DNA from: Bacteroides sp. GM023
GTDB lineage: Bacteria; Bacteroidota; Bacteroidia; Bacteroidales; Bacteroidaceae
DNA: 64,000 bases
Direction of reading: 5' to 3'
NCBI RefSeq assembly: GCF_014750685.1
Contig: NZ_JAAXGE010000002.1
Location: 744,001 to 808,000 of the forward strand
The translations under genes and the position numbers were made by a program. Shown here piece after piece: positions 1 to 64,000 of the stretch. The notes under the pieces were generated by a model. That model was not told the DNA's origin and made no database searches. It was given only the letters and a program-made list of their open reading frames with translations. Position 1 is the first letter of the stretch, and every line of letters begins with the position of its first letter.

Positions 1-10
1 ATAGTTTCAT
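1..10 (-). CDS. Start of a DUF3990-like gene, cut by the window edge
   Basis: Only the first three codons (Met-Lys-Leu) and one further base are visible. The ATG overlaps the TGA stop of the upstream DUF3791 gene as ATGA, which implies translational coupling. DUF3791 genes are often followed by a DUF3990 gene whose product begins much like this, so that identity is inferred from context. Nothing in the protein itself can be judged. Confidence 0.35.
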
Positions 11-231
11 GCTAATACTCCTTTCTCTTTCATATATTGGATAAGATCTTCTACGATATATTCTTTACTGAATGTATGAAGTACGTCATATCCCGGAATC
101 AGATAATCTGCCAGTATCCCGGAAGTACGCAGTAACTCATATGTTTTCCCTGCACTCATTTTCAAAGCATCTGCAAGGCTGCCTACGCAAAAGGTTGTAA
201 AGCTCAACGTTTCAAAATTCATATCTGCCAA
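7..231 (-). CDS. DUF3791 family small protein
   Basis: A 74-residue protein that matches my recollection of the DUF3791 family: a short all-helical protein with a central Lys-Thr-Tyr-Glu-Leu-Leu segment, where a Tyr/Leu-rich helix precedes a Gly-Ile-Leu turn, and a C-terminal helix ending in Lys-Glu-Lys-Gly. The family has no established biochemical function. It commonly forms a two-gene unit with DUF3990 proteins, and some such pairs are suspected to be toxin-antitoxin-like, which is unproven. The gene overlaps the next start codon by ATGA. A clear promoter lies just upstream. Because the predicted transcription start is only about 10 nt before the first ATG, the second ATG (position 222) may be the real start. 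Confidence 0.75.
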   Translation of the reverse strand: MADMNFETLSFTTFCVGSLADALKMSAGKTYELLRTSGILADYLIPGYDVLHTFSKEYIVEDLIQYMKEKGVLA

Positions 232-245
232 TTGATTGTTATTTG

Positions 246-275
246 CAAAAATAACACTAATTCTTCGTAAACCAA
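246..275 (-). promoter_or_regulatory. Bacteroides-type promoter for the DUF3791 gene
   Basis: On the - strand a -33 TTG (273-275) is followed by 19 bp and then TATTTTTG (246-253), which fits the Bacteroides primary-sigma -7 consensus TAnnTTTG. The predicted start is near 239, leaving a very short leader. Confidence 0.7.
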
Positions 276-387
276 TCGGTTCCTTTAGTTTTTATTCGAT
301 TGTTTTGGGTTGTAAGGCAAGCTTGCTCAAGCTCCTTCCTACTTATTCGCTATATATCTATAAATTAGTCTATTAGAGTTTCCTGTA

Positions 388-497
388 ATTTCCATATTAG
401 GAAACGCTAGTTTCCCGGTGTAGATACTCCGGTTTCCCTACGGGGACACGCCCGTTTCCCGGCATCGAAACTGGCGTTTCTTTATAGGGAAACTGTT
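388..497. repeat. Array A: five 22-bp units with a GTTTCCC core
   Basis: Cores start at 388 (ATTTCC variant), 410, 432, 454 and 476 (GTTTC variant), exactly 22 bp apart. The other 15 bp of each unit vary, but four of the five carry a complementary GGAAA, GGGGAC, GAAAC or GGAAAC, so those units are weak dyads. The spacing is about two helical turns, as expected for side-by-side binding of a dimeric protein on one face of the DNA. The units are degenerate, which rules out simple tandem slippage of recent origin. Confidence 0.65.
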
Positions 498-498
498 A

Positions 499-510
499 TG
501 CCCGGGCATG
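499..510. other. Perfect 12-bp palindrome next to array A
   Basis: ATGCCCGGGCAT is perfectly self-complementary. It starts two bases after the last 22-bp unit of array A. It could be an operator or the cap of the array. No function can be assigned. Confidence 0.4.
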
Positions 511-643
511 AAGCTGATAACACCAAAGTACATTAAGCTTTTAGGCTTTGATTGCTTCATCTTTATTCACCTATATTGTTTGAGACTTGACGTTTCAGGT
601 AATATTACCCCACTTATTAGGCATTACCGTATCATTCTTCATG

Positions 644-753
644 TATTAATACTTGATTTCTCAGGTATTAATACCCAAGACTTAGACTGTTAATACTTGA
701 GGCGATAACTATTAATACCTTGTAAACCAGTTATTAATAGCCTAATTAGACGC
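644..753. repeat. Array B: five 22-bp units with a TATTAATAC core
   Basis: Cores lie at 644, 666, 688 (TGTTAATAC), 710 and 732 (TATTAATAG), again exactly 22 bp apart. A degenerate unit may precede them at 622. The first eight bases, TATTAATA, are a perfect palindrome. The core differs entirely from that of array A, but the period is the same. The array lies in non-coding sequence. Confidence 0.65.
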
Positions 754-1006
754 AATCTGTAGTGAGGGCAACTTTTTACTCTCATTGCTGCCACCATAGT
801 TGCTCTCATAGCTGAAATACTGATGAATAAAGGATTTGATGAATTTTGTGGGAGCATGGTAGCAAAATCAATAAAAACTTTTATTTGTAGGAAGATTAAT
901 ATAGTCAAAGAAGCAAGAAATAAGGCTCTCTTCTATTCGGCTCGTATTTAGTGCAAAACTTCTTATATTTATTCCCGTATTTCCGACATAGTTCAAAAAA
1001 AACGTA

Positions 1007-1014
1007 TATCTTTG
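1007..1014 (+). promoter_or_regulatory. -7 box (TATCTTTG) upstream of a hairpin
   Basis: TATCTTTG matches the TAnnTTTG -7 consensus exactly. No good TTG is seen at the usual distance upstream. Transcription would start at about 1019-1021, the first bases of the hairpin described next. Confidence 0.5.
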
Positions 1015-1019
1015 TCACG

Positions 1020-1065
1020 CACTTTCAGCCCATCGGCGTGATGAAACTGGCGGAAAGTGTTTTTT
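1020..1065 (+). terminator. Nested hairpin plus T-run at a predicted transcription start
   Basis: CACTTTC (1020-1026) pairs with GAAAGTG (1053-1059). After a single A/G mismatch, GCC pairs with GGC, and inside that CATC (1031-1034) pairs with GATG (1040-1043). Six Ts follow at 1060-1065. This has the form of an intrinsic terminator, yet it begins at the predicted start of transcription. It would therefore yield an RNA of only about 45 nt or act as an attenuator. No known riboswitch class was recognised. Confidence 0.45.
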
Positions 1066-1401
1066 ATTTCCTATATGGAGTAAATAACGTATTGTCTCTT
1101 GTTCTAGAAATTAGCAAACTTTTATGTGTCAAGAGATGATACAACAGATACTCCGCGTGAATTGCCGTATATCAACATATCCGTGAAAGATGTGTTATAT
1201 ATAAACGATTGGCGTGGGTGTCTGTTGTTATCATTATCTGGCACAAGGGTATTGCTAGCCTCTAGAATGGATAATGGTGCAACAGCATCTGCGCCTTTCT
1301 TGTGTCCGGACGGTTTGTTTCGCGTCCTTGTGTATACCCTAATTATTCTCCGCCCACCGGATTATAGGAAACGCAGATGCTCGTTGTGCTAATATATTAA
1401 G

Positions 1402-1421
1402 AAAAGAGCTTTCACTCTTTT
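1402..1421. terminator. Small AT-rich hairpin before the HTH-like gene
   Basis: AAAAGAG (1402-1408) pairs with CTCTTTT (1415-1421) across a six-base loop. The T-rich 3' arm makes it a weak terminator candidate for transcripts entering from the left. It lies 30 bp before the next start codon. Confidence 0.35.
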
Positions 1422-1450
1422 AAATTGTATAACACATAAAAACGAACACT

Positions 1451-1951
1451 ATGTCGGAATGGATTAGCATAAAAGAAGCGGCTAAGAAATACAATCTTGA
1501 TGAAGAGTATATCCAACTTTGGGCGGATATGAAAGTAGTAACTGCCTATCTCAAGGAATATAATACGGTTGTAGTAAATGATGAATGTCTTCGTGCATTT
1601 TTGAAAGTCAAAGAGCAAGGGGATAGCCTGGCATATGTTAAGATGCTGGAGCGATTTTGTATCAACCAATCCGAGACTTGTGTAACGTATGCCTGTCTCT
1701 TAGGTGCGCGTGATAAGGAAATAGAAATGTATAGAGAAGCAAAAACACAGCGGGATGTATTACGCAGAATGTGGCTGGAGCAGAATGACCAAATGCGGGA
1801 TTTGGCAGTAGAACTTGCGTTAGAGCAAACTTGTTGTTATAAATGTTGGTTGAAGAAGTTATGTATGACAATTAAGAAAATAAAGGCTCGTAGCCGTGTC
1901 AGAATGAGGTTCCCGGTAAGATTGAAGGGGAAAAATAAGAAATCAGAGTGA
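1451..1951 (+). CDS. Hypothetical protein with an excisionase/MerR-like N-terminus
   Basis: A 166-residue protein I cannot name. Residues 4-50 (Trp-Ile-Ser-Ile-Lys-Glu-Ala-Ala-Lys, then Tyr and a second short helix) look like the helix-turn-helix start of excisionase or MerR-type DNA-binding proteins, where Ser-Ile-Lys-Glu-Ala-Ala is a common opening. The middle is charged and helical. Residues 125-135 hold a cluster of cysteines (Cys-Cys-x-x-Cys and one more). The C-terminus is strongly basic (Lys/Arg-rich from about residue 135). No signal peptide or membrane segment is seen. The gene stands alone between gene-poor stretches that carry repeat arrays, so a DNA-binding role is plausible but inferred. 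Confidence 0.6.
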   Translation: MSEWISIKEAAKKYNLDEEYIQLWADMKVVTAYLKEYNTVVVNDECLRAFLKVKEQGDSLAYVKMLERFCINQSETCVTYACLLGARDKEIEMYREAKTQRDVLRRMWLEQNDQMRDLAVELALEQTCCYKCWLKKLCMTIKKIKARSRVRMRFPVRLKGKNKKSE

Positions 1952-2058
1952 TAAATAGCGGTGATAGGTGATAGATGAGGTGATAGGTTGCCGACAACCT
2001 ATCACCATGCCTGAAAGTGCCATGAATAAACTGTTTCAAGATGTCCGGTGATAGGTGA
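1948..2058. repeat. GTGATAGG repeat cluster with a 12-bp-stem hairpin
   Basis: GTGATA occurs at 1948, 1961, 1968, 1980 and 2048, mostly extended to GTGATAGG. The copy at 1979-1990 (GGTGATAGGTTG) is followed by a four-base loop and its perfect complement at 1995-2006, giving a 12-bp stem. No T-run follows, so it is not a standard terminator. The cluster fills much of the gap between the HTH-like gene and the sigma factor gene. Confidence 0.6.
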
Positions 2059-2152
2059 AAGAGAAAAGTGAAAAAACTCTATGTATGTGAGAGAGCTTTT
2101 TTTATTTTCTATTTTGTAAGCCGGCAAGGTCTGCGTTTCTGAAAAAAAACAA

Positions 2153-2160
2153 TATATTTG
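2153..2160 (+). promoter_or_regulatory. -7 box for the first ECF sigma gene
   Basis: TATATTTG matches TAnnTTTG and lies 82 bp before the sigma factor start codon. The -33 region lacks a clear TTG. It is the best candidate promoter for the sigma factor gene. Confidence 0.55.
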
Positions 2161-2241
2161 CATTCGTAAATTTCGCAAAAGTAAGTAGTTACGGTGATTT
2201 TTATGAATTCTGTTTTCTTTTTTCGCAGGTAATGTGACAGT

Positions 2242-2811
2242 ATGAACGATAAAATTGACACCATAGTAGCGGGAGTAAACCGGAAGGATGAAAAGATGTG
2301 GGGCGATTTCTACGATCGTTTTTATGCTGCTTTATGTGTTTATGTTTCCAAGATATTGCCGGTTCCCGATGCGGTGGAAGATTTGGTGCAGGAAGTCTTT
2401 ATTTCTGTATGGGAGGGCAAGCGTACCTTCTCCGATATCAAAGAGCTTACCAACTATCTTTATCGTGCCTGTTATAATAACACCTTATTATATATACGCA
2501 ATAATCAAATCCATGATACCATATTGAATTCTTTAGCCGAAGAAGAAGGTGTAGAGGATGAAGATATGATTTATGCATTGACGGTGAAAGAAGAAATTAT
2601 CCGCCAGTTATATTGCCATATCGAAGAACTTCCCGCCGAACAACGCCGGATTATCCTGATGAGAATCGAAGGATACACTTGGGAAGAGATAGCGGAACGC
2701 CTTGAAATAAGTATCAATACCGTGAAAACTCAAAAGACCCGCAGCTATAAATTCCTCCGCGAAAAGCTGGGCGACTCCATGAATTCTATAATTCTTTGTT
2801 TATTTCTCTAA
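2242..2811 (+). CDS. ECF RNA polymerase sigma factor (Bacteroidetes expansion family)
   Basis: A 189-residue sigma-70-family factor of the extracytoplasmic-function class. The sigma-2 region spans about residues 25-92 and includes Asp-Leu-Val-Gln-Glu-Val-Phe-Ile-Ser-Val-Trp. The sigma-4 helix-turn-helix lies at about 130-175 (Gly-Tyr-Thr-Trp-Glu-Glu-Ile-Ala-Glu, then Ile-Asn-Thr-Val-Lys-Thr). It should direct RNA polymerase to promoters of the adjacent SusC/SusD operon once released by the FecR-type anti-sigma encoded next. A short hydrophobic tail ends the protein, as is common in this family. The FecR gene follows after 248 bp and is separated by a hairpin, so the two may be transcribed separately. 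The sigma/FecR/SusC order is the standard TonB-dependent trans-envelope signalling arrangement. Confidence 0.93.
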   Translation: MNDKIDTIVAGVNRKDEKMWGDFYDRFYAALCVYVSKILPVPDAVEDLVQEVFISVWEGKRTFSDIKELTNYLYRACYNNTLLYIRNNQIHDTILNSLAEEEGVEDEDMIYALTVKEEIIRQLYCHIEELPAEQRRIILMRIEGYTWEEIAERLEISINTVKTQKTRSYKFLREKLGDSMNSIILCLFL

Positions 2812-2850
2812 AAAGATAAAAAAGTCAATCTGCTACTCCTTTATCTTTTT
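2810..2850 (+). terminator. Hairpin between the sigma and anti-sigma genes
   Basis: AAAAAGATAAA (2810-2820) is perfectly complementary to TTTATCTTTTT (2840-2850), an 11-bp AT-rich stem starting within the sigma gene's stop codon. The 3' arm doubles as the U-rich tail. It could terminate or attenuate sigma mRNA. Confidence 0.5.
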
Positions 2851-2920
2851 ATTGATTGATTAAGATTTGTTTTCTTTGTTAAAATCAAAAGCTTTTCTTC
2901 TGTATTGTGACATTATGATA

Positions 2921-2928
2921 TATTTTTG
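2921..2928 (+). promoter_or_regulatory. -7-like box before the FecR gene
   Basis: TATTTTTG matches TAnnTTTG, 131 bp before the FecR start codon and downstream of the sigma-gene hairpin. A TTG lies only 13 bp upstream, closer than usual, so the call is tentative. Confidence 0.4.
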
Positions 2929-3059
2929 CCCCTAAATTCTGATTCTTTATTCTCCTATTTCAAAAAAAGATCATCTTTTTGTCACCCCTTTCCATAAGTT
3001 ATGTATATCTATTATAAAGAAGAATTAAACAGTGTTTAATTAAAAAAAAAGTCAATAAG

Positions 3060-4265
3060 ATGAAGAAGTTCGAAAATGTATATCAAGATGCCGCTTTGAT
3101 GAGGAAGGTTCTTTTAGGAGAAGCTAACGAAACGGAACAGCAAGAACTTGAAAAACGGCTGGCTGAATGCCCGGACTTACAGAAAGTATATGAGCAACTG
3201 CAAAATGGGGAGACATTGAAGGTTGCTTTTGGTGAATATCAAAACTATTCATCAAAGAAGGCTTATCAATCCTTTCTTCAGAAAATCGGACAAATGGAAC
3301 CGAAGGAACAGAAGCGTCGCTCTCGCCGGATTTGGTGGTATGCCGCTGCGGCCGTTGCCACTTTGGTAGTCGCCCTTTCGTTCTACATGTCGAACTATAT
3401 CGCACCGGAAGAAGAAATCAAAGCTTTGATTCAGCCGGGTACCCAACAGGCACAACTGACTTTGCCCGACGGTAGCATTATTGACGTACACAAGAAAGAA
3501 GTAAATGTAATAGTGGACGGTGTCCAAGTAAAATATAAGGAAGGAGTACTGTCCTACCAATCTACCGTTACAACGCAACACGAGGAAAAAAACGTTGAAG
3601 AGCAACCGGCTAAGTCAAATGAACTGGTTATACCGCGTGGGGGTGAAAATACTGTAGTCCTTGCCGATGGAACCACGGTTCATTTGAATGCTGGTTCCAA
3701 ACTAACTTACCCCGTACGTTTTGTCGGTAAACGCAGAACGGTGATTCTGGAAGGTGAAGCCTATTTCGATGTTGTGGCGGATGAGAAACGTCCGTTTGTT
3801 GTGCAGACGCATCTTGGAGAAGTCATCGTACTCGGTACTGCCTTTAATGTAAATGCCTATGCCGACGCTCCTGTCTGCTACACTACGCTGGTGCGTGGAA
3901 AAGTGAAATTCTCCACACCGTATACGGCAGATATAACCTTGTCACCGGGTGAACAGGCAGTGGTTTCTGCCAATGGTTCAGAAAAGCGTGTGGTAGACCT
4001 CGAAGAATATGTAGGTTGGGTGAACGGTGTGTACACCTTCAACAACCGTTCTTTAGGCGAAATAATGCAAACGTTCGAGCGTTGGTACGACATACAGGTT
4101 TATTATGAAACCCCAGCTCTGCGCGACATCGCTTATAGTGGAAGTCTGAAGCGTTACGGAACAATCAACTCATTCCTTGATGCATTAGAATTGACCGGCG
4201 ACCTGACTTATAAGATCAGTGGCCGAAATGTATTGATATACGACGGAATAAAAGACCAAGAATAA
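3060..4265 (+). CDS. FecR-family anti-sigma factor
   Basis: A 401-residue inner-membrane anti-sigma factor. Residues 1-85 are the cytoplasmic sigma-binding part. A membrane helix spans about 92-110 (Trp-Trp-Tyr-Ala-Ala-Ala-Ala-Val-Ala). The periplasmic FecR domain covers about 187-285, with Leu-Ala-Asp-Gly-Thr-Thr-Val-His-Leu-Asn-Ala-Gly-Ser and the later Gly-Thr-Ala-Phe-Asn-Val-Asn hallmark. A DUF4974-type C-terminal domain follows (about 325-395). It is longer than the usual 310-330 residues because an extra strand-rich segment (about 118-185) comes before the FecR core. In the known scheme the STN domain of the cognate SusC-type receptor binds this domain and triggers sigma release. The SusC gene begins 36 bp downstream. 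Confidence 0.93.
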   Translation: MKKFENVYQDAALMRKVLLGEANETEQQELEKRLAECPDLQKVYEQLQNGETLKVAFGEYQNYSSKKAYQSFLQKIGQMEPKEQKRRSRRIWWYAAAAVATLVVALSFYMSNYIAPEEEIKALIQPGTQQAQLTLPDGSIIDVHKKEVNVIVDGVQVKYKEGVLSYQSTVTTQHEEKNVEEQPAKSNELVIPRGGENTVVLADGTTVHLNAGSKLTYPVRFVGKRRTVILEGEAYFDVVADEKRPFVVQTHLGEVIVLGTAFNVNAYADAPVCYTTLVRGKVKFSTPYTADITLSPGEQAVVSANGSEKRVVDLEEYVGWVNGVYTFNNRSLGEIMQTFERWYDIQVYYETPALRDIAYSGSLKRYGTINSFLDALELTGDLTYKISGRNVLIYDGIKDQE

Positions 4266-4301
4266 AAATTAGAATATTAGGTAAAGTTTAATCATTAATT
4301 T

Positions 4302-7300
4302 ATGAGAGAAAAACGATGGCTACTATGTTTTCTAGTGGCAGTGTGCTGTACGTTTAGCACATGGGCTATACCGTCACAGGACAAGACGGTAACTTTGAAC
4401 CTGCACAATGTCTCTATCGAGACTGCCTTGGATGCAGTGAAGAAACAAACAGGTGTGAATATGTTGTACAATTCACAAATGTTTAAGGGAGTTCCACCCG
4501 TATCTATCAACGCCAAAAACGAGAGATGGGATGTGACTCTGAAGTTGATCTTGAATCCGCAAGGGTTTGATTATGTGGTGAAGGATGGCATTGTTGTCAT
4601 TCGCAAAATGCAGTCGGAGAAGCGCGAGAATCGTATTCGCGGTATGGTTGTCGATGCGAATAAAGAACCGATTCCGGGGGCTAGTATCATTGTAAAAGGT
4701 ACTCGTACTGGTACTTCAACGAACATTGAGGGTGAGTTTACACTTGATGTGAAGAGTGATAAAGTTGCTTTGGAGGTTTCTTTTATTGGTATGAAAAAGC
4801 AAACTCTTCAAGTGGATGCTACCCGTAAGAAGATGCTTGAGATAACATTGGTTGACGATGTGAAGGCATTGGAAGATGTGGTCGTAACAGGATATAGCAA
4901 TGTGCGTAAATCTAGCTTTACAGGTAGTTCTACTCAAATAACAGGTGATGATTTGCGTAAAGTATCACAGACAAATGTAATCGGAGCTTTGCAGACATTT
5001 GACCCTTCTTTCCGTTTAGTAAATAATACTCAATTTGGTTCTGACCCAAATGCGCTTCCTGAAATGTATATTCGTGGTCGTTCTGGTTTTGGTGTAAAAG
5101 ATTTAGACAAGGATCAGCTTTCCAAATCAAATCTCGAAAATAATCCGAACCTTCCTACTTTCATTATGGATGGTTTCGAAGTAAGCATCGAGAAGATATA
5201 CGACTTAGACCCTACTCGTATTGAGAGTATGACTATTTTGAAGGATGCTGCCGCTACCGCCATTTATGGTTCTCGCGCGGCAAATGGGGTGATTGTGATT
5301 ACCACTGTTGCTCCGAAACCGGGTGAAGTGCGTATCTCTTATAACTTTACCGGAACATTGGAAATGCCCGATTTGAGTGATTACAACCTGGCAAATGCTT
5401 CGGAAAAGTTGGAAATAGAGCGGCTTGCCGGATTGTATGATAAAGGTAATAATGGCAATAACAGTACGGCAATGGGGATGAATCAGTATTATGAAAGATA
5501 TGCATTGATTCAGAGAGGAGTGGATACCGACTGGTTATCTTTGCCTTTACGCAATGCTTTCAATCATAAGCATAGTATCTATATTGAGGGTGGTACTCCC
5601 AATTTGCGTTATGGCGTCGATGCTTCATACAATGGAACTGATGGTGTAATGAAAGGTTCCGGACGCGACCGTTACAGTGTCGGTTTCTCTTTGGACTATC
5701 GCGTGAAAAAACTGCAAGTTAAGAATACGGTGACTTTCGGACATACCAAGTCAAAGGAATCTCCTTATGGATCTTTCAGTGATTATACGAGTTTACAACC
5801 TTATGATACTCCGTATAAAAATGGAGATTTGGTAAAGACATTGGAATACTCTTTGACAGGAATTACTCAGCTTAATAATCCCTTGTATGAAGCTACGCTG
5901 AGCAATTACCAATGGAGCGCTTACGATGAAGTTATAGATAATTTGAGTGTCAATTGGTATTTGAATGATTATCTGACATTGAAAGGTCAATTTAGCGTGA
6001 CCAAGCAATACACGAGCAGCGAAAATTTCTATGACCCATTGTCTTCGAAGTCATCTGTTTTGTCGGATACGAACGGCAATGCTAATTTGCAAGGTGACTT
6101 GTATACAGGCAAGGGTACCAGCCTTTCCTGGAATACTAACGCATTTTTATACTATACCCGTAGCTTCGGAAAACATAACTTTAATTTCTCCGCTGGTTGG
6201 GAAGCTTCTGCTGCAACTTCGGAGAATACCTCTGCTCACTATCGGGGGTTTCCGTCCGGTCAGTTCAATTCGTTGAATTATGCTGCCGAGGTGTATGGAA
6301 AACCGACCCGTGCGGAGAATACGACACGTCTTGTCAGTGCGCTTGCCACAATGAACTATACTTGGAATGACGTCTATCTGGCAGATGCTTCCGTTCGTTT
6401 CGATGGCTCTTCCGAATTTGGTTCTAATCAGAAATGGGCTCCTTTTTTCTCTGGTGGTGTGGGGGTGAATATTCACAATTATGGCTTTTTGAAAGGCAAT
6501 AAGAATATAAATAAATTGAAAACGCGAATTTCTTATGGACGTACCGGTAAAGTCAACTTCCCTGCTTATGCGGCGACTACAATGTATGAGTCCTTATTCG
6601 ACGAATGGTATATCACTGGTTACGGAGCTGTATTGAAAGCATTAGGTAACAAAGACCTCACATGGGAAAAGACTGATAAATTCAACTTCGGTATTGAGAC
6701 TCAGTTCTTCAATCAACGCCTTACAGTTGATTTTGATTATTATTATGAAAAGACCATCGACTTGATTAATGACGTAACCCTGTCGCAGACTTCCGGATTC
6801 TCTACCTACAAGAATAACATGGGTGAGGTAGAAAATAAAGGTTTTGAAATGCAGATACGGGCTGATATCTACAGAGACCATGACTGGACGATTGCTTTGT
6901 GGGGAAACATGGCACATAATAAGAATAAAATTTTGAAGATTTCCGATTCTCAGAAAGCATATAATGAGCGTGTGGCGAATTTCTATAAAGAAGAACTGAA
7001 GCATCAAGAACTTTATGGTACCCCTGCAACAGACGCTAACTATTCAATCCCTATTCCACAATATGAGGAAGGACAGTCGATGACATCTATTTGGGCGGTT
7101 CGTTCATTGGGTATTGATCCCACAACGGGAAAAGAACTGTTTCTGAACAGAGATGGTTCTATAGCTGACAAGTGGGATGCTACTCAAGAAGTGGTTGTTG
7201 GTAATACGGAACCTAAATTGAACGGTTCGATAGGTTTGAACGCTACCTATAAGAATTGGAGTTTATTTGCCGCTTTCCAATATGAATTTGGCGGACAAGA

Positions 7301-7670
7301 GTATAACCAGACATTGGTAGACCGTGTAGAGAATGCAGATATTCTCGGTAATAATGTAGATTTACGTGTGCTGACTCAACGTTGGCAGAAGCCGGGTGAT
7401 GTAGCGGAATTTAAAAACATTGCGGATAACAAATTGACTACCTTACCTTCATCTCGTTTTGTGCAAGATAATAAATATATCCGCCTGAGTGCCGTAACAT
7501 TGAGTTACGATTTTAACCGTGAATGGATTAAAAAACATCTGCACATGAATATGTTACGTTTGGAGATGAGTTCCAGTGATTTCATTAATTGGCATTCTAT
7601 CCGTCAGGAACGTGGCTTGAGTTATCCTAAATCCTGGAAGATAGACTTTTCGTTAAAAGCACAATTCTGA
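4302..7670 (+). CDS. SusC/RagA-type TonB-dependent transporter with STN domain
   Basis: A 1122-residue outer-membrane TonB-linked transporter. After a signal peptide (about 1-24) come an STN signalling domain (about 28-105), a carboxypeptidase-regulatory-like domain (about 113-190, Gly-Met-Val-Val-Asp-Ala-Asn-Lys-Glu-Pro-Ile-Pro-Gly-Ala), a plug (about 195-340, with the SusC hallmarks Glu-Asp-Val-Val-Val-Thr-Gly-Tyr and Ala-Ala-Ala-Thr-Ala-Ile-Tyr-Gly-Ser-Arg-Ala) and a beta-barrel ending in Phe. The STN domain fits direct control of the FecR/ECF pair upstream. With the SusD protein encoded 21 bp downstream it should form the import complex. Because the cargo genes are peptidases, peptides are the likely substrate, by analogy with RagAB of Porphyromonas gingivalis. 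That substrate is inferred. Confidence 0.95.
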   Translation: MREKRWLLCFLVAVCCTFSTWAIPSQDKTVTLNLHNVSIETALDAVKKQTGVNMLYNSQMFKGVPPVSINAKNERWDVTLKLILNPQGFDYVVKDGIVVIRKMQSEKRENRIRGMVVDANKEPIPGASIIVKGTRTGTSTNIEGEFTLDVKSDKVALEVSFIGMKKQTLQVDATRKKMLEITLVDDVKALEDVVVTGYSNVRKSSFTGSSTQITGDDLRKVSQTNVIGALQTFDPSFRLVNNTQFGSDPNALPEMYIRGRSGFGVKDLDKDQLSKSNLENNPNLPTFIMDGFEVSIEKIYDLDPTRIESMTILKDAAATAIYGSRAANGVIVITTVAPKPGEVRISYNFTGTLEMPDLSDYNLANASEKLEIERLAGLYDKGNNGNNSTAMGMNQYYERYALIQRGVDTDWLSLPLRNAFNHKHSIYIEGGTPNLRYGVDASYNGTDGVMKGSGRDRYSVGFSLDYRVKKLQVKNTVTFGHTKSKESPYGSFSDYTSLQPYDTPYKNGDLVKTLEYSLTGITQLNNPLYEATLSNYQWSAYDEVIDNLSVNWYLNDYLTLKGQFSVTKQYTSSENFYDPLSSKSSVLSDTNGNANLQGDLYTGKGTSLSWNTNAFLYYTRSFGKHNFNFSAGWEASAATSENTSAHYRGFPSGQFNSLNYAAEVYGKPTRAENTTRLVSALATMNYTWNDVYLADASVRFDGSSEFGSNQKWAPFFSGGVGVNIHNYGFLKGNKNINKLKTRISYGRTGKVNFPAYAATTMYESLFDEWYITGYGAVLKALGNKDLTWEKTDKFNFGIETQFFNQRLTVDFDYYYEKTIDLINDVTLSQTSGFSTYKNNMGEVENKGFEMQIRADIYRDHDWTIALWGNMAHNKNKILKISDSQKAYNERVANFYKEELKHQELYGTPATDANYSIPIPQYEEGQSMTSIWAVRSLGIDPTTGKELFLNRDGSIADKWDATQEVVVGNTEPKLNGSIGLNATYKNWSLFAAFQYEFGGQEYNQTLVDRVENADILGNNVDLRVLTQRWQKPGDVAEFKNIADNKLTTLPSSRFVQDNKYIRLSAVTLSYDFNREWIKKHLHMNMLRLEMSSSDFINWHSIRQERGLSYPKSWKIDFSLKAQF

Positions 7671-7691
7671 TAATTAAGGAGAACAAAGAAT

Positions 7692-9185
7692 ATGAAAAAA
7701 ATATATAGAACGATTGTTTTGTTAGGGATGATGGCCACTTTAGGAACATCATGCAATGATTGGTTGAATGTATATCCGTCCGATCAGATCAAAGAAGAGT
7801 TTTTGTTTGAAACAGGAGACGGATATCGTGCGGCTTTGAATGGTATCTACCGTAAAATGGCTTCTTGGAATATTTACGGAAGCAATTTGAAGTGGGGGAT
7901 TATAGATGCTTGGGGACAGGTGTATAACATGAGTTTGGCAGCCATGGATGGAGGTGGACAAGCCATGAAGAAAATTGAAAAATTGAAATTTACAGATCAA
8001 GATTTAACCCCTTCCACAGATAAAATGTGGAGCGATGCGTGGAATGTGGTAGCCAATTGTAATGAATTGGCACAACAGGCGGAAGTGGCAGACAGCATAC
8101 TCTTTTTTGGTGGAGAAAAGGAACGCAAGATGATTTTGGGCGAAGCGATAGGTTTGCGTGCGTATATACAATTCGACCTATTGCGTGTTTATGCTCCTTC
8201 TCCTGTGATGAATCCGGGAAACCGTACTTTTATTCCCTACGTGAATGCTTATCCGGCTTATGTCAATAATCGTGAGACGGTTTCGTATTGCTTGGAGCAG
8301 ATTATTGAAGATCTGAAAAGAGCACAAGAACTGCTGTTGGAAGTGGATAAGGGTGCCAATTGGAGAGATCGTTTCGTGGAAAGGAAAAATGATGAGTCTT
8401 TATTTAGTTCCAGCCGTGGATTCCGTTTGAACTATTATGCTATTACAGCCGAACTGGCTCGTGTATATCTGTATGCGGGCATGCCGGAGAAGGCATATGA
8501 GCAAGCGGATATTATCATTCAGCAAAATAGTCTTTTTGCCGCACTTACAGGAAGTAAAGCGTTGGATGCGATGCGAGATGGTAATATAAAGATGTATGAT
8601 GACATAATATTCGCACTCTATTCGCCCAAAGATCAGATAGAATGGGATCGTTTGATAAATCATAAATATGATACTGAAGATAAATATAAAGACAGTAGCT
8701 TTTTAGGTATTGATTCTGATATGGCGGAAGAGCGTTATGGCAAAGATTTAGAGACGGACTGGAGAATCTGTTATCAAATGGAGAAGAAGAATTATTATAT
8801 AGATTTCCGTGCGTTGAAATATTACCAGCAGCCGGATAGCTATAAATATTCTAAAATCAATAATATGATTGTTCCCATGTTCCGTATGTCTGAAGTCTAT
8901 TACATAGCTGCTGAGGCTATCTATGAGACAGACTTGGAAAAAGCGAGAGGATATCTGGAGACAGTAAAAAAGGGTAGAGGTATCAATGCCAAGCTGAATG
9001 ATGTGACCAAAGATCAGTTTATGGATGTTCTTGTGAATGATGCTCAGAGAGAATTTCTCGGAGAAGGGCAGACCTTTTTTATGTTCAAGCGTCTGAGTAG
9101 GAAGATGGTAGGATGGGAAAAAGAGGTATTGCCTACAGAAGCGAACATGGTGTTGCCGTTGCCTGAATCTGAAAGTGCGATTTAA
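7692..9185 (+). CDS. SusD/RagB-type surface lipoprotein
   Basis: A 497-residue lipoprotein. The signal peptide ends in a lipobox (Leu-Gly-Thr-Ser-Cys at about residues 17-21), followed by Asn-Asp-Trp-Leu-Asn-Val, the usual SusD opening. The TPR-like helical fold is suggested by the family segments around Ala-Leu-Asn-Gly-Ile-Tyr (about 50), Leu-Arg-Ala-Tyr-Ile-Gln-Phe-Asp-Leu-Leu (about 155) and Arg-Met-Ser-Glu-Val-Tyr-Tyr-Ile-Ala-Ala-Glu-Ala (about 398-410). It caps the SusC barrel and binds the ligand. It is translationally close to SusC (21 bp) and to the DUF4843 gene that follows, so all are probably in one operon. Confidence 0.95.
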   Translation: MKKIYRTIVLLGMMATLGTSCNDWLNVYPSDQIKEEFLFETGDGYRAALNGIYRKMASWNIYGSNLKWGIIDAWGQVYNMSLAAMDGGGQAMKKIEKLKFTDQDLTPSTDKMWSDAWNVVANCNELAQQAEVADSILFFGGEKERKMILGEAIGLRAYIQFDLLRVYAPSPVMNPGNRTFIPYVNAYPAYVNNRETVSYCLEQIIEDLKRAQELLLEVDKGANWRDRFVERKNDESLFSSSRGFRLNYYAITAELARVYLYAGMPEKAYEQADIIIQQNSLFAALTGSKALDAMRDGNIKMYDDIIFALYSPKDQIEWDRLINHKYDTEDKYKDSSFLGIDSDMAEERYGKDLETDWRICYQMEKKNYYIDFRALKYYQQPDSYKYSKINNMIVPMFRMSEVYYIAAEAIYETDLEKARGYLETVKKGRGINAKLNDVTKDQFMDVLVNDAQREFLGEGQTFFMFKRLSRKMVGWEKEVLPTEANMVLPLPESESAI

Positions 9186-9206
9186 TTCTAAGAAAGTTTG
9201 AGACTT

Positions 9207-9974
9207 ATGAAAATGAAAAATATATTATTGGCGGGAGTAATGGCATATATGGGTATATCGCTGTTGATTTCCTGTCAGGAAGAAGGATTGGTTGTGAATG
9301 GGAATGATATCTCCTATATCAACTTTAATAAAGACCTGACGAAAGATACTACTCGAATCAGTTTTGAGATTTATCCTTTGGAAGAGGGTATGGATGTGAA
9401 AATTGCTGAAGTGCCGGTGGAAGTGGCTATTTTCGGTAAGATTCAGGATAAAGACTTGGAGTTTACCATTTCTCAGGATGAGAATATGTCTACTTTGCCA
9501 GCATCTCAATGTATTTTGTCTGAGAAATATGTCTTTAAAGGCGGACAGTTGCTGGATACGATTTATGTAAAAATCAAGAATTCACCTGACTTGAAAACTA
9601 CTACCAAATATATAGCTTTGAAGATAAATGCAGAAGGTGAGGTTGGTGAAGGTGTAGCAACTTATTCCAGGGCCATCATTGCCGTGACTGATCGTCTTGT
9701 AAAACCCGATTGGTGGGATTTAAAAGATATGGACGGTGAATACAGTACAGTTGACTACTATTATTTAGGCTTCTATTCGGATACAAAATATCGTATGTTT
9801 CTGGAAATCTTAAGAGAAAACGATGATGAGTTGTTCGACGGTAAAGACAAAGTGAAATTACGCAAATACTCTCTATTATTGAAATATGAGGTAGCGGAAT
9901 ATAACGAATTGCATCCAGGTGCCCCATTAAGAGATGAAAAAGGTGCGCTTATAGAAGTGCCTGTTGCCGGATAA
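9207..9974 (+). CDS. DUF4843 surface lipoprotein
   Basis: About 255 residues with a lipoprotein signal ending in Leu-Leu-Ile-Ser-Cys. The sequence matches my knowledge of DUF4843, a family encoded just after SusD in many non-canonical Sus loci and assumed to be an auxiliary surface ligand-binding protein; its function is not established. Residues 25-160 are strand-rich. The Val-Thr-Asp-Arg-Leu-Val-Lys-Pro-Asp-Trp-Trp segment marks the junction to a shorter C-terminal part. A TTG at 9198 would add three residues, but the ATG at 9207 fits the signal peptide better. The PKD-like gene follows within 10 bp. Confidence 0.85.
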   Translation: MKMKNILLAGVMAYMGISLLISCQEEGLVVNGNDISYINFNKDLTKDTTRISFEIYPLEEGMDVKIAEVPVEVAIFGKIQDKDLEFTISQDENMSTLPASQCILSEKYVFKGGQLLDTIYVKIKNSPDLKTTTKYIALKINAEGEVGEGVATYSRAIIAVTDRLVKPDWWDLKDMDGEYSTVDYYYLGFYSDTKYRMFLEILRENDDELFDGKDKVKLRKYSLLLKYEVAEYNELHPGAPLRDEKGALIEVPVAG

Positions 9975-9984
9975 CTAAAAAATA

Positions 9985-11703
9985 ATGATTATGAAGAAGA
10001 TATTGACATATATATTCATTTGGACAACCATGGTGGGGGTGTCCGGTTGTCTTGATGATGACAACAACTATAATTATAGTGAGGTGAACAAACTGGAGAA
10101 AGTGGGTATTGGAGGAATGCGAGATGAATACTTTCTTGTATATCAACAAGAACTGACTATAACTCCGACCTTTGAGTTTACTATTGATAAGGAAAATCCG
10201 GACGTCTCTTATGAATGGCGTGTGGATGGTGTATTACTGCCGGATGAGACAAATCCTTCCTGTACATTCAGCTTTGAAAAAGGTGGCGTGTATGAAGTTA
10301 CTTATACGGTGATAGACAATAAGACCGGTGTGAAGTTTTCTAAAAGTAGCACGTTGAAGGTGCGTTCTCCGTTTGCCCGTGGTTGGTTAGTATTGACAGA
10401 AGATGGGCAGCAATCTAAGCTTTCTTTTATTGGTGCCAATTCCATCACTTATAGATTGGCGGTGACTGATGGCACTACGACAGCAGAGATCGACCGTGAC
10501 TCACTTGTATATAGTTACGTAATGGAGGACGTTACGCCTGGGTTAGGTTCTAATCCGAAGGGATTATTTCTGAATGCCGGTTATGTGGATAGCTATGGTG
10601 AAACGTTTGAAGTACCGGATGAAGTTATAGTAATGCAGGATCGTTGGGCTGAGTTGAATGGTGTTACCTTAGAACGTGAGGTTTATACGGAGGATGAGTT
10701 TAGGGGTGACTTGCCAAAAGCCGGTTTTAATCCGGTAATGGCTGCTATGACTTTTTCAGGCAAGGCTATATTAAATTCCGATAAGCACATTTATTGGGCA
10801 GATATGTCTATTCCTACCGATTTTCATTCTTGTGGTTATACTTCTTTCCCGGTGGGTAAGGACAAAAAAATCAAGGGTATTTATCCAAGCTATAAGATGA
10901 CTGAATATCATATCGTTATGCCTGTTATTACAGAGGATAATGAACTTGCGGGGCTTTTTGATGATGCAGGTCCTGTTTATAAAGATCCTACTTCAATGAA
11001 ACATTCTAATAATAGCGGGCAAATATTCAGCGTACAGGAAAATGATAATCTCAATAGTCCTGTAGATGAACAGTATAAATTACCGAAGAGTTGGGAAGTA
11101 CTAACTATGATGCCGGCAACCTCAGAAGATGACGGAATCCAGAATGCCTATCCAAGTTGGGTAGCAATTATAAAGGACGGCTCTGAGTATAAGTTGTTGT
11201 ATTTTCAATGGATGACGGGGACATATTCTTACTATAGTAAGATTGGCAATGGATTTTTTAAAGTATATGATCTTGACGGTTTGACAGGATTCACAGACTT
11301 GGCGGTGTTTAATAATAAAAAGTATGCGATAATTGCTGACGGAAGTAAATTGTGGTATTTCCAATATGGGGTAGGAGACAAAGCGACATTGAAAGAAATC
11401 AATAGTTCTTTTGCTTCTTCTGTGAAGGCATTGGATTCCAATGATATTTATGCACGTGGTAGTACCGATGCTGAAAAATGGCAACCGGAGCATAACGGAC
11501 AGCTTGGAGTGGCTTTGGAAGATAATACTTTTAGTATTTATGAAGTTTGGGAGACGGAAAATAGTGAGGGAGTCGCTACGGATGTGAAGATTAACCAACT
11601 GTTCCCTGATCCGAAAAAACCTGTAAATAATAAGTTTGGTAAGGTTGTAGATGTTCTCTATAAGTATGGCTCTATAAGAGAATTTCTTGAATTTGCATAC
11701 TAG
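9985..11703 (+). CDS. PKD-like family surface lipoprotein
   Basis: A 572-residue lipoprotein (signal peptide with Gly-Val-Ser-Gly-Cys, then Leu-Asp-Asp-Asp-Asn-Asn, an acidic stretch like the Bacteroides surface-export signal). Residues about 45-130 resemble a PKD/Ig-like domain: Tyr-Glu-Trp-Arg-Val-Asp-Gly, then Gly-Gly-Val-Tyr-Glu-Val-Thr-Tyr-Thr-Val. The remainder is strand-rich and could be a beta-propeller. This class regularly follows DUF4843 in SusCD loci and is assumed to help capture ligand at the cell surface. An alternative ATG lies at 9991. It is the last binding protein before the peptidase genes. Confidence 0.8.
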   Translation: MIMKKILTYIFIWTTMVGVSGCLDDDNNYNYSEVNKLEKVGIGGMRDEYFLVYQQELTITPTFEFTIDKENPDVSYEWRVDGVLLPDETNPSCTFSFEKGGVYEVTYTVIDNKTGVKFSKSSTLKVRSPFARGWLVLTEDGQQSKLSFIGANSITYRLAVTDGTTTAEIDRDSLVYSYVMEDVTPGLGSNPKGLFLNAGYVDSYGETFEVPDEVIVMQDRWAELNGVTLEREVYTEDEFRGDLPKAGFNPVMAAMTFSGKAILNSDKHIYWADMSIPTDFHSCGYTSFPVGKDKKIKGIYPSYKMTEYHIVMPVITEDNELAGLFDDAGPVYKDPTSMKHSNNSGQIFSVQENDNLNSPVDEQYKLPKSWEVLTMMPATSEDDGIQNAYPSWVAIIKDGSEYKLLYFQWMTGTYSYYSKIGNGFFKVYDLDGLTGFTDLAVFNNKKYAIIADGSKLWYFQYGVGDKATLKEINSSFASSVKALDSNDIYARGSTDAEKWQPEHNGQLGVALEDNTFSIYEVWETENSEGVATDVKINQLFPDPKKPVNNKFGKVVDVLYKYGSIREFLEFAY

Positions 11704-11726
11704 AAAAGAAATTGCCAAAACACAAT

Positions 11727-14060
11727 ATGGGATATAAAATTGGAATACTTTTGGCTTTGTTTGCCGGAGGCTTGGCTACAGTAGCTAAACCTCAGCAACA
11801 GGCCAATTACGAACTAGCGGAGAGATTTAATGCTTTCTCGATGACAGGAGAACTCTCTCGAAACAGTCTTGGCTTTAATCCCCGCGAGATTAATGATACA
11901 GACAATTTCTGGTTTAATAATCAGACGTCAGCCGGAAATTTTTACTATTATGTAATTCCGGATGAAAGAAAGCAGGAATTGTTGTTCGACAACGACGAGA
12001 TGGCAATGGCGCTATCGGAACTGACAAGAGAGAGAATCGACCCGAAAGATTTGAACTTTTATGATTTCAAATTCTCTAAAGACCAGAAGTCATTCACCTT
12101 TGCTCGCAGAAGCAAGGTTTACGAGTACAACCGCATTACTCGCAAATTGAAAGAAGTCAAGAAGGAGGATAAGAAAATACAGGATGAGAACTATTATCTC
12201 TATATGAATTATTCTCCGGATAGGAAATATATTCTGTTTGCCAAGAATCATAATCTGTACGTAAAGGGAAACAAGGAATTGAGTGTGGACACCACTGAGG
12301 TACAACTCACCTTTGACGGAATGCCTCTTTACACTTATGCGGAAGAGCGAGACGGCTTTTATCCCGATATGGAAATGACTACCGAAGCACGTTGGTGTAA
12401 AGACAGTCGGCATGTCTATTTTGTGATGGACGACAAACGGAAGTTGCGCGACTTTTGGGTGATTAATTCCCTCTCGGATAAGCCGGAACTTGTGAAGTAC
12501 AAATATGAATATCCCGGTGACAAGTACGTGACGCAAAATGAGCTGGTCATCATTGACGTAGTGGAGAAGACAGCCCGTAAGGCGAATGTAGCCAAATGGC
12601 CTGATCAATACATAATGGTGTTTTCCACCTCTTCCAAGGGAGACTTGATTTTCTTTGAACGTACGAAACGTACATGGGATGAAGTAGATGTCTGCTCCGT
12701 GAATACTTCCACATTAGAAGTCAAAGAGCTGATTCACGAAGTAGACAAGCCTTACCGCGATGTACATGCACGTAGTGTGGAAGTACTGAACGACGGAAAA
12801 GATATCCTGTTCCGTTCTGAACGTACGGGTTGGGGGCATTATTATCATTATGACGGAGACGGGAATTTGAAGAATACCATTACTTCCGGACCATGGGTGA
12901 GCGGGCATATTGTCGCTATCGACACGTTGCAGCGTGAGATTTATTTCTACGGATATGGAGGCGATCCGAAGATGGATCCCTGCTATTATCAATTGTATAA
13001 GTCTCATATAGACCATAAAGGGGTTACTCAGATAACTAAAGAAGATGCTCAGCATCAAGTGTACTTTTTAAAATCCCGCCGCTATTTCATTGATTCGTTC
13101 TCGAGGGTGGATATGGAGCCGCGGACACTACTGAAAGACAATACTGGTAAAGTGATTCTGGAGTTCCCCAAGCCTGATTTGGCACAGGTATATGCCAAAG
13201 GCTGGAAAAAGCCCGAACGTTTTGTTGTGAAGGCTGCCGATAATACTACGGATTTGTATGGAGTGATGTGGAAACCATCAAACTTTGATCCGGACAAGAA
13301 ATATCCGATTATTTCGATTGTTTATCCCGGTCCTTACTATGGTTTTGTACCTACCAGCTTTACTTTGGACAATAATTATTGTACTCGTATGGCACAGCTT
13401 GGCTTTATTGTTATCACTGTAGGCCACAGAGGCGATACTCCCATGCGCGGAAAAGCATATCATCGCTATGGTTACGATCGTATGCGCGACTATCCGTTAG
13501 CGGATGATAAATATGCTATTGAGCAACTGGCTCAGCGTCATTCGTTTATTGATATAGACAGAGTGGGTGTCTACGGACACTCTGGTGGTGGACTTATGGC
13601 TGCGGCAGCTATCTGCACGTATCCTGACTTTTACAAAGCGGCCGTTTCCTGCTCCGGAAACCATGATAACAATATCTTTAACCGTGGTTGGGGGGAGTGT
13701 TACAACGGCGTGAGAGAAGTGGAAAAAGTGGTGAAAGACAGTTTGGGCAATGAGACGAAAGAGTATGAATACAAGTTCAATGTGAAGTCGAATGCGGAGA
13801 TTGCCAAGAATCTGAAAGGACATTTAATGCTCGTCACCGGAGATATGGACAAGAACGTGAACCCCGCCCATACCTATCGCATGGCTCAGGCATTGATTGA
13901 AGCCGGCAAGGATTTTGATATGCTGGTGATTCCGGGCGCCGGTCATGGATATGGCTCCGCCGATAAGTATTTTGAGAAGAAGATGTACCGTTTCTTTGCC
14001 AAACATTTGCTGGGTGATACTCGTGCAGACTATTGGGGAGATATCAATCGTAAGGAATAA
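11727..14060 (+). CDS. S9 family peptidase, dipeptidyl-peptidase IV-like (first copy)
   Basis: About 777 residues with a signal peptide and no lipobox, so probably periplasmic. The N-terminal 500 residues fit the DPP IV beta-propeller. The C-terminal alpha/beta-hydrolase carries the triad: Ser619 in Gly-His-Ser-Gly-Gly-Gly, Asp708 in Gly-Asp-Met-Asp-Lys-Asn-Val, and His740 in Gly-Ala-Gly-His-Gly. Glu-Glu-Arg-Asp-Gly-Phe (about 210) may correspond to the substrate N-terminus-binding glutamates of DPP IV. The family removes dipeptides from peptide N-termini, often after Pro or Ala. An upstream TTG (11712) would spoil the signal peptide, so the ATG at 11727 is preferred. It is the first of three S9 genes in this operon and is closely similar to the next. 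Confidence 0.9.
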   Translation: MGYKIGILLALFAGGLATVAKPQQQANYELAERFNAFSMTGELSRNSLGFNPREINDTDNFWFNNQTSAGNFYYYVIPDERKQELLFDNDEMAMALSELTRERIDPKDLNFYDFKFSKDQKSFTFARRSKVYEYNRITRKLKEVKKEDKKIQDENYYLYMNYSPDRKYILFAKNHNLYVKGNKELSVDTTEVQLTFDGMPLYTYAEERDGFYPDMEMTTEARWCKDSRHVYFVMDDKRKLRDFWVINSLSDKPELVKYKYEYPGDKYVTQNELVIIDVVEKTARKANVAKWPDQYIMVFSTSSKGDLIFFERTKRTWDEVDVCSVNTSTLEVKELIHEVDKPYRDVHARSVEVLNDGKDILFRSERTGWGHYYHYDGDGNLKNTITSGPWVSGHIVAIDTLQREIYFYGYGGDPKMDPCYYQLYKSHIDHKGVTQITKEDAQHQVYFLKSRRYFIDSFSRVDMEPRTLLKDNTGKVILEFPKPDLAQVYAKGWKKPERFVVKAADNTTDLYGVMWKPSNFDPDKKYPIISIVYPGPYYGFVPTSFTLDNNYCTRMAQLGFIVITVGHRGDTPMRGKAYHRYGYDRMRDYPLADDKYAIEQLAQRHSFIDIDRVGVYGHSGGGLMAAAAICTYPDFYKAAVSCSGNHDNNIFNRGWGECYNGVREVEKVVKDSLGNETKEYEYKFNVKSNAEIAKNLKGHLMLVTGDMDKNVNPAHTYRMAQALIEAGKDFDMLVIPGAGHGYGSADKYFEKKMYRFFAKHLLGDTRADYWGDINRKE

Positions 14061-14078
14061 GACAATAGATAAGATTTT

Positions 14079-16436
14079 ATGAAAAACTCTCTCTTTAGAT
14101 ATGTGTGTCCAGTGGTTGTATTGTTTGTATGCAGCCTTGCCGGTGCACAGCAGAAAGCGAATTATAAGTTGGCGGAGAAGTTCCGTTTGCTGGAGCAAAA
14201 TCCTATAACAAGGTATTCTATAGAAGTCAAACCAACGTTTATCAACGATACGGATTGTTTCTATTATTCTTTCACAACACGTGAAGGAAAGAAATATTAT
14301 TATGTCAATCCGAAAAAGAAAGAAAAGCGCTTATTGTTTGATACGGATGAACTATTGAGCAAAATTGCGGCATATACCAAGAAGGCTTATTCTTCGGCAG
14401 ACCCACATTTGTCTTTCACTTTTATGAAAGATAACGAAACTATTCGTATTGATTTTGATAATGGACTTTATATGTACAATATTCATACGAAAGTGTTGAA
14501 GCGGCTTAATGAAAAGCCATCCTATGGAAATAGTGATCCATATTGGATGAAATATTCACCGGATAGTCTTTTCTTTTTGTATGCAAACCGTCATAATCTG
14601 TTTTTTGTAGGTAATCCCAAGAAGGGACAAGACACCATACCTATAAGACTGACCACTGATGGCGAAAGGCATTACACTTTCAATCGTGAAGAAGAAGGAG
14701 AGTCAGAAGGACGGTTTGGAGCAGAGTCTACCCATTGGATTCCGGGAAGTCACCGTTTTTATGCCGTGCGCGAAGATAATCGGAAAGTGCGTGACTTATG
14801 GCTTATCAATTCACTGGATACTCCTTATCCGACATTGAAAACGTATAAGGCCGAGCTTGCGGGTGACAAGCATGTTACCCAATATGAATTGTTGATTGGT
14901 GACGTGGATAGCCGTGAAGTGAAGAAGATTGATATTAATCGTTGGCCAGACCAATATATTGATATATTATATATGTCAAAAGATGGGAAGCGTTTGTACT
15001 TCCAACGCTACAACCGTCCGTGGAATCAGGCGGATATTTGTGAGGTGGATGTGGAGACGGGAAAGGTGCGTGTAGTGATTCACGAGGAAAACAAACCTTA
15101 CCTTGATTACCAAATGCGCAGTGTCTCTTTCTTGAACGATGGCAAGGAAATACTGTTCCGTTCTGAACGTAATGGATGGGGACATTATTACCTTTACGAC
15201 ACAGCTACTGGAAGCTTGAAAAATCAAGTGACGGATGGAACATGGGTAGCCGGTCCGATAGCGCGAATTGATACTGTCGGACGTAAGATGTATTTTTACG
15301 GCTACGGTCGGGAGAAAGGTATCGACCCTTATTACTATATTCTTTATGAAGCTCAATTGGATCGTCCGAATGCAGTTCGTCTGCTCACACCGGAGAATGC
15401 GTCACATGAGGTAAGCATTTCCCCGTCTTACCAATATATGGTAGATTCTTATTCTACCGTTTCGCAAGAACCGGTAAATGTGGTTCGTAATCGAAATGGA
15501 AAGGTTATCATGACGCTGGAGAAGCCGGATTTGCAACCTGTCTATGAGATGGGGTGGAAAGCACCGGAACGCTTTAAAGTAAAAGCTGCCGATGGAGTGA
15601 CCGATTTGTATGGTGTAATGTGGAAACCTGCTGATTTTGATTCGACCAAGGTTTATCCTATCATTTCGAATGTTTATCCGGGGCCGTTTTTCGAATATGT
15701 GCCTACACGTTTTACGATTAATGATGTTTATAACACCCGCTTGGCTCAACTGGGGTTCATTGTAATCACTGTAGGGCACAGGGGCGGTACTCCGATGCGT
15801 GGAAAGGCTTATCATACCTATGGTTACAACAATATGCGTGATTATCCGTTGGCGGATGATAAATATGCTATCGAGCAACTGGCTGCCCGTTATCCGTTTA
15901 TTGATGCTACCAAGGTTGGTATTTACGGGCATTCCGGCGGAGGGTTTATGTCGGCTGCTGCCATTTGCACTTATCCCGATTTCTATTCGGCTGCTGTTTC
16001 ATCGGCAGGTAATCATGACAATCGCATTTACAATAAAGGGTTTGTAGAGATTCATTTCGGTGTAGATGAGAAGGTGAAAACAACTAAAGATAGCTTGGGG
16101 GTAGAAAACACGACGTATGAATATAGTGTCCGTGTACGTCCGAATCAAGAGCTGGCAAAGAATTACAAGCACGGCTTGCTGCTATTTACCGGTGCGATGG
16201 ATAAAACTGTGAATCCTGCTAACACATTGCGTCTGGTAGATGCATTGATTAAGGCTGATAAGGATTTCGAGATGTTTGTATTGCCGAAATGTACACATGG
16301 ATTCTTCGGTGAGTCTGAGGACTTCTTCGAGCATAAAATGTGGCGTCACTTTGCCCGCTTGTTATTGCATGACAACTCGGCTGATTCTGATGTCGATTTG
16401 AATAAGGATATGATTAAAGATGACAGGAGAAGATAA
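14079..16436 (+). CDS. S9 family peptidase, dipeptidyl-peptidase IV-like (second copy)
   Basis: A 785-residue tandem paralog of the preceding gene, 18 bp downstream of it. It has the same layout: signal peptide (ending near Ala-Gly-Ala-Gln), beta-propeller, then hydrolase. The triad falls at the same residue numbers: Ser619 (Gly-His-Ser-Gly-Gly-Gly), Asp708 (Gly-Ala-Met-Asp-Lys-Thr-Val) and His740 (Cys-Thr-His-Gly-Phe). It keeps a Glu-Glu pair at about 205-210 (Arg-Glu-Glu-Glu-Gly). The identical spacing with diverged surroundings suggests duplication followed by change of specificity. A periplasmic exopeptidase acting on imported peptides is the most likely role. Confidence 0.9.
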   Translation: MKNSLFRYVCPVVVLFVCSLAGAQQKANYKLAEKFRLLEQNPITRYSIEVKPTFINDTDCFYYSFTTREGKKYYYVNPKKKEKRLLFDTDELLSKIAAYTKKAYSSADPHLSFTFMKDNETIRIDFDNGLYMYNIHTKVLKRLNEKPSYGNSDPYWMKYSPDSLFFLYANRHNLFFVGNPKKGQDTIPIRLTTDGERHYTFNREEEGESEGRFGAESTHWIPGSHRFYAVREDNRKVRDLWLINSLDTPYPTLKTYKAELAGDKHVTQYELLIGDVDSREVKKIDINRWPDQYIDILYMSKDGKRLYFQRYNRPWNQADICEVDVETGKVRVVIHEENKPYLDYQMRSVSFLNDGKEILFRSERNGWGHYYLYDTATGSLKNQVTDGTWVAGPIARIDTVGRKMYFYGYGREKGIDPYYYILYEAQLDRPNAVRLLTPENASHEVSISPSYQYMVDSYSTVSQEPVNVVRNRNGKVIMTLEKPDLQPVYEMGWKAPERFKVKAADGVTDLYGVMWKPADFDSTKVYPIISNVYPGPFFEYVPTRFTINDVYNTRLAQLGFIVITVGHRGGTPMRGKAYHTYGYNNMRDYPLADDKYAIEQLAARYPFIDATKVGIYGHSGGGFMSAAAICTYPDFYSAAVSSAGNHDNRIYNKGFVEIHFGVDEKVKTTKDSLGVENTTYEYSVRVRPNQELAKNYKHGLLLFTGAMDKTVNPANTLRLVDALIKADKDFEMFVLPKCTHGFFGESEDFFEHKMWRHFARLLLHDNSADSDVDLNKDMIKDDRRR

Positions 16437-16437
16437 G

Positions 16438-19137
16438 ATGAACCGGATATTTGTACATATAGGGATTATAGCGGGCTTGTTGCTGGGTGGAAGCCTGTCT
16501 GTTGAGGCTCAGAAGAGTCCATTGGATATAGAAGCGTGTACATCTTGGAAACGTATTGATGCACCGGATATTTCACCGACAGGCAGGTGGGTAACTTACC
16601 GTATATCGTTGATGGAATATAATCCGGATAGCAAGGAAGAAAAACCTCTGCATTTATTCGATTCCCGTACACGGAAAGAAATATTGCTGAATGGTGGTGT
16701 AGAACGCTTGGAGTTTTATAATAACGATCAGGGAGCTTTTTATCGGCTGGCGGACTCGGCGGGAGTGATGAAGACGATCTTGTTGTCATTGCCTTCGGGA
16801 GTAAAGACCGAATGGAAACATAAAGAGGCTTTTCGCCCTGTAGAAGGGACTCCTTACTCAATCTCTGTTACTAACGTGCCGAAAGATACGGTGAATCATG
16901 TTCCGGCTTTTAACAGGCTGGTGGTACGTCATCTAAAGACAGAAGTTGCTTTTCATATTGACAGTATCGGCTATCATACATTGTATGACGGAGGACGTTC
17001 TATTCTTTTCATTCGTAGAAAGTCAGAAGGGAACGAGCTATGCTATGGTCCTTTAGCCGGTCCATATAAAAGTCTTTATCAGAGTTCTGTAAAGAGTGAA
17101 CCTTCTTCTTATAGTTTTAATGAAAAAGAGATGACCGGGGAGTTTAGCGTAAATGATTCTTTGTGGTATGCTTTCTCATTAAAGAAGCCGGGTTGTGACT
17201 TGCTTTTTGACCGAAAAGAAATTGTTTTGCCTGATGACATGTCTGTCGGACGCATTGATTTGTCTAAAAGCCATAATTTTCTGATACTTGAACTTCGGGA
17301 CTTACAGCAGATTTCCCGTAGAAGGGAAGAACCGGAGAAGAAACCAGACAAGAGCTTTGAATTAGAGTTGTGGACATGGAACGAAATGGAAGTTCCGACT
17401 TTACAAAGGGGCGGACGTTATAGGCAGGATAAGTCGGTGACATATATTTATGATATTTCTTCAAAGAAGCTCACTGAAGTTGCTCCATCTACTGTAGATT
17501 TACTCTTACCATCGGGAGCAGAGAATTTGGATTATGTGCTTTATACGGATGAATCTCCTTATAAGATGCAGCGTGAGTGGTTGGACCACTTACCGTTCGA
17601 TATATATTCGGTGAATGTGCATACGGGTGCAAAACAGTTGATTGGACGTAGTTATCGTACAGCCCCCAAATGGTCGGTAAATGGCAAGTGGGCGGTAATG
17701 TATGATCCGATTGCCCAAGTCTGGAATAAGTTTGATGGTGCTACCGGTAAGGTTGTTAATATATCTGATGCTATCGGTTATCCGATGTTCGTGGAAAGTT
17801 ATGATAAACCGGCTCCTGCCCCCGCTTATGGGATAGCTGGGTGGACAGCTGACGGGAATAATGTATTTCTGTATGATGCATATGACTGGTGGAAGGTTGA
17901 TTTGACAGGAGAACGTCGACCGGAGTGCTTGACTAAAGGTTACGGTCGTAAACATGGCAAGGCCATTCGTAAAATGACGAGCAATATAGATAAAGATGTT
18001 TTTCAGAAGGATGAAACTGTCATTGTCAGCCTTTGGGATAAAGATACGATGGATGAGGGTGTCTATCAGCTTGATATGAAAGGGCGTCTGAAGAAACTGA
18101 TGGAAGGGCCTTATATATATAACATACACCGTTTTTCCGAGAATCATAAATATTGTGTTTGGAATCGTCAGAATATAACAGAATTTAGAGATTTGTGGTG
18201 GAGTAAAGCTGATTTTTCAAATCCGGTCAGAGTGACGAATGCCAATCCTCAACAAGCGGATTATAAATGGGGTACAGTTAAACTGGTGAAGTGGACCAAT
18301 TATGAGAATAAAGAAAATAAGGGATTACTTTACTTACCTGAGGATTATGACCCTCAAAAAGAATATCCGGTGTTGGTACAGTTTTATGAAACTCATTCCG
18401 GTGAATTGAATATTTATCATGCACCTTTACTGAGTAGTGCGTTAGGAGATCCTGTGTATTTTGCCAGCAATGGTTATATTGTGTTTATGCCGGATGTGCA
18501 TTTCACGGTTGGGACTCCAGGTAAGAGCTGTTATGATGCTGTAGTAAGCGGAACAAAGTATCTGATAGAGCAGGGGATAGCACATCCCGGAAAAATAGGT
18601 TTGCAGGGACATAGTTGGTCTGGTTATCAAACATCATATTTGGTGACAAAGACAGATATTTTCACTTGCGCCAATATAGCGGCTCCTATCACGGATATGG
18701 TGACCGGATACTTAGGAATACGTAATGGAAGCGGTCTGCCACGATATTTTATGTATGAGGAAACACAAAGTCGCATGGGAAAGACTTTATGGGAGGCTAA
18801 AGATAAGTATCTGGCAAGTTCTGCAATTCTGGAAGCAGACAAGATACATACACCTTTGTTGATATTGCATAATGATCAGGATGAGGCTGTTGCGTATGAA
18901 CAAGGTCGTGCCCTTTATCTGGCGATGCGTCGTCTGCAACGTCCGGCATGGTTGTTGAATTACAAAGGTGAGGGACATTTTGTAATGGGCAGAGGTGCTC
19001 AGAAAGACTGGACTATCCGGATGATGCAGTTCTTCGACTATTACTTGAAAGGAACCAAAGAACCGCGTTGGATGAAAGAGGGTATTCATCTAAGAGAACG
19101 TGGAATTGATCAGAAATATGATTTACTAGAAAAATAA
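16438..19137 (+). CDS. S9 family peptidase, divergent long member
   Basis: About 899 residues, a more distant S9 enzyme than the two before it. It has a signal peptide (to about Val-Glu-Ala-Gln), a long N-terminal region that is probably a beta-propeller with a charged insert at about 295-320, and a C-terminal hydrolase with Ser726 (Gly-His-Ser-Trp-Ser-Gly), Asp815 (Asn-Asp-Gln-Asp-Glu-Ala-Val) and His847 (Gly-Glu-Gly-His-Phe). The Trp-Ser after the nucleophile differs from the Gly-Gly-Gly of the DPP IV copies and suggests another specificity, possibly an oligopeptidase. The ATG at 16438 comes one base after the previous stop codon; an ATG at 16420 would overlap it and lengthen the signal peptide. 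Confidence 0.88.
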   Translation: MNRIFVHIGIIAGLLLGGSLSVEAQKSPLDIEACTSWKRIDAPDISPTGRWVTYRISLMEYNPDSKEEKPLHLFDSRTRKEILLNGGVERLEFYNNDQGAFYRLADSAGVMKTILLSLPSGVKTEWKHKEAFRPVEGTPYSISVTNVPKDTVNHVPAFNRLVVRHLKTEVAFHIDSIGYHTLYDGGRSILFIRRKSEGNELCYGPLAGPYKSLYQSSVKSEPSSYSFNEKEMTGEFSVNDSLWYAFSLKKPGCDLLFDRKEIVLPDDMSVGRIDLSKSHNFLILELRDLQQISRRREEPEKKPDKSFELELWTWNEMEVPTLQRGGRYRQDKSVTYIYDISSKKLTEVAPSTVDLLLPSGAENLDYVLYTDESPYKMQREWLDHLPFDIYSVNVHTGAKQLIGRSYRTAPKWSVNGKWAVMYDPIAQVWNKFDGATGKVVNISDAIGYPMFVESYDKPAPAPAYGIAGWTADGNNVFLYDAYDWWKVDLTGERRPECLTKGYGRKHGKAIRKMTSNIDKDVFQKDETVIVSLWDKDTMDEGVYQLDMKGRLKKLMEGPYIYNIHRFSENHKYCVWNRQNITEFRDLWWSKADFSNPVRVTNANPQQADYKWGTVKLVKWTNYENKENKGLLYLPEDYDPQKEYPVLVQFYETHSGELNIYHAPLLSSALGDPVYFASNGYIVFMPDVHFTVGTPGKSCYDAVVSGTKYLIEQGIAHPGKIGLQGHSWSGYQTSYLVTKTDIFTCANIAAPITDMVTGYLGIRNGSGLPRYFMYEETQSRMGKTLWEAKDKYLASSAILEADKIHTPLLILHNDQDEAVAYEQGRALYLAMRRLQRPAWLLNYKGEGHFVMGRGAQKDWTIRMMQFFDYYLKGTKEPRWMKEGIHLRERGIDQKYDLLEK

Positions 19138-19142
19138 ATAAA

Positions 19143-19565
19143 ATGAAGAAACTATTAATTACAGCTATGACCCTGTCTTGCTTTGTATTCAGCAGCTACG
19201 GACAGGGCAAAGTGGAGAAACAAATTATAGGTAAATGGTGCAATCCTTATACCTACAAGTCTACGGGTGAATTCAAAGGGTTTGAATTCAAAAAAGGAGG
19301 AAAATGCTCTGCAGTCAACATTCCTTCTTTAGATTTAAAGACTTGGAAGATTGATAAAGATGGCTATTTGATTATCGAAGGTTTCAGTAAAGAAGATAAT
19401 GGAAAGACGGAAGTGTATAAGACACGTGAACGTATCGGAAAACTGACACCTGATTCATTGGAATTGGTTACACATGATGGTCCTCCACGATTGGCTTTTC
19501 TGTATTTGAATACCAAATCGATAAAGAAACTGGTGACTCCGGAAGTTGCACCAAAAGGAAAGTAA
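19143..19565 (+). CDS. Small secreted lipocalin-like protein
   Basis: A 140-residue protein with a signal peptide (cleavage near Ser-Ser-Tyr-Gly-Gln). Ile-Ile-Gly-Lys-Trp at about residues 29-33, followed by alternating strands (Phe-Glu-Phe-Lys-Lys-Gly-Gly, then Lys-Thr-Trp-Lys-Ile), is typical of the small lipocalin-like barrels common in Bacteroides. The role is unknown; it may bind a small ligand or protect an enzyme. It follows the third S9 gene by 5 bp and ends the operon, with a strong hairpin downstream. Confidence 0.7.
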   Translation: MKKLLITAMTLSCFVFSSYGQGKVEKQIIGKWCNPYTYKSTGEFKGFEFKKGGKCSAVNIPSLDLKTWKIDKDGYLIIEGFSKEDNGKTEVYKTRERIGKLTPDSLELVTHDGPPRLAFLYLNTKSIKKLVTPEVAPKGK

Positions 19566-19620
19566 TAAATCTCTCTCTTAATAATTTAGTGTTAATATTA
19601 GCATTACGTTGCTAATGAAG

Positions 19621-19649
19621 CGCCCCGTCGTAGTGATTACGATGGGGTG
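19621..19649. terminator. Intrinsic terminator after the peptidase operon
   Basis: CCCCGTCGTA (19623-19632), a five-base loop GTGAT, and TACGATGGGG (19638-19647) form a 10-bp stem with one G-T pair, extendable by two pairs. A T-rich tail follows on the + strand. It lies between convergent genes and could serve both. Confidence 0.75.
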
Positions 19650-19709
19650 TCTTTCTTAATAATATTAATATTACAGTCTGTTGAATAATCTACCTGATGT
19701 TGTTTATGC

Positions 19710-20123
19710 CTATCGCATAGCCAGTGCTTTATTCTCCGCAGCTTCCATAATTTCCCGTTCTCCGGGACCTTTATCGTTGATTCCGCATAGATGAAGTATT
19801 CCATGAATGATAACACGATGCAGCTCATCATTATAGGCCGCACCGAATTGTTCGGCATTAGTACGTATTGTATCCAGGCTGATGAATAAGTCCCCGGACA
19901 GACGGTCACCTTCACAATAGTCGAAAGTGATAATATCCGTGTAATAGTCGTGTTGCAGATATTGGCGGTTTACTTCCAGTATTTTTTCGTCGGAACAAAA
20001 GATATAAGCGATTTCACCAAGTCTTTTCCCATAGGAAGCAGCTACGGCTTTTATCCATTCCGTAGTCTCACGTTTCTTGATTTTAGGCATTTTGACGCCT
20101 TCTGTTTGATAGGTTACAGCCAT
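19710..20123 (-). CDS. ybeY: YbeY endoribonuclease (rRNA maturation)
   Basis: A 137-residue metal-dependent single-strand RNase of the UPF0054/YbeY family, involved in 16S rRNA maturation and ribosome quality control. The C-terminal motif reads His-Gly-Ile-Leu-His-Leu-Cys-Gly-Ile-Asn-Asp-Lys, with His107 and His111 in place. The third zinc-ligand histidine of E. coli YbeY corresponds here to Asp117, which I recall as usual for Bacteroidetes members. Arg-Gln-Tyr-Leu-Gln-His-Asp-Tyr-Tyr-Thr-Asp-Ile-Ile-Thr-Phe is the other family signature. The ATG at 20123 is chosen because an upstream ATG (20183) would run into the methylase gene. A housekeeping gene that marks the left edge of the restriction-modification insertion. 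Confidence 0.93.
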   Translation of the reverse strand: MAVTYQTEGVKMPKIKKRETTEWIKAVAASYGKRLGEIAYIFCSDEKILEVNRQYLQHDYYTDIITFDYCEGDRLSGDLFISLDTIRTNAEQFGAAYNDELHRVIIHGILHLCGINDKGPGEREIMEAAENKALAMR

Positions 20124-20136
20124 AATTGTGGATATA

Positions 20137-20952
20137 TTATAATTCAATATGTAAGTTCTTATAATACTGGTTCGCGATTTCAATCTTATCGATTTCCATT
20201 CTTCGTGATTTACTTAGTTCTAGGTATTCCTTGCATGTATCAATACCTAGAAATTTTCTTTTAAGCAAGTTTGCTGCAATGCCTGTGGTACCACTGCCGT
20301 TGAAAGGGTCTAAGATCCAATCTCCTGGGTGAGTACTAGCGATTATAAGCCTTGCCAATAGCCCTAATGGCTTTTGGGTTGGGTGCTTCCCACATGACTT
20401 CTCCCATCGCGCAACAGCTGGTAGATGCCATACATCTGTCATTTGTTTATCATTATTTAGCCTCTTCATATAGTTGTAGTTATAATAATGAATTGTTTCT
20501 TTACAATATCTAGCCCAAATGATATATTCGGCTGAATGTGTGAAACAATGGCATGATATGTTATTAGGAGGAGAAACTTTTACCCATGTAATGATATTTA
20601 ATATCTTGAAATTTAGTCTATTTAGAGTTTCTCCGATAGAAAAGATGTTATGGTAGCTGCTTGAGATCCATATAGTCCCTTCGGGTTTAAGTTTCTCTTT
20701 GCATTGTTTTAGCCAACTTTCATTGAAAGCATTCATAAATCCCATGCCATAACTTTTATCCCATTCTCCCTTATTTACACAAGCTTTTTGACCATTATGA
20801 AGAGTAATTCCCCCATTAGAAAGGAAATAAGGCGGATCTGCAAAAATCATATCGAATTTGAATTCGAAATCTTGCAATACATCCTTGCAATCACCTTTCA
20901 ATAGTGTAAATGACCTGTCTGTGGATTTATAATAAGGTTCGACTTTTTTCAT
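20137..20952 (-). CDS. DpnA-like (beta-class) adenine DNA methyltransferase
   Basis: A 271-residue N6/N4 methyltransferase. The catalytic Asp-Pro-Pro-Tyr is at residues 39-42 and the AdoMet motif Phe-Asn-Gly-Ser-Gly at 217-221, so the catalytic motif comes first (beta class). Lys-His-Pro-Thr-Gln-Lys-Pro lies between. Phe-Leu-Ser-Asn-Gly-Gly-Ile after the catalytic motif and Tyr-Tyr-Asn-Tyr near 156 closely recall DpnA, the second methylase of the DpnII system, which can also modify single-stranded DNA. It is the last gene of the three-gene system, 6 bp after the nuclease gene. Sequence and base composition look foreign beside the flanking housekeeping genes. Confidence 0.9.
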   Translation of the reverse strand: MKKVEPYYKSTDRSFTLLKGDCKDVLQDFEFKFDMIFADPPYFLSNGGITLHNGQKACVNKGEWDKSYGMGFMNAFNESWLKQCKEKLKPEGTIWISSSYHNIFSIGETLNRLNFKILNIITWVKVSPPNNISCHCFTHSAEYIIWARYCKETIHYYNYNYMKRLNNDKQMTDVWHLPAVARWEKSCGKHPTQKPLGLLARLIIASTHPGDWILDPFNGSGTTGIAANLLKRKFLGIDTCKEYLELSKSRRMEIDKIEIANQYYKNLHIEL

Positions 20953-20958
20953 GTGGGG

Positions 20959-22257
20959 CTATTCCGTCTGCAAATTTAAGATCCAATTAATCCAGTTTAG
21001 GATGGTACTTGAGCGTCTGAAATATGACTTTTCTGGATTGTTATATAGTCGGCATTGCATTAAAATAGTCATGACTTTTTCTTTCGGCGGATTATTCCCT
21101 TCTTTTATATATTCTAATAATGTATCTCTGAAGGGTTTGTGGCTAATTATTAATTCAGCTATGCGCATATTTCGATTTCTTAAAGGCAAATGAAATATTT
21201 GTTTACCTAATATGCTGAGACTATAAGTCGAATTTTTTTCTTTTTGTATTAGTCCCAGATATCTCCCGGCATTAGCATAATAATCTGATTGGCGGACATT
21301 AAAACCATATGTTTCTGCTATTTCGTTTTTATCATAAGAAGTGCCGTCTTTCATTAGTTCACAAAGATTGATAAGGCGTTCTATCGAATCTGCCTGTGGA
21401 AATGGTACATCTGGTTCTTGGACAACTGTAATTCTTTGCGGTATTTCTAAGATATCTGCCAGTGTTATTTGTTCATTTTCAATCTTATATTTCTTATACT
21501 GTATTCTTTTCAAAGAGTTGTAGTTGTTTTTATCTTCAAAGGCATATTCGAATAAGTGGTATATGCCATTGCTGAAAGCTAAGAATATGGGTCTAATCGG
21601 TTTTATGATCTTATCTGCCCATAAACGATATGGATAATATAATTGGCGAATTAGAAAATCCTCCGATAGGGAGTTTTTTGCTTCTATAATGCACAAGGAA
21701 TTTCTACTTTCATATCCCCCGTCAATTTCTATTTGTGAGTTATTTACTGATATTGAGTAAGAAGAAGGCGCCTCTTTGAGGCTATTAACTGTAAATGAGA
21801 AATTCCCTGAGCTCATACGTCCGTTGACGGTAGGGACTAACGTGCTTTCTGATAGAAAATCGTGTAGAATGTTGGAAACATACATACTGCTGATAGCTGT
21901 GGCCTCACTTGTTATTTCATTGAAATCAATAGACTCAATAAAATCTGGAGTAGGAACTAGGGTGACATCATTATTGTCGTAAAAAGATTCTTTATGCTCA
22001 GAAAAGGGTTCATATAGCTCCATTGAACCAATGATATAGCTACCCCTTGTGACTGGTAAGATTGAAAGTTGATTCTCTTTAAAAATCTGTGGTCTGTTTT
22101 TCTCGTGATCCTGTTTAGCCATTAGTCGAGGTTCATGTATCTCTTTGATTGCTTCAGCCGTAATGATGCAGGCCCCTTCTTTCTCAATCTTTTGGAGAAT
22201 GTTGTATTTGTTAAATACTTCTTCCCAATAAGCATCTATTCCTTTCTTTTTATTCAT
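20959..22257 (-). CDS. Type II restriction endonuclease (PD-(D/E)XK, winged helix)
   Basis: A 432-residue protein encoded between the two methylase genes. The nuclease centre is probably Asp179 in Ile-Glu-Ile-Asp-Gly-Gly-Tyr-Glu, with Glu192-Ala-Lys194 in Cys-Ile-Ile-Glu-Ala-Lys, which fits the PD-(D/E)XK fold. A winged-helix-like segment at about 310-345 (Leu-Met-Lys-Asp-Gly-Thr-Ser-Tyr-Asp-Lys-Asn-Glu-Ile-Ala) may read DNA. The gene overlaps the upstream methylase gene by 8 bp. It is longer than R.DpnII or R.MboI (about 280-290 residues), so it belongs to a different nuclease subfamily. Cleavage at GATC is inferred only from its partner methylases. Confidence 0.82.
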   Translation of the reverse strand: MNKKKGIDAYWEEVFNKYNILQKIEKEGACIITAEAIKEIHEPRLMAKQDHEKNRPQIFKENQLSILPVTRGSYIIGSMELYEPFSEHKESFYDNNDVTLVPTPDFIESIDFNEITSEATAISSMYVSNILHDFLSESTLVPTVNGRMSSGNFSFTVNSLKEAPSSYSISVNNSQIEIDGGYESRNSLCIIEAKNSLSEDFLIRQLYYPYRLWADKIIKPIRPIFLAFSNGIYHLFEYAFEDKNNYNSLKRIQYKKYKIENEQITLADILEIPQRITVVQEPDVPFPQADSIERLINLCELMKDGTSYDKNEIAETYGFNVRQSDYYANAGRYLGLIQKEKNSTYSLSILGKQIFHLPLRNRNMRIAELIISHKPFRDTLLEYIKEGNNPPKEKVMTILMQCRLYNNPEKSYFRRSSTILNWINWILNLQTE

Positions 22258-23095
22258 AGTTTCTAATTAAAACTTCGGAAACCATTCCTCTTTTTTCTGC
22301 ATTAGAATTAATAAAACGATTTGCTTTGATTTCATTAATCTGATAATCTCTATACAGGTCTAAAATAAAATCTGTGTATGAGTTTGATAAAAGAAATTTT
22401 ATGTCTTTCTCGTTCAACTCGTCACAGATCCTTTTCAAACGAATTTGTTCTTGGCGATTGAATCCTCCTTGCGTATAACCCGTAAACGAAGCGCTATCTG
22501 AAACAGGGTCATAAGGAGGATCGAAATAAACAAATGCATTGTGTGGGATATCTTGTAAAGATGCCTCAAAGTCTCCTTGTAGAATAGATACATGTGCTTG
22601 GTTCAGATAAGAGGATACTGCTTTTATTGTTATTTCATTGATGATATTAGGCTCTTTGTATCTACCAAATGGGGTATTGAATTCTCCGGCATTGTTTACT
22701 CTGAAAAGACCATTATAGCAAGTTTTATTGAGGTATATGATACGAGAAGCCCGCTCAACTTCGGTCAGTTGTGAGTATTGTTCTTTATCGCGATCGAGAC
22801 TGCGTATCTGGTAAAAATATTCGGCCTCATTCTTATGCTTTGATAGATCCTTAATCAGGGCTGAAGGTTGTTCTTTAATAACTCGATAAAGATTAATTAG
22901 CTCCGCATTTAAATCGTTGATAGTTGCTCTTTGGGGTTGAATATGAAATAAAACTGCGCCCCCACCTATAAATGGTTCGTAATAGGATGTAATTTTCTTC
23001 GGTAGAAGATTCTGAATCTCAGAAATTATCTGCCTTTTACCTCCTACCCATTTCACAAAGGGGATTACTAATTTATTTGTTCTTTTAGTTGGCAT
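22250..23095 (-). CDS. Dam-like (D12, alpha-class) adenine DNA methyltransferase
   Basis: A 281-residue D12-class N6-adenine methyltransferase. The AdoMet region comes first: Phe-Val-Lys-Trp-Val-Gly-Gly-Lys-Arg-Gln at about 13-22 and Pro-Phe-Ile-Gly-Gly-Gly-Ala at about 41-47. The catalytic Asp-Pro-Pro-Tyr lies in Val-Tyr-Phe-Asp-Pro-Pro-Tyr-Asp-Pro-Val, followed by Phe-Thr-Gly-Tyr as in DpnM and Dam. Most close relatives methylate GATC, though EcoRV-type methylases (GATATC) share the fold. It is the first gene of the restriction-modification operon. A leading methylase fits the need to protect host DNA before the nuclease is made. Confidence 0.9.
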   Translation of the reverse strand: MPTKRTNKLVIPFVKWVGGKRQIISEIQNLLPKKITSYYEPFIGGGAVLFHIQPQRATINDLNAELINLYRVIKEQPSALIKDLSKHKNEAEYFYQIRSLDRDKEQYSQLTEVERASRIIYLNKTCYNGLFRVNNAGEFNTPFGRYKEPNIINEITIKAVSSYLNQAHVSILQGDFEASLQDIPHNAFVYFDPPYDPVSDSASFTGYTQGGFNRQEQIRLKRICDELNEKDIKFLLSNSYTDFILDLYRDYQINEIKANRFINSNAEKRGMVSEVLIRNYE

Positions 23096-23141
23096 AAAAT
23101 ACTCTTTGTTGCAAAAATACAGATAATTTGTGAGATTGATG

Positions 23142-24386
23142 TTAAATTCTTACTTTAAAAAAAAATAAATAACTGATTAAAATAGCGGCTATGATACCCG
23201 AGAAGTCTGCTATCAAGCCACAAGTAACAGCGTTGCGGGTTTTACTGATACCTACACTGCCGAAATAGACAGCCAGAATGTAGAAAGTAGTATCCGAAGC
23301 TCCACGTACCACGCAACTCATACGTCCTACAAATGAATCCGGGCCTAACTCTTTCATTGTATCAATCATCAAACCGTTTGCACCGCTTCCGCTAAGTGAT
23401 TTCATCAATGCCGTAGGCAATGCACCAACAAAACTGGTATCCACTCCACACAATCCTACTACATAACCAATGCCACCCACTAAGTAGTCCATCGCTCCCG
23501 AAGTGCGGAATACAGCGATACCTACAAGGAAAGCCACCAAATAAGGAATGATACGTACAGCCGTAGTAAAACCTTCTTTAGCTCCTTCCACAAAGGAGTC
23601 ATAGACATTGATTTTCTTCCTGATTCCTGTCAGAATAAACAGGATGATAACACCAAACAAAATGATATTGGCTATCAGTGTAGAGTAAGTTCCCATTTCC
23701 TCACGGGAGACACTGATAAACAGATAAATCAATCCGGAAAAGAAGAGGCTGACCACACCCATCAATATCAGAATCGGCTTATTGATTAAGTTTATCTTTT
23801 GGGCAATGCTGACGGCTATAACTCCCACCAAAGTAGAAATGAAAGTACTTAGCAAAATAGGGATAAACACATCTGTCGGTTGTGCAGCCCCCATTTGTGC
23901 ACGATATACCATGATACTGATAGGGATAAGAATCAGTCCCGAAGTATTGATGACTAAGAACATAATCATCGGATTGGAAGCCGTATCTTTCTTCGGATTC
24001 AGTTCCTGCAATTCCTTCATTGCTTTCAATCCCATCGGTGTGGCGGCATTGTCTAATCCGAGCATATTGGCGGACATATTCATAAAGATAGACCCCAGCA
24101 CAGGATGCCCTTTAGGAATATCCGGGAACAAACGGCAGAGTACCGGACTCAGGAAACGTGCCAATGCACTGATTAATCCGCTGTTTTCACCGATTTTCAT
24201 AATACCCAGCCAAAGGGCTAATACTCCCGTAAGCCCGAGAGATATCTCAAAAGCTGTCTTTGAAGAGTCAAATGTTGAGTTCATGATAGCGGTGAATATC
24301 TCCGTATCTCCCAGAAAAATCACTTTTATGAGGGCGATGACGAAGGCTATAAGGAAGAAAGCTATCCAGATATAATTTAGAACCAT
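23142..24386 (-). CDS. SpmA/SpmB-type nucleoside-recognition membrane protein
   Basis: A 414-residue polytopic inner-membrane protein with about 9-11 hydrophobic helices. It reads as a fusion of two Gate (nucleoside recognition) domains, equivalent to the separate SpmA and SpmB proteins of spore formers: the first half carries Gly-Leu-Asp-Asn-Ala-Ala-Thr-Pro-Met-Gly, the second Leu-Pro-Thr-Ala-Leu-Met-Lys-Ser-Leu-Ser-Gly-Ser-Gly and Gly-Ala-Ser-Asp-Thr-Thr-Phe-Tyr. Function outside sporulation is unknown; transport or peptidoglycan-related roles have been suggested. A perfect palindrome and a -7 box lie just upstream, so the gene is probably regulated. Confidence 0.88.
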   Translation of the reverse strand: MVLNYIWIAFFLIAFVIALIKVIFLGDTEIFTAIMNSTFDSSKTAFEISLGLTGVLALWLGIMKIGENSGLISALARFLSPVLCRLFPDIPKGHPVLGSIFMNMSANMLGLDNAATPMGLKAMKELQELNPKKDTASNPMIMFLVINTSGLILIPISIMVYRAQMGAAQPTDVFIPILLSTFISTLVGVIAVSIAQKINLINKPILILMGVVSLFFSGLIYLFISVSREEMGTYSTLIANIILFGVIILFILTGIRKKINVYDSFVEGAKEGFTTAVRIIPYLVAFLVGIAVFRTSGAMDYLVGGIGYVVGLCGVDTSFVGALPTALMKSLSGSGANGLMIDTMKELGPDSFVGRMSCVVRGASDTTFYILAVYFGSVGISKTRNAVTCGLIADFSGIIAAILISYLFFFKVRI

Positions 24387-24411
24387 AGTCGATTGCGTGT
24401 ATTATAGATTT

Positions 24412-24437
24412 ATATATACCGTATGTACGGTATATAT
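24412..24437. promoter_or_regulatory. Perfect 12-bp inverted repeat, candidate operator
   Basis: ATATATACCGTA (24412-24423), TG, then TACGGTATATAT (24426-24437). It sits between the -7 box of the SpmA/SpmB-type gene and its start codon, so a bound dimeric repressor would block transcription. In RNA it would form a hairpin in the leader. Confidence 0.65.
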
Positions 24438-24441
24438 CGTG

Positions 24442-24449
24442 CAAAAGTA
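24442..24449 (-). promoter_or_regulatory. -7 box for the SpmA/SpmB-type gene
   Basis: On the - strand this reads TACTTTTG, matching TAnnTTTG, 55 bp before the start codon and directly upstream of the palindrome. No clear -33 TTG is visible. Confidence 0.55.
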
Positions 24450-24504
24450 ATATTTTATAGTTGCTTTTCATGCTACCGGGCTTTTTTTATTCATCTTTCT
24501 TATA

Positions 24505-24533
24505 TTGAAAATGAATGTATTTCTCTATCTTTG
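24505..24533 (+). promoter_or_regulatory. Promoter for ruvB
   Basis: TTG (24505-24507), 18 bp, then TATCTTTG (24526-24533), 21 bp before the ruvB start. This is a near-ideal Bacteroides promoter and drives the + strand cluster from ruvB onward. Confidence 0.75.
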
Positions 24534-24554
24534 TCTCCTACTTTCGAGAAATAA

Positions 24555-25586
24555 ATGGAACAAGAAGATTTTAACATACGCGAACATCAGCTAACTTCAA
24601 AGGAACGGGATTTTGAGAATGCACTCCGCCCATTGAGCTTTGAGGACTTTAGCGGACAGGATAAGGTGGTGGAGAACCTTCGCATTTTTGTGAAGGCGGC
24701 ACGCTTGCGTGGCGAGGCGCTCGACCATGTCCTGCTTCATGGCCCTCCCGGCTTGGGAAAGACAACTCTTTCGAATATTATCGCCAATGAACTGAACGTC
24801 GGCTTTAAAGTGACTTCCGGTCCGGTACTGGATAAACCGGGCGACCTGGCAGGTGTACTGACCAGTCTTGAACCGAATGACGTGCTTTTTATTGATGAAA
24901 TCCATCGTCTGTCACCGGTAGTGGAAGAGTATCTTTACTCTGCCATGGAAGATTACCGCATTGATATTATGATTGATAAAGGTCCTTCGGCACGTAGTAT
25001 TCAGATTGATTTGAACCCTTTTACGTTAGTGGGCGCCACTACACGCAGTGGTCTGCTTACAGCTCCGCTCCGTGCACGTTTCGGTATCAACCTGCATTTG
25101 GAATATTACGATGATGATATCTTGAGTAACATTATCCGTCGTTCCGCATCCATCCTGGATGTACCTTGCTCGGTGCGTGCAGCATCGGAGATTGCTTCCC
25201 GTAGTCGTGGAACGCCGCGTATTGCCAATGCTTTGCTTCGTCGTGTGCGCGACTTTGCGCAGGTGAAAGGTTCCGGCTCTATTGATACGGAAATCTCCCA
25301 ATTTGCGTTGGAAGCATTGAATATCGACAAATATGGTCTGGACGAGATAGATAACAAGATACTTTGTACCATCATAGACAAGTTCAAAGGCGGTCCGGTA
25401 GGATTGACAACCATTGCAACCGCTTTGGGAGAAGACGCGGGAACCATTGAAGAAGTATATGAACCTTTCCTCATAAAAGAAGGATTTATGAAGCGTACTC
25501 CCCGTGGTCGTGAAGTGACGGAACTTGCTTACAAGCATCTCGGAAGAAGTCTTTATAACAGTCAGAAAACGCTGTTTAACGACTGA
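24555..25586 (+). CDS. ruvB: Holliday junction branch-migration ATPase RuvB
   Basis: A 343-residue AAA+ helicase motor that works with RuvA and RuvC in recombination and repair. The Walker A motif Gly-Pro-Pro-Gly-Leu-Gly-Lys-Thr-Thr is at about 63-71, Walker B Phe-Ile-Asp-Glu-Ile-His-Arg at about 115, sensor 1 Val-Gly-Ala-Thr-Thr-Arg-Ser-Gly at about 160. The C-terminal winged helix includes Gly-Gly-Pro-Val-Gly-Leu-Thr-Thr and ends with Thr-Pro-Arg-Gly-Arg. Length and motifs are normal. ruvA and ruvC are not nearby, as is common in Bacteroides. It is the first gene of a run of five closely spaced + strand genes. Confidence 0.97.
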
Positions 25587-25630
25587 CAGGGAGACGGTAC
25601 AAGAAGAACATTATAAAGCGTGATTGGATT

Positions 25631-26404
25631 ATGAAGCAATGGAGTACTTTACTTATTTTTCTCTTTTTGAGCTTGTCATTATCAGCTCAAAAAGGGTATG
25701 AGAAAGATATTTTCGTATCTTCCAAGGGAGATTCTTTGCGTTATCGGATGATTCACCCGGAGTCAGTGAAACCGGGAGAGAAGTTTCCGCTGGTATTGTT
25801 CCTGCATGGAGCAGGTGAGCGGGGGAACGATAATGAGAAGCAGTTGACGCACGGCGGACAAATGTTTCTTAATCCGGTAAACCAGGAGAAGTACCCGGCT
25901 TTTGTGCTGATTCCCCAATGTCCGGCTGACGGCTATTGGGCTTATACGGAACGTCCGAAGTCTTTTGTTCCCGCCGAGATGCCCGTAGGACAGGAGATAA
26001 GTCCTCTCCTGCAGACACTGAAACAATTGCTCGATTCATATCTTGTGATGCCTGAAGTAGACAAACAGCGGGTGTATATCATTGGAATTTCAATGGGAGC
26101 GATGGGAACATATGATTTGGTCGCACGTTATCCCGAAATATTCGCTGCTGCCATTCCTATTTGCGGTACGGTGAATCCGGGCCGCCTGGCTGTTGCCAAG
26201 GATGTGAAGTTTCGCATATTTCATGGTGATGCGGATGATGTAGTTCCGGTGGAAGGTTCGCGTGAAGCGTACAAAGCACTGAAAGCTGCCGGAGCTGATG
26301 TGGAATACATCGAGTTTCCCAGTTGCAATCACGGTAGTTGGAATCCGGCTTTCAATTATCCCGGATTTATGGATTGGTTATTTAAACAGAAAAAGAAACA
26401 CTGA
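25631..26404 (+). CDS. Secreted alpha/beta-hydrolase, esterase/prolyl-oligopeptidase-like
   Basis: A 257-residue alpha/beta-hydrolase with a signal peptide (cleaved near Leu-Ser-Ala-Gln). The oxyanion region reads Leu-Phe-Leu-His-Gly-Ala-Gly-Glu-Arg-Gly. The triad is Ser154 (Gly-Ile-Ser-Met-Gly), Asp202 (Gly-Asp-Ala-Asp-Asp-Val) and His234 (Cys-Asn-His-Gly-Ser). The size and the His-Gly-Ala-Gly-Glu-Arg-Gly motif fit the phospholipase/carboxylesterase-like group often annotated as prolyl oligopeptidase family. The natural substrate is unknown; sugar esters or peptides are both possible. It lies 44 bp after ruvB. Confidence 0.85.
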   Translation: MKQWSTLLIFLFLSLSLSAQKGYEKDIFVSSKGDSLRYRMIHPESVKPGEKFPLVLFLHGAGERGNDNEKQLTHGGQMFLNPVNQEKYPAFVLIPQCPADGYWAYTERPKSFVPAEMPVGQEISPLLQTLKQLLDSYLVMPEVDKQRVYIIGISMGAMGTYDLVARYPEIFAAAIPICGTVNPGRLAVAKDVKFRIFHGDADDVVPVEGSREAYKALKAAGADVEYIEFPSCNHGSWNPAFNYPGFMDWLFKQKKKH

Positions 26405-26434
26405 TCCGAACGACAAATTAATCACTAATAAGAC

Positions 26435-27931
26435 ATGGCTGGACTAAAATCATTAGCAAAAGATACTGCAATTTATGGGTTGAGTAGCATTGTCGGACGA
26501 TTCCTCAACTATATGCTGGTACCGTTGTACACAGCAGTTTTACCGGCTTCTACGGGAGGATATGGAGTAGTATCCAATGTGTATGCCTTTACGGCTCTGA
26601 TGCTGGTGCTGCTTACATTCGGTATGGAAACCGGATTCTTCCGCTTTGCCAATAAATCGGGAGAAGATCCGATGAAGGTATATGCCAACTCTTTGCTTTC
26701 GGTAGGCGGCGTATCATTGATTTTCGTTCTTCTCTGCCTGTTGTTTCTACAACCGATTTCCAACTTACTGGACTATGGTGACCACCCGGAATTTATAGCA
26801 ATGATGGCTGTTGTAGTTGCCTTAGACTCTTTCCAATGTATTCCTTTCGCTTATTTACGCTATAAAAAACGACCAGTAAAGTTTGCAGCAATCAAACTGC
26901 TTTCCATCATTGGCGGTATCGGACTAAACCTGTTTTTCTTACTGCTGTGTCCCTGGCTGAATGTGCATTGCCCGGAAACAATCTCATGGTTCTATGATCC
27001 CGATTATCTGATAGGCTATATCTTTATCAGTAACCTGATAGTCTCCGTTGGTCAGATGTTCTTCTTCATCCCCGAATTGAGAGGATTTGCCTACAAACTG
27101 GACAGGGCATTGCTGAAACGAATGGTTGTCTATTCTTTCCCGGTACTGATTTTGGGCTTGGTCGGTATTCTGAATCAGACAGTGGATAAGATGATTTACC
27201 CGTTCCTTTTTGAAAACCGGCAGGAAGGGTTGGTGCAACTGGGCATTTATGCAGCTACCAGTAAAATAGCCATGGTGATGGCTATGTTCACACAAGCCTT
27301 CCGGTATGCTTACGAGCCGTTTGTTTTTGGTAAGGAGCGTGAAGGGGATAACCGGAAGATGTATGCGGCTGCGATGAAGTATTTTCTTATCTTCTCGTTA
27401 CTGGCTTTTCTTGCCGTAATGTTCTATCTTGATTTGCTGCGTTATCTGGTAGCGAAAGGATATTGGGAAGGTTTGGGAGTAGTGGCTATTGTGATGCTTG
27501 CGGAAATCTGCAAAGGCATCTATTTCAATCTCTCCTTTTGGTATAAACTGACGGACGAGACACGTTGGGGGGCTTATTTCTCCCTGATAGGTTGTGCTAT
27601 TATCGTAGTGATGAATATTATGTTCGTTCCTACTTACGGCTATATTGCTTCTGCCTGGGCTTCCGTTGCCGGATATGGAGTAATTATGCTGCTGTCTTAT
27701 TGGATGGGTCAGAAGAAGTATCCGATTCAATATGATTTGAAAAGCCTTGGACTGTATGTGTTGCTTGCAGCGGTACTCTATGTGATTGGAGAACAAGTGC
27801 CGATTTCCAATCTTGTGCTTCGCCTTGCTTTCCGCACGGTGCTCTTGTTGTTGTTTGTAAGTTATATTATCAAGCGGGACTTGCCTTTGAGCCAGATTCC
27901 TGTTATTAACCGATTTATAAAAAAGAAATAA
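26435..27931 (+). CDS. Polysaccharide flippase (Wzx/MATE-like)
   Basis: A 498-residue integral membrane protein with about 12-14 hydrophobic segments. It fits the oligosaccharidyl-lipid flippase (PST/MOP) superfamily: an N-terminal Leu-Ala-Lys-Asp-Thr-Ala-Ile-Tyr-Gly-Leu-Ser-Ser and the characteristic early Tyr-Gly-Val-Val-Ser-Asn-Val-Tyr-Ala-Phe segment. Such proteins move lipid-linked sugars to the periplasmic side of the inner membrane. No glycosyltransferase genes are adjacent, so it is not part of a capsule cluster; lipid-linked sugars for LPS or protein glycosylation are possible cargo. The next gene starts 2 bp after its stop codon. Confidence 0.88.
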   Translation: MAGLKSLAKDTAIYGLSSIVGRFLNYMLVPLYTAVLPASTGGYGVVSNVYAFTALMLVLLTFGMETGFFRFANKSGEDPMKVYANSLLSVGGVSLIFVLLCLLFLQPISNLLDYGDHPEFIAMMAVVVALDSFQCIPFAYLRYKKRPVKFAAIKLLSIIGGIGLNLFFLLLCPWLNVHCPETISWFYDPDYLIGYIFISNLIVSVGQMFFFIPELRGFAYKLDRALLKRMVVYSFPVLILGLVGILNQTVDKMIYPFLFENRQEGLVQLGIYAATSKIAMVMAMFTQAFRYAYEPFVFGKEREGDNRKMYAAAMKYFLIFSLLAFLAVMFYLDLLRYLVAKGYWEGLGVVAIVMLAEICKGIYFNLSFWYKLTDETRWGAYFSLIGCAIIVVMNIMFVPTYGYIASAWASVAGYGVIMLLSYWMGQKKYPIQYDLKSLGLYVLLAAVLYVIGEQVPISNLVLRLAFRTVLLLLFVSYIIKRDLPLSQIPVINRFIKKK

Positions 27932-27933
27932 AC

Positions 27934-29289
27934 ATGAAGACAGATGATCGTAATAAATTTGCCATCAAGTCCTTTTTGAACGAATATCTGGACTTGAGAA
28001 AGGATAAGGATAACGAACTGGCAACAGTCGATTCCATCCGCAAAGGAGTGGAATTCAAAGGCGCTAACTTATGGATTCTTATCTTCGCCATCTTTATGGC
28101 ATCACTCGGATTGAATGTGAATTCTACCGCCGTCATTATCGGTGCCATGTTGATCTCTCCATTGATGGGGCCTATCATGGGTGTGGGCTTATCTGTCGGA
28201 CTGAATGACTTCGAACTGATGAAACGCTCTTTGAAGAGCTTCCTTATTACGACAGCTTTCAGTGTGACGACGGCGACCATTTTCTTCCTTCTTGCGCCTA
28301 TTGCCGGTTCACAATCAGAATTGCTGGCACGCACATCGCCTACTATTTATGACGTATTCATCGCATTATTCGGTGGTTTGGCGGGTGTTGTAGCCCTTTC
28401 CACTAAAGAAAAAGGGAATGTGATTCCCGGTGTTGCCATCGCTACTGCATTGATGCCACCACTTTGTACGGCGGGATACGGATTGGCGTCAGGTAATCTG
28501 ATCTATTTCCTCGGAGCTTTCTATCTGTATTTTATCAACTCTGTATTCATCAGTCTGGCTACCTTCCTCGGAGTTCGTGTGATGCACTTCCAACGGAAAG
28601 AATTTGTAGATAAGACCCGCGAAAAGACAGTACGTAAATATATCATCCTGATTGTGATTCTGACGATGTGCCCGGCTGTTTATCTGACGTTTGGTATCAT
28701 TAAAAGTACCTTCTACGAAGCGGCAGCCAATCGGTTTATTACCGAACAACTAGGATTTGAGAATACGCAGGTGCTTGACAAAAAGATCAGTTATGAACAT
28801 AAGGAAATCCGTGTTGTTCTGATTGGGTCTGAAGTGCCGGACGCTTCTATCTCCATAGCCCGCAGCAAGCTGAAAGAGTATAAGATGGAAGATACGAAAC
28901 TAATCGTATTGCAAGGCATGAACAATGAAGCGGTAGACGTCTCTTCCATTCGTGCCATGGTGATGGAGGATTTCTATAAGAACAGTGAACAGCGACTCCA
29001 GGAGCAGAAAGTAAAGATATCCCAACTGGAGACAACGCTCGAACAATACAGGACGTACGATGCTATGAGCCGTACATTAGTGCCCGAATTGAAGGTGCTT
29101 TACCCTACTGTCACTACACTTTCTATCGCTCATTCGCTCGAAGTACGGGTAGATTCGATGAAAACAGATACAGTGACACTGGCTGTTCTGAAATTTACTA
29201 AACACCCGTCCACAACAGAAAAAGCAAAAATCGCTGAATGGCTGAAAGCCCGTGTAGGAGCCAAGCAGTTGCGACTGATTACAGAATAA
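27934..29289 (+). CDS. DUF389 membrane protein
   Basis: A 451-residue protein. The N-terminal half has about six membrane helices with the DUF389 signature (Ala-Val-Ile-Ile-Gly-Ala-Met-Leu-Ile-Ser-Pro-Leu-Met-Gly-Pro-Ile-Met-Gly at about 67-84). The C-terminal half (about 265-451) is soluble and includes a coiled coil at about 345-375 (Gln-Glu-Gln-Lys-Val-Lys-Ile-Ser-Gln-Leu-Glu). The family's function is not established; transport has been suggested. Its start 2 bp after the flippase stop codon implies translational coupling. Confidence 0.88.
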   Translation: MKTDDRNKFAIKSFLNEYLDLRKDKDNELATVDSIRKGVEFKGANLWILIFAIFMASLGLNVNSTAVIIGAMLISPLMGPIMGVGLSVGLNDFELMKRSLKSFLITTAFSVTTATIFFLLAPIAGSQSELLARTSPTIYDVFIALFGGLAGVVALSTKEKGNVIPGVAIATALMPPLCTAGYGLASGNLIYFLGAFYLYFINSVFISLATFLGVRVMHFQRKEFVDKTREKTVRKYIILIVILTMCPAVYLTFGIIKSTFYEAAANRFITEQLGFENTQVLDKKISYEHKEIRVVLIGSEVPDASISIARSKLKEYKMEDTKLIVLQGMNNEAVDVSSIRAMVMEDFYKNSEQRLQEQKVKISQLETTLEQYRTYDAMSRTLVPELKVLYPTVTTLSIAHSLEVRVDSMKTDTVTLAVLKFTKHPSTTEKAKIAEWLKARVGAKQLRLITE

Positions 29290-29308
29290 TGAATCTAAAA
29301 ATAAGAAC

Positions 29309-31450
29309 ATGAAATTCAGACTAACCGCCATCGTACTTCTCTCTATCTGTCTCTCGAAAGCTTTTGCTGACGAGGGAATGTGGTTGTTGGGAAATCTCAA
29401 TAAAAACAAGCAGACGGAACAAGTGATGAAACAACTGGGCTTGCAGATGCCTGTAAAGAAACTATATGACCCGAAGAAACCATGTCTTGCAGATGCTGTT
29501 GTCAGCTTTGGCGGCTTTTGTTCGGGAGTCGTTGTTTCCGAAGACGGCTTAGTGTTTACCAACCATCATTGCGGATTCAGCAGTATCCAGCAACATTCTT
29601 CAGTGGAACACGACTATTTGAAAGATGGTTTTGTGGCACATAGTCTTGAAGAAGAACTGCCGAATCCGGAGTTGTATGTTCGTTTCCTGCTTCGTACGGA
29701 GAATGTGACCAAGCGGGTATTGTCCGCCGCAAAATCTGCCAAAACAGAGTCGGAGCGCCGCGTAGCTGTCGATTCAATTATGAATGTAATCGGCATGGAG
29801 ATTTCTGAAAAGGACTCTACATTGACCGGAATAGTGGATGCTTATTATGCGGGAAATGAATTTTGGCTTTCCGTCTACCGGGATTATAACGATGTTCGTC
29901 TGGTATTTGCTCCCCCTTCTTCTGTCGGAAAGTTCGGATGGGATACGGATAACTGGATGTGGCCGCGTCATACAGGCGATTTTAGCGTATTTCGCATCTA
30001 TGCCAACACCAAGAACGGTCCGGCGGATTATTCTCCTGAAAACGTCCCGTATCATCCTGAATATGTAGCTCCCATCTCTTTGGATGGATATAAGGAAGGC
30101 TCGTTCTGTATGACGCTTGGTTATCCGGGAAGCACAGAGCGTTATCTTTCTTCGTATGGCATTGAGGAAATGATGAATGGCATCAATCAGGCCATGATTG
30201 ACGTGCGTGGGGTGAAACAGGCTGTTTGGAAGCGGGAAATGGATCGTCGTCCGGATATCCGCATCAAATATGCTTCAAAATACGATGAAAGCTCCAATTA
30301 CTGGAAGAATAGCATCGGAACGAATAAAGCCATCAGACATCTGAAAGTCCTGGAAAAGAAACGTACTGCTGAGGCTGCACTCCGTGAGTGGATTCAATCG
30401 CACCCGTCAGAACGGGAAAAACTCCTCCGCTTATTTTCTTCTTTGGAACTGAACTATAGCAACCGCCGCGAAACAAACCACGCTTTGGCTTATTTCGGAG
30501 AGGCGTTTATTAATGGCCCCGAATTGGTTCAACTTGCCCTTGAAATCCTGAACTTCGACTTTGAAGCAGAAGAAAAGCAAGTAGTAAGCCGCATGAAGAA
30601 ACTATTGGCAAAGTATGATAATCTTGACCTTTCCATTGATAAAGAGGTCTTTGCTGCCATGCTCAAGGAGTATCAGGAGAAAGTCGACAAGAAATATCTC
30701 CCCGCTATGTATCAGAAGATAGATACGCTTTACAACGGAAATATTCAAACTTATGTCGATTCTTTATACGCAACGTCCCAAATAACTTCTCCAAAAGGCT
30801 TGAAACGTTTCCTGGAACGGGATACGACCTATAATCTGATTGAAGACCCTGCTGTTTCCTTAAGTCTCGACCTGATTGTGAAATACTACGAGATGAATCA
30901 AAGTATCTCCGAAGCTTCCGAACAGATAGAGCAAGGCGAACGTCTGTTCAATGCTGCCATGCGTCGCATGTATGCCGACCGTAATTTCTATCCCGACGCC
31001 AATTCCACCATGCGTTTGAGCTTTGGAACAGTGGATGGTTACTCACCTTTTGATGGAGCTACCTACGACTATTATACGACCGTAAAAGGCATATTCGAAA
31101 AGGTGAAAGAGCATGCCGGGAATATTGACTTTGCCGTCCAACCGGAGTTGCTGAACCTGCTTTCTTCCGGTGACTTCGGCAGATATGCCAATGAACAAGG
31201 CGATATGAGTGTTTGCTTCATCTCTAATAATGATATTACAGGCGGAAACTCCGGCAGTGCCATGTTTAACAGCAAAGGAGAATTGCTCGGCCTGGCTTTC
31301 GATGGAAACTGGGAAGCAATGAGTAGTGATATTGTATTTGAACCGGATTTGCAACGCTGCATCGGAGTGGATGTCCGGTATATGCTCTTCATTATGGAGA
31401 AATACGGTAAAGCAGGAAATTTGGTACAGGAATTAAAAATAGCCCGGTGA
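29309..31450 (+). CDS. S46 dipeptidyl-peptidase, DPP7-like
   Basis: A 713-residue S46 serine peptidase with a signal peptide (to about Lys-Ala-Phe-Ala-Asp). The chymotrypsin-type triad is split as usual: His87 in Thr-Asn-His-His-Cys-Gly, Asp224 in His-Thr-Gly-Asp-Phe, Ser648 in Gly-Gly-Asn-Ser-Gly-Ser. Eighteen residues after the Ser lies Gly666 (Phe-Asp-Gly-Asn-Trp-Glu). In characterised relatives Gly here marks DPP7, which prefers hydrophobic P1 residues, whereas Arg marks the acidic-specific DPP11. The enzyme removes dipeptides from oligopeptides in the periplasm. It is the last of the + strand run; hairpins follow before the convergent helicase gene. Confidence 0.93.
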   Translation: MKFRLTAIVLLSICLSKAFADEGMWLLGNLNKNKQTEQVMKQLGLQMPVKKLYDPKKPCLADAVVSFGGFCSGVVVSEDGLVFTNHHCGFSSIQQHSSVEHDYLKDGFVAHSLEEELPNPELYVRFLLRTENVTKRVLSAAKSAKTESERRVAVDSIMNVIGMEISEKDSTLTGIVDAYYAGNEFWLSVYRDYNDVRLVFAPPSSVGKFGWDTDNWMWPRHTGDFSVFRIYANTKNGPADYSPENVPYHPEYVAPISLDGYKEGSFCMTLGYPGSTERYLSSYGIEEMMNGINQAMIDVRGVKQAVWKREMDRRPDIRIKYASKYDESSNYWKNSIGTNKAIRHLKVLEKKRTAEAALREWIQSHPSEREKLLRLFSSLELNYSNRRETNHALAYFGEAFINGPELVQLALEILNFDFEAEEKQVVSRMKKLLAKYDNLDLSIDKEVFAAMLKEYQEKVDKKYLPAMYQKIDTLYNGNIQTYVDSLYATSQITSPKGLKRFLERDTTYNLIEDPAVSLSLDLIVKYYEMNQSISEASEQIEQGERLFNAAMRRMYADRNFYPDANSTMRLSFGTVDGYSPFDGATYDYYTTVKGIFEKVKEHAGNIDFAVQPELLNLLSSGDFGRYANEQGDMSVCFISNNDITGGNSGSAMFNSKGELLGLAFDGNWEAMSSDIVFEPDLQRCIGVDVRYMLFIMEKYGKAGNLVQELKIAR

Positions 31451-31483
31451 AGAATTATATAATTTCTCTTTGTAGCAATTATG

Positions 31484-31600
31484 CCCAGGGGAGAGCAGTT
31501 GTGTGCCCCGGGATAATAAAAATAAGCCAAGGGTTCACGTGAGATGAGCCCTGGGCTAAATTGTAGGAATCCCTGGGATGATTGAAGTCCACTCCAGGGT
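31484..31600. repeat. Three hairpins with CCCTGGG-like cores between convergent genes
   Basis: Hairpin 1: CCC-A-GGGG (31484-31491) with CCCCGGG (31506-31512). Hairpin 2: AGCC-A-AGGG (31525-31533) with CCCT-G-GGCT (31549-31557), one mismatch. Hairpin 3: CCCTGGG (31571-31577) imperfectly with TCCAGGG (31593-31599). The units are about 45 bp apart. They may end transcription from both sides or stabilise mRNA ends. Confidence 0.5.
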
Positions 31601-31618
31601 ATATATTCGGTTAGAATC

Positions 31619-33553
31619 TTATTTCTTAGGTTTTCTGCGTGCCCATCCTTCTTCGCTGAAGTCAGGCTCTTTATCTTTGAAAAACTCCTGCCAGTCATCT
31701 TTCTTCTTAGGGCCACGGGCATCTGAATATCCCCGTTCTGTGCGGCTTGGTTTATCCTTTTTGCCGGATTTTGAGTCTTTGGCAGAAGCATCCTTAGATT
31801 TCCTGTCCTTATTCTCATAGCGTGGAGCACGTTCCTCGCTTTTACCACCAAATCGCTTACCACCTTTGCGTTCGCCTGAACCATTTTCACGTCCTTTTCC
31901 ACCCTCTTCGCTGGATACTTCCACAACAACTTTGCGTCCATTCCATTTTGCACGGCTTAAGGCTTTCACTACATTGATAGCTTCTTTTTCAGGCACTTCG
32001 AAGAAAGAGAAGTTCTGCATTAAGTCAATGCGTCCCAATTCGATGCGTCCACGTGTGTTATTGTTTAGCAAACCGATAAGGTCACTCGGGAAGAAACTGT
32101 CCGTTTTACCTAAATTGATAAATAAGCGGTTGAAGCCCGGAGCAGCTTTCCGGTTTCTTTTCTCGAAACCACCTTCTCGGCGATCACCCCGTCCGGCGCG
32201 CTCTCCACGTTCCCCACGCATATCGGTTGGTACCTCTATTTCTGCGCGGTTGCGGTAATACTCTGCAAAGCGGTTGAACTCATGCGAAACCATTCGTTTA
32301 ATCAAGTCCTCTTTGCTCAGCCATTCCAGTTTACGATAGATTTCCGGCATGAATTCAGATATCTCTTCTTCGTTCACTTTTACTTTTTCAAGTTCGTCAA
32401 TCACTTTCAATAACTGCTTCTGGCAGATTCCGGCTGCTGTCGGCATTTCTCCCGGAATGAATTTCTTACCGATAATACGCTCTATTTCGCGCAACTTTCC
32501 TTTTTCACGCAGGTTGATAATAGCGATAGAAGTACCAGTCTTTCCGGCACGTCCAGTACGTCCGCTACGGTGAGTATAGCTTTCCGTGTCGTCCGGCAAT
32601 CCGTAGTTGATAACGTGAGTCAGGTCGTCCACATCCAGGCCACGGGCAGCTACATCCGTAGCAACGAGCAGTTGCAGGTTGCGGATACGGAATTTCTGCA
32701 TGACAGCATCACGCTGTGCCTGCGACAGTTCACCGTGCAGCGAATCGGCATTATAGCCTTCCTGCATCAGTTTGTCTGCAATCTCCTGAGTCTCTTTACG
32801 GGTACGGCAGAAGATGATACCATAAATCTGAGGATAATAGTCAACGATACGTTTCAGCGCCTCGTATTTATCTTTGGCTTGTACCGTATAGGAAACGTGT
32901 TTAACGTTACTGGTACTTTCGTTCTTACGGCCGATAGTTATTTCCTTGGCATTGCGCAGGTAATTCTTTGAAATACGCGCAATTTCAGGACTCATAGTAG
33001 CCGAGAAAAGCAATGTATTACGTTCCTGCGGCACATCGGCCAGAATAGCATTGATGCTTTCTGTAAATCCCATGTTCAGCATTTCGTCTGCTTCGTCCAT
33101 CACCACGTTGCGGATGGTAGATAAGGATACGGTTTTGCGTTCCATCAAGTCCAGCAAACGTCCGGGGGTGGCAACGATGATATGCACGCCCCGTTTCAGG
33201 CTGCGTATCTGGCTGTCAATGGAAGAACCACCATATACTGGCAGTACCTTCAGTCCGTCAATGTATTTGGAATAATCGTTCAAATCTCCCGCTATCTGGA
33301 GACAAAGCTCACGGGTAGGGCAGAGGATGAGCGACTGCGGAATTCGATTTTTTACGTCAATCTGTTGGATCAGGGGCAGTCCGAATGCGGCTGTTTTACC
33401 TGTTCCTGTCTGTGCAAGAGCTACTACATCATTATTTTCTCCTAAAAGGTACGGAATCACTTCCTCTTGTACCGGCATGGGATTCTCGTATCCCATTTCT
33501 TCAATTGCTCTACGTATCTCCGGAGAAACGCCAAGCTCTTCAAATGTCTTCAT
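31619..33553 (-). CDS. DEAD-box RNA helicase with DbpA-like RNA-binding domain
   Basis: A 644-residue ATP-dependent RNA helicase. The Q-motif region is at the start. Motif I is Ala-Gln-Thr-Gly-Thr-Gly-Lys-Thr at about 45-52, motif II Asp-Glu-Ala-Asp at about 153-156, motif III Ser-Ala-Thr at about 184, and motif VI His-Arg-Ser-Gly-Arg-Thr-Gly-Arg at about 330. A DbpA-type RNA-binding fold follows at about 475-550 (Phe-Ile-Asn-Leu-Gly-Lys-Thr, then Arg-Gly-Arg-Ile-Glu-Leu-Gly-Arg-Ile). The tail (about 550-644) is a Lys/Arg/Gly/Ser-rich disordered region. It probably acts in ribosome assembly or mRNA turnover, often cold-induced in this family. Confidence 0.95.
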   Translation of the reverse strand: MKTFEELGVSPEIRRAIEEMGYENPMPVQEEVIPYLLGENNDVVALAQTGTGKTAAFGLPLIQQIDVKNRIPQSLILCPTRELCLQIAGDLNDYSKYIDGLKVLPVYGGSSIDSQIRSLKRGVHIIVATPGRLLDLMERKTVSLSTIRNVVMDEADEMLNMGFTESINAILADVPQERNTLLFSATMSPEIARISKNYLRNAKEITIGRKNESTSNVKHVSYTVQAKDKYEALKRIVDYYPQIYGIIFCRTRKETQEIADKLMQEGYNADSLHGELSQAQRDAVMQKFRIRNLQLLVATDVAARGLDVDDLTHVINYGLPDDTESYTHRSGRTGRAGKTGTSIAIINLREKGKLREIERIIGKKFIPGEMPTAAGICQKQLLKVIDELEKVKVNEEEISEFMPEIYRKLEWLSKEDLIKRMVSHEFNRFAEYYRNRAEIEVPTDMRGERGERAGRGDRREGGFEKRNRKAAPGFNRLFINLGKTDSFFPSDLIGLLNNNTRGRIELGRIDLMQNFSFFEVPEKEAINVVKALSRAKWNGRKVVVEVSSEEGGKGRENGSGERKGGKRFGGKSEERAPRYENKDRKSKDASAKDSKSGKKDKPSRTERGYSDARGPKKKDDWQEFFKDKEPDFSEEGWARRKPKK

Positions 33554-33583
33554 TAAATCTCTGTATATCTTTTATTTCGGGCA

Positions 33584-33591
33584 CAAAGATA
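33584..33591 (-). promoter_or_regulatory. -7 box for the DEAD-box helicase
   Basis: On the - strand this reads TATCTTTG, an exact TAnnTTTG match, 30 bp before the start codon. The -33 TTG is not clear. Confidence 0.6.
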
Positions 33592-33627
33592 GAGAATAAT
33601 TACGAATTATTAATTACGATTTGCCAT

Positions 33628-34689
33628 TTATTCCAGCAGGATACTGCGTAACTCTTCTATTTCTTCGACAGAAAGTCCGATCCCTTTCTTCAGGTAGCCT
33701 TGTACGCTTCCATACTCTGACTCAATCTGTTCCTTTGCAGCATTCAGAAAATCTTCCTTAGCCGAATAGATAGTAGTGATCGCTTCCTGCGAATTTGCCG
33801 GCAACTGATAAGCGTATTTTGAAGCTTTGGGGATATTGAAATAATCATTACTTAACCGGTAATCTGACATTATCACGTCCTCATTGACACCTAGTGCGGC
33901 AAGTAGCAAGGCGGAAACGATTCCCGTACGTCCTTTCCCCGATGTACAGTGAATCACAGCTGGATAGCAATCACGATTGAGCAAAACAGAGAATAATTCT
34001 TTGAATTCCTTCTGATAGTTCATCACTAATTCACGATTCATCCGCTCCACCAGGCGGTATATAGTATCGCTTTTTATCTTCTCTTCCTGAATCCCTTGCA
34101 GGATTTTATCCATATTTCCTGTCGGAATGGGGATGTGTACAATCTTAAACCCGTCATCATGTAGCTGCGGATAGTTATGTCGTTCTTCTTCGGCACGTAA
34201 GTCTATGATAGTTCGTATGCCCATATTCTTCAGTTCCCGGCGTGAGCAGGGTGGAATGCTGTCTATCTGTGCCGAACGGTAGAGCATGCCCCAACTGACC
34301 GATTTTCCTGTATCAATGGATTTATATCCACCCAAATCACGAAAGTTTTGAATACCCGGAATGTTAACGTTGCGGGTAGCAACTTTGATCCGGTATTTAT
34401 TATTGAATACCATCAGATAATAATAGCGCCGGGACGGATCATTGGGCACGATTATCATCTTGCCGTTGGATATCTCGCTCATTGCTACAGGAGAGCTTTC
34501 GGGAATCAATTCGGGAGAAGTAGATGCATATACTTTTACCTGTCCTTTAAATAGTGGCGCTGTTTCCCATTTAATCACGCAATTTCCCACATTATTTTCT
34601 TCACATACCACCGATATGGTTGGTGGAGTGCTGGAGCAGGACGGAAGCACTAACAGGATAGTAAGCCAGCTTAACAGGTTCTTGTACAT
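33628..34689 (-). CDS. Tyrosine-protein phosphatase lipoprotein
   Basis: About 353 residues: a lipoprotein signal peptide (Val-Leu-Pro-Ser-Cys-Ser-Ser), a strand-rich N-terminal region (about 25-110), then a protein tyrosine phosphatase domain of the Y_phosphatase3 type. The P-loop is His-Cys-Thr-Ser-Gly-Lys-Gly-Arg-Thr-Gly with nucleophile Cys248 and Arg254, preceded by Asp-Leu-Arg-Ala-Glu-Glu-Glu-Arg. As an exported lipoprotein its target may be phosphoproteins or phosphoinositides outside the cytoplasm, which is unproven. An ATG eight codons upstream (34713) coincides with the predicted transcription start, so the ATG at 34689 is chosen. Confidence 0.87.
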   Translation of the reverse strand: MYKNLLSWLTILLVLPSCSSTPPTISVVCEENNVGNCVIKWETAPLFKGQVKVYASTSPELIPESSPVAMSEISNGKMIIVPNDPSRRYYYLMVFNNKYRIKVATRNVNIPGIQNFRDLGGYKSIDTGKSVSWGMLYRSAQIDSIPPCSRRELKNMGIRTIIDLRAEEERHNYPQLHDDGFKIVHIPIPTGNMDKILQGIQEEKIKSDTIYRLVERMNRELVMNYQKEFKELFSVLLNRDCYPAVIHCTSGKGRTGIVSALLLAALGVNEDVIMSDYRLSNDYFNIPKASKYAYQLPANSQEAITTIYSAKEDFLNAAKEQIESEYGSVQGYLKKGIGLSVEEIEELRSILLE

Positions 34690-34718
34690 AGTTTCTTTGT
34701 CTGAGTGAATCATATACG

Positions 34719-34726
34719 CAAAGATA
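34719..34726 (-). promoter_or_regulatory. -7 box for the tyrosine phosphatase
   Basis: On the - strand this reads TATCTTTG. Transcription would start near 34712, right at an upstream ATG (34713), which helps place the true start codon at 34689. Confidence 0.6.
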
Positions 34727-34824
34727 GGAATTACCGGAAGATATGGTAATTCCTTTGCGATAATTAGCCAAAGTTAATAGTAATTTACGTGCGAACGCGG
34801 ACTGTACTTACAGCTAATGAGGGA

Positions 34825-35745
34825 TTATTTATAGTTCTGCGCAAACTCCACCGACACCGAATTGCTGAAACTGCGGCAAACCTCGGCGGCAAAGTCTTTC
34901 CCGCATTGAATAATTTTATCCCAAGTCTCTTCGTTCAGATTGTTCAAATCGCGGTAGCGAACATCCTGTTTTAACAATCCGTAAATCAGTCCCGCATTGA
35001 AATTATCACCGGCTCCGATGGTGCTGACAGCTTTCAACGGGGCTATCGGATAATCCTTGTTGACCAGGTTGGTGCGCAGCGAAACTTTTTCTCCGCCTGC
35101 GGTGCAGATAAATCGGGGGCAGTAGAATTTGATTTTATCCTTGTATATCTTGTCGGCATCCTGCATTCCATACATATAAAGGAAATCCTCTAAAGAACCG
35201 CGAACAATATCTGCATATTCCAGATTTTCGATAATTGTCGGAGCCAACCTCATCGCTTCATTCTTGTGCGAAGAGCGGAAGTTCGGATCATAATAAATAA
35301 TGGCCTTTTTCTCCTTTGCCTGGTCGAGTAATTCGAGAATCTTTTCCCGTAATACCGGATTCAGGGCATAGTATGAACCTACCATGACAATATCATCCTC
35401 TTCCAATTTTGGAAACAGGACATCCAAGCGTTGTTTGGGATAATCTTTGTAGAAAATATACTCGGCATCACTTTGCTCGTTGAGAAAAGCAAGGGATACC
35501 GGTGATTTACCGTCGGGAAATACATTCACATGATCCGTCGGGATATTATTCTCACGCATGAATTGCAAGATAATGTTCCCTACACGATCATTGCCGGTTT
35601 CGCTAATGAAACCGACATTAATTCCCATCCGCCCTAAGGATACGATGCCGTTGAATACAGAGCCTCCCGGTACGGCTGCGGAAGGCTGGTCACCTCGAAA
35701 GATGATATCGAGGATTGTCTCTCCGATGCCGATTACTTTTCGCAT
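34825..35745 (-). CDS. PfkB-family carbohydrate kinase
   Basis: A 306-residue ribokinase/PfkB-family sugar kinase, transferring phosphate from ATP to a sugar hydroxyl. The N-terminal signature Gly-Gly-Ser-Val-Phe-Asn-Gly-Ile-Val-Ser-Leu-Gly-Arg-Met-Gly is at about 28-42. The C-terminal signature Ile-Gly-Ala-Gly-Asp-Asn-Phe-Asn-Ala-Gly has catalytic base Asp247. Fructokinase-like activity is common in this group, but the substrate cannot be read from the sequence. The gene overlaps the upstream SIS isomerase gene by 13 bp, so the two are made together. Confidence 0.9.
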   Translation of the reverse strand: MRKVIGIGETILDIIFRGDQPSAAVPGGSVFNGIVSLGRMGINVGFISETGNDRVGNIILQFMRENNIPTDHVNVFPDGKSPVSLAFLNEQSDAEYIFYKDYPKQRLDVLFPKLEEDDIVMVGSYYALNPVLREKILELLDQAKEKKAIIYYDPNFRSSHKNEAMRLAPTIIENLEYADIVRGSLEDFLYMYGMQDADKIYKDKIKFYCPRFICTAGGEKVSLRTNLVNKDYPIAPLKAVSTIGAGDNFNAGLIYGLLKQDVRYRDLNNLNEETWDKIIQCGKDFAAEVCRSFSNSVSVEFAQNYK

Positions 35746-36338
35746 AGCGATCTTGATTTTTCTCCCAGATAACCGCCGTGATGACGTTTTGAATATTCCT
35801 CTATGGTAAATTGGGTTTCCTTCATAGTCTGCACTACTAATATATCACCGATAACGGTCATTGCAGTAGTCGAAGTAGTAGGAGTCATACCTAATGTACA
35901 AACTTCAGCCGGCTTGCCGGTACTCAGGCAAACATCCGATTCATGTGCCAGCGGGCTGTCGGGATTTCCCGTGATAACGATAAACTTCAAATCCGGGTCC
36001 AGATTATGAGCCAAACGGGTTAATTCAACGATTTCGCGTGTCTTACCTGAATTAGAGATAAGCAGCAGTAAATCGTTTTTCTGTAAGATACCCAAATCAC
36101 CGTGTTGTGCTTCACTAGGATGCAGAAAAACGGATGGAATACCGGTAGAACAGAAAGTAGTAGCAATGTTCATCGCAATTTGTCCGGCTTTTCCCATGCC
36201 GGAAGTTACTAATTTCCCCTTTTTCTGATGTATTTGTTCTACAATCAGTTGTACGGCTTTCTCATAAGCGTCTGTTACAGGGATGTTGAGCACGGCTTGT
36301 GCTTCCTGTTGCAAAAGTTGTTTGATGGAGTCTATCAT
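35733..36338 (-). CDS. Single-domain SIS sugar-phosphate isomerase (KpsF/GutQ-like)
   Basis: A 201-residue SIS-domain protein without the CBS pair found in E. coli KdsD. Signature segments are Thr-Ser-Gly-Met-Gly-Lys-Ala-Gly (about 46-53), Pro-Ser-Glu-Ala-Gln-His-Gly-Asp-Leu-Gly (about 78-87) and Ser-Asn-Ser-Gly-Lys-Thr (about 98-103), typical of arabinose-5-phosphate isomerases, which feed Kdo synthesis for LPS. A near-identical type of single-domain enzyme is known from Bacteroides fragilis. The overlap with the PfkB kinase gene suggests linked sugar-phosphate metabolism. It starts 4 bp after the LOG-family gene. Confidence 0.87.
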   Translation of the reverse strand: MIDSIKQLLQQEAQAVLNIPVTDAYEKAVQLIVEQIHQKKGKLVTSGMGKAGQIAMNIATTFCSTGIPSVFLHPSEAQHGDLGILQKNDLLLLISNSGKTREIVELTRLAHNLDPDLKFIVITGNPDSPLAHESDVCLSTGKPAEVCTLGMTPTTSTTAMTVIGDILVVQTMKETQFTIEEYSKRHHGGYLGEKSRSLCEK

Positions 36339-36342
36339 ATAA

Positions 36343-36876
36343 TCAGTTTATTTTTTCTTTCAATTCTTCCAGAGTGTTTGTTACTTCGTAATAGGTGGAA
36401 AAAGGCTGCCGGGCAAACCCTTTGTCTTCTAATGTTTTGAGTGCTTTCAATAATTCGTCATAGAAACCGTATTCGTTGTAAAAGACCACCTTTTTATGAT
36501 GGTATCCGATAGAAGCGGCGGCTATCACATGAAATATTTCATCCAATGTGCCCACGCCACCCGGCAATGCCACCAGTATATCCGATTTCTCGGTTATCAC
36601 ATCTTTCCGGTCACTTAGATTATGAGTGCGAATCACTTCGTCCAGGCAGCTGCTTACACTGCCTTTTTCTTCCAGTTTGGAAGGGACTACCCCGATGACT
36701 TTCCCGCCGTTCTCTTTCACGGCACGGGCTACGCATTCCATAAGTCCGAGGTTGGCTCCTCCGTAAATCAACGTTTTACCTGTTTTCCCCATCCATTCGC
36801 CGATTTGGCGGGCACTTTCGAAGTACATTTTGTCAATGTTTTCAGAGGCAGAACAGAATATTCCTATCTTTTCCAT
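36343..36876 (-). CDS. LOG-family protein (TIGR00730, cytokinin-type phosphoribohydrolase)
   Basis: About 177 residues with a Rossmann-like fold. Hallmarks are Tyr-Gly-Gly-Ala-Asn-Leu-Gly-Leu-Met and Pro-Gly-Gly-Val-Gly-Thr-Leu-Asp-Glu, the LOG nucleoside-5'-monophosphate phosphoribohydrolase motif. Bacterial relatives hydrolyse nucleoside monophosphates to base and ribose 5-phosphate. The ATG at 36876 (Met-Glu-Lys-Ile-Gly-Ile-Phe-Cys) is the family's usual start; an ATG at 36930 would add 18 unlikely residues. It is the first gene of a three-gene - strand unit with the SIS and PfkB genes. Confidence 0.9.
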   Translation of the reverse strand: MEKIGIFCSASENIDKMYFESARQIGEWMGKTGKTLIYGGANLGLMECVARAVKENGGKVIGVVPSKLEEKGSVSSCLDEVIRTHNLSDRKDVITEKSDILVALPGGVGTLDEIFHVIAAASIGYHHKKVVFYNEYGFYDELLKALKTLEDKGFARQPFSTYYEVTNTLEELKEKIN

Positions 36877-36942
36877 ATACGTTGTAACTGTTATAGTCCA
36901 CAAATATCTGCAATTTTCTATAAACAGCAATAAGTTTTATTG

Positions 36943-36950
36943 TATTTTTG
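36943..36950 (+). promoter_or_regulatory. -7 box for the M16 peptidase gene
   Basis: TATTTTTG matches TAnnTTTG and lies 30 bp before the ATG at 36981. The -33 region is unclear. A TTG-initiated start at 36948 would overlap this box and is rejected. Confidence 0.55.
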
Positions 36951-36980
36951 TACCATAATTCAATAAGGAACCAGAAAACA

Positions 36981-38201
36981 ATGCAATCTAACGAATATAC
37001 ACTCCCCAACGGCCTGCGTATTATCCATGAACCGACTCTCTCAAAAGTAGCTTATTGTGGTTTCGCCATTGATGCCGGAACGCGCGATGAGGCGGAGAAC
37101 GAACAGGGAATGGCTCATTTTGTGGAACATCTCATCTTTAAAGGAACGGAGAAGCGAAAAGCTTGGCATGTCCTCAACCGGATGGAAAATGTGGGCGGTG
37201 ACCTGAATGCCTACACCAACAAGGAAGAAACAGTAGTCTATTCCGCCTTCCTGACCGAACATCTGGAGCGGGCACTCGAACTGTTGGGGGATATTGTATT
37301 TCATTCTACCTTCCCTCAACACGAGATAGAAAAAGAAACGGAAGTCATTATTGACGAAATCCAATCCTATGAGGATACTCCTTCGGAATTGATATTCGAT
37401 GATTTTGAAGACATGATTTTCCGTAATCATCCGCTGGGAAGAAATATCTTGGGTAAACCGGAACTGCTACGGAGCTTCCGCACCGAAGATGTTCTTTCGT
37501 TTACCCGCCGGTACTATCAGCCGGGAAATATGGTCTTCTTCGTTCAGGGACAATACGACTTCAAGAAAATAATCCGCCTGGCGGAGAAATACCTGTCGGA
37601 TATTCCCGCCGTGGAAGTGAACAATCACCGCGTACCCCCTCCACTTTACGTCCCCGAGCATTTGACGATTGCCAAAGATACGCATCAGGCACACGTAATG
37701 ATCGGTAGTCGTGGCTATAACGCCTATGACGATAAACGTACGGCCCTCTATCTGCTGAATAACGTTCTCGGCGGCCCCGGTATGAACAGCAAACTGAATG
37801 TATCTCTCCGTGAGCGTAGAGGACTGGTTTATAATGTCGAATCCAACCTGACTTCTTATACCGACACAGGAGCTTTCTGCATCTACTTCGGAACAGATAT
37901 CGAAGATATGGACACCTGTCTGAAACTGACTTATAAAGAACTGAAACGAATGAGGGACACGAAAATGACCTCTTCCCAACTGGCCGCGGCTAAGAAACAA
38001 CTCATCGGACAAATAGGAGTAGCATCTGATAATTTTGAGAATAATGCATTAGGAATGGCGAAAACATACCTGCATTACCATAAGCACGAATCGCCGGAAC
38101 TTGTCTTTAAACGTATAGAGACATTAACAGCTGAACAACTGCTGAAAGTCGCCAATGAAATGTTTGCAGAAGAATACTTGTCTACGTTGATTTATAAATA
38201 A
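36981..38201 (+). CDS. M16 family zinc metallopeptidase
   Basis: A 406-residue M16 (pitrilysin/processing-peptidase type) enzyme. The inverted zinc motif His-Phe-Val-Glu-His is at 46-50, and the third ligand lies in Glu-Ile-Glu-Lys-Glu-Thr-Glu-Val-Ile-Ile-Asp-Glu-Ile (about 115-127). The C-terminal half has the family's Gly-Gly-Pro-Gly-Met-Asn-Ser-Lys-Leu and Glu-Arg-Arg-Gly-Leu-Val-Tyr. No signal peptide is seen, so it is cytoplasmic or exported by another route. At this length it is a single-unit M16B enzyme that works as a dimer. It probably degrades short peptides. Confidence 0.93.
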   Translation: MQSNEYTLPNGLRIIHEPTLSKVAYCGFAIDAGTRDEAENEQGMAHFVEHLIFKGTEKRKAWHVLNRMENVGGDLNAYTNKEETVVYSAFLTEHLERALELLGDIVFHSTFPQHEIEKETEVIIDEIQSYEDTPSELIFDDFEDMIFRNHPLGRNILGKPELLRSFRTEDVLSFTRRYYQPGNMVFFVQGQYDFKKIIRLAEKYLSDIPAVEVNNHRVPPPLYVPEHLTIAKDTHQAHVMIGSRGYNAYDDKRTALYLLNNVLGGPGMNSKLNVSLRERRGLVYNVESNLTSYTDTGAFCIYFGTDIEDMDTCLKLTYKELKRMRDTKMTSSQLAAAKKQLIGQIGVASDNFENNALGMAKTYLHYHKHESPELVFKRIETLTAEQLLKVANEMFAEEYLSTLIYK

Positions 38202-38260
38202 TGTATGATACTGTCTTGGCATGATAGAACCACTCATAAACCACTAATATTAAATTGACC

Positions 38261-39358
38261 ATGAAAAACTTGACACGGAATGTTTGGATTTGCTTAGGTT
38301 TGCTGATGCTGCCTCTTGCTATGTCCGGACAAGAAAAGAACAACTTTACCTATACATCGGCACAAGACCTTTTGCTGGTAGGTAAAGCAACCTCCGAAGG
38401 TGAATATTTCCATCGGGTAGACACGGCGAAGTACCATTCAATGCCGCCCAGGGTAAAGAAACTATTCACGAACTCTGCCGGCCTGGCTATTTCCTTTACT
38501 ACGAATAGTCCGGTGATAAAGGCCAAATGGACTGTACCTGATAATCCGCAATTACCCAATCTGACGAGAGTCGCTCAAAAAGGGCTGGACTTGTATATCA
38601 AGCGAGATGGAAAATGGCAGTTTGCAGGAGTAGGAATGCCGGGCGGCGTGACTACGGAAAGAGTACTTGTCGATAACATGGGTACTGAAGAAAAAGAATG
38701 TTTGCTGTACCTTCCTTTATATGATGAACTGAAAAGTCTTGAAATCGGAGTTCCTTCCGATTCGTATATACGCAAAGGGCAGAATCCGTTTAAAGAGAAA
38801 ATAGTAGTGTACGGATCAAGTATCTTGCAGGGAGCATCCGCCAGCCGTCCCGGTATGGCTTACCCGTCCCGTTTATCCCGTAGCAGTGGATATAACTTTA
38901 TCAATTTAGGATTGAGCGGTAACGGAAAGATGGAGAAAGAAGTTGCTGAAATGTTAGCAGATATAGATGCGGACGCCTTTATTTTGGATTGTATTCCCAA
39001 TCCTTCTCCCAAAGAGATTACTGAACGTACTGTTGATTTTGTAATGACATTGCGGCAGAAGCATCCGGATACTCCTATTATCGTGATACAAACATTGATC
39101 CGTGAAACGGGTAATTTCAATCTGAAAGCCCGCGAAAATGTGAAGAAGCAGAATGAAGCTATCGCCGGACAGATAGAAGTTTTACGTAAGAAGAACGTCA
39201 AGAATCTGTATTTCATCAAAGAAGACGGCTTCCTGGGAACAGACCATGAAGGAACCGTTGACGGGACTCACCCGAATGATTTGGGATTCGACAGAATGTT
39301 GAAGAAGTATAAACCGGCTATCGGCAAGATTTTGAAAATCAAGTTTAAGGATGAATAA
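38261..39358 (+). CDS. SGNH/GDSL esterase with GxDLY N-terminal domain
   Basis: A 365-residue secreted hydrolase (signal peptide to about Met-Ser-Gly-Gln). Residues about 25-165 form the GxDLY beta domain, with Lys-Gly-Leu-Asp-Leu-Tyr visible. The SGNH domain follows with Val-Tyr-Gly-Ser-Ser-Ile-Leu-Gln-Gly (nucleophile Ser187, Ser replacing the usual Asp of GDS), Gly-Leu-Ser-Gly-Asn-Gly, and Asp334-Gly-Thr-His337. Relatives de-esterify acylated glycans. A TTG at 38255 precedes the ATG used here. It stands alone and ends in a short tandem repeat and a strong terminator. Confidence 0.88.
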   Translation: MKNLTRNVWICLGLLMLPLAMSGQEKNNFTYTSAQDLLLVGKATSEGEYFHRVDTAKYHSMPPRVKKLFTNSAGLAISFTTNSPVIKAKWTVPDNPQLPNLTRVAQKGLDLYIKRDGKWQFAGVGMPGGVTTERVLVDNMGTEEKECLLYLPLYDELKSLEIGVPSDSYIRKGQNPFKEKIVVYGSSILQGASASRPGMAYPSRLSRSSGYNFINLGLSGNGKMEKEVAEMLADIDADAFILDCIPNPSPKEITERTVDFVMTLRQKHPDTPIIVIQTLIRETGNFNLKARENVKKQNEAIAGQIEVLRKKNVKNLYFIKEDGFLGTDHEGTVDGTHPNDLGFDRMLKKYKPAIGKILKIKFKDE

Positions 39359-39419
39359 CAGAAGTGAAGGATGAATCAGAGAAGCGAGAGATGAATAACA
39401 GGAAAAAAGATGATGAAAA
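39351..39419 (+). repeat. 20-bp tandem repeat over the esterase stop codon
   Basis: ATGAATAACA, ATGAATCAGA and ATGAATAACA start at 39351, 39371 and 39391, and a weaker ATGATGAAAA follows at 39410. The first copy contains the stop codon (TAA). This looks like recent slippage duplication at the gene end. Confidence 0.55.
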
Positions 39420-39483
39420 AGACAGAAAAAGAACTATCATAATGGAAAACCAATACTGATAGAAGCAGAAAGATAAAAGAAAT

Positions 39484-39517
39484 AAAGGTCAACTCATGAG
39501 GGTGAGTTGACCTTTTT
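39484..39517 (+). terminator. Strong intrinsic terminator
   Basis: GGTCAACTCA (39487-39496), a six-base loop, and TGAGTTGACC (39503-39512) form a perfect 10-bp stem, extended by AAA/TTT and followed by a T-run. It terminates the esterase transcript and may also serve the convergent IPT/NHL operon. Confidence 0.85.
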
Positions 39518-39591
39518 CTTTGTAAATGTGCTAAGTTATTCCTGAAAACAGTACTTGATAAAAGCCTGTCGTCCTATCGTAGGACATTTGA

Positions 39592-40851
39592 TTATTTGAC
39601 AGTAATACGTCGAATCAGATAGTTGACGGCACCTGCCACATACATCGTCTTGCAGTCTTCCGAAATAATGATTTCATACGGTTGATTGAAAGTAGCCTTC
39701 AAGCCTTTTCCGTCGGCAAACCCGGCTTTTCCAGAACCTGCAATTGTTTCTAATGTTCCTTTCGAGTAGTCGCCATTTGCGTCGGGAGTTAATTTGCGGA
39801 TACAATTATAGGTGTTGTCAGAGATATATAAACATCCGTCCGAGCCGGCAGCCATACCAAAAGTCGCACCTACTTTGGCAGTAAGCGGATTGCCGGGCTC
39901 ACCGTCATAATACTCCTGACCTTTCACTCCATCTCCTGCAATCGTCTTTTGAGTACCGTCCGGGCTAATCTGAATCAGGGCGTAGCTGCTGGAAGTACCG
40001 ACAATCATATTCTTATTCTTGTCGAATACAATGTAGTTCGGCGAAGCATTGAGAGTTGCGAAAGTCGTTTTCGTACCCGAAGGAGTGAATTTATAAATCG
40101 CTTTATTGTCACGTGCCGATACATATATATTATCTTCATCGTCAAATACCACATTCATTGGACTCTTCATACCGGATGCGATGGTAGAAACCGTCATGTC
40201 GTCAGTTTCAATTTTCCGTAGCATCCCTTTCCCTTTATCAATGAAGTAGTAATTCCCTTTCGAATCGAATCCGCCCTGCCAGATAGCACTGCTGCCGTCA
40301 ACCGCTACATCAATCAGCGAAGTAACCAGGAAGTCCGGAGAAATGCGGCGTATATAGTTATATCCGCGTTCTGTGAACCAAAGGCTGCCGTCGGGAGCAA
40401 AAGCTATTCCGGTGGGGAGTTTGGTCGTAGCTTCGGTTCCCACTCCGTCCTTCATCTCAAAGACGCCTTTTTGCCCGACGATTGTCTGGACGATATACTC
40501 TTGATCCGGAGTCTTCAGATAATTAAGTTCAAGCCCCGTCAACTCACCCGAAGGAGACTTGACACGGATGGAATACTTTCCCGGAGCCATCTCGGGCAGT
40601 ATTATTTTCAGCTCGTCTTTGGCGGCTTCTATAACAGTTGCCTGTTGGTCATTGATAAAAACAGCATTCTCTTCGGGCACAGTGCTGAAGTTGCGTCCCA
40701 ATATCGTAGCTATTTCGCCGGAGTAAACATTGGTTGGCTTTACAAGAACCAGTCTGAGCTCTGTCACTGACGCTTTGTAGTCATTATCGCTGCATGCTGC
40801 AAACAATGATAAGAGTAAGCAGGCAAGCAATAGGGTAGTTATCTTTCTCAT
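39592..40851 (-). CDS. IPT/TIG-NHL repeat surface lipoprotein (short copy)
   Basis: A 419-residue lipoprotein (Phe-Ala-Ala-Cys-Ser-Asp-Asn-Asp). One IPT/TIG immunoglobulin-like domain spans about 32-112. An NHL-type beta-propeller (about 118-419) follows, with repeated Pro-Asp-Gly-Ser-Leu-Trp-Phe-Thr-Glu-Arg and Gly-Leu-Lys-Ala-Thr-Phe-Asn-Gln-Pro segments. NHL propellers bind proteins, RNA or glycans; some related proteins cap Sus complexes as surface glycan-binding proteins. It is the last gene of the - strand locus, 7 bp after a longer paralog, and seems to have arisen by duplication with loss of two IPT domains, or the reverse. Confidence 0.85.
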   Translation of the reverse strand: MRKITTLLLACLLLSLFAACSDNDYKASVTELRLVLVKPTNVYSGEIATILGRNFSTVPEENAVFINDQQATVIEAAKDELKIILPEMAPGKYSIRVKSPSGELTGLELNYLKTPDQEYIVQTIVGQKGVFEMKDGVGTEATTKLPTGIAFAPDGSLWFTERGYNYIRRISPDFLVTSLIDVAVDGSSAIWQGGFDSKGNYYFIDKGKGMLRKIETDDMTVSTIASGMKSPMNVVFDDEDNIYVSARDNKAIYKFTPSGTKTTFATLNASPNYIVFDKNKNMIVGTSSSYALIQISPDGTQKTIAGDGVKGQEYYDGEPGNPLTAKVGATFGMAAGSDGCLYISDNTYNCIRKLTPDANGDYSKGTLETIAGSGKAGFADGKGLKATFNQPYEIIISEDCKTMYVAGAVNYLIRRITVK

Positions 40852-40858
40852 AGTTTTC

Positions 40859-42640
40859 TTATTTATTAATCGTAATCGCGCGAATCAGGTGGTTCTGTTC
40901 ATCGGCGACATATATTTTATCTAATACCAGTATGCTGGCAGGCCCATTGAACGTAGCCGTCAGGGCAGAACCATCCACCTTTCCTTTAGTCCCCGGAATA
41001 CCGGCTATCGTCTTCAAGGTTCCCTTCGCATAGTCGCCATCCGCATTCGGGGCTAATGTACGTATCGTCTGCATGGTATAATCGGCGATATAGAGAACAT
41101 CGTCCTCTCCGAAAGCAATACCGAACGTGCCGCCCATTGTCGCAGTAGACAAATCATTCGGTTCGCCGTCGGAATAAGTAGCAGCAGTAGGTGCTACCCC
41201 CGTTCCGAATACAGTTTTCAGCGTACCGTCCGTATCGAACATATGCAACTGGTACGTGCCGCCGGTGCCAACAAAGAGTCTTCCCTTTTTATCTATGGCC
41301 ATGCAGTTAGGCCCGGCTTTAAGTGAAGACATATCGTAGCTGGTGACAGTGCCGTCAGGAGTAATCTTCTTCACAGCCTTATTATCACGGTCGGCCACGT
41401 ACATATTATCATTCCCGTCGAATATCACACTCATCGGGCTCTTGAAAGTCGTCCCGGTAGCAAACACCGAGCAAGTGCCGTCCTGTGTGACCTTAATAAT
41501 ATTATTCAAAGCCTTATTGGCTACATAATACGAACCGGAAGCATCGAAATCCCCCTGCCAGGGAGCATTGAACGTGACAGTTCCACTTTTGGCGACAGTC
41601 GATACATTATATGCCTGATCCATTTTTCTGATTACATTATTTCCTCTCTCGGCAATCCATATATCACCGTTTGGAGCCAGAGCCAACCCTTGCGGGAATT
41701 TGAAAGATGCCGCCGTTCCCTTGCCATCGGTGGATGTCGTTGCAGAATTACCTGCCACCGTTTCTACCGTATAAGAGAAATCCTCGTAAGTGAAACTAAG
41801 ATTCTCCACCGTCTTGTCTGCCACAGTGACCTTCACAGGATAACTTCCGGCAGGATTTTCCGGCACGACGAAAGTAAGCGTTGTCGCAGTTACAGACTTG
41901 ACAACAGCCTGTTTTCCATTGACAGACACCGCATTCTCTTCAACCGTATCACCAAACCCTTCTCCCGAAAGCGTTACCTCGTCTCCCGCCTTTCCGCGTG
42001 CAGGAGCAATCGAAGAAGTCGTCAGTTTCACCGTATGCAGATAAGTAAACAACGGACTCTTCGCCTCTTTCCCGGCTGTCTTCACGCAAATAGGATAACT
42101 GCCTTCTTCAGTATCCGGAATGATAATTTTAAGCTGACTGGCAGTCGCTTCCTTCACTTCCGCCACCACTCCGTTAACCGTCACCTGATTTTCGGTGGCA
42201 ACCGTGCTGAAACATTGTCCAATCAGTGTCACCATATCTCCTGCATAGGCAGAAGACGGCATCACCTGCAACACCGCTAATTCAGGTGGAGCCTGGGGGG
42301 AAGCATACGTAATTTTAAGTCCTTCCACCGTTTCCCCTTTCACTGCTACCTTTACCGAATAAGTACCTTCGGGATTGCCAGGAAGAGAAATGATCAGGCG
42401 ATTATGAGTCGCATCCGTAATCTCCGCTTGGACGCCATTGATAAAGACCTCATTTTCAAGGATAATATCAGAAAAGTAAACCCCTGAGATGATGGCAGTG
42501 CCACCCACCGAACCGGCTTTCGGAATAATTGAAATGAGTTTCGGGGGAAATTGCTGTGAACCCGTCTCGTCCGAGTCCGAACAGCCGCAGAACACGTTAC
42601 AGCAGAATAAAATGGATAAAATCAATATTGGATTTTTCAT
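40859..42640 (-). CDS. IPT/TIG-NHL repeat surface lipoprotein (long copy)
   Basis: A 593-residue lipoprotein with Cys-Gly-Cys-Ser-Asp-Ser-Asp-Glu after the signal peptide; the acidic run resembles the Bacteroides surface lipoprotein export signal. Three IPT/TIG domains (about 35-115, 118-203, 206-288) each contain an Asn-Gly-x-x-Ala-x-Val/Ile strand and a Gly-x-Tyr-x-Val/Ile end. An NHL propeller (about 292-593) shows Leu-Ala-Pro-Asn-Gly-Asp-Ile-Trp-Ile-Ala-Glu-Arg-Gly-Asn-Asn-Val. The IPT domains would extend the propeller away from the membrane, as in surface glycan-binding proteins. The ligand is unknown. Confidence 0.87.
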   Translation of the reverse strand: MKNPILILSILFCCNVFCGCSDSDETGSQQFPPKLISIIPKAGSVGGTAIISGVYFSDIILENEVFINGVQAEITDATHNRLIISLPGNPEGTYSVKVAVKGETVEGLKITYASPQAPPELAVLQVMPSSAYAGDMVTLIGQCFSTVATENQVTVNGVVAEVKEATASQLKIIIPDTEEGSYPICVKTAGKEAKSPLFTYLHTVKLTTSSIAPARGKAGDEVTLSGEGFGDTVEENAVSVNGKQAVVKSVTATTLTFVVPENPAGSYPVKVTVADKTVENLSFTYEDFSYTVETVAGNSATTSTDGKGTAASFKFPQGLALAPNGDIWIAERGNNVIRKMDQAYNVSTVAKSGTVTFNAPWQGDFDASGSYYVANKALNNIIKVTQDGTCSVFATGTTFKSPMSVIFDGNDNMYVADRDNKAVKKITPDGTVTSYDMSSLKAGPNCMAIDKKGRLFVGTGGTYQLHMFDTDGTLKTVFGTGVAPTAATYSDGEPNDLSTATMGGTFGIAFGEDDVLYIADYTMQTIRTLAPNADGDYAKGTLKTIAGIPGTKGKVDGSALTATFNGPASILVLDKIYVADEQNHLIRAITINK

Positions 42641-42652
42641 ACTCTTTAATTT

Positions 42653-43594
42653 TTAAGGTTCATTGACTGTTACCATCCAGGCATTTACGACAGGACGCTC
42701 CTGCCCGTCGGAAGGACGGTTTCGTATCTGGAATATATCCGCTATCGGGTGGCGTATCAGCATTTGGGTAGAGCCGCCGCCATCCAGATTCGCAGCCCAG
42801 GAACAGCCCAACGCTTTCATAATTGAACCCATCTCAGGATACGTAAATCCGTATGAATAAAATTCCACACGCCCGTCTACCACCATAAAGTAGACATGAC
42901 CATCATTTGAATATCCGACGCATGTACGCGGGTCGATACCTTTATAAGTTCCACCGGATATTTCCCCATCACGCAATACGATGACTCCGCTTCCCGTTAC
43001 TTCTTTAAGATTATACTGCATACCTCGATATTCCACCGAGTCCGCAATTACCATCTTATTGTCTTTCGTCAACGCAATGAAGCTCAAAGCCTGTTGGGGA
43101 AGCGACTCTTTGTAGATAAACGAATTTTTTAGAATCACGCCATTGCGGTGAATCGGTCCCCTGATGTCCATCGTACTGACATCCCAAAAGTCGGCATTAA
43201 CCATCGCTGCCACCCGGTGCCACGGACGGTCGGCGTAATCAGCCATTTCCGTAAGCGTCTGACGCTGGAAATTATTGCGTACATCGGCGTCATACGGCAT
43301 ACCGACTTCGAGCGATACTCCCGGCACATTCAAGTCGATGTCGATTATAAATAGATGGGTGGAGCGGCTGTCCGCTTTCTGAAAATGAATATCCGTTTCC
43401 GTTACTCCCAGCGCCACCACAAAACTCGTGTCGGTATATACACGTGCCACAGTCTCACTGTTCGCCAATAACTTCCTGCCTATTTCTGTTTGCGGAGTAT
43501 AGGGAATATCTTTAATTGTATCGTTTGAACAGCTTAAAAATGCAAACGGCAATAGGAAAGATAGAATCTGTATGTATTTTAATAAGTTCATCAT
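42653..43594 (-). CDS. Phosphodiester glycosidase family lipoprotein (NAGPA-like)
   Basis: A 313-residue lipoprotein (Ala-Phe-Leu-Ser-Cys) whose sequence from about 75 to the end fits the NAGPA phosphodiester glycosidase domain. Hallmarks are Val-Asn-Ala-Asp-Phe-Trp-Asp, Asp-Pro-Arg-Thr-Cys-Val-Gly-Tyr, Val-Val-Asp-Gly-Arg and Ala-Ala-Asn-Leu-Asp-Gly-Gly-Gly-Ser-Thr. The mammalian member removes GlcNAc from GlcNAc-1-phospho groups; bacterial ones act on sugar-1-phosphodiester linkages in surface polymers. As the only recognisable enzyme of this SusCD locus it is the best clue to the substrate: a glycan with sugar phosphodiesters. It lies 13 bp from both neighbours. Confidence 0.87.
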   Translation of the reverse strand: MMNLLKYIQILSFLLPFAFLSCSNDTIKDIPYTPQTEIGRKLLANSETVARVYTDTSFVVALGVTETDIHFQKADSRSTHLFIIDIDLNVPGVSLEVGMPYDADVRNNFQRQTLTEMADYADRPWHRVAAMVNADFWDVSTMDIRGPIHRNGVILKNSFIYKESLPQQALSFIALTKDNKMVIADSVEYRGMQYNLKEVTGSGVIVLRDGEISGGTYKGIDPRTCVGYSNDGHVYFMVVDGRVEFYSYGFTYPEMGSIMKALGCSWAANLDGGGSTQMLIRHPIADIFQIRNRPSDGQERPVVNAWMVTVNEP

Positions 43595-43607
43595 CTTCGT
43601 TATTTTT

Positions 43608-44894
43608 TTAGTTAGCCCAATATGAATTTTGATTTAGGAGTTTATTGAGAGATCTTTCTTTTGCCGGAATGGGCAAACGGTTGTATTTACGTTCGAAACC
43701 AAGGTCACTTTCCAACCGGTTGAGGCGTACCAGGTCGAACCACCGGAAACCTTCTGCCAACAGTTCCACCCGGCGCTCTTTAAGGACAGCGTCTATGAAA
43801 TCACTTTCGGTGGCGGGATGCACCGAAGGAAGTCCCCGGAATTTGCGCAATTCATTCAGTCGGCCAAGTCCTTTGGCGAGTCCTTGCGCTTCGGCGCTAA
43901 TCAGATACATTTCTCCCAAACGGGTAATGATAATCGGGTCGGTAGTGACTTCCCCGCCGGAATACTTGTTAATGACTTCGTTCGTTTCCTGCATATCAAT
44001 AGAGATGGCGGTACGTTTGTCGTCCGGTTCGAACATATTCATCACTTTCGTAGTCGGTGCATACGTATAACTGCCCCCATTTGCCGACGAACGCGAATAA
44101 AGAGACGCGCTTAGATTGACACTGGATTCATTAAGCAGGTTGGCAAACGTGAAGATTTCTTCCCTGTTTGCTTTTCCTCGGAAAATCTGGTCGAAATCCG
44201 CCAGTGAGAAATTGGCGTCACTGATGATTTCTTCCGCCAGGCTCGCGGCTTCCCCCATTTTCCCCTGGGCGAGTTTGGTACGTGCCATCAAAGCCTTTGC
44301 CGCCTGCTTGGAGACATAATTCTTATCTGTAAAGACAGGCGCATAGTCGATGGCCGTCTGGAAATTCTTTTCCACAAAACTCCATCCTTCCGCTTCTGAC
44401 GATGCGGCAATATCCCCTGAAACGGGAGCTTCGAGGATAGGAACCTCACCATAGCGGCTGACTAGATTGTAATAAAGCAATCCCCGGAAGAAACTGGCTA
44501 CTCCCAGAATCTCATTCCTGGAAGACGTGTCGGGTAGTTTGTTCAGGGAGACAATCAGCGAATTGACTTGGTAGAGAGCCGTGTAAAAACCGTCCCATGG
44601 CCCGCTGACAAAGCCGCTTTCGGGAGTGACAAGGTCTTTGACCAGCAATATCGGGTCTTTGAGCCCGGTAGCTCCGCCGCGCACCAGTTCACCGCCCACG
44701 ACATCCTGCGTGAGATAACCGTTTGCTGTCGGCTTGTTCTGCATATAAAAGTAGAGCCCTGTAAGCAGTAACCGTGCATCCTCTTCAGTCAGGTTGTCAC
44801 TGGATACTGCGTTATGGGGATATTGATCCATTTCGTTGCAACTTGTGGCAAATACCAATAGTAGTGCTGTTAGCGATATAATAAAATTCTTCAT
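43608..44894 (-). CDS. SusD/RagB-type surface lipoprotein (second locus)
   Basis: A 428-residue SusD-like lipoprotein (Phe-Ala-Thr-Ser-Cys-Asn-Glu-Met-Asp). It has the family's Leu-Leu-Thr-Gly-Leu-Tyr near 45, Phe-Phe-Arg-Gly-Leu-Leu-Tyr-Tyr-Asn-Leu-Val near 135-145, Tyr-Leu-Ile-Ser-Ala-Glu-Ala near 330, and a C-terminal Arg-Arg-Val-Glu-Leu-Leu-Ala-Glu-Gly-Phe-Arg-Trp-Phe-Asp-Leu-Val-Arg. It is shorter than most SusD proteins (500-600), implying small variable loops. It partners the SusC protein encoded 5 bp upstream. Confidence 0.94.
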   Translation of the reverse strand: MKNFIISLTALLLVFATSCNEMDQYPHNAVSSDNLTEEDARLLLTGLYFYMQNKPTANGYLTQDVVGGELVRGGATGLKDPILLVKDLVTPESGFVSGPWDGFYTALYQVNSLIVSLNKLPDTSSRNEILGVASFFRGLLYYNLVSRYGEVPILEAPVSGDIAASSEAEGWSFVEKNFQTAIDYAPVFTDKNYVSKQAAKALMARTKLAQGKMGEAASLAEEIISDANFSLADFDQIFRGKANREEIFTFANLLNESSVNLSASLYSRSSANGGSYTYAPTTKVMNMFEPDDKRTAISIDMQETNEVINKYSGGEVTTDPIIITRLGEMYLISAEAQGLAKGLGRLNELRKFRGLPSVHPATESDFIDAVLKERRVELLAEGFRWFDLVRLNRLESDLGFERKYNRLPIPAKERSLNKLLNQNSYWAN

Positions 44895-44899
44895 AGCTG

Positions 44900-47800
44900 T
44901 TAGAATTTAAGATTTACACCTATTGTAAACGTGCGCGGCTGTGAGGGATAGAGGTAATCGTATCCCATATTGGTGGCGCTAAGGCTTACATTTACTTCCG
45001 GATCCAGATACGGCCATTTCGTGATTACGAAAAGGTTGTCGGCCTGGAAATAGACACGGAGATTGTCAATATGTATCCGGTTAATCCAACTTTTGGGCAG
45101 GCTATAGCCGATAGAAGCCGTGCGGCACCGGATATAGGACGCGTCGTGCAGCATCCGGGTATTGACAAACTTCGTTGAGTTCCATGTGTAGCCGTAGATG
45201 GCACGCGGATTCTTGTTCGTACTTCCCGGCTCTGTCCAGCGGGATTCTGCGGAAGATTTCAGTATCGGCCATGTGCCGTTACCCATTCGCAGACCACCCG
45301 TCCAAAGCTCATACAGCTTGTTTCCCGATGAGAAGGTAAAGAATACGCTCAGGTCAAGCCCTTTATATTTGAATGTATTGTTGAATCCACCGGTGAATTT
45401 AGGATTGGCTGAACCTACAAACTGCTTGTCTTTCTCGTCGATAACGTCATTGCCGTCCACATCTTCGTAGATACAGTCTCCGGCTCTTACTCCCTGCTCG
45501 TAAATCTTGGCAGGGATTTCGTCGTCCGACTGGTAAATTCCTTTCCATTTAATCATATAGAAAGAACCTATCGGTTCACCTACTTTCAGGGCGTGCATGG
45601 AGCTGGTTGTCAATATCTCGTTATTGTCGAGAAGGGCGGTCAGCTTATTTCTGATAAAAGAGATGTTGAAGTCCGAATGCCACGAGAAAGCTCCTTTGCC
45701 TAAATTGGCTCCTAAGGTAAACTCAAGTCCTTTGTTACGCATGGAACCGATATTGCATACCTGGCTCGTATAACCCGATGTGGCGGGAGTGGGCTTCTGA
45801 TAAAGCAAATCCTTCGTATCCTTTATAAATGCGTCCGCTGTGAACGTGATAGCTCCTTTGAAGAACGAAAGGTCTACACCAATATCCCCTTGTTGCGCTT
45901 TCTCCCATTTGAGGTCGCGATTGCCTGCGGTAGTCAGTCCCAGACCATTCTCTCCATTGTAGTTGTAACCGCCGCCGGCTAGTGCCTGATAGGCATAAGA
46001 ACCGATACCGCCTTGATTACCCGTGCAACCCCAACTGGCACGCAGCTTGACATCCGTCTGCGGAAACTTCCACCAGGATTCTTCTCCCAAGTTCCATCCG
46101 GCACTGACAGATGGGAAATATCCGTAACGATTGTTGGATATAAATTTGGAAGAACCGTCTGTACGCATCGTTCCGGTCAGCAGATAGCGGTTTTTATAGT
46201 TCAGGCTCACACGGCCGAAGAATGACTGGAGCAGGAACGATGAAAGCCCTGTACTTACATCCGCGAATTCGGCAGCAACGGAATTTACATCGAAAGAAGA
46301 AGAAGGAAATCCGATACCCGTCTGTGCGGACGAGGACGATACGTCTTTCTGTATGGAATGTCCCAGCATGACATCCAGTGAGAAGTCTTCCTCGAATGAA
46401 TGCTTGTAAGTCAGCACGTTTTCCCACAAAGTACTTGCGTAGGAGTTTCGTCCGTCAATCAGCTTGCCTACCTTGTTGCCATACGGATGCTTGTCTGTAT
46501 AGTAAATATGCTCCTCCTTGTAGTTGAAGTCCTCTCCGAGAGTCGTCTTGAAGTTCAGGTCTTTCGTGATATTGAACAGCATATAGAGCGAACCGAGGGC
46601 ACGGTAGTTGTCAATATACACATCTTCTTCGTTGAGAGCCTGTATCGGATTATGATTGGCCAGTTCCGTTCCGCCTACGGCATATTCCCCGTCGGGGCGG
46701 TAGGGCGAATCCCACGGACGCTGTTCGATGGCACGGGTTATCACGCTCGTACCGATATTATAACCGGTAGGCACACGGTTATTGCGCGAATAACTCAAAT
46801 TTAACGAAGTACCCACTTTCAGCCATTTCTTTATCTCCGTGTCCAGGTTGACTTTCAGGTTATACCGTTTGAGCTGATTATTGATAATCACCCCCTCATT
46901 ATGCTTGTAATTGGCTGACAGGTAATAGTTGGTCTTGTCCGTACCGCCAGATACGGATGCGGTCGTAGTGTAAGTGACCGCTGTACGGAGTACCAGGTCG
47001 AGCCAGTTTGTCTGCGCCTTTCCCGGAGCCGGGTTGTCAATTCGGCTTTGCGTACTGTTCGTCTGAAGATTATAATTATCAATAGCCTCATTCAGAACTT
47101 CCAGAAAGAGGTCTGTATCCGCCATATCGAGCTTGTCCGTTCTTGGCAGGTTGGAGAAACTGACATTCGTGTCGATGCTCACCTTTGCCTGACCTTTGCT
47201 TCCTTTCTTGGTCGTAATCAGAATCACGCCGTTCGTAGCGCGCGAACCGTAAATAGCAGCGGAAGCGGCGTCTTTCAGAATCTGTATGGACTCCACGTCG
47301 GCAGGGTTGAAATCATTAAGACCGTTCATCGACTGTGCCCCCCATGCTCCGGTATCTCCCGAAGTATTGTTGATAGGCACTCCGTCAATCACATACAAAG
47401 GCTCATTGCCTGCGGTGATAGACCCGATTCCCCGGATACTGACCCGGTTCTTGCTTCCCGGCACACCGGATGCGGAGGTAATATTAACACCGGAGACACG
47501 TCCCTGCAACAGTTCATCCACTCCCAATGCCTGACGGACATTGATGTCCCCCGGTTTGTACGTACCGATGGAAGAGGTGACATCCCGTTTGGTTTTCGAA
47601 CCATATCCGATGACAATTACTTCATCCATCACGTGCGCGTCTTCTTCCAGCGCAATGTGGATGGTCGGGGAAGCCCCGATACGGATTGCCTTTTTCTTAT
47701 ACCCGATATAGGATATATTCAACGGCTTCGCCGGGTCTGCCGTGACAGTGAAGTTTCCGTCCACATCCGTAATGGTTCCGACGCCACCTTCCTGTATCAC

Positions 47801-48235
47801 GTTGGCGCCGATGATTGGCTCACCTCTGCTGTCAGTCACCGTACCTTTGAGGGTCTTCTTCTCACTTTTCTTTTGTGGCGCTTCTTTCTTTACCAGTACG
47901 ATGGTATTGTTATTGAGCGACCAGGATATATTCATCGGCGTGAATACCTGTGACAATACCTGGTCGATAGGCTTATTCTGACAATTGACGGTTACTTTCG
48001 CCTGGTCGTTGAGCACATTGTTTCGGTAGACAAACGTATACCGAGTCTGCTTCTCAAGTTCCTTTATAAACGTTTTCACCGTGCCGTTATTGATATTCAC
48101 CGACACATTTCCTTTTTGTGCCAATACCCCTGCGGGCAATAAAACCAGCACAACAAGTAAAATGGTAAAGTTTCTAAAAATAAGGAGATTCTGTCTCCTC
48201 TTTCTAAAGGAAAAAATTAACTTTGTGTAATTCAT
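44900..48235 (-). CDS. SusC-type TonB-dependent transporter with STN domain (second locus)
   Basis: A 1111-residue outer-membrane transporter. A long basic N-terminal segment precedes the hydrophobic signal core (about 22-40). The STN domain covers about 45-115, the carboxypeptidase-regulatory-like domain about 127-205 (Gly-Thr-Val-Thr-Asp-Ser-Arg-Gly-Glu-Pro-Ile-Ile-Gly-Ala), the plug about 207-345 (Asp-Glu-Val-Ile-Val-Ile-Gly-Tyr-Gly, then Ala-Ala-Ser-Ala-Ala-Ile-Tyr-Gly-Ser-Arg-Ala), and the rest is barrel ending in Lys-Phe. An ATG further in (Met-Asn at the very start is used here) is not obviously better. The STN domain fits control by the FecR/ECF pair upstream. Confidence 0.95.
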   Translation of the reverse strand: MNYTKLIFSFRKRRQNLLIFRNFTILLVVLVLLPAGVLAQKGNVSVNINNGTVKTFIKELEKQTRYTFVYRNNVLNDQAKVTVNCQNKPIDQVLSQVFTPMNISWSLNNNTIVLVKKEAPQKKSEKKTLKGTVTDSRGEPIIGANVIQEGGVGTITDVDGNFTVTADPAKPLNISYIGYKKKAIRIGASPTIHIALEEDAHVMDEVIVIGYGSKTKRDVTSSIGTYKPGDINVRQALGVDELLQGRVSGVNITSASGVPGSKNRVSIRGIGSITAGNEPLYVIDGVPINNTSGDTGAWGAQSMNGLNDFNPADVESIQILKDAASAAIYGSRATNGVILITTKKGSKGQAKVSIDTNVSFSNLPRTDKLDMADTDLFLEVLNEAIDNYNLQTNSTQSRIDNPAPGKAQTNWLDLVLRTAVTYTTTASVSGGTDKTNYYLSANYKHNEGVIINNQLKRYNLKVNLDTEIKKWLKVGTSLNLSYSRNNRVPTGYNIGTSVITRAIEQRPWDSPYRPDGEYAVGGTELANHNPIQALNEEDVYIDNYRALGSLYMLFNITKDLNFKTTLGEDFNYKEEHIYYTDKHPYGNKVGKLIDGRNSYASTLWENVLTYKHSFEEDFSLDVMLGHSIQKDVSSSSAQTGIGFPSSSFDVNSVAAEFADVSTGLSSFLLQSFFGRVSLNYKNRYLLTGTMRTDGSSKFISNNRYGYFPSVSAGWNLGEESWWKFPQTDVKLRASWGCTGNQGGIGSYAYQALAGGGYNYNGENGLGLTTAGNRDLKWEKAQQGDIGVDLSFFKGAITFTADAFIKDTKDLLYQKPTPATSGYTSQVCNIGSMRNKGLEFTLGANLGKGAFSWHSDFNISFIRNKLTALLDNNEILTTSSMHALKVGEPIGSFYMIKWKGIYQSDDEIPAKIYEQGVRAGDCIYEDVDGNDVIDEKDKQFVGSANPKFTGGFNNTFKYKGLDLSVFFTFSSGNKLYELWTGGLRMGNGTWPILKSSAESRWTEPGSTNKNPRAIYGYTWNSTKFVNTRMLHDASYIRCRTASIGYSLPKSWINRIHIDNLRVYFQADNLFVITKWPYLDPEVNVSLSATNMGYDYLYPSQPRTFTIGVNLKF

Positions 48236-48284
48236 AGTTGATACTATTTTTCATGTTTAATGGATTAATTTTATCGACTTACAT

Positions 48285-48322
48285 ACAACCAAAGGATTGG
48301 GCGATTCTTTGGTTGTTTTTTT
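48285..48322. terminator. Hairpin between the FecR and SusC genes
   Basis: ACAACCAAAG (48285-48294) and CTTTGGTTGT (48307-48316) form a perfect 10-bp stem with a 12-base loop. The T-run (48317-48322) is on the + strand, opposite to the flanking genes. For - strand transcripts it is a hairpin without a U-tail, more like an mRNA processing or stability element than a terminator. Confidence 0.5.
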
Positions 48323-48367
48323 ATATAATTACCGGCTGTTCTCCATAGGCTCCTTTCTTTCAATGGG

Positions 48368-49315
48368 TTAATAAATAGTGATTTTATCTTTATGTATCTC
48401 ATATTTGAACTTGTATTGCAGGCTTAGTGAATGGATTACATTCTGTATGCTTTCATGGCGGAAAGAGCCGGATAGCAAATCCTGTCCGATTTGCGGGTAT
48501 TTTAGCTCTATCTCCACTCCGTACCATCTCTCTATCTCTTCGATAACATCAATCAGAGGTTCGGAATCGAATATCAGATAATCGTCACACCATCCGGTTT
48601 CCACGTGGACGTCGGCTTTCGTTATTCTAAGTGCCTTGTCCGTGCCTGAATAGGTCGCCTTTTCGCCGGGGGTGAGGATATACTCCTGTGGAAGCGAGCC
48701 GCCGGATATTTTAATACGTCCGGTGAGCAGGGAAGTTTCGATGATATCCTTCTTATAGGTGTTTACATTGAAAGAAGTCCCTAGCACTTCGATTTGCAGG
48801 TCGTTGGCTATCACTCTGAAAGGACAGTCGGGGTTTTTTGCTACGTCGAAAAAAGCTTCTCCTGAGAGGTGTACCAGTCGTTGCCTGGAGTTGTTCACAT
48901 CATATGTGATTGTAGTGGCGCCGTTCAACTGCACTTTCGTCCCGTCCGGCAATATGATTTCCGATTTACTGCCCGGTTTCACATTGGCGGTAATCATCTG
49001 CTGCGTATCGGGAGTCTCGAATAAGGTATAGATGCCGAAAGAAGAAGTGACGAGCAAAGCAATTACAGCAGCATACTTGGCAAACTGTATCCAACGACGT
49101 CTCCATATAATCTGATGTAGCTCCTTCCGTATCTGCTTTTTCATCATGGGTGGCATCCCGATTTCTGTTACAGATTCTTTTTCCATATCCATCATGGTAT
49201 TCCAAAGCTCTTCATCCGGCATAGTATCGAGTTCTTTTTTGAACTCTCCGAAGTCAGAAGAAGGAACTCCCTTCTCCATGTATTGGCGATATAAGTTTTT
49301 AAAGTGTGTAGGCAT
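48368..49315 (-). CDS. FecR-family anti-sigma factor (second locus)
   Basis: A 315-residue anti-sigma factor of normal length. Residues 1-70 are the cytoplasmic part. A membrane helix lies at about 78-100 (Tyr-Ala-Ala-Val-Ile-Ala-Leu-Leu-Val). The FecR domain is at about 113-205 (Leu-Pro-Asp-Gly-Thr-Lys-Val-Gln-Leu-Asn-Gly-Ala-Thr, then Gly-Thr-Ser-Phe-Asn-Val-Asn). A DUF4974-type C-terminal domain spans about 240-310. It holds the adjacent ECF sigma inactive until the SusC STN domain signals ligand. It lies 114 bp after the sigma gene and 132 bp before SusC. Confidence 0.94.
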   Translation of the reverse strand: MPTHFKNLYRQYMEKGVPSSDFGEFKKELDTMPDEELWNTMMDMEKESVTEIGMPPMMKKQIRKELHQIIWRRRWIQFAKYAAVIALLVTSSFGIYTLFETPDTQQMITANVKPGSKSEIILPDGTKVQLNGATTITYDVNNSRQRLVHLSGEAFFDVAKNPDCPFRVIANDLQIEVLGTSFNVNTYKKDIIETSLLTGRIKISGGSLPQEYILTPGEKATYSGTDKALRITKADVHVETGWCDDYLIFDSEPLIDVIEEIERWYGVEIELKYPQIGQDLLSGSFRHESIQNVIHSLSLQYKFKYEIHKDKITIY

Positions 49316-49429
49316 ATTATTACTGTTTCTATTGGTTATACGTGAATGAAATAGGAGAGTACTATGATTTCTTTGTGTTTTATAACATAAAAATCAAAAA
49401 GGCGGGTGAATGTCTTGTGAGGTGGCTTC

Positions 49430-49996
49430 TTATAAGAAGAAAATAAAGAGAATATTATACTTCATCATTTCGCTGCGAAGAATCTTCATGGCGGAAGTCA
49501 GATAGTTCTTTACGGTTTGTTCGGAAAGGTTCAGCTGTTCGGCTATTTGCCTGATGGGGATATGTTTTTCCCTGCTCAATTCATAAATCTCGTGCTCCCG
49601 TTGGGAGAGTACCTTCTTCGATTGTTTGAGCTGTTGCAGAAACTCGTCATACAACAATATGTCTTCCGGTGAGACATCACTCTCCCGGCTCTCGCAATAT
49701 TCCATAAAATCCTCGAATTGCAGCTCGTTGACCTGCCTGCGGAAATAATCAATCACCTGATGTTTGGCAATAGTGAAGATAAAGGCTTGCAGATTGCCGA
49801 AACAATCCAGTTGGCTACGATTGTCCCATAGGCGCAAAAAGGTATCCTGAACAATATCCTGTGTCAGGGAACGATTTTTTAGTTGTTTAAGAACGAAGCT
49901 GTAAAGTCGGTCGGCATAGGCTTCATAAATCTGCGTGAAAGCCTGATAAGAGCCGTTGCGTAGTTCTTTTATGCACTGTATTTCGTTTATTTTCAT
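49430..49996 (-). CDS. ECF RNA polymerase sigma factor (second locus)
   Basis: A 188-residue ECF sigma factor. The sigma-2 region (about 25-90) contains Asp-Ile-Val-Gln-Asp-Thr-Phe-Leu-Arg-Leu-Trp-Asp. The sigma-4 helix-turn-helix (about 130-178) contains Ile-Arg-Gln-Ile-Ala-Glu-Gln-Leu-Asn-Leu-Ser-Glu-Gln-Thr-Val-Lys-Asn-Tyr-Leu. A hydrophobic tail ends the protein, as in the first locus. A full Bacteroides-type promoter lies upstream, so basal sigma expression is probably constitutive and its activity is set by the FecR protein. Confidence 0.94.
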   Translation of the reverse strand: MKINEIQCIKELRNGSYQAFTQIYEAYADRLYSFVLKQLKNRSLTQDIVQDTFLRLWDNRSQLDCFGNLQAFIFTIAKHQVIDYFRRQVNELQFEDFMEYCESRESDVSPEDILLYDEFLQQLKQSKKVLSQREHEIYELSREKHIPIRQIAEQLNLSEQTVKNYLTSAMKILRSEMMKYNILFIFFL

Positions 49997-50022
49997 GCTT
50001 CCTGTATAGATGTAGGCGCAGA

Positions 50023-50051
50023 CAAATGTACTGAAATAATTTAAAATCCAA
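50023..50051 (-). promoter_or_regulatory. Promoter for the second ECF sigma gene
   Basis: On the - strand TTG (50049-50051), 18 bp, then TACATTTG (50023-50030). Both elements match the Bacteroides consensus. It lies 27 bp before the start codon. Confidence 0.75.
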
Positions 50052-50139
50052 TAATTCTGTGTGGAGAAATAAAGTTCCCCCTCTTGCTTTTCGGTGATTA
50101 ATTGTGTATCTTTACGAGTTTTCTCGTTTCTCTAAGGAG

Positions 50140-50227
50140 TTGTCACTCTATAAAGTGCCATTTGTCACGGTATAAGATGCTATTTGTCTTTCTATAAAGT
50201 GATATTTGTCACCCTATAAGGTGATGA
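50140..50227. repeat. Array C: four 22-bp units, TTGTCAC...TATAAAGTG
   Basis: Units begin at 50140, 50162, 50184 and 50206, exactly 22 bp apart. Each starts with TTGTC and has a TATAA near position 11. CAC and GTG frame the centre as a dyad, clearest in the last unit (CACC-CTATAA-GGTG). The array is about 90-180 bp upstream of the HU-like gene. With arrays A, B and D it makes four separate repeat families with the same period. Confidence 0.7.
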
Positions 50228-50258
50228 CTTCCCGATCGCATAAACTCGCACTATTTTG

Positions 50259-50302
50259 TGCACTGAAAATCCTTATTCTCTGCACTGAAAAGTCTTAATT
50301 AT
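50259..50302. repeat. Array D: two 22-bp units, TGCACTGAAAA
   Basis: TGCACTGAAAA occurs at 50259 and 50281, 22 bp apart, and the rest of each unit is also similar. A weaker unit may precede them at 50237. The phase differs from array C. The last unit ends 15 bp before the HU-like start codon, so it covers the region where that gene's promoter or leader must lie. Confidence 0.55.
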
Positions 50303-50317
50303 AGGTAGAAAAAAAAT

Positions 50318-50938
50318 ATGGCTTATTACAATTTAAAGAAGAAACCGCCGTTGACCATCAAAGAGGGTGAAACGGAAACAATGTATGCCGACATTGTTTA
50401 TAACGGAACGATTACGGCAAAGCGTCTCATTCAGGCAGTTGCCAAAAGAACCGGATTCAAGGAAGGAGTGATAGAAGGAATCCTTTCCGAGTTGCGCAAC
50501 GAAACGTTGCAATATCTGGGTGAAGGCTATCGGGTGGAACTGGCAGAGTTTGGGTTCTTCTCCGCCAAAGTGAAGGCGCGACTGGTGGAAAAGACGGATG
50601 ACCTTCGTTCCAGTTCCGTTTCCTTCAATGGAGTAAACTTCCGCGCATCCAAGGAATTCCGTACAGGTATCCGGGGAGACTTGGAACGTAGGAAGTGTGT
50701 ACGCTTCTACACCTCAAGAGAGTGGGACACAGAGAAACTGAAAAATGTTGTCCTGCAACATATCCGCCAACATGGATTTATCACAAGGACAACTTATACG
50801 GAACTGACGGGACGGCTCAAGAACATGGCACTGACCGACCTTAAATCTTTTGCGAATGAAGGCATTATCAAAAGGGTAGGGCACGGCAATCAGATGCATT
50901 TTATTATACCGCCGGCAGCTACTGAAGTTCAGCCATGA
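50318..50938 (+). CDS. HU-family DNA-binding protein with C-terminal winged-helix-like part
   Basis: A 206-residue protein. Residues about 1-125 match the HU-like domain common in Bacteroides (Met-Tyr-Ala-Asp-Ile-Val, then Val-Glu-Leu-Ala-Glu-Phe-Gly-Phe-Phe-Ser at about 84-93). Residues about 135-200 look like a winged helix (Gly-Phe-Ile-Thr-Arg-Thr-Thr-Tyr-Thr-Glu-Leu-Thr-Gly). The family binds or bends DNA; a specific role is not known. The last residues differ from the second copy's ending (58192-58371): this gene reads into a decayed gene on the other strand, so its C-terminus was probably reshaped by the rearrangement. Arrays C and D fill its upstream region. Confidence 0.85.
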   Translation: MAYYNLKKKPPLTIKEGETETMYADIVYNGTITAKRLIQAVAKRTGFKEGVIEGILSELRNETLQYLGEGYRVELAEFGFFSAKVKARLVEKTDDLRSSSVSFNGVNFRASKEFRTGIRGDLERRKCVRFYTSREWDTEKLKNVVLQHIRQHGFITRTTYTELTGRLKNMALTDLKSFANEGIIKRVGHGNQMHFIIPPAATEVQP

Positions 50939-51180
50939 TATCTTCGTAACTGATGGCCGGTTTCTCGTTCAATAAGCGTGTATGCTCTGCGACGAAGTTA
51001 TCATAGCATCTTTTGGAAGCTCCCTTTTGTCCCGTCTTGAATAATATCCGGCACTTGATACGCATCGCTTCTTAATCGAGCGTGTCATTCACCAACAAGA
51101 CATCTGCTATTTACAATGTCAGTTTATTATTCCCTTTGACATCGGGAGTTTCCAGCATTTTGAAGTAAGGGTGAAAGGTT
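50919..51180 (-). pseudogene. Decayed C-terminal fragment, BTAD/TPR-regulator-like
   Basis: Read on the - strand, one frame gives about 85 codons of protein-like sequence interrupted by TAA at 51111-51113 and 51072-51074. The end reads Glu-Ala-Met-Arg-Ile-Lys-Cys-Arg-Ile-Leu-Phe-Lys-Thr-Gly-Gln-Lys-Gly-Ala-Ser-Lys, later Ala-Ile-Ser-Tyr-Glu-Asp-Ile, and stops at 50919-50921. This resembles the tail of bacterial transcriptional activator (BTAD-like, TPR) domains in large Bacteroides regulators, an identification from memory. It overlaps the end of the HU-like gene by 20 bp in the opposite direction. No start is visible before the next gene. Confidence 0.55.
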
Positions 51181-51195
51181 ATTATTGTTTGCCTT

Positions 51196-52761
51196 TTAAT
51201 TGATATCTGTAAGTTTTAGTGAGCTTTTGATTTCTCCTCTCATACGTAATGTTTTAGTATTCATTACCTTAACTTTTATATGTAGTGCTTCAAAAGCAGC
51301 TTTTTTCATTTGAATAGTATCTTTTCTGTCACGATACAAGCAAAATAACTTGTATTTAGGTTGTATGCGATTCGGTACCATTTCACTGGCTAGGGTATAA
51401 CATACAACAGCTTCGTCCATCTGGTTAAGTTTCTTATAAGAATCTCCCAAATGACAATACAATTCAGAACTTGGAATAATAGATGTAGCTTGCTTTAAGA
51501 CAGAAAGGCTGACGGAGGGCGGAAAGTTCTGATAATAATATTGGGCATACACATCTAATAAACGTGGTGTCGACTGTAATTCCGTTCGAGACTTTTCTAG
51601 ATATATTTTTGCTTTTTTGCTTTCTTGTGGTGATAATGAATATAGTTTCTTTACGTTATTCTTTAGTTCATAATAACGATAACTTCCCCAAAAGAATTGT
51701 GTCAGGAAACATATATAAACAAACCATTCCACTAGTTGGAATTTATAACTTGTTGATATACTTCTGCTTTTTTTGCATTGTATGCCTCCTAGTAGTAGAG
51801 GAACCAATAACCATAGCAATACTACATTGGATGGATAAGAGAATAAAGAGAAAATGAGCAATGTAATGAAGCTACTTGGATAAATTTTATGATAGTTTTG
51901 ATAAGATGCGTATTTTAATGCAGATACTATAATGCAGAGAATAAAAATGAGTCCTACCATTCCTTGCTCTACTCCTATAAGCAAAAACTCGTTGTATGGA
52001 TAAGTTGTGTTATCTGCTAACGTTGCATATGAAGAATGTGGATGTGATTTGAAATATCGAGCCTGATAATGCATATATTCTTTTTTGAAATTACCTATAC
52101 CTTTTCCCATTAAAGGGGCATCAGCCAGCATTTCAGAAGATACACGCCATATTAGTAAGCGACCGTTTGCTGAATTTTTTTTGTAGTAATAAGCGAAAGC
52201 TGAAAATAATAATACAAATATAATTATCCCTACTTTTGAGATGTTGCTTAGTGAATTTCCATGTTCCTTTTTCTTGAGGAAGATAAGATAGCCTGTACCG
52301 AAAAGTGCTGCCAACCAACTAGCGCGTGAATCAGTAAGTATAATTATGGCTAATAATAAAACAATAATAAAGAGTAGAAGAAGTTTTGTCCATGAATGTT
52401 CTTGATATTCTAGGTAAAATCCGAAAATTATAGTCATTGCAATGGCTAGAAAACCACCTAATGGTCCTGGATTGGTAAAGGTCCCTGTCATATTAAACGT
52501 AGAATGGAAACTATCTATCCAATGTGCTTTTTGGCAAATTGCGATAGTTGCTTCAATAATTCCTAACAGAACAATTCCCCATAAGCACCATTGTTTCTGC
52601 GATATTTTTCTTGCTATACAATAGCATAGAAAAAATGCACTCCATTGAGTAATCTCAAAAAAGTTAAATTCATTTTTTGATGTCAAACAGAAATAGAATC
52701 CTGTTATTGCTGTATAACTCAATAACAGGATATCTATTATGTTAAGTTGATTTCTTAGCAT
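51196..52761 (-). CDS. O-antigen ligase-like (Wzy_C) membrane protein with C-terminal TPRs
   Basis: A 521-residue protein with about 10-12 membrane helices (residues 8-375) and a soluble helical tail (about 380-500) of TPR type (Tyr-Cys-His-Leu-Gly-Asp-Ser-Tyr-Lys-Lys-Leu-Asn-Gln-Met-Asp-Glu-Ala). The Wzy_C signature is present: Arg-Leu-Leu-Ile-Trp-Arg-Val-Ser and Gly-Lys-Gly-Ile-Gly-Asn-Phe, then His-Pro-His-Ser-Ser-Tyr and Tyr-Asn-Glu-Phe-Leu. Such proteins transfer or polymerise lipid-linked glycans, including onto proteins. There is no O-antigen cluster nearby, so protein or lipoprotein glycosylation within this island is a reasonable hypothesis. AT-rich like its neighbours. Confidence 0.83.
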   Translation of the reverse strand: MLRNQLNIIDILLLSYTAITGFYFCLTSKNEFNFFEITQWSAFFLCYCIARKISQKQWCLWGIVLLGIIEATIAICQKAHWIDSFHSTFNMTGTFTNPGPLGGFLAIAMTIIFGFYLEYQEHSWTKLLLLFIIVLLLAIIILTDSRASWLAALFGTGYLIFLKKKEHGNSLSNISKVGIIIFVLLFSAFAYYYKKNSANGRLLIWRVSSEMLADAPLMGKGIGNFKKEYMHYQARYFKSHPHSSYATLADNTTYPYNEFLLIGVEQGMVGLIFILCIIVSALKYASYQNYHKIYPSSFITLLIFSLFSYPSNVVLLWLLVPLLLGGIQCKKSRSISTSYKFQLVEWFVYICFLTQFFWGSYRYYELKNNVKKLYSLSPQESKKAKIYLEKSRTELQSTPRLLDVYAQYYYQNFPPSVSLSVLKQATSIIPSSELYCHLGDSYKKLNQMDEAVVCYTLASEMVPNRIQPKYKLFCLYRDRKDTIQMKKAAFEALHIKVKVMNTKTLRMRGEIKSSLKLTDIN

Positions 52762-52787
52762 AGAGTAATCACAATCACGTTATGTTT

Positions 52788-53246
52788 TTATGGTTTTGTA
52801 ATATATAACAATGGACCATTACCAACATAAATAGCTGTATCAGGATAAATTGTTTTTATAATTAACGTATCACAATTTAACTTTACTATTTCTATAACAC
52901 TTCCATTTTCATTTATGATATAATTTCCATACTCTTTTTTCCCTATCCTGTCAAGTTTAAAAGTTCTTTCTATTGAGTCTGACAAATAATACATGACTGA
53001 ACCAGTAAGTTTGGTTTCTGCATGAGGATACTTTTGGGGATTAGTATTTTTAAACCAAAGAAGTGTTTTCGTACTTTGTTTATTGAATACTACTTTATTT
53101 ATAATATTGGGTGATGTTCCTTTTGTTAAATACCAACTTTTTCGAGTCAGTAAATCCATAGTCGATAACTTATCCTTTTTTAAATAACAAGGACATGAAC
53201 AAGCAAAAATGCACGACAGCATTAAAATTAATAATATTCCTTTCAT
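52788..53246 (-). CDS. Small lipocalin-like lipoprotein
   Basis: A 152-residue protein with a lipoprotein signal (Cys-Ile-Phe-Ala-Cys-Ser-Cys; the exact lipid-bearing Cys is ambiguous). Leu-Leu-Thr-Arg-Lys-Ser-Trp-Tyr-Leu at about 32-40 followed by alternating strands suggests a small lipocalin-type barrel. I do not recognise a specific family. It sits 26 bp from the Wzy_C gene and 7 bp after the papain-like gene, so it is part of the five-gene island operon. Confidence 0.65.
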   Translation of the reverse strand: MKGILLILMLSCIFACSCPCYLKKDKLSTMDLLTRKSWYLTKGTSPNIINKVVFNKQSTKTLLWFKNTNPQKYPHAETKLTGSVMYYLSDSIERTFKLDRIGKKEYGNYIINENGSVIEIVKLNCDTLIIKTIYPDTAIYVGNGPLLYITKP

Positions 53247-53253
53247 ATTTATA

Positions 53254-54714
53254 CTATTTTACTCCTGATATAACGTATGCATATAATCCCAATGCTGAAA
53301 CAGGGGCTTCCCTCCAGCACCCATATTCTGGATCCATGTATATAAGGTTACCATTAGTGTGATATCCTATTACAGCAATATTATGTGCACTTTGCTCCAT
53401 CTCTGATTTTATAGTTGTCATTATAATATACCCATTGTTAATAGCTTCTACAAATGTTATATTATCGGCGGGCACAGTAGTGAAGAATTTATCTACAAAT
53501 CCTGCGATTTTCTCTATGTGCATTCCATTTCCTATTATATCCATTAATATGGCTCCTGTTGATAAATTGGGATTCAACCCTATTTGATAATTTATATATT
53601 CTTGGAGTATAGTCCCGTGATCTACTTTTAAAACTCCATTACTATCATAAGTCGCTGTTCCACCTAATGTTAATTTTATGTATGAAATTATGGAAGTGAC
53701 ACATGTGTATCCTATTTGCTTTTCCATTCTATCTGGTAATTTGGCTATGACAAATTTGTCATCTTTTGCCGCAATAAAATCTTGGCTTTGGATAGGCTTT
53801 TGTTCTGTATCGTTATTAGAATTATCTTGGGATTCGTCATCTGGGGTAGCGGGATTTTCCGGCTCTGGCTCTGGGTCTATTGGGCTAGTATCAGGTCTTG
53901 AGGAGTTTATCCAGTCTTCCATTTCGTTTTCTCCCCACTCACTGTAATCTGGTGGAGTAACGATAACATCGTCTAACCAACCACCATCATAAGTAAAATC
54001 ATAATCATCTTCTCCACGTGTCAACACTACATTTTTTCTTTGTACGGTAATAGCGGATACTAGCATGCGAGCTTGTTCATATTTACTGATAAAATCAGTT
54101 TTTGATGTGGTACTCAATAAGAATACACCATCAGTTTTTATTCCATTTTTGTATTGGCTCACTCGGGCGGTTAAATTAGAATACACGCACGAGTAAATAG
54201 CGATCCCTGTAAACTCTCCCTTGTCTGCACAATTTATGAATTTGTTGCAAATGTCATGAGAGTATTTGTTATCGTAAGTTTTTGAAGGTATCAATGTAAG
54301 AATATATTGCCCCATTCTTTTACTGTTGAGATCTTTTATAATTATTAATTTCTGATATATATTAACTTTCCCTGCAGAGGGAAAGCCATTCTTTTCATCC
54401 ACATGAATTGCTTTGTATTGATAGGTAGGGGTAATGGGAATATCGTAACATGCAATTCCATTCTTAGATGAGCCTATAGCAACTTCCCATTTGGGGATAA
54501 AATCACCGGGAGTTATTGATTTATTGTTTAGCGAACGGCTCGTTATCAAGCTTACTTCTGATTGTTTTTCAAAAAAAGTTTTAGCTTCTTGCAAGCTAAA
54601 GTCTTTCATTTCTATCTGCGTATCTAGCTTTATTGAGTCTTCATCTGTACAATTTACAATACAGAACATTATTATCATTATAGATGCTAGTGTGTAAATA
54701 TAGGATATTTTCAT
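53254..54714 (-). CDS. Papain/C39-like cysteine peptidase-fold lipoprotein
   Basis: A 486-residue lipoprotein (Cys-Ile-Val-Asn-Cys-Thr-Asp-Glu-Asp; acidic run as in surface lipoproteins). Residues about 35-225 are a strand-rich domain I know only as a recurring N-terminal part of Bacteroidetes secreted proteins. Leu-Asp-Asp-Val-Ile-Val-Thr-Pro-Pro at about 247-255 is the linker motif often seen before effector-like domains. A Pro/Glu/Asp-rich linker spans about 270-305. The C-terminal domain (about 325-486) has a possible papain-like pair: Cys in Gly-Tyr-Thr-Cys-Val-Thr-Ser and His in Ser-Ala-His-Asn-Ile-Ala-Val-Ile-Gly-Tyr, then Asp in Met-Asp-Pro-Glu. This suggests a peptidase, amidase or transpeptidase; activity is unproven. 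Confidence 0.72.
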   Translation of the reverse strand: MKISYIYTLASIMIIMFCIVNCTDEDSIKLDTQIEMKDFSLQEAKTFFEKQSEVSLITSRSLNNKSITPGDFIPKWEVAIGSSKNGIACYDIPITPTYQYKAIHVDEKNGFPSAGKVNIYQKLIIIKDLNSKRMGQYILTLIPSKTYDNKYSHDICNKFINCADKGEFTGIAIYSCVYSNLTARVSQYKNGIKTDGVFLLSTTSKTDFISKYEQARMLVSAITVQRKNVVLTRGEDDYDFTYDGGWLDDVIVTPPDYSEWGENEMEDWINSSRPDTSPIDPEPEPENPATPDDESQDNSNNDTEQKPIQSQDFIAAKDDKFVIAKLPDRMEKQIGYTCVTSIISYIKLTLGGTATYDSNGVLKVDHGTILQEYINYQIGLNPNLSTGAILMDIIGNGMHIEKIAGFVDKFFTTVPADNITFVEAINNGYIIMTTIKSEMEQSAHNIAVIGYHTNGNLIYMDPEYGCWREAPVSALGLYAYVISGVK

Positions 54715-54720
54715 AATATA

Positions 54721-55770
54721 TTATCTTTTATATTCTTTTTTTTTATTCAAATCATACATTCGTTTTCCTCTCCATTTTTTATATGAGCTATTGCTGAATA
54801 GCGGACGAACGCTCTGTAAGAACGTTTCGTTTGCAACTTTTAATTTTTCTGCTTTATCGGCTGTAGAAAGTTTCTTTTGCTCATTTATTATCTTATATTC
54901 TTCAATAGCATATATGTTATATGCATTTTTAAATTGATTGATCTGTACCTTATTTAATCCATATCGTTTGGCGAGCACATAATCTAGTTGTGAATTGTTA
55001 ATTGCTATCCACTTCTTTGCAACCTGTGGGGGAACTGCTTTTTTTATAGCACTTAATTTATAATTTTCAATCTCTTGCAATTTTTCATTCCTGTTTTTGG
55101 GACGCTCTTCCCATATTTTTGCACGTTGTGTTGAGCAGTTAACTTCTATTTGAGATATTTGCCAGCTTTCGTTGTAAGTCGCTCCATATTTATCCATATT
55201 CTCAAGTGTCCTGAAAGTCATATCTTTGTAATTGATATACCAGTTTCCTATTTCTGTTCCTATGATTTGACGGATTTGACTATTTAATGTTGTGAGTATG
55301 TTTTGTGTTTTTTCGATTTTAATATATTCTTCATCGTTTCCCTCCAATATATGATCGCGTTTTTTTTTCCACTCACTTTCTGTTTTGTACAATGTATTTA
55401 TTTTCTCACGTGGAATGAACTTCGTTTCACTTAAAATGTGGTATCGTTCTAAACCCTGTGTACAGGAACTCCAACTCTTGTACCGTCCTTTACTGAACAC
55501 TTGACTGATCATTATACCATACTTATTGTAAAGCTTCTTTTGTTCCTCTTTAAATTTGACAGAACTAATTCTTTGGTTTTTCAACTGTTCATTTTCATTT
55601 TCCAGAGATGGAAGTAATAGTTGGAGATACTTATCGGCTTTTGGCTGATTAATTTTGTACGTTTTCATCAGGTATTCCTTATGTTTTTTGATATCTACGT
55701 TAGAGATACTCTGTGAATAACTGGTACTTCCTGATAGAAGTAAGACTAGAAAAAAAGTAATTTTCTTCAT
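54721..55770 (-). CDS. Secreted helical protein with internal duplication, function unknown
   Basis: A 349-residue protein with a signal peptide (to about Thr-Ser-Tyr-Ser-Gln) and no recognised family. It is almost wholly helical and charged. Two units resemble each other: about 30-105 and about 262-340. Each runs from Leu-x-Lys-x-Tyr-x-Ile/Leu-Asn, through a charged helix with Lys-Leu, to a final Phe-Ser-x-x-x-Tyr-Lys-x-Trp. Heptad-like charge and the Tyr-Lys-x-Trp end recall periplasmic CpxP/Spy-type helical hairpins, but the match is weak. The middle holds Cys pairs that could form a disulfide. A chaperone-like or scaffold role is only a guess. Confidence 0.6.
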   Translation of the reverse strand: MKKITFFLVLLLSGSTSYSQSISNVDIKKHKEYLMKTYKINQPKADKYLQLLLPSLENENEQLKNQRISSVKFKEEQKKLYNKYGIMISQVFSKGRYKSWSSCTQGLERYHILSETKFIPREKINTLYKTESEWKKKRDHILEGNDEEYIKIEKTQNILTTLNSQIRQIIGTEIGNWYINYKDMTFRTLENMDKYGATYNESWQISQIEVNCSTQRAKIWEERPKNRNEKLQEIENYKLSAIKKAVPPQVAKKWIAINNSQLDYVLAKRYGLNKVQINQFKNAYNIYAIEEYKIINEQKKLSTADKAEKLKVANETFLQSVRPLFSNSSYKKWRGKRMYDLNKKKEYKR

Positions 55771-55810
55771 AAAATTATTATTATTTATGTGTTAGAATAA
55801 AGTGTGCTTA

Positions 55811-57616
55811 TTACCACCATATTTGCTGCCCGTTTTCGTAGGTAAATGGACGTTCTTCTTTACCTTTTGTTAAATCTCGAAGCCATAATAATGCGTTTTT
55901 GGGTACGTTGTTATAAGTAATATGGTCTTCTGTCGTGGATTTCTCACCTAAACTATTCCAACCTTTATTCCAATAAAGTAGTTCATAGGTATCCGTTGGT
56001 ACAACAGAATTGTCATCATTGCGTGGAGCGAAACTTATTGCTCCGATAGAAGTCGCTTGAGGCAATGCCATCCCTATCCATAAGTCTATGCCTCTATCTA
56101 CTTGGTAATATGTTAAGGGATTATTGTCGAAAATAGCCATCATTGTGCTATCTTTTTGGATAGCTTCGCAGGCTATTGGATAGGAAGAAATAAGTGTTCC
56201 GTTTTGTTGGTGTAAAGAAAATTCGGCTATGCTGAATATACCTTTCGGCTTTCGATATCGTATGTATTTGTATTTTGTATTACATGTAATATTTATTTTT
56301 TGTGTTCGACTTTCCGGGGTACTAGTGATTTTGTACAGTTCTTCTGCATCGGAAAAGTCTATTCGGTTGGCACCTTCAAAAATACCTCCTATCATCGTTT
56401 GGGCAAATCTCACTATTCTTTTATTTAACGGATATTTGCGGGTTAGTGTAATAGTCTCTTCCTGCATGATATTGGGTTGTATTTCTCGAATACTATCATT
56501 AGATACAATAATAGGTGGGGATAGAGGGGCTATTTCTGCGTTTGTGAAGATAGAAGGTAGATATAAAATACCATTGCCTAAATTTAAGGCTTCCTCTGAT
56601 TCTTCTCCTATTTTGGTGCCTGTACCTATATTGGAAAATTTGCCATTTGTTGAGACCGCAATTGGGATCCACCCATTAGGGGAGAATACCGATAAATAAG
56701 ATATATTATTTTTATTGTAATTAAGTGCCATAGTCTTAGAACCTATCAAATACATTCCTGTAACATCTCGAATATCACAATCTTTAAACAGTTGCGGAAA
56801 ATCAAATACCATAGTATCATGCAATTGATTAGAAACTATTGTGTAACTTTTCCGATAAATTTTTGGAACTTTTCGAATAGGTAAATCATTTATATCATTA
56901 TTGTTCTCGTTTTGGAAAGATATGGTTTTTTCATTTGGAAGTATTGCTGCTGCAAAAGAGTGCCCGTTGTTGCTACTTCCCCAATATGGAACTAGCTCGA
57001 ATGCGGCGGGAATACCTGCTGAGCGTAAAGCCATAACAACTAATGTGCTTCTGTCGTCGCATTTGCCATACTTTGTTTGTATAAGAGATGTATATGATTG
57101 TAGGGAATCTTTGTAAAACTCTGGTGCTAATTTGAGTTTGATTTGTGCATTAATATTTTGTGCTGCTTCTGCCATATCATTACTGTTCCCATTGCTGAAG
57201 TGCTTTACACAATCCCACTTCCAGTAATATTGTAAAGGCTCGTTGGCTACTCGATAAGGGAGGATGTATTCACAAAATTGTTCAAATGTGTAGTTTTGTA
57301 AATAAGGGCACTTTGTTTTTAAACAAAAGGAGTATTCCAACGATTCTATAAGAGAGTCAGCTTTTACTATATCTATATCATATATCCGCTTTTTCTCTCT
57401 TCCGCTTAAAGAATATTTGTTGGGTATGTTTGATATTAAAAAACAAGCAGCTTTATATTTTTCTTTATCGCCTTTTACCTTATAGTAGTCGAGAAATTTA
57501 ACAAGTTCTTTACGGTTTGTATTAGATCGTTTGGCTATTTTCCATGCATTATTTTCATCGGTAGAAGTACATCCGAATAAAAAGATGAATAAAATAAATG
57601 ATAGAATTGTTCTCAT
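55811..57616 (-). CDS. Transglutaminase-like lipoprotein with C-terminal discoidin-like region
   Basis: A 601-residue lipoprotein (Leu-Phe-Gly-Cys-Thr-Ser). Residues about 170-230 hold a transglutaminase/papain-fold core: Cys in Tyr-Gly-Lys-Cys-Asp-Asp-Arg-Ser, followed by Leu-Arg-Ser-Ala-Gly-Ile-Pro-Ala and His in Gly-His-Ser-Phe-Ala. The third residue is not clear. A strand-rich middle (about 280-430) and a C-terminal discoidin-like region (about 440-580, Phe-Asp-Asn-Asn-Pro-Leu-Thr-Tyr-Tyr-Gln) follow, suggesting glycan binding. Similar architectures occur in Bacteroides as transglutaminase-domain proteins of unknown substrate. It is the first gene of the island operon. Confidence 0.75.
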   Translation of the reverse strand: MRTILSFILFIFLFGCTSTDENNAWKIAKRSNTNRKELVKFLDYYKVKGDKEKYKAACFLISNIPNKYSLSGREKKRIYDIDIVKADSLIESLEYSFCLKTKCPYLQNYTFEQFCEYILPYRVANEPLQYYWKWDCVKHFSNGNSNDMAEAAQNINAQIKLKLAPEFYKDSLQSYTSLIQTKYGKCDDRSTLVVMALRSAGIPAAFELVPYWGSSNNGHSFAAAILPNEKTISFQNENNNDINDLPIRKVPKIYRKSYTIVSNQLHDTMVFDFPQLFKDCDIRDVTGMYLIGSKTMALNYNKNNISYLSVFSPNGWIPIAVSTNGKFSNIGTGTKIGEESEEALNLGNGILYLPSIFTNAEIAPLSPPIIVSNDSIREIQPNIMQEETITLTRKYPLNKRIVRFAQTMIGGIFEGANRIDFSDAEELYKITSTPESRTQKINITCNTKYKYIRYRKPKGIFSIAEFSLHQQNGTLISSYPIACEAIQKDSTMMAIFDNNPLTYYQVDRGIDLWIGMALPQATSIGAISFAPRNDDNSVVPTDTYELLYWNKGWNSLGEKSTTEDHITYNNVPKNALLWLRDLTKGKEERPFTYENGQQIWW

Positions 57617-58191
57617 AGTATTTGAATATCAAGTGTTTTTTACGCCTGCAAAGGTCGCTACTAATATTGGGATAGATGTACGATAAAATACAATAATGTG
57701 ATAAAATTGTGCATAAGGCTCTTTTTAAAAATAATTTATCCTTGATTTGTGATTTTTTGTATTATGTGTTCTATTATGTATTTTGAAATAGAAATAACAC
57801 ATTGCAATTATGCTTCGGTAGATAGATTTCCTATTATGATATTGGTCGTTTTTTATTACATGGTTGAGATGTTCTTTACAGTCGATTCTTACCTCGTTTG
57901 ACTATAGTGACATACTATTTACTTTCTTCTCTTTAGTCTGTGAGTTATCTATAGTAAGATTACGAAAAAAATCTGCATATTTACTTAATCAATTTCTTGA
58001 ATCTTATACAGACTAAAGTCTGTCCGTCCGATAAAAAGGGACAGCCTATTATATCTTTTATTTTCTTGTTCTTCAATTTTTGCTGATGAGCGTTTGAATC
58101 CGCGCGAATGTACTTGATAAGATTATTGAGGAAGTCAATATTCGTGTGGAGATTAAAAACAGACTTTGTGAGCTAAAGAGAAAAGTCGGAA
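57617..58191. other. AT-rich non-coding stretch at the island's right end
   Basis: No coding region is supported. It contains the upstream region of the transglutaminase-like gene; a near -7 box reads GACCTTTG on the - strand, one base off consensus. ACAGACT and AGTCTGT (58008-58023) make a 7-bp hairpin that shares CTGT with a second possible hairpin, CTGTCC (58019-58025 region) with GGACAG (58039-58044 region), so only one can form at a time. A short protein-like reading frame at about 58095-58190 has no clear identity. Confidence 0.5.
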
Positions 58192-58371
58192 AAGATTGTC
58201 CTGCAACATATCCGGCAACATGGATTTATCACAAGGACAACGTATACGGAACTGACGGGACGGCTCAAGAACATGGCATTGGCAGACCTTAAATCATTTG
58301 CGGACGAAGGCATCATCAAAAGGGTAGGGCACGGCAATCAGATGCATTTTATTATACCGCCTGCTGATTAG
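58192..58371 (+). pseudogene. 3' fragment of the HU-like gene
   Basis: These 180 nt reproduce the C-terminal winged-helix-like part of the HU-like gene at 50318-50938: Val-Leu-Gln-His-Ile-Arg-Gln-His-Gly-Phe-Ile-Thr-Arg-Thr-Thr-Tyr and on to Phe-Ile-Ile-Pro-Pro, then Ala-Asp and TAG. By eye about nine bases differ over some 165. The HU-like N-terminal domain and start codon are missing, and a stop codon lies just upstream in this frame. The two copies run in the same direction and bracket the five-gene island. Confidence 0.85.
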
Positions 58372-58459
58372 GGGTATCCAATAAATATCCTGTCTTGATA
58401 TTCAATGAAGAGCAATTTTCCTCTTTTCAGATGGAATTTGCTCTTCATTTATCCTTAAA

Positions 58460-59938
58460 TTACTTCATACTAAATGTATTAAAAGAATGTCCCTGTAAAG
58501 TAACATCTAAATATTTATTTCTTATTTGTACAGTTAGCTGTCGTGGGGTATCATTAAAGTTTCCGGCTACTACCAAGAACTTATTGTCAGGAGTCAGAAA
58601 TACCATAACAGGTAGCTTATCTTCACCTTTCTCTTTATATTGCAAAATCTTCGTACCGGAAACAACCCGGTTGCTAAAATGCTTTACAGCATAATATTCC
58701 GGAGTATAAATAACGGAACTAGTATTCGAATCTACTCGAACTAATGCATTCTGTTTCCATCCCCAACCGCTGGTTCCTTCATCACACAAGATGGCATTCC
58801 AAAAAGTATATTCTTCACATCCACTACCCAAATAATGATTTATCAAGTTAAAAGTGTGTTCGGCTGCTTTCCAATCGAAAGTACCTGAACCACATTCACT
58901 TTCAGTCTGCATATATTTATAGTTTGGATATTTTTTGCGTATTTCCGGCAGGATCTGTCCTCCCCACCATTGGAAACCAATACCTTCCACCGCATCTTTC
59001 ATGCGGGGATCGGAGAGAATCTTGTCTACCAATTCGATGCGGTTTGTATTCAGTGTACCCAGATAAAGTTCTATTTCCGGCAGTTGTTTCTTCAAAGTAG
59101 GAGCTAAATATTCCACATTGAAGCGAATAATACCTTCAGGAGTCCATGCGCAAGCGGGGTAAATGGAATAAGCCCATGGTTCATTTTGAAACATCACCCG
59201 GTTCACTGGAATCTTTTCTTTCTGATAAGCTGATACAAATTTACAGAAATAGTCAGCATAAGATTGTAAGTAGCGTGGGTCTTGAATGAAATAGTCGTTC
59301 TCTGCCACCTGCTTTGGATAGAACTTCTTATCTACGTTTTCAATCCCTTCATAAAGAGCTATCTCTGCTTGAGCAGGTAATTGGTTTACCCCTGCTTTAC
59401 TTTTTACAGAATAATAATGATTCACTTTCATCCAAGAAGGAGGTGACCAGGGAGAAATCCAAAACGTCATATTAGGATTCACCTTTAGCGCCCGTTTCAC
59501 ATAAGGTATAAGGGTTTGTTTATCACGGTCGATATTAAAGTAATTCAGTTTAAAGTCACCCGGCACTTCATCGCAGCTATACCAGTTGCGTGCATAGTCG
59601 TTGGCATCCATCGGAATACGTCCCATAGAGAATTTTAGTTCGCCGTCAGGAGCAAAAATATTGTTTAGCACCACCTTCTGGTCATCTATTGATAGCATGT
59701 TTAGTGCGTCCCAACCTAATTCATTGAAACAGGTTCCCCATTTTTTGAAGGTTTGGATACTTTCATTGGTATCCGCTTTTAAAACAGGTGTTTGATTACT
59801 CTTTGTTTGAAGTTTCACTTCAGTTTCTTTCCAAACATTCCCTTCCGTACTGCTGATCCATGTAAAGGATTGGGCGTACATACCGGTCAGGCTTATTGTA
59901 AGCCCACTCAGTATTAATATTCTTTTTAGATTCATCAT
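58460..59938 (-). CDS. GH30 family glycoside hydrolase
   Basis: A 492-residue secreted hydrolase (signal peptide to about Met-Tyr-Ala-Gln). It fits GH30: a (beta/alpha)8 barrel with Ser-Pro-Trp-Ser-Pro-Pro-Ser-Trp-Met-Lys (about 162-171), acid/base Glu253 in Gln-Asn-Glu-Pro and nucleophile Glu346 in Gln-Thr-Glu-Ser-Glu-Cys-Gly, then a small beta-sandwich typical of the family. Characterised GH30 members cleave beta-1,6-glucan, beta-xylan or glucosylceramide-type bonds; subfamily cannot be fixed by eye. With the sulfatase and lyase genes upstream it forms the tail of a Sus-type locus. Confidence 0.9.
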   Translation of the reverse strand: MMNLKRILILSGLTISLTGMYAQSFTWISSTEGNVWKETEVKLQTKSNQTPVLKADTNESIQTFKKWGTCFNELGWDALNMLSIDDQKVVLNNIFAPDGELKFSMGRIPMDANDYARNWYSCDEVPGDFKLNYFNIDRDKQTLIPYVKRALKVNPNMTFWISPWSPPSWMKVNHYYSVKSKAGVNQLPAQAEIALYEGIENVDKKFYPKQVAENDYFIQDPRYLQSYADYFCKFVSAYQKEKIPVNRVMFQNEPWAYSIYPACAWTPEGIIRFNVEYLAPTLKKQLPEIELYLGTLNTNRIELVDKILSDPRMKDAVEGIGFQWWGGQILPEIRKKYPNYKYMQTESECGSGTFDWKAAEHTFNLINHYLGSGCEEYTFWNAILCDEGTSGWGWKQNALVRVDSNTSSVIYTPEYYAVKHFSNRVVSGTKILQYKEKGEDKLPVMVFLTPDNKFLVVAGNFNDTPRQLTVQIRNKYLDVTLQGHSFNTFSMK

Positions 59939-60031
59939 TGAAATAATTTAATTTACAATTGCACCGTTTCTTCTATTTTTCTTTTCAAGTTGTTCTATAC
60001 CGGTGAATGGAAGTTATCGTTGTTTTGACAG

Positions 60032-61582
60032 TTAGTACTGTATTCTTTCGGGGAACTTCCGTTCTTTCGCCCAACTGTCTTCCGACACTTTTAACCAATT
60101 ACCCAGTTCTTTTTTCAATAGCCTCATTTGTTTGGCTGGAGTCTCTTCCAACTTCAACGGATTCATTTGATAAGGGTCTTTTTGATTGTCGAACAACAGA
60201 TAGTTTCCTTCTTTCGTCACCAGATACGAATAACGCTCGGTACGTACTCCTTTTTCTTTCTGCATATAATAGAATGAAGAAATCGGCTTCTTTACTTTTT
60301 TGAATTTTCCGGTGATAATACCTTGCGAATAATCCTTTCCTTTCACGGTTTCAGGCAGCTTGTCGCCTAAGTTCATCATGCCTAACATTGTCGGCATGAT
60401 GTCCGTAGCCCCAAGCATTAGGTCGTTAACCTGCGGTTTCAGTTTGTTTGGGTAACGCACAAAAAATGGAATAGCAAAAGCCTCGTCGTAAATTACTCCT
60501 TTGGCCATGCGACCATGGCTGCCCATCATCTCTCCATGGTCGGCCGCGAACACCAGAACGGTATTGTCCGTCAGCCCTTCTTCATCCAGTGCCTTCAGTA
60601 CACGACCTATCTCATCGTCTACGCTTTTTATTAGGGAGAAATAGACTTTAGATTCCAAAATTAGTTTGTTCACGTTCTTGATTTGCGTGCCTTCTCCATA
60701 CTTCACGTTGGGACGGAGCAGCAAATCTTCTTTTTTCATGTCCTTATAATATTGGTTGAACACTTCCTCTTTACAGTCCTTAATGCTGGAATAGGGGGTG
60801 TGGGGAGGATTCAGACTCCAAAATAGGCTAAAAGGCTTGGACGCGTCACGTTGTCCTGATTTATTTTGCAGATATCCGATTACCACATCTGCTTCCACTG
60901 CCGAAGTAAATCGATATGGGCGGTAAGCTTCACCGTCTTTCTTTCCATTCACTAGTTCCGGACGATTGGAGTAGGCTGCGGCATTAAAATGATTGTCTTT
61001 TAGTTGCTGGAACCAGTATTTATTACTTTTGCGTCCTCTGCCTTCAGGGATATATGTATCGTATGGAAATATACAGTGCCCTCCCGGTTTTTCGGTGGTG
61101 CCTACATAATTCCCGTCCTTGTCGAATAATGCTTCTGTGCGATTCCAATGTGTTTTTCCCACATAAGCCGTTTCATAACCGGCTGAGGCCAGCACGTCAG
61201 TAAAACAGATTAGGTTTTCATGAATGCCCTCCGGCCTTCCATTGTAGCAATTGGTAGGTACTCCGTTTGTCTCAGGGAACATGCCGGTCATTAGCATAGC
61301 CCGGTGGGGGCTACTTAACGGGCAGGTACTGCAAGCCCGGTTAAATATGACACTCTGTTTGGCCAATCGGTCAAGGTTAGGTGTATGTACGGGATCGCCC
61401 ACTGTATTCAGTATATCCCGATATTCGGGATCACTCCACAGGCTCAGTGCGTTCAGTCGATATTGGTCGGGAAATATATAGACTAGATTCGGGCGTTGTT
61501 CCTGTCCGAAGACCTGTATGGATACTCCTGTTAAAAGTATGACAGGAACGTTCCACATTATTCTTTTTAAAGTTGTTTCCAT
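60032..61582 (-). CDS. Sulfatase, serine-type formylglycine precursor
   Basis: A 516-residue secreted arylsulfatase-family enzyme (signal peptide to about Gln-Val-Phe-Gly-Gln). The modification motif is Ser90-Ser-Pro-His-Arg94, so the formylglycine would derive from Ser and need an anaerobic maturase (anSME), as in B. thetaiotaomicron. A metal site is suggested by Tyr-Ile-Phe-Pro-Asp-Gln near 35-40 and Ala-Asp-His-Gly-Glu-Met-Met-Gly-Ser-His near 348-358. It would remove sulfate from a sugar before or after lyase action. It lies 10 bp after the lyase gene. Confidence 0.92.
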   Translation of the reverse strand: METTLKRIMWNVPVILLTGVSIQVFGQEQRPNLVYIFPDQYRLNALSLWSDPEYRDILNTVGDPVHTPNLDRLAKQSVIFNRACSTCPLSSPHRAMLMTGMFPETNGVPTNCYNGRPEGIHENLICFTDVLASAGYETAYVGKTHWNRTEALFDKDGNYVGTTEKPGGHCIFPYDTYIPEGRGRKSNKYWFQQLKDNHFNAAAYSNRPELVNGKKDGEAYRPYRFTSAVEADVVIGYLQNKSGQRDASKPFSLFWSLNPPHTPYSSIKDCKEEVFNQYYKDMKKEDLLLRPNVKYGEGTQIKNVNKLILESKVYFSLIKSVDDEIGRVLKALDEEGLTDNTVLVFAADHGEMMGSHGRMAKGVIYDEAFAIPFFVRYPNKLKPQVNDLMLGATDIMPTMLGMMNLGDKLPETVKGKDYSQGIITGKFKKVKKPISSFYYMQKEKGVRTERYSYLVTKEGNYLLFDNQKDPYQMNPLKLEETPAKQMRLLKKELGNWLKVSEDSWAKERKFPERIQY

Positions 61583-61592
61583 TTCTTGTATG

Positions 61593-63497
61593 CTATAGTT
61601 TTTTTACCACGAATGAATAGTTGCCTTTCTTGGCTTGAGTCTTTGCTTTGAACGATAAGCGATAGATTGTATTTCCCCACACCTTTACGAGTGGTGGGTC
61701 TTTCAAGGTTTTCGTCTCGACGTTTAGCTCAAATTCTTCTGCATTGTAACGTAATTCCGCTTTTATGTCTTTTACCCTAATATACACTTTTCCCTTTTCC
61801 TGATGGTCTATCTCTCCCCAAGTCATAAAGTTGATTACATTGGGAACTATAGCTTCTTCCAGTTCAAAGGAATCATTGATTTGTACCTGCCTATTGTTTA
61901 TTTTATAAGAGCGTGTCCACTTTTTCGCCTTTGCTTCTTTGGGATAAGCTGTCGCTATATTGGCAGAGAAGCCGTTTTTCCATGCTTTTACTTCGGTTGC
62001 CTTATATTTTCTGCCATATTTTTGGGATACTCCGTTTATCATGGGCAGATTGTGATAGTTACTTTGCATACTCCAGATGGTATAGCGCTCACTGCTGAAT
62101 GTCTTGCGTGTATAAGTTCCTACACCGGCATCAATCAGTATGGGGGTCTGATTGAACCAAACCGAGCAAGTGCCTGCATCATTGTGATTATGGCTTTCGT
62201 CATTATATCCACCTTTTGCTGCTAAGAATATTCCTTCTTTTGCAGAAAGATAGCAAAATTCAGTTTCAGGATACCAGGTGAAAGGGCGAATTTCATGCTC
62301 AGGCTCTATCTGCTGCAATTCTTTGTCAATAGCGATGGAAGCCAGGGTACGAAAGACATCCCGGCCATTCCAAGGTAAAGAAGGCGATTTGCGCATCAGG
62401 GCGGCAAATCCTTTTAACTCATCGCTACCTACAGCTTTGCCGAAACGGTAAATGAGATACGCATCGCCACCACCACGCGCTGATGCGTCAGCAAAGTTCA
62501 CGACCCAGCCGTTGCCTACATAAGAACGTGAAATATATTCTCCTATGTTTCTTATCATTGGTTCCTGAAAGATGCTAACCTTCCCACCGGTGATGTCCGA
62601 GAGAAGTTCCAGATAGTCAAGTGTTTTTCCGGCAGCGTGTCCCCAATAGGATGGGCCCTCTTCGCAAGCCCCGTTCGCTTTGATGTAGTTCAAAAACTTA
62701 TCTACCGATTCCATTGTCAGATGAACAGCTTTCGCCAGAGTGTCGCGGTCATTTTCAAGAAGCATAAAGCACATCAGTGCGTTGCTGTTACACCAAGGAT
62801 TCCAGTTATTGAGCATACGTCCGTTGTAATTGCGTCCCATCCACCAAAACGAGTCGTTATTCATATATGGATCAAGAATACGAACTTGCAATTCGTGACG
62901 CAACCGACGTGAGATTTCCGGGTCCACTTTGTTGAACGAATCGTGCATAAAATAGTAGGTCCATGCCAATAATCCGCCAAGATCACCGGAGGTAAGATCG
63001 ATGAGAGGATAATCGTACGTTGGTAAAGAACGGGAAGAAGGCTGCGTAATGAGGTGGGCGGAAAGAGCCCATGAAGTCATTTCACAGGTATGGAATACGC
63101 CATTTGCCAGTTGGTCGAGAAAGCGTCCTTTTCCTTCGGCGAGTTCCGCCATCAGCAAACCGATGATGGCATTATTATTTTCACCAAAAGGCTTTTCCAT
63201 CATCGAACGATTACCTGTACGCTCAAAAGCCAGATAATCGGTAGCTTTCACCACTTGCCACTGATAATCCAATAATTTTTCTCCACGCCGGATATATTCG
63301 TCTTTAAATGTTCCCAAGAATGTATCCCATCCGGCACGATCGGTATAATCGGGATAGGTGACCCATTGTTGGTTCAACACCAAAACATCCTTTAGGCTAT
63401 TCATATCTGCTTGTTTCTGTAATAGATTACGTTCCGTATAAGCAAATGTGACAGTTGCACACAAAAATGCAAGAAATAACAGCGCCAATCTTTTCAT
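61593..63497 (-). CDS. Heparinase II/III-like polysaccharide lyase
   Basis: A 634-residue secreted protein (signal peptide to about Val-Thr-Phe-Ala). The N-terminal half is an alpha/alpha toroid, with Tyr-Asn-Gly-Arg-Met-Leu-Asn-Asn-Trp-Asn-Pro-Trp (about 219-230). The C-terminal half is a beta-sandwich with the heparinase II/III hallmark Ser-His-Asn-His-Asn-Asp-Ala-Gly, then Ile-Leu-Ile-Asp-Ala-Gly-Val-Gly-Thr-Tyr. Family members cut uronic-acid glycans by beta-elimination. Together with a sulfatase this suggests a sulfated, uronate-containing glycan. Confidence 0.9.
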   Translation of the reverse strand: MKRLALLFLAFLCATVTFAYTERNLLQKQADMNSLKDVLVLNQQWVTYPDYTDRAGWDTFLGTFKDEYIRRGEKLLDYQWQVVKATDYLAFERTGNRSMMEKPFGENNNAIIGLLMAELAEGKGRFLDQLANGVFHTCEMTSWALSAHLITQPSSRSLPTYDYPLIDLTSGDLGGLLAWTYYFMHDSFNKVDPEISRRLRHELQVRILDPYMNNDSFWWMGRNYNGRMLNNWNPWCNSNALMCFMLLENDRDTLAKAVHLTMESVDKFLNYIKANGACEEGPSYWGHAAGKTLDYLELLSDITGGKVSIFQEPMIRNIGEYISRSYVGNGWVVNFADASARGGGDAYLIYRFGKAVGSDELKGFAALMRKSPSLPWNGRDVFRTLASIAIDKELQQIEPEHEIRPFTWYPETEFCYLSAKEGIFLAAKGGYNDESHNHNDAGTCSVWFNQTPILIDAGVGTYTRKTFSSERYTIWSMQSNYHNLPMINGVSQKYGRKYKATEVKAWKNGFSANIATAYPKEAKAKKWTRSYKINNRQVQINDSFELEEAIVPNVINFMTWGEIDHQEKGKVYIRVKDIKAELRYNAEEFELNVETKTLKDPPLVKVWGNTIYRLSFKAKTQAKKGNYSFVVKKL

Positions 63498-63577
63498 GTT
63501 TATTTTATTATTTCACGTAAAAATACATCCTTTTTCTATACTATGTTTAGCATGGCTATTCATTCTCGTTTATAGTA

Positions 63578-63627
63578 GTTACACAGTACCTACTACTCCC
63601 AACAAGAGGAAAGTAGGTCTGTGTAAC
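63578..63627. other. Long imperfect hairpin between the SusD and lyase genes
   Basis: GTTACACA (63578-63585) pairs with TGTGTAAC (63620-63627), and ACCTACT (63588-63594) with AGTAGGT (63612-63618), separated by a GT/C internal loop. The stem totals 15 bp. It sits in the 191-bp gap after SusD, where it may protect the 3' end of the SusCD mRNA or lower expression of the downstream enzymes. Confidence 0.55.
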
Positions 63628-63688
63628 ATACATCTGATTATGAAATCTCAGAAAACGCTCTTCTTAGCTTACTATAAAAACGGTTCTA

Positions 63689-64000
63689 CTACCAACCCGG
63701 ATTCTGTCCCAAATTGGGATTCTTATACTTTTCCGTATTGGAAATCGGATAGAAATAAAGATTGTCCGTGATCGTCCTGGTTTCATGAAGAAGTTTGGCA
63801 TAATTGAAGTTATCACCAGTCTTTTCTATCTTCACTCTGTAAATATCCGCTGTTTTACTCAAGTCTTTCCAACGACGAATATCCCAAAAGCGATGTCCTT
63901 CAAAAGCCAGTTCCACACGACGTTCATTTTTCAGACGTTTGATGAAGTCCTCTTTAGACATTCCTGTAGGAAATGCGGGCATTTTTATATCCGAACGATT
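63689..64000 (-). CDS. SusD/RagB-type lipoprotein, C-terminal part (cut by the window)
   Basis: About 100 C-terminal residues are present and the gene continues past the window's right edge. Arg-Arg-Val-Glu-Leu-Ala-Phe-Glu-Gly-His-Arg-Phe-Trp-Asp-Ile-Arg-Arg-Trp-Lys is the classic SusD C-terminal motif, and the end reads Asn-Pro-Asn-Leu-Gly-Gln-Asn-Pro-Gly-Trp. It identifies the lyase, sulfatase and GH30 genes as the enzyme part of a third Sus-type locus whose SusC gene should lie to the right. Confidence 0.93.
   Translation of the reverse strand, partial: NRSDIKMPAFPTGMSKEDFIKRLKNERRVELAFEGHRFWDIRRWKDLSKTADIYRVKIEKTGDNFNYAKLLHETRTITDNLYFYPISNTEKYKNPNLGQNPGW

Follow-up and report, generated by a model that had tools for sequence, protein, structure and literature searches.

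By the features tested, five minus-strand genes at 51196-57616 in the window (the whole 64,000-nucleotide stretch of Bacteroides sp. GM023 DNA that was analyzed) would count as a polymorphic toxin system. We put the probability at about 0.75 that they form a toxin-immunity cassette carried on a predicted surface lipoprotein, set within an order of transglutaminase-like (TG), helical and Wzy_C/TPR genes. The sequence evidence for a swapped toxin with a matched immunity gene is strong. It comprises a recurrent gene order, C-termini exchanged on one N-terminus, and a match between the C-terminal class and the family of the downstream gene; unrelated C-termini, a class-specific downstream gene, arrays and lone putative immunity genes were all found. 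The C39-like C-terminal domain would be the toxin and the small protein of family F1 its immunity partner. The cassette is likely a weapon against neighboring bacteria.

Table 1. Features of the island and its borders, with per-gene GC content
Feature	Coordinates	Strand	GC	Basis
HU-type gene (HU-HIG), intact, left border	50318..50938	+		Pfam HU-HIG, E 1.2e-29
Wzy_C/TPR membrane protein, core gene	51196..52761	-	0.329	Pfam Wzy_C, E 5.4e-17, and TPR; seven hydrophobic spans
F1-family gene (small, secreted, lipoprotein-like; predicted immunity protein)	52788..53246	-	0.277	F1 after C39-type effectors
Predicted lipoprotein toxin (C39-type), the effector	53254..54714	-	0.352	N-terminal carrier ~1-255, disordered linker, C39-like C-terminus (C338, H444, D461)
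All-helical secreted protein, core gene	54721..55770	-	0.320	Model pLDDT 89.7; placed between TG and effector
Transglutaminase-like lipoprotein (TG), core gene	55811..57616	-	0.352	Pfam Transglut_core, E 1.1e-8; C186 and H219 present
HU 3' fragment, right border	58179..58372	+		Similarity to the intact window copy; position relative to the HU gene of G085

Gene Order and Core Genes

The order TG, helical protein, effector (the C39-type protein of the window) and small gene was found at all eight places with continuing DNA, namely the window and seven others (L056, L057, L058, L059, L060, L065 and L134), so the genes keep together elsewhere and are not scattered. The helical gene lay between TG and the effector each time, split in L056, where the effector was also broken by another gene; L059 carried an additional gene ahead of the small gene. 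The Wzy_C/TPR gene closed the cassette at seven of the eight places (six of the seven others and the window). In L134, toxin-immunity pairs continued to the end of the stretch with no closing Wzy gene. L061 and L012, whose stretches end inside the cassette, stand outside this count. Bacteroides faecis, from the same genus, also carries a close cassette. Another arrangement, lacking the helical gene and with TG and Wzy next to effectors and small genes, occurred in L069, L070, L072, L073, L074, L077, L103 and L136.

Pfam bore out the TG and Wzy_C/TPR identities given by the first-pass annotation. The TG cysteine and histidine were retained in 37 of 38 aligned relatives, judged by eye, and the Wzy_C/TPR protein falls in the O-antigen ligase family. 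The helical protein, which that annotation had called a duplicated helical secreted protein, was indeed modeled as all-helical, with no clear relative among solved structures; its internal duplication was seen by eye, with no score.

The core genes were also followed away from the cassette. In 20 distant TG loci (L105-L124, hand-picked from the TG list and therefore non-random), 16 had a Wzy gene no more than 5 kb away and 8 had NVEALA-type peptides, which suggests a core broader than toxins. No paper on "NVEALA" was found in the open-licence PMC literature. The TG/Wzy pair was also present in loci without recognized toxins, so any role of the core in delivery is a guess. Three GC-richer loci had a TG of 56-60% GC, a first effector of 36-48% and a first matched small gene of 30-35%; later small genes of L065 reached 46%. 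The pattern is consistent with an old core and more recent cargo.

Exchange of the Effector C-Terminus

Relatives of the C39-type protein were alike over some 255 N-terminal residues and the Pro/Asp-rich linker that follows, and diverged from there on. There were 132 effector relatives, of which 120 were listed. The last 175 residues of the listed relatives and of the effectors from the fetched loci clustered into zincin I (88, of which 81 with HExxH), C39 (19), zincin II (14), JAB (9), EExxH (5), hydrophobic (3) and M23 (3), with three singletons. L003, L004 and L005 duplicate L060, L059 and L065, and both copies are inside these cluster sizes. The class names are our own, M23 alone scoring above its Pfam cut-off, and three C-termini chained into cluster 0 were excluded from the class models. 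P0029 (C39) and P0047 (zincin I) were identical at 300/300 N-terminal residues and had unrelated ends; for each, a single contig of 59,519 bases is listed.

The window domain, annotated at first pass as a papain/C39-like lipoprotein, fell below the Pfam cut-off (17.3 versus 24 bits), and Pfam C39_2 and Prok-JAB were both below cut-off. The C39 assignment draws on PF13529 in one relative (P0112) together with the aligned C338, H444 and D461, and the predicted structure of the domain was a weak model. A C39 end also occurred in G133 behind a carrier weakly matched by the N-terminal model, in a broken gene. G133 was located via the small gene, and G182, from another family of the order, via the effector. 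The effector profile matched 20 of 158 genus genomes, some through the C-terminus only, and 6 of 393 genomes in the order sample, the source genome included.

A simple pattern predicted a lipobox in the window effector and in 91 of the 120 listed relatives. Two or three Asp/Glu residues lay within five residues after the lipobox cysteine in 90 of these 91, and likewise in 13 of 15 in the loci. The Bacteroides lipoprotein export signal is given in an extract of PMC6222051 as S(D/E)3 or CS(D/E)2. The likeness to that signal lies in acidic residues by the lipid-bearing cysteine; the effectors here mostly have C(K/T)DE, a partial resemblance to the extract's motifs.

Small Genes Matched to Effector Class

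The downstream small gene followed the effector class. C39 effectors preceded F1 in 3/3 counted cases and zincin II preceded F0 in 11/11, with EExxH before F3 (2/2), JAB before F4 (2/2) and hydrophobic before F9 (1/1). Zincin I preceded F2 in 3/6 and F6, F7 and F10 once each. These 25 effector-neighbor pairs each required a recognized C-terminus and a same-strand neighbor within 300 bp. Two rows were removed beforehand: L066_14964, whose M23 match lies in a gene at a distance from the cassette, and L076_6062, where the zincin I domain belongs to a cluster of GSCGSC peptides. L003, L004 and L005 were counted once with L060, L059 and L065, both here and in class assignment. A small-gene family was common to 63 of 75 same-class pairs and to 0 of 225 different-class pairs. 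None of 100,000 shuffles reached 63, and again none of 100,000 did with one pair per locus (22), though such shuffles ignore relatedness. Profile comparison gave 92.6% for F2-F6, 59% for F2-F7 and 19% for F2-F10; the zincin I partner families F2, F6, F7 and F10 thus appear to be a loose group, joined in part by profiles. Three of the four zincin I effectors in L134 were followed by a gene matching the F2, F7 or F10 model, and one by a gene without any model match. In G182, two F1 genes came after the C39 end and one more after TG and Wzy.

F0 corresponds to DUF5043, present in 42 of 157 genus genomes, and F4 to DUF6705. Starting from DUF5043 alone, 30 loci were returned, one of them cut by a contig end. 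A zincin II domain lay immediately upstream in 23 of the 29 readable loci and was absent from 6, or 20 of 26 without L143, L145 and L151, which repeat L074, L072 and L067. The miss at L165 is uncertain, as the upstream call there is an opposite-strand ORF of 55 residues. In G736, more distant but within the same taxonomic class, four DUF6705 genes follow a lipoprotein whose end is JAB-like (E 1.2e-5). Arrays were present in L066, with six F0 ORFs in tandem, one of them short, and in L103, with three F1 genes. Lone small genes without a toxin were an F1 at the end of L057 and DUF5043 in L193 and L194.

The window's small lipoprotein had been called lipocalin-like, a fold for which Pfam gave no support. 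Judged by a simple rule based on hydrophobicity, the N-terminus was signal-like in 41 of 42 members of ten small-gene families, and the partner of the hydrophobic class had two predicted spans. These features fit toxins that would act in the periplasm or membrane.

Comparison with Known Systems and Alternative Explanations

Polymorphic toxin systems, in the extract available from Zhang 2012 (PMC3482391), combine a conserved N-terminal carrier, an exchangeable C-terminus, a downstream immunity gene and polyimmunity loci, as the cassette appears to do. Tox-PL-C39, metallopeptidase and JAB domains are among the toxin domains listed there, and Imm65 is given as a lipoprotein immunity protein for Tox-JAB-1 in Bacteroidetes. 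The domains here are likened to the Tox-PL-C39 and JAB families by class name only, and the carrier with its TG/helical/Wzy core matches no trafficking mode compared in that extract.

The system that would work most alike is SitBAI of myxobacteria. In the parts of Vassallo et al. 2017 (PMC5562445) compared, SitBAI has lipoprotein toxins with a conserved N-terminus and a variable C-terminus; an immunity gene lies downstream, and a secreted accessory protein is part of the system. Its toxins end in nucleases that act in the cytoplasm and are delivered by TraAB outer-membrane exchange, whereas the ends found here are mostly peptidase-like with predicted secreted partners. The MuF/Bxa toxins of Bacteroidaceae prophages, as presented in an excerpt of Alexei et al. 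2024 (PMC11699363), are likewise polymorphic toxins of these bacteria and have immunity genes next to them, but carry a prophage-borne MuF N-terminus. A MuF phage-borne toxin was rejected here: the effector N-terminus had no Pfam or PHROG match, and phage records and viral contigs contained no relative of the carrier. No description of the cassette was found in the open-licence PMC literature. The first-pass annotation had matched these genes to no system it knew. This stands for the carrier and core, which lack a description in the searched literature and differ from the delivery systems compared, but not for the toxin-immunity logic, which is already known.

Most of the C-termini are peptidase-like, and a small secreted protein is matched to each. 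The same could be expected of a secreted protease with its cognate inhibitor, as in staphopain-staphostatin pairs, in which the lipoprotein would digest outside proteins for feeding or envelope upkeep and the small protein would shield the producer. We consider this unlikely, though the strongest of the alternatives, as ends that are not peptidase-like exist (the hydrophobic class, and JAB with a putative activity), and swaps on an identical N-terminus, tandem arrays and lone small genes fit conflict better. Class-matched partner genes and their tandem arrays also point to self-targets, which speaks against a host-directed effector whose small protein would be a mere secretion partner. That possibility, raised by the gut habitat of these bacteria and by the general knowledge, also in the extract of Zhang 2012 (PMC3482391), that peptidase-type domains occur in host-directed effectors, seems remote. 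Equally improbable is peptide maturation, in which the C39-type peptidase, TG and Wzy/TPR would process a secreted peptide. The NVEALA-type peptides and Wzy genes at the distant TG loci (8/20 and 16/20, respectively) lend it some appeal, but the window cassette has no NVEALA-type peptide and unrelated domains replace C39 in the same gene order.

A toxin-immunity cassette is the reading we prefer to these three. The first-pass annotation had suggested an envelope-modifying or inter-bacterial system; the latter was the better of the two guesses. It had also linked two cysteine hydrolases to a glycan-transfer protein. As the C39 domain can be swapped for many other C-termini and probably has the small lipoprotein as its immunity partner, cooperation of the two hydrolases is unsupported. 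Overall, its interpretation was partly supported.

Borders and Arrival of the Island

The intact HU gene and the partial copy bracket the five genes as first annotated, and the genes, spaced 6-40 nt apart, are AT-rich as it had also noted (28-35% GC, versus 0.46 in the left flank and 0.416 in the right). The HU fragment at 58179-58364 was 91% identical to 50731-50916 of the intact gene. This second copy (175 bp at 93%) was the sole other match in the 7.04 Mb genome among the matches listed. In the relative G085, one HU gene directly adjoins the same GH30/sulfatase genes without the island, in a region matching window 58192-61605 at 92.3%, so that the fragment occupies the place of that gene's 3' end. 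In another relative, G090, an HU gene lies beside the same sigma/FecR/SusC genes as the left flank of the window. Taken together, the two arrangements make the flanks resemble separate HU loci that meet at the island. The island genes were not at the HU site in either relative, and only 7 of 119 genus genomes, counting the source genome, had TG copies of at least 50% identity, at 8 places in all. Both results agree with the earlier description of an island.

The fragment matched the intact window copy at 163/179 positions and the G085 HU gene at 153/179, although its last ~70 columns slightly favored G085 (58 versus 56 of 60, then 8 versus 5 of 9). As the fragment is nearer the window copy overall and G085 is favored at the end only, recombination between HU genes is an inference. 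Judging from one relative per side, arrival by this route is likely, and a plain HU duplication is a possible alternative origin of the fragment. Other vehicles were rejected or unsupported. No transposase was matched by Pfam among the window genes scanned, as the earlier annotation had it, and the helical protein and effector had no match in phage records, plasmids or viral contigs. PADLOC matched none of the six proteins scanned, and PHROG matched the HU gene alone.

Proposed Mechanism and Implications

In our model, the island would have entered the genome by recombination at HU genes. The effector lipoprotein would be flipped to the cell surface, as suggested by the acidic residues after its lipid-bearing cysteine, and may reach neighboring Bacteroidales by contact or outer-membrane vesicles. 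There the C39-like peptidase would cut a target in the periplasm or envelope, and the secreted small protein would guard the producer and its kin in the same compartments. TG, the helical protein and Wzy/TPR may mature, anchor or load the toxin. We tentatively extend this, at odds somewhat below even, to a Bacteroidales surface-delivery machine, undescribed so far, in which TG, the helical protein and Wzy_C/TPR would handle interchangeable cargo, envelope-acting toxins here and NVEALA-type peptides elsewhere.

If true, polymorphic toxins would gain a new delivery class, and DUF5043, DUF6705 and F1 would be new immunity families. Predicted functions would thereby be given to DUF5043 and DUF6705, both listed in Pfam as of unknown function, and the widespread TG-Wzy_C/TPR gene pair of Bacteroides would be offered a first use. 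A lipoprotein-borne, fast-exchanging toxin arsenal would be added to the weapons of these abundant gut bacteria.

The HU-type gene is immediately preceded by 22-nt tandem repeats, which are possibly HU-related control sites. Similar stretches were found at several places in two relatives, G090 and G085. In locus L194, a DUF5043 gene (a predicted immunity family) without a toxin lies about 4 kb away from another HU-type gene. Ahead of the transglutaminase-like lipoprotein gene (TG), L059 and L065 carry a large lipoprotein-like gene (574–594 aa) and a gene for a 121-aa secreted protein; a regulatory role is possible for the two.

Effector parts were also observed in other arrangements. Within a GSCGSC-rich peptide cluster in L076, a leader-like N-terminus is joined to the zincin I domain; here the same probable toxin domain sits on a different carrier. 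Three short proteins of L104 match the N-terminal carrier model, lack a toxin domain, and have a gene of the predicted immunity family F1 among them. In the more distant relative G736 (L192), four genes for small lipoproteins of the DUF6705 family come after a lipoprotein whose end is JAB-like.

Locations of the features discussed
Locus	Positions	Feature
Window	50140-50295	22-nt repeats
L059	181-3073	Genes before TG
L065	3181-5474	Genes before TG
L194	5749-6288 and 10313-10945	DUF5043 gene and HU-type gene
L076	6062-7000	Zincin I protein
L104	7299-11305	Carrier-like proteins, F1 gene
L192	6609-10543	JAB-like lipoprotein, DUF6705 genes

TG is also found next to large lipoproteins and to short secreted peptides of the NVEALA type (L106, L108, L109, L112, L117, L120, L121, L123, and L062), often with the Wzy_C/TPR membrane protein and a signal-peptidase-like gene alongside. 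These loci are the cassette's core carrying different cargo.
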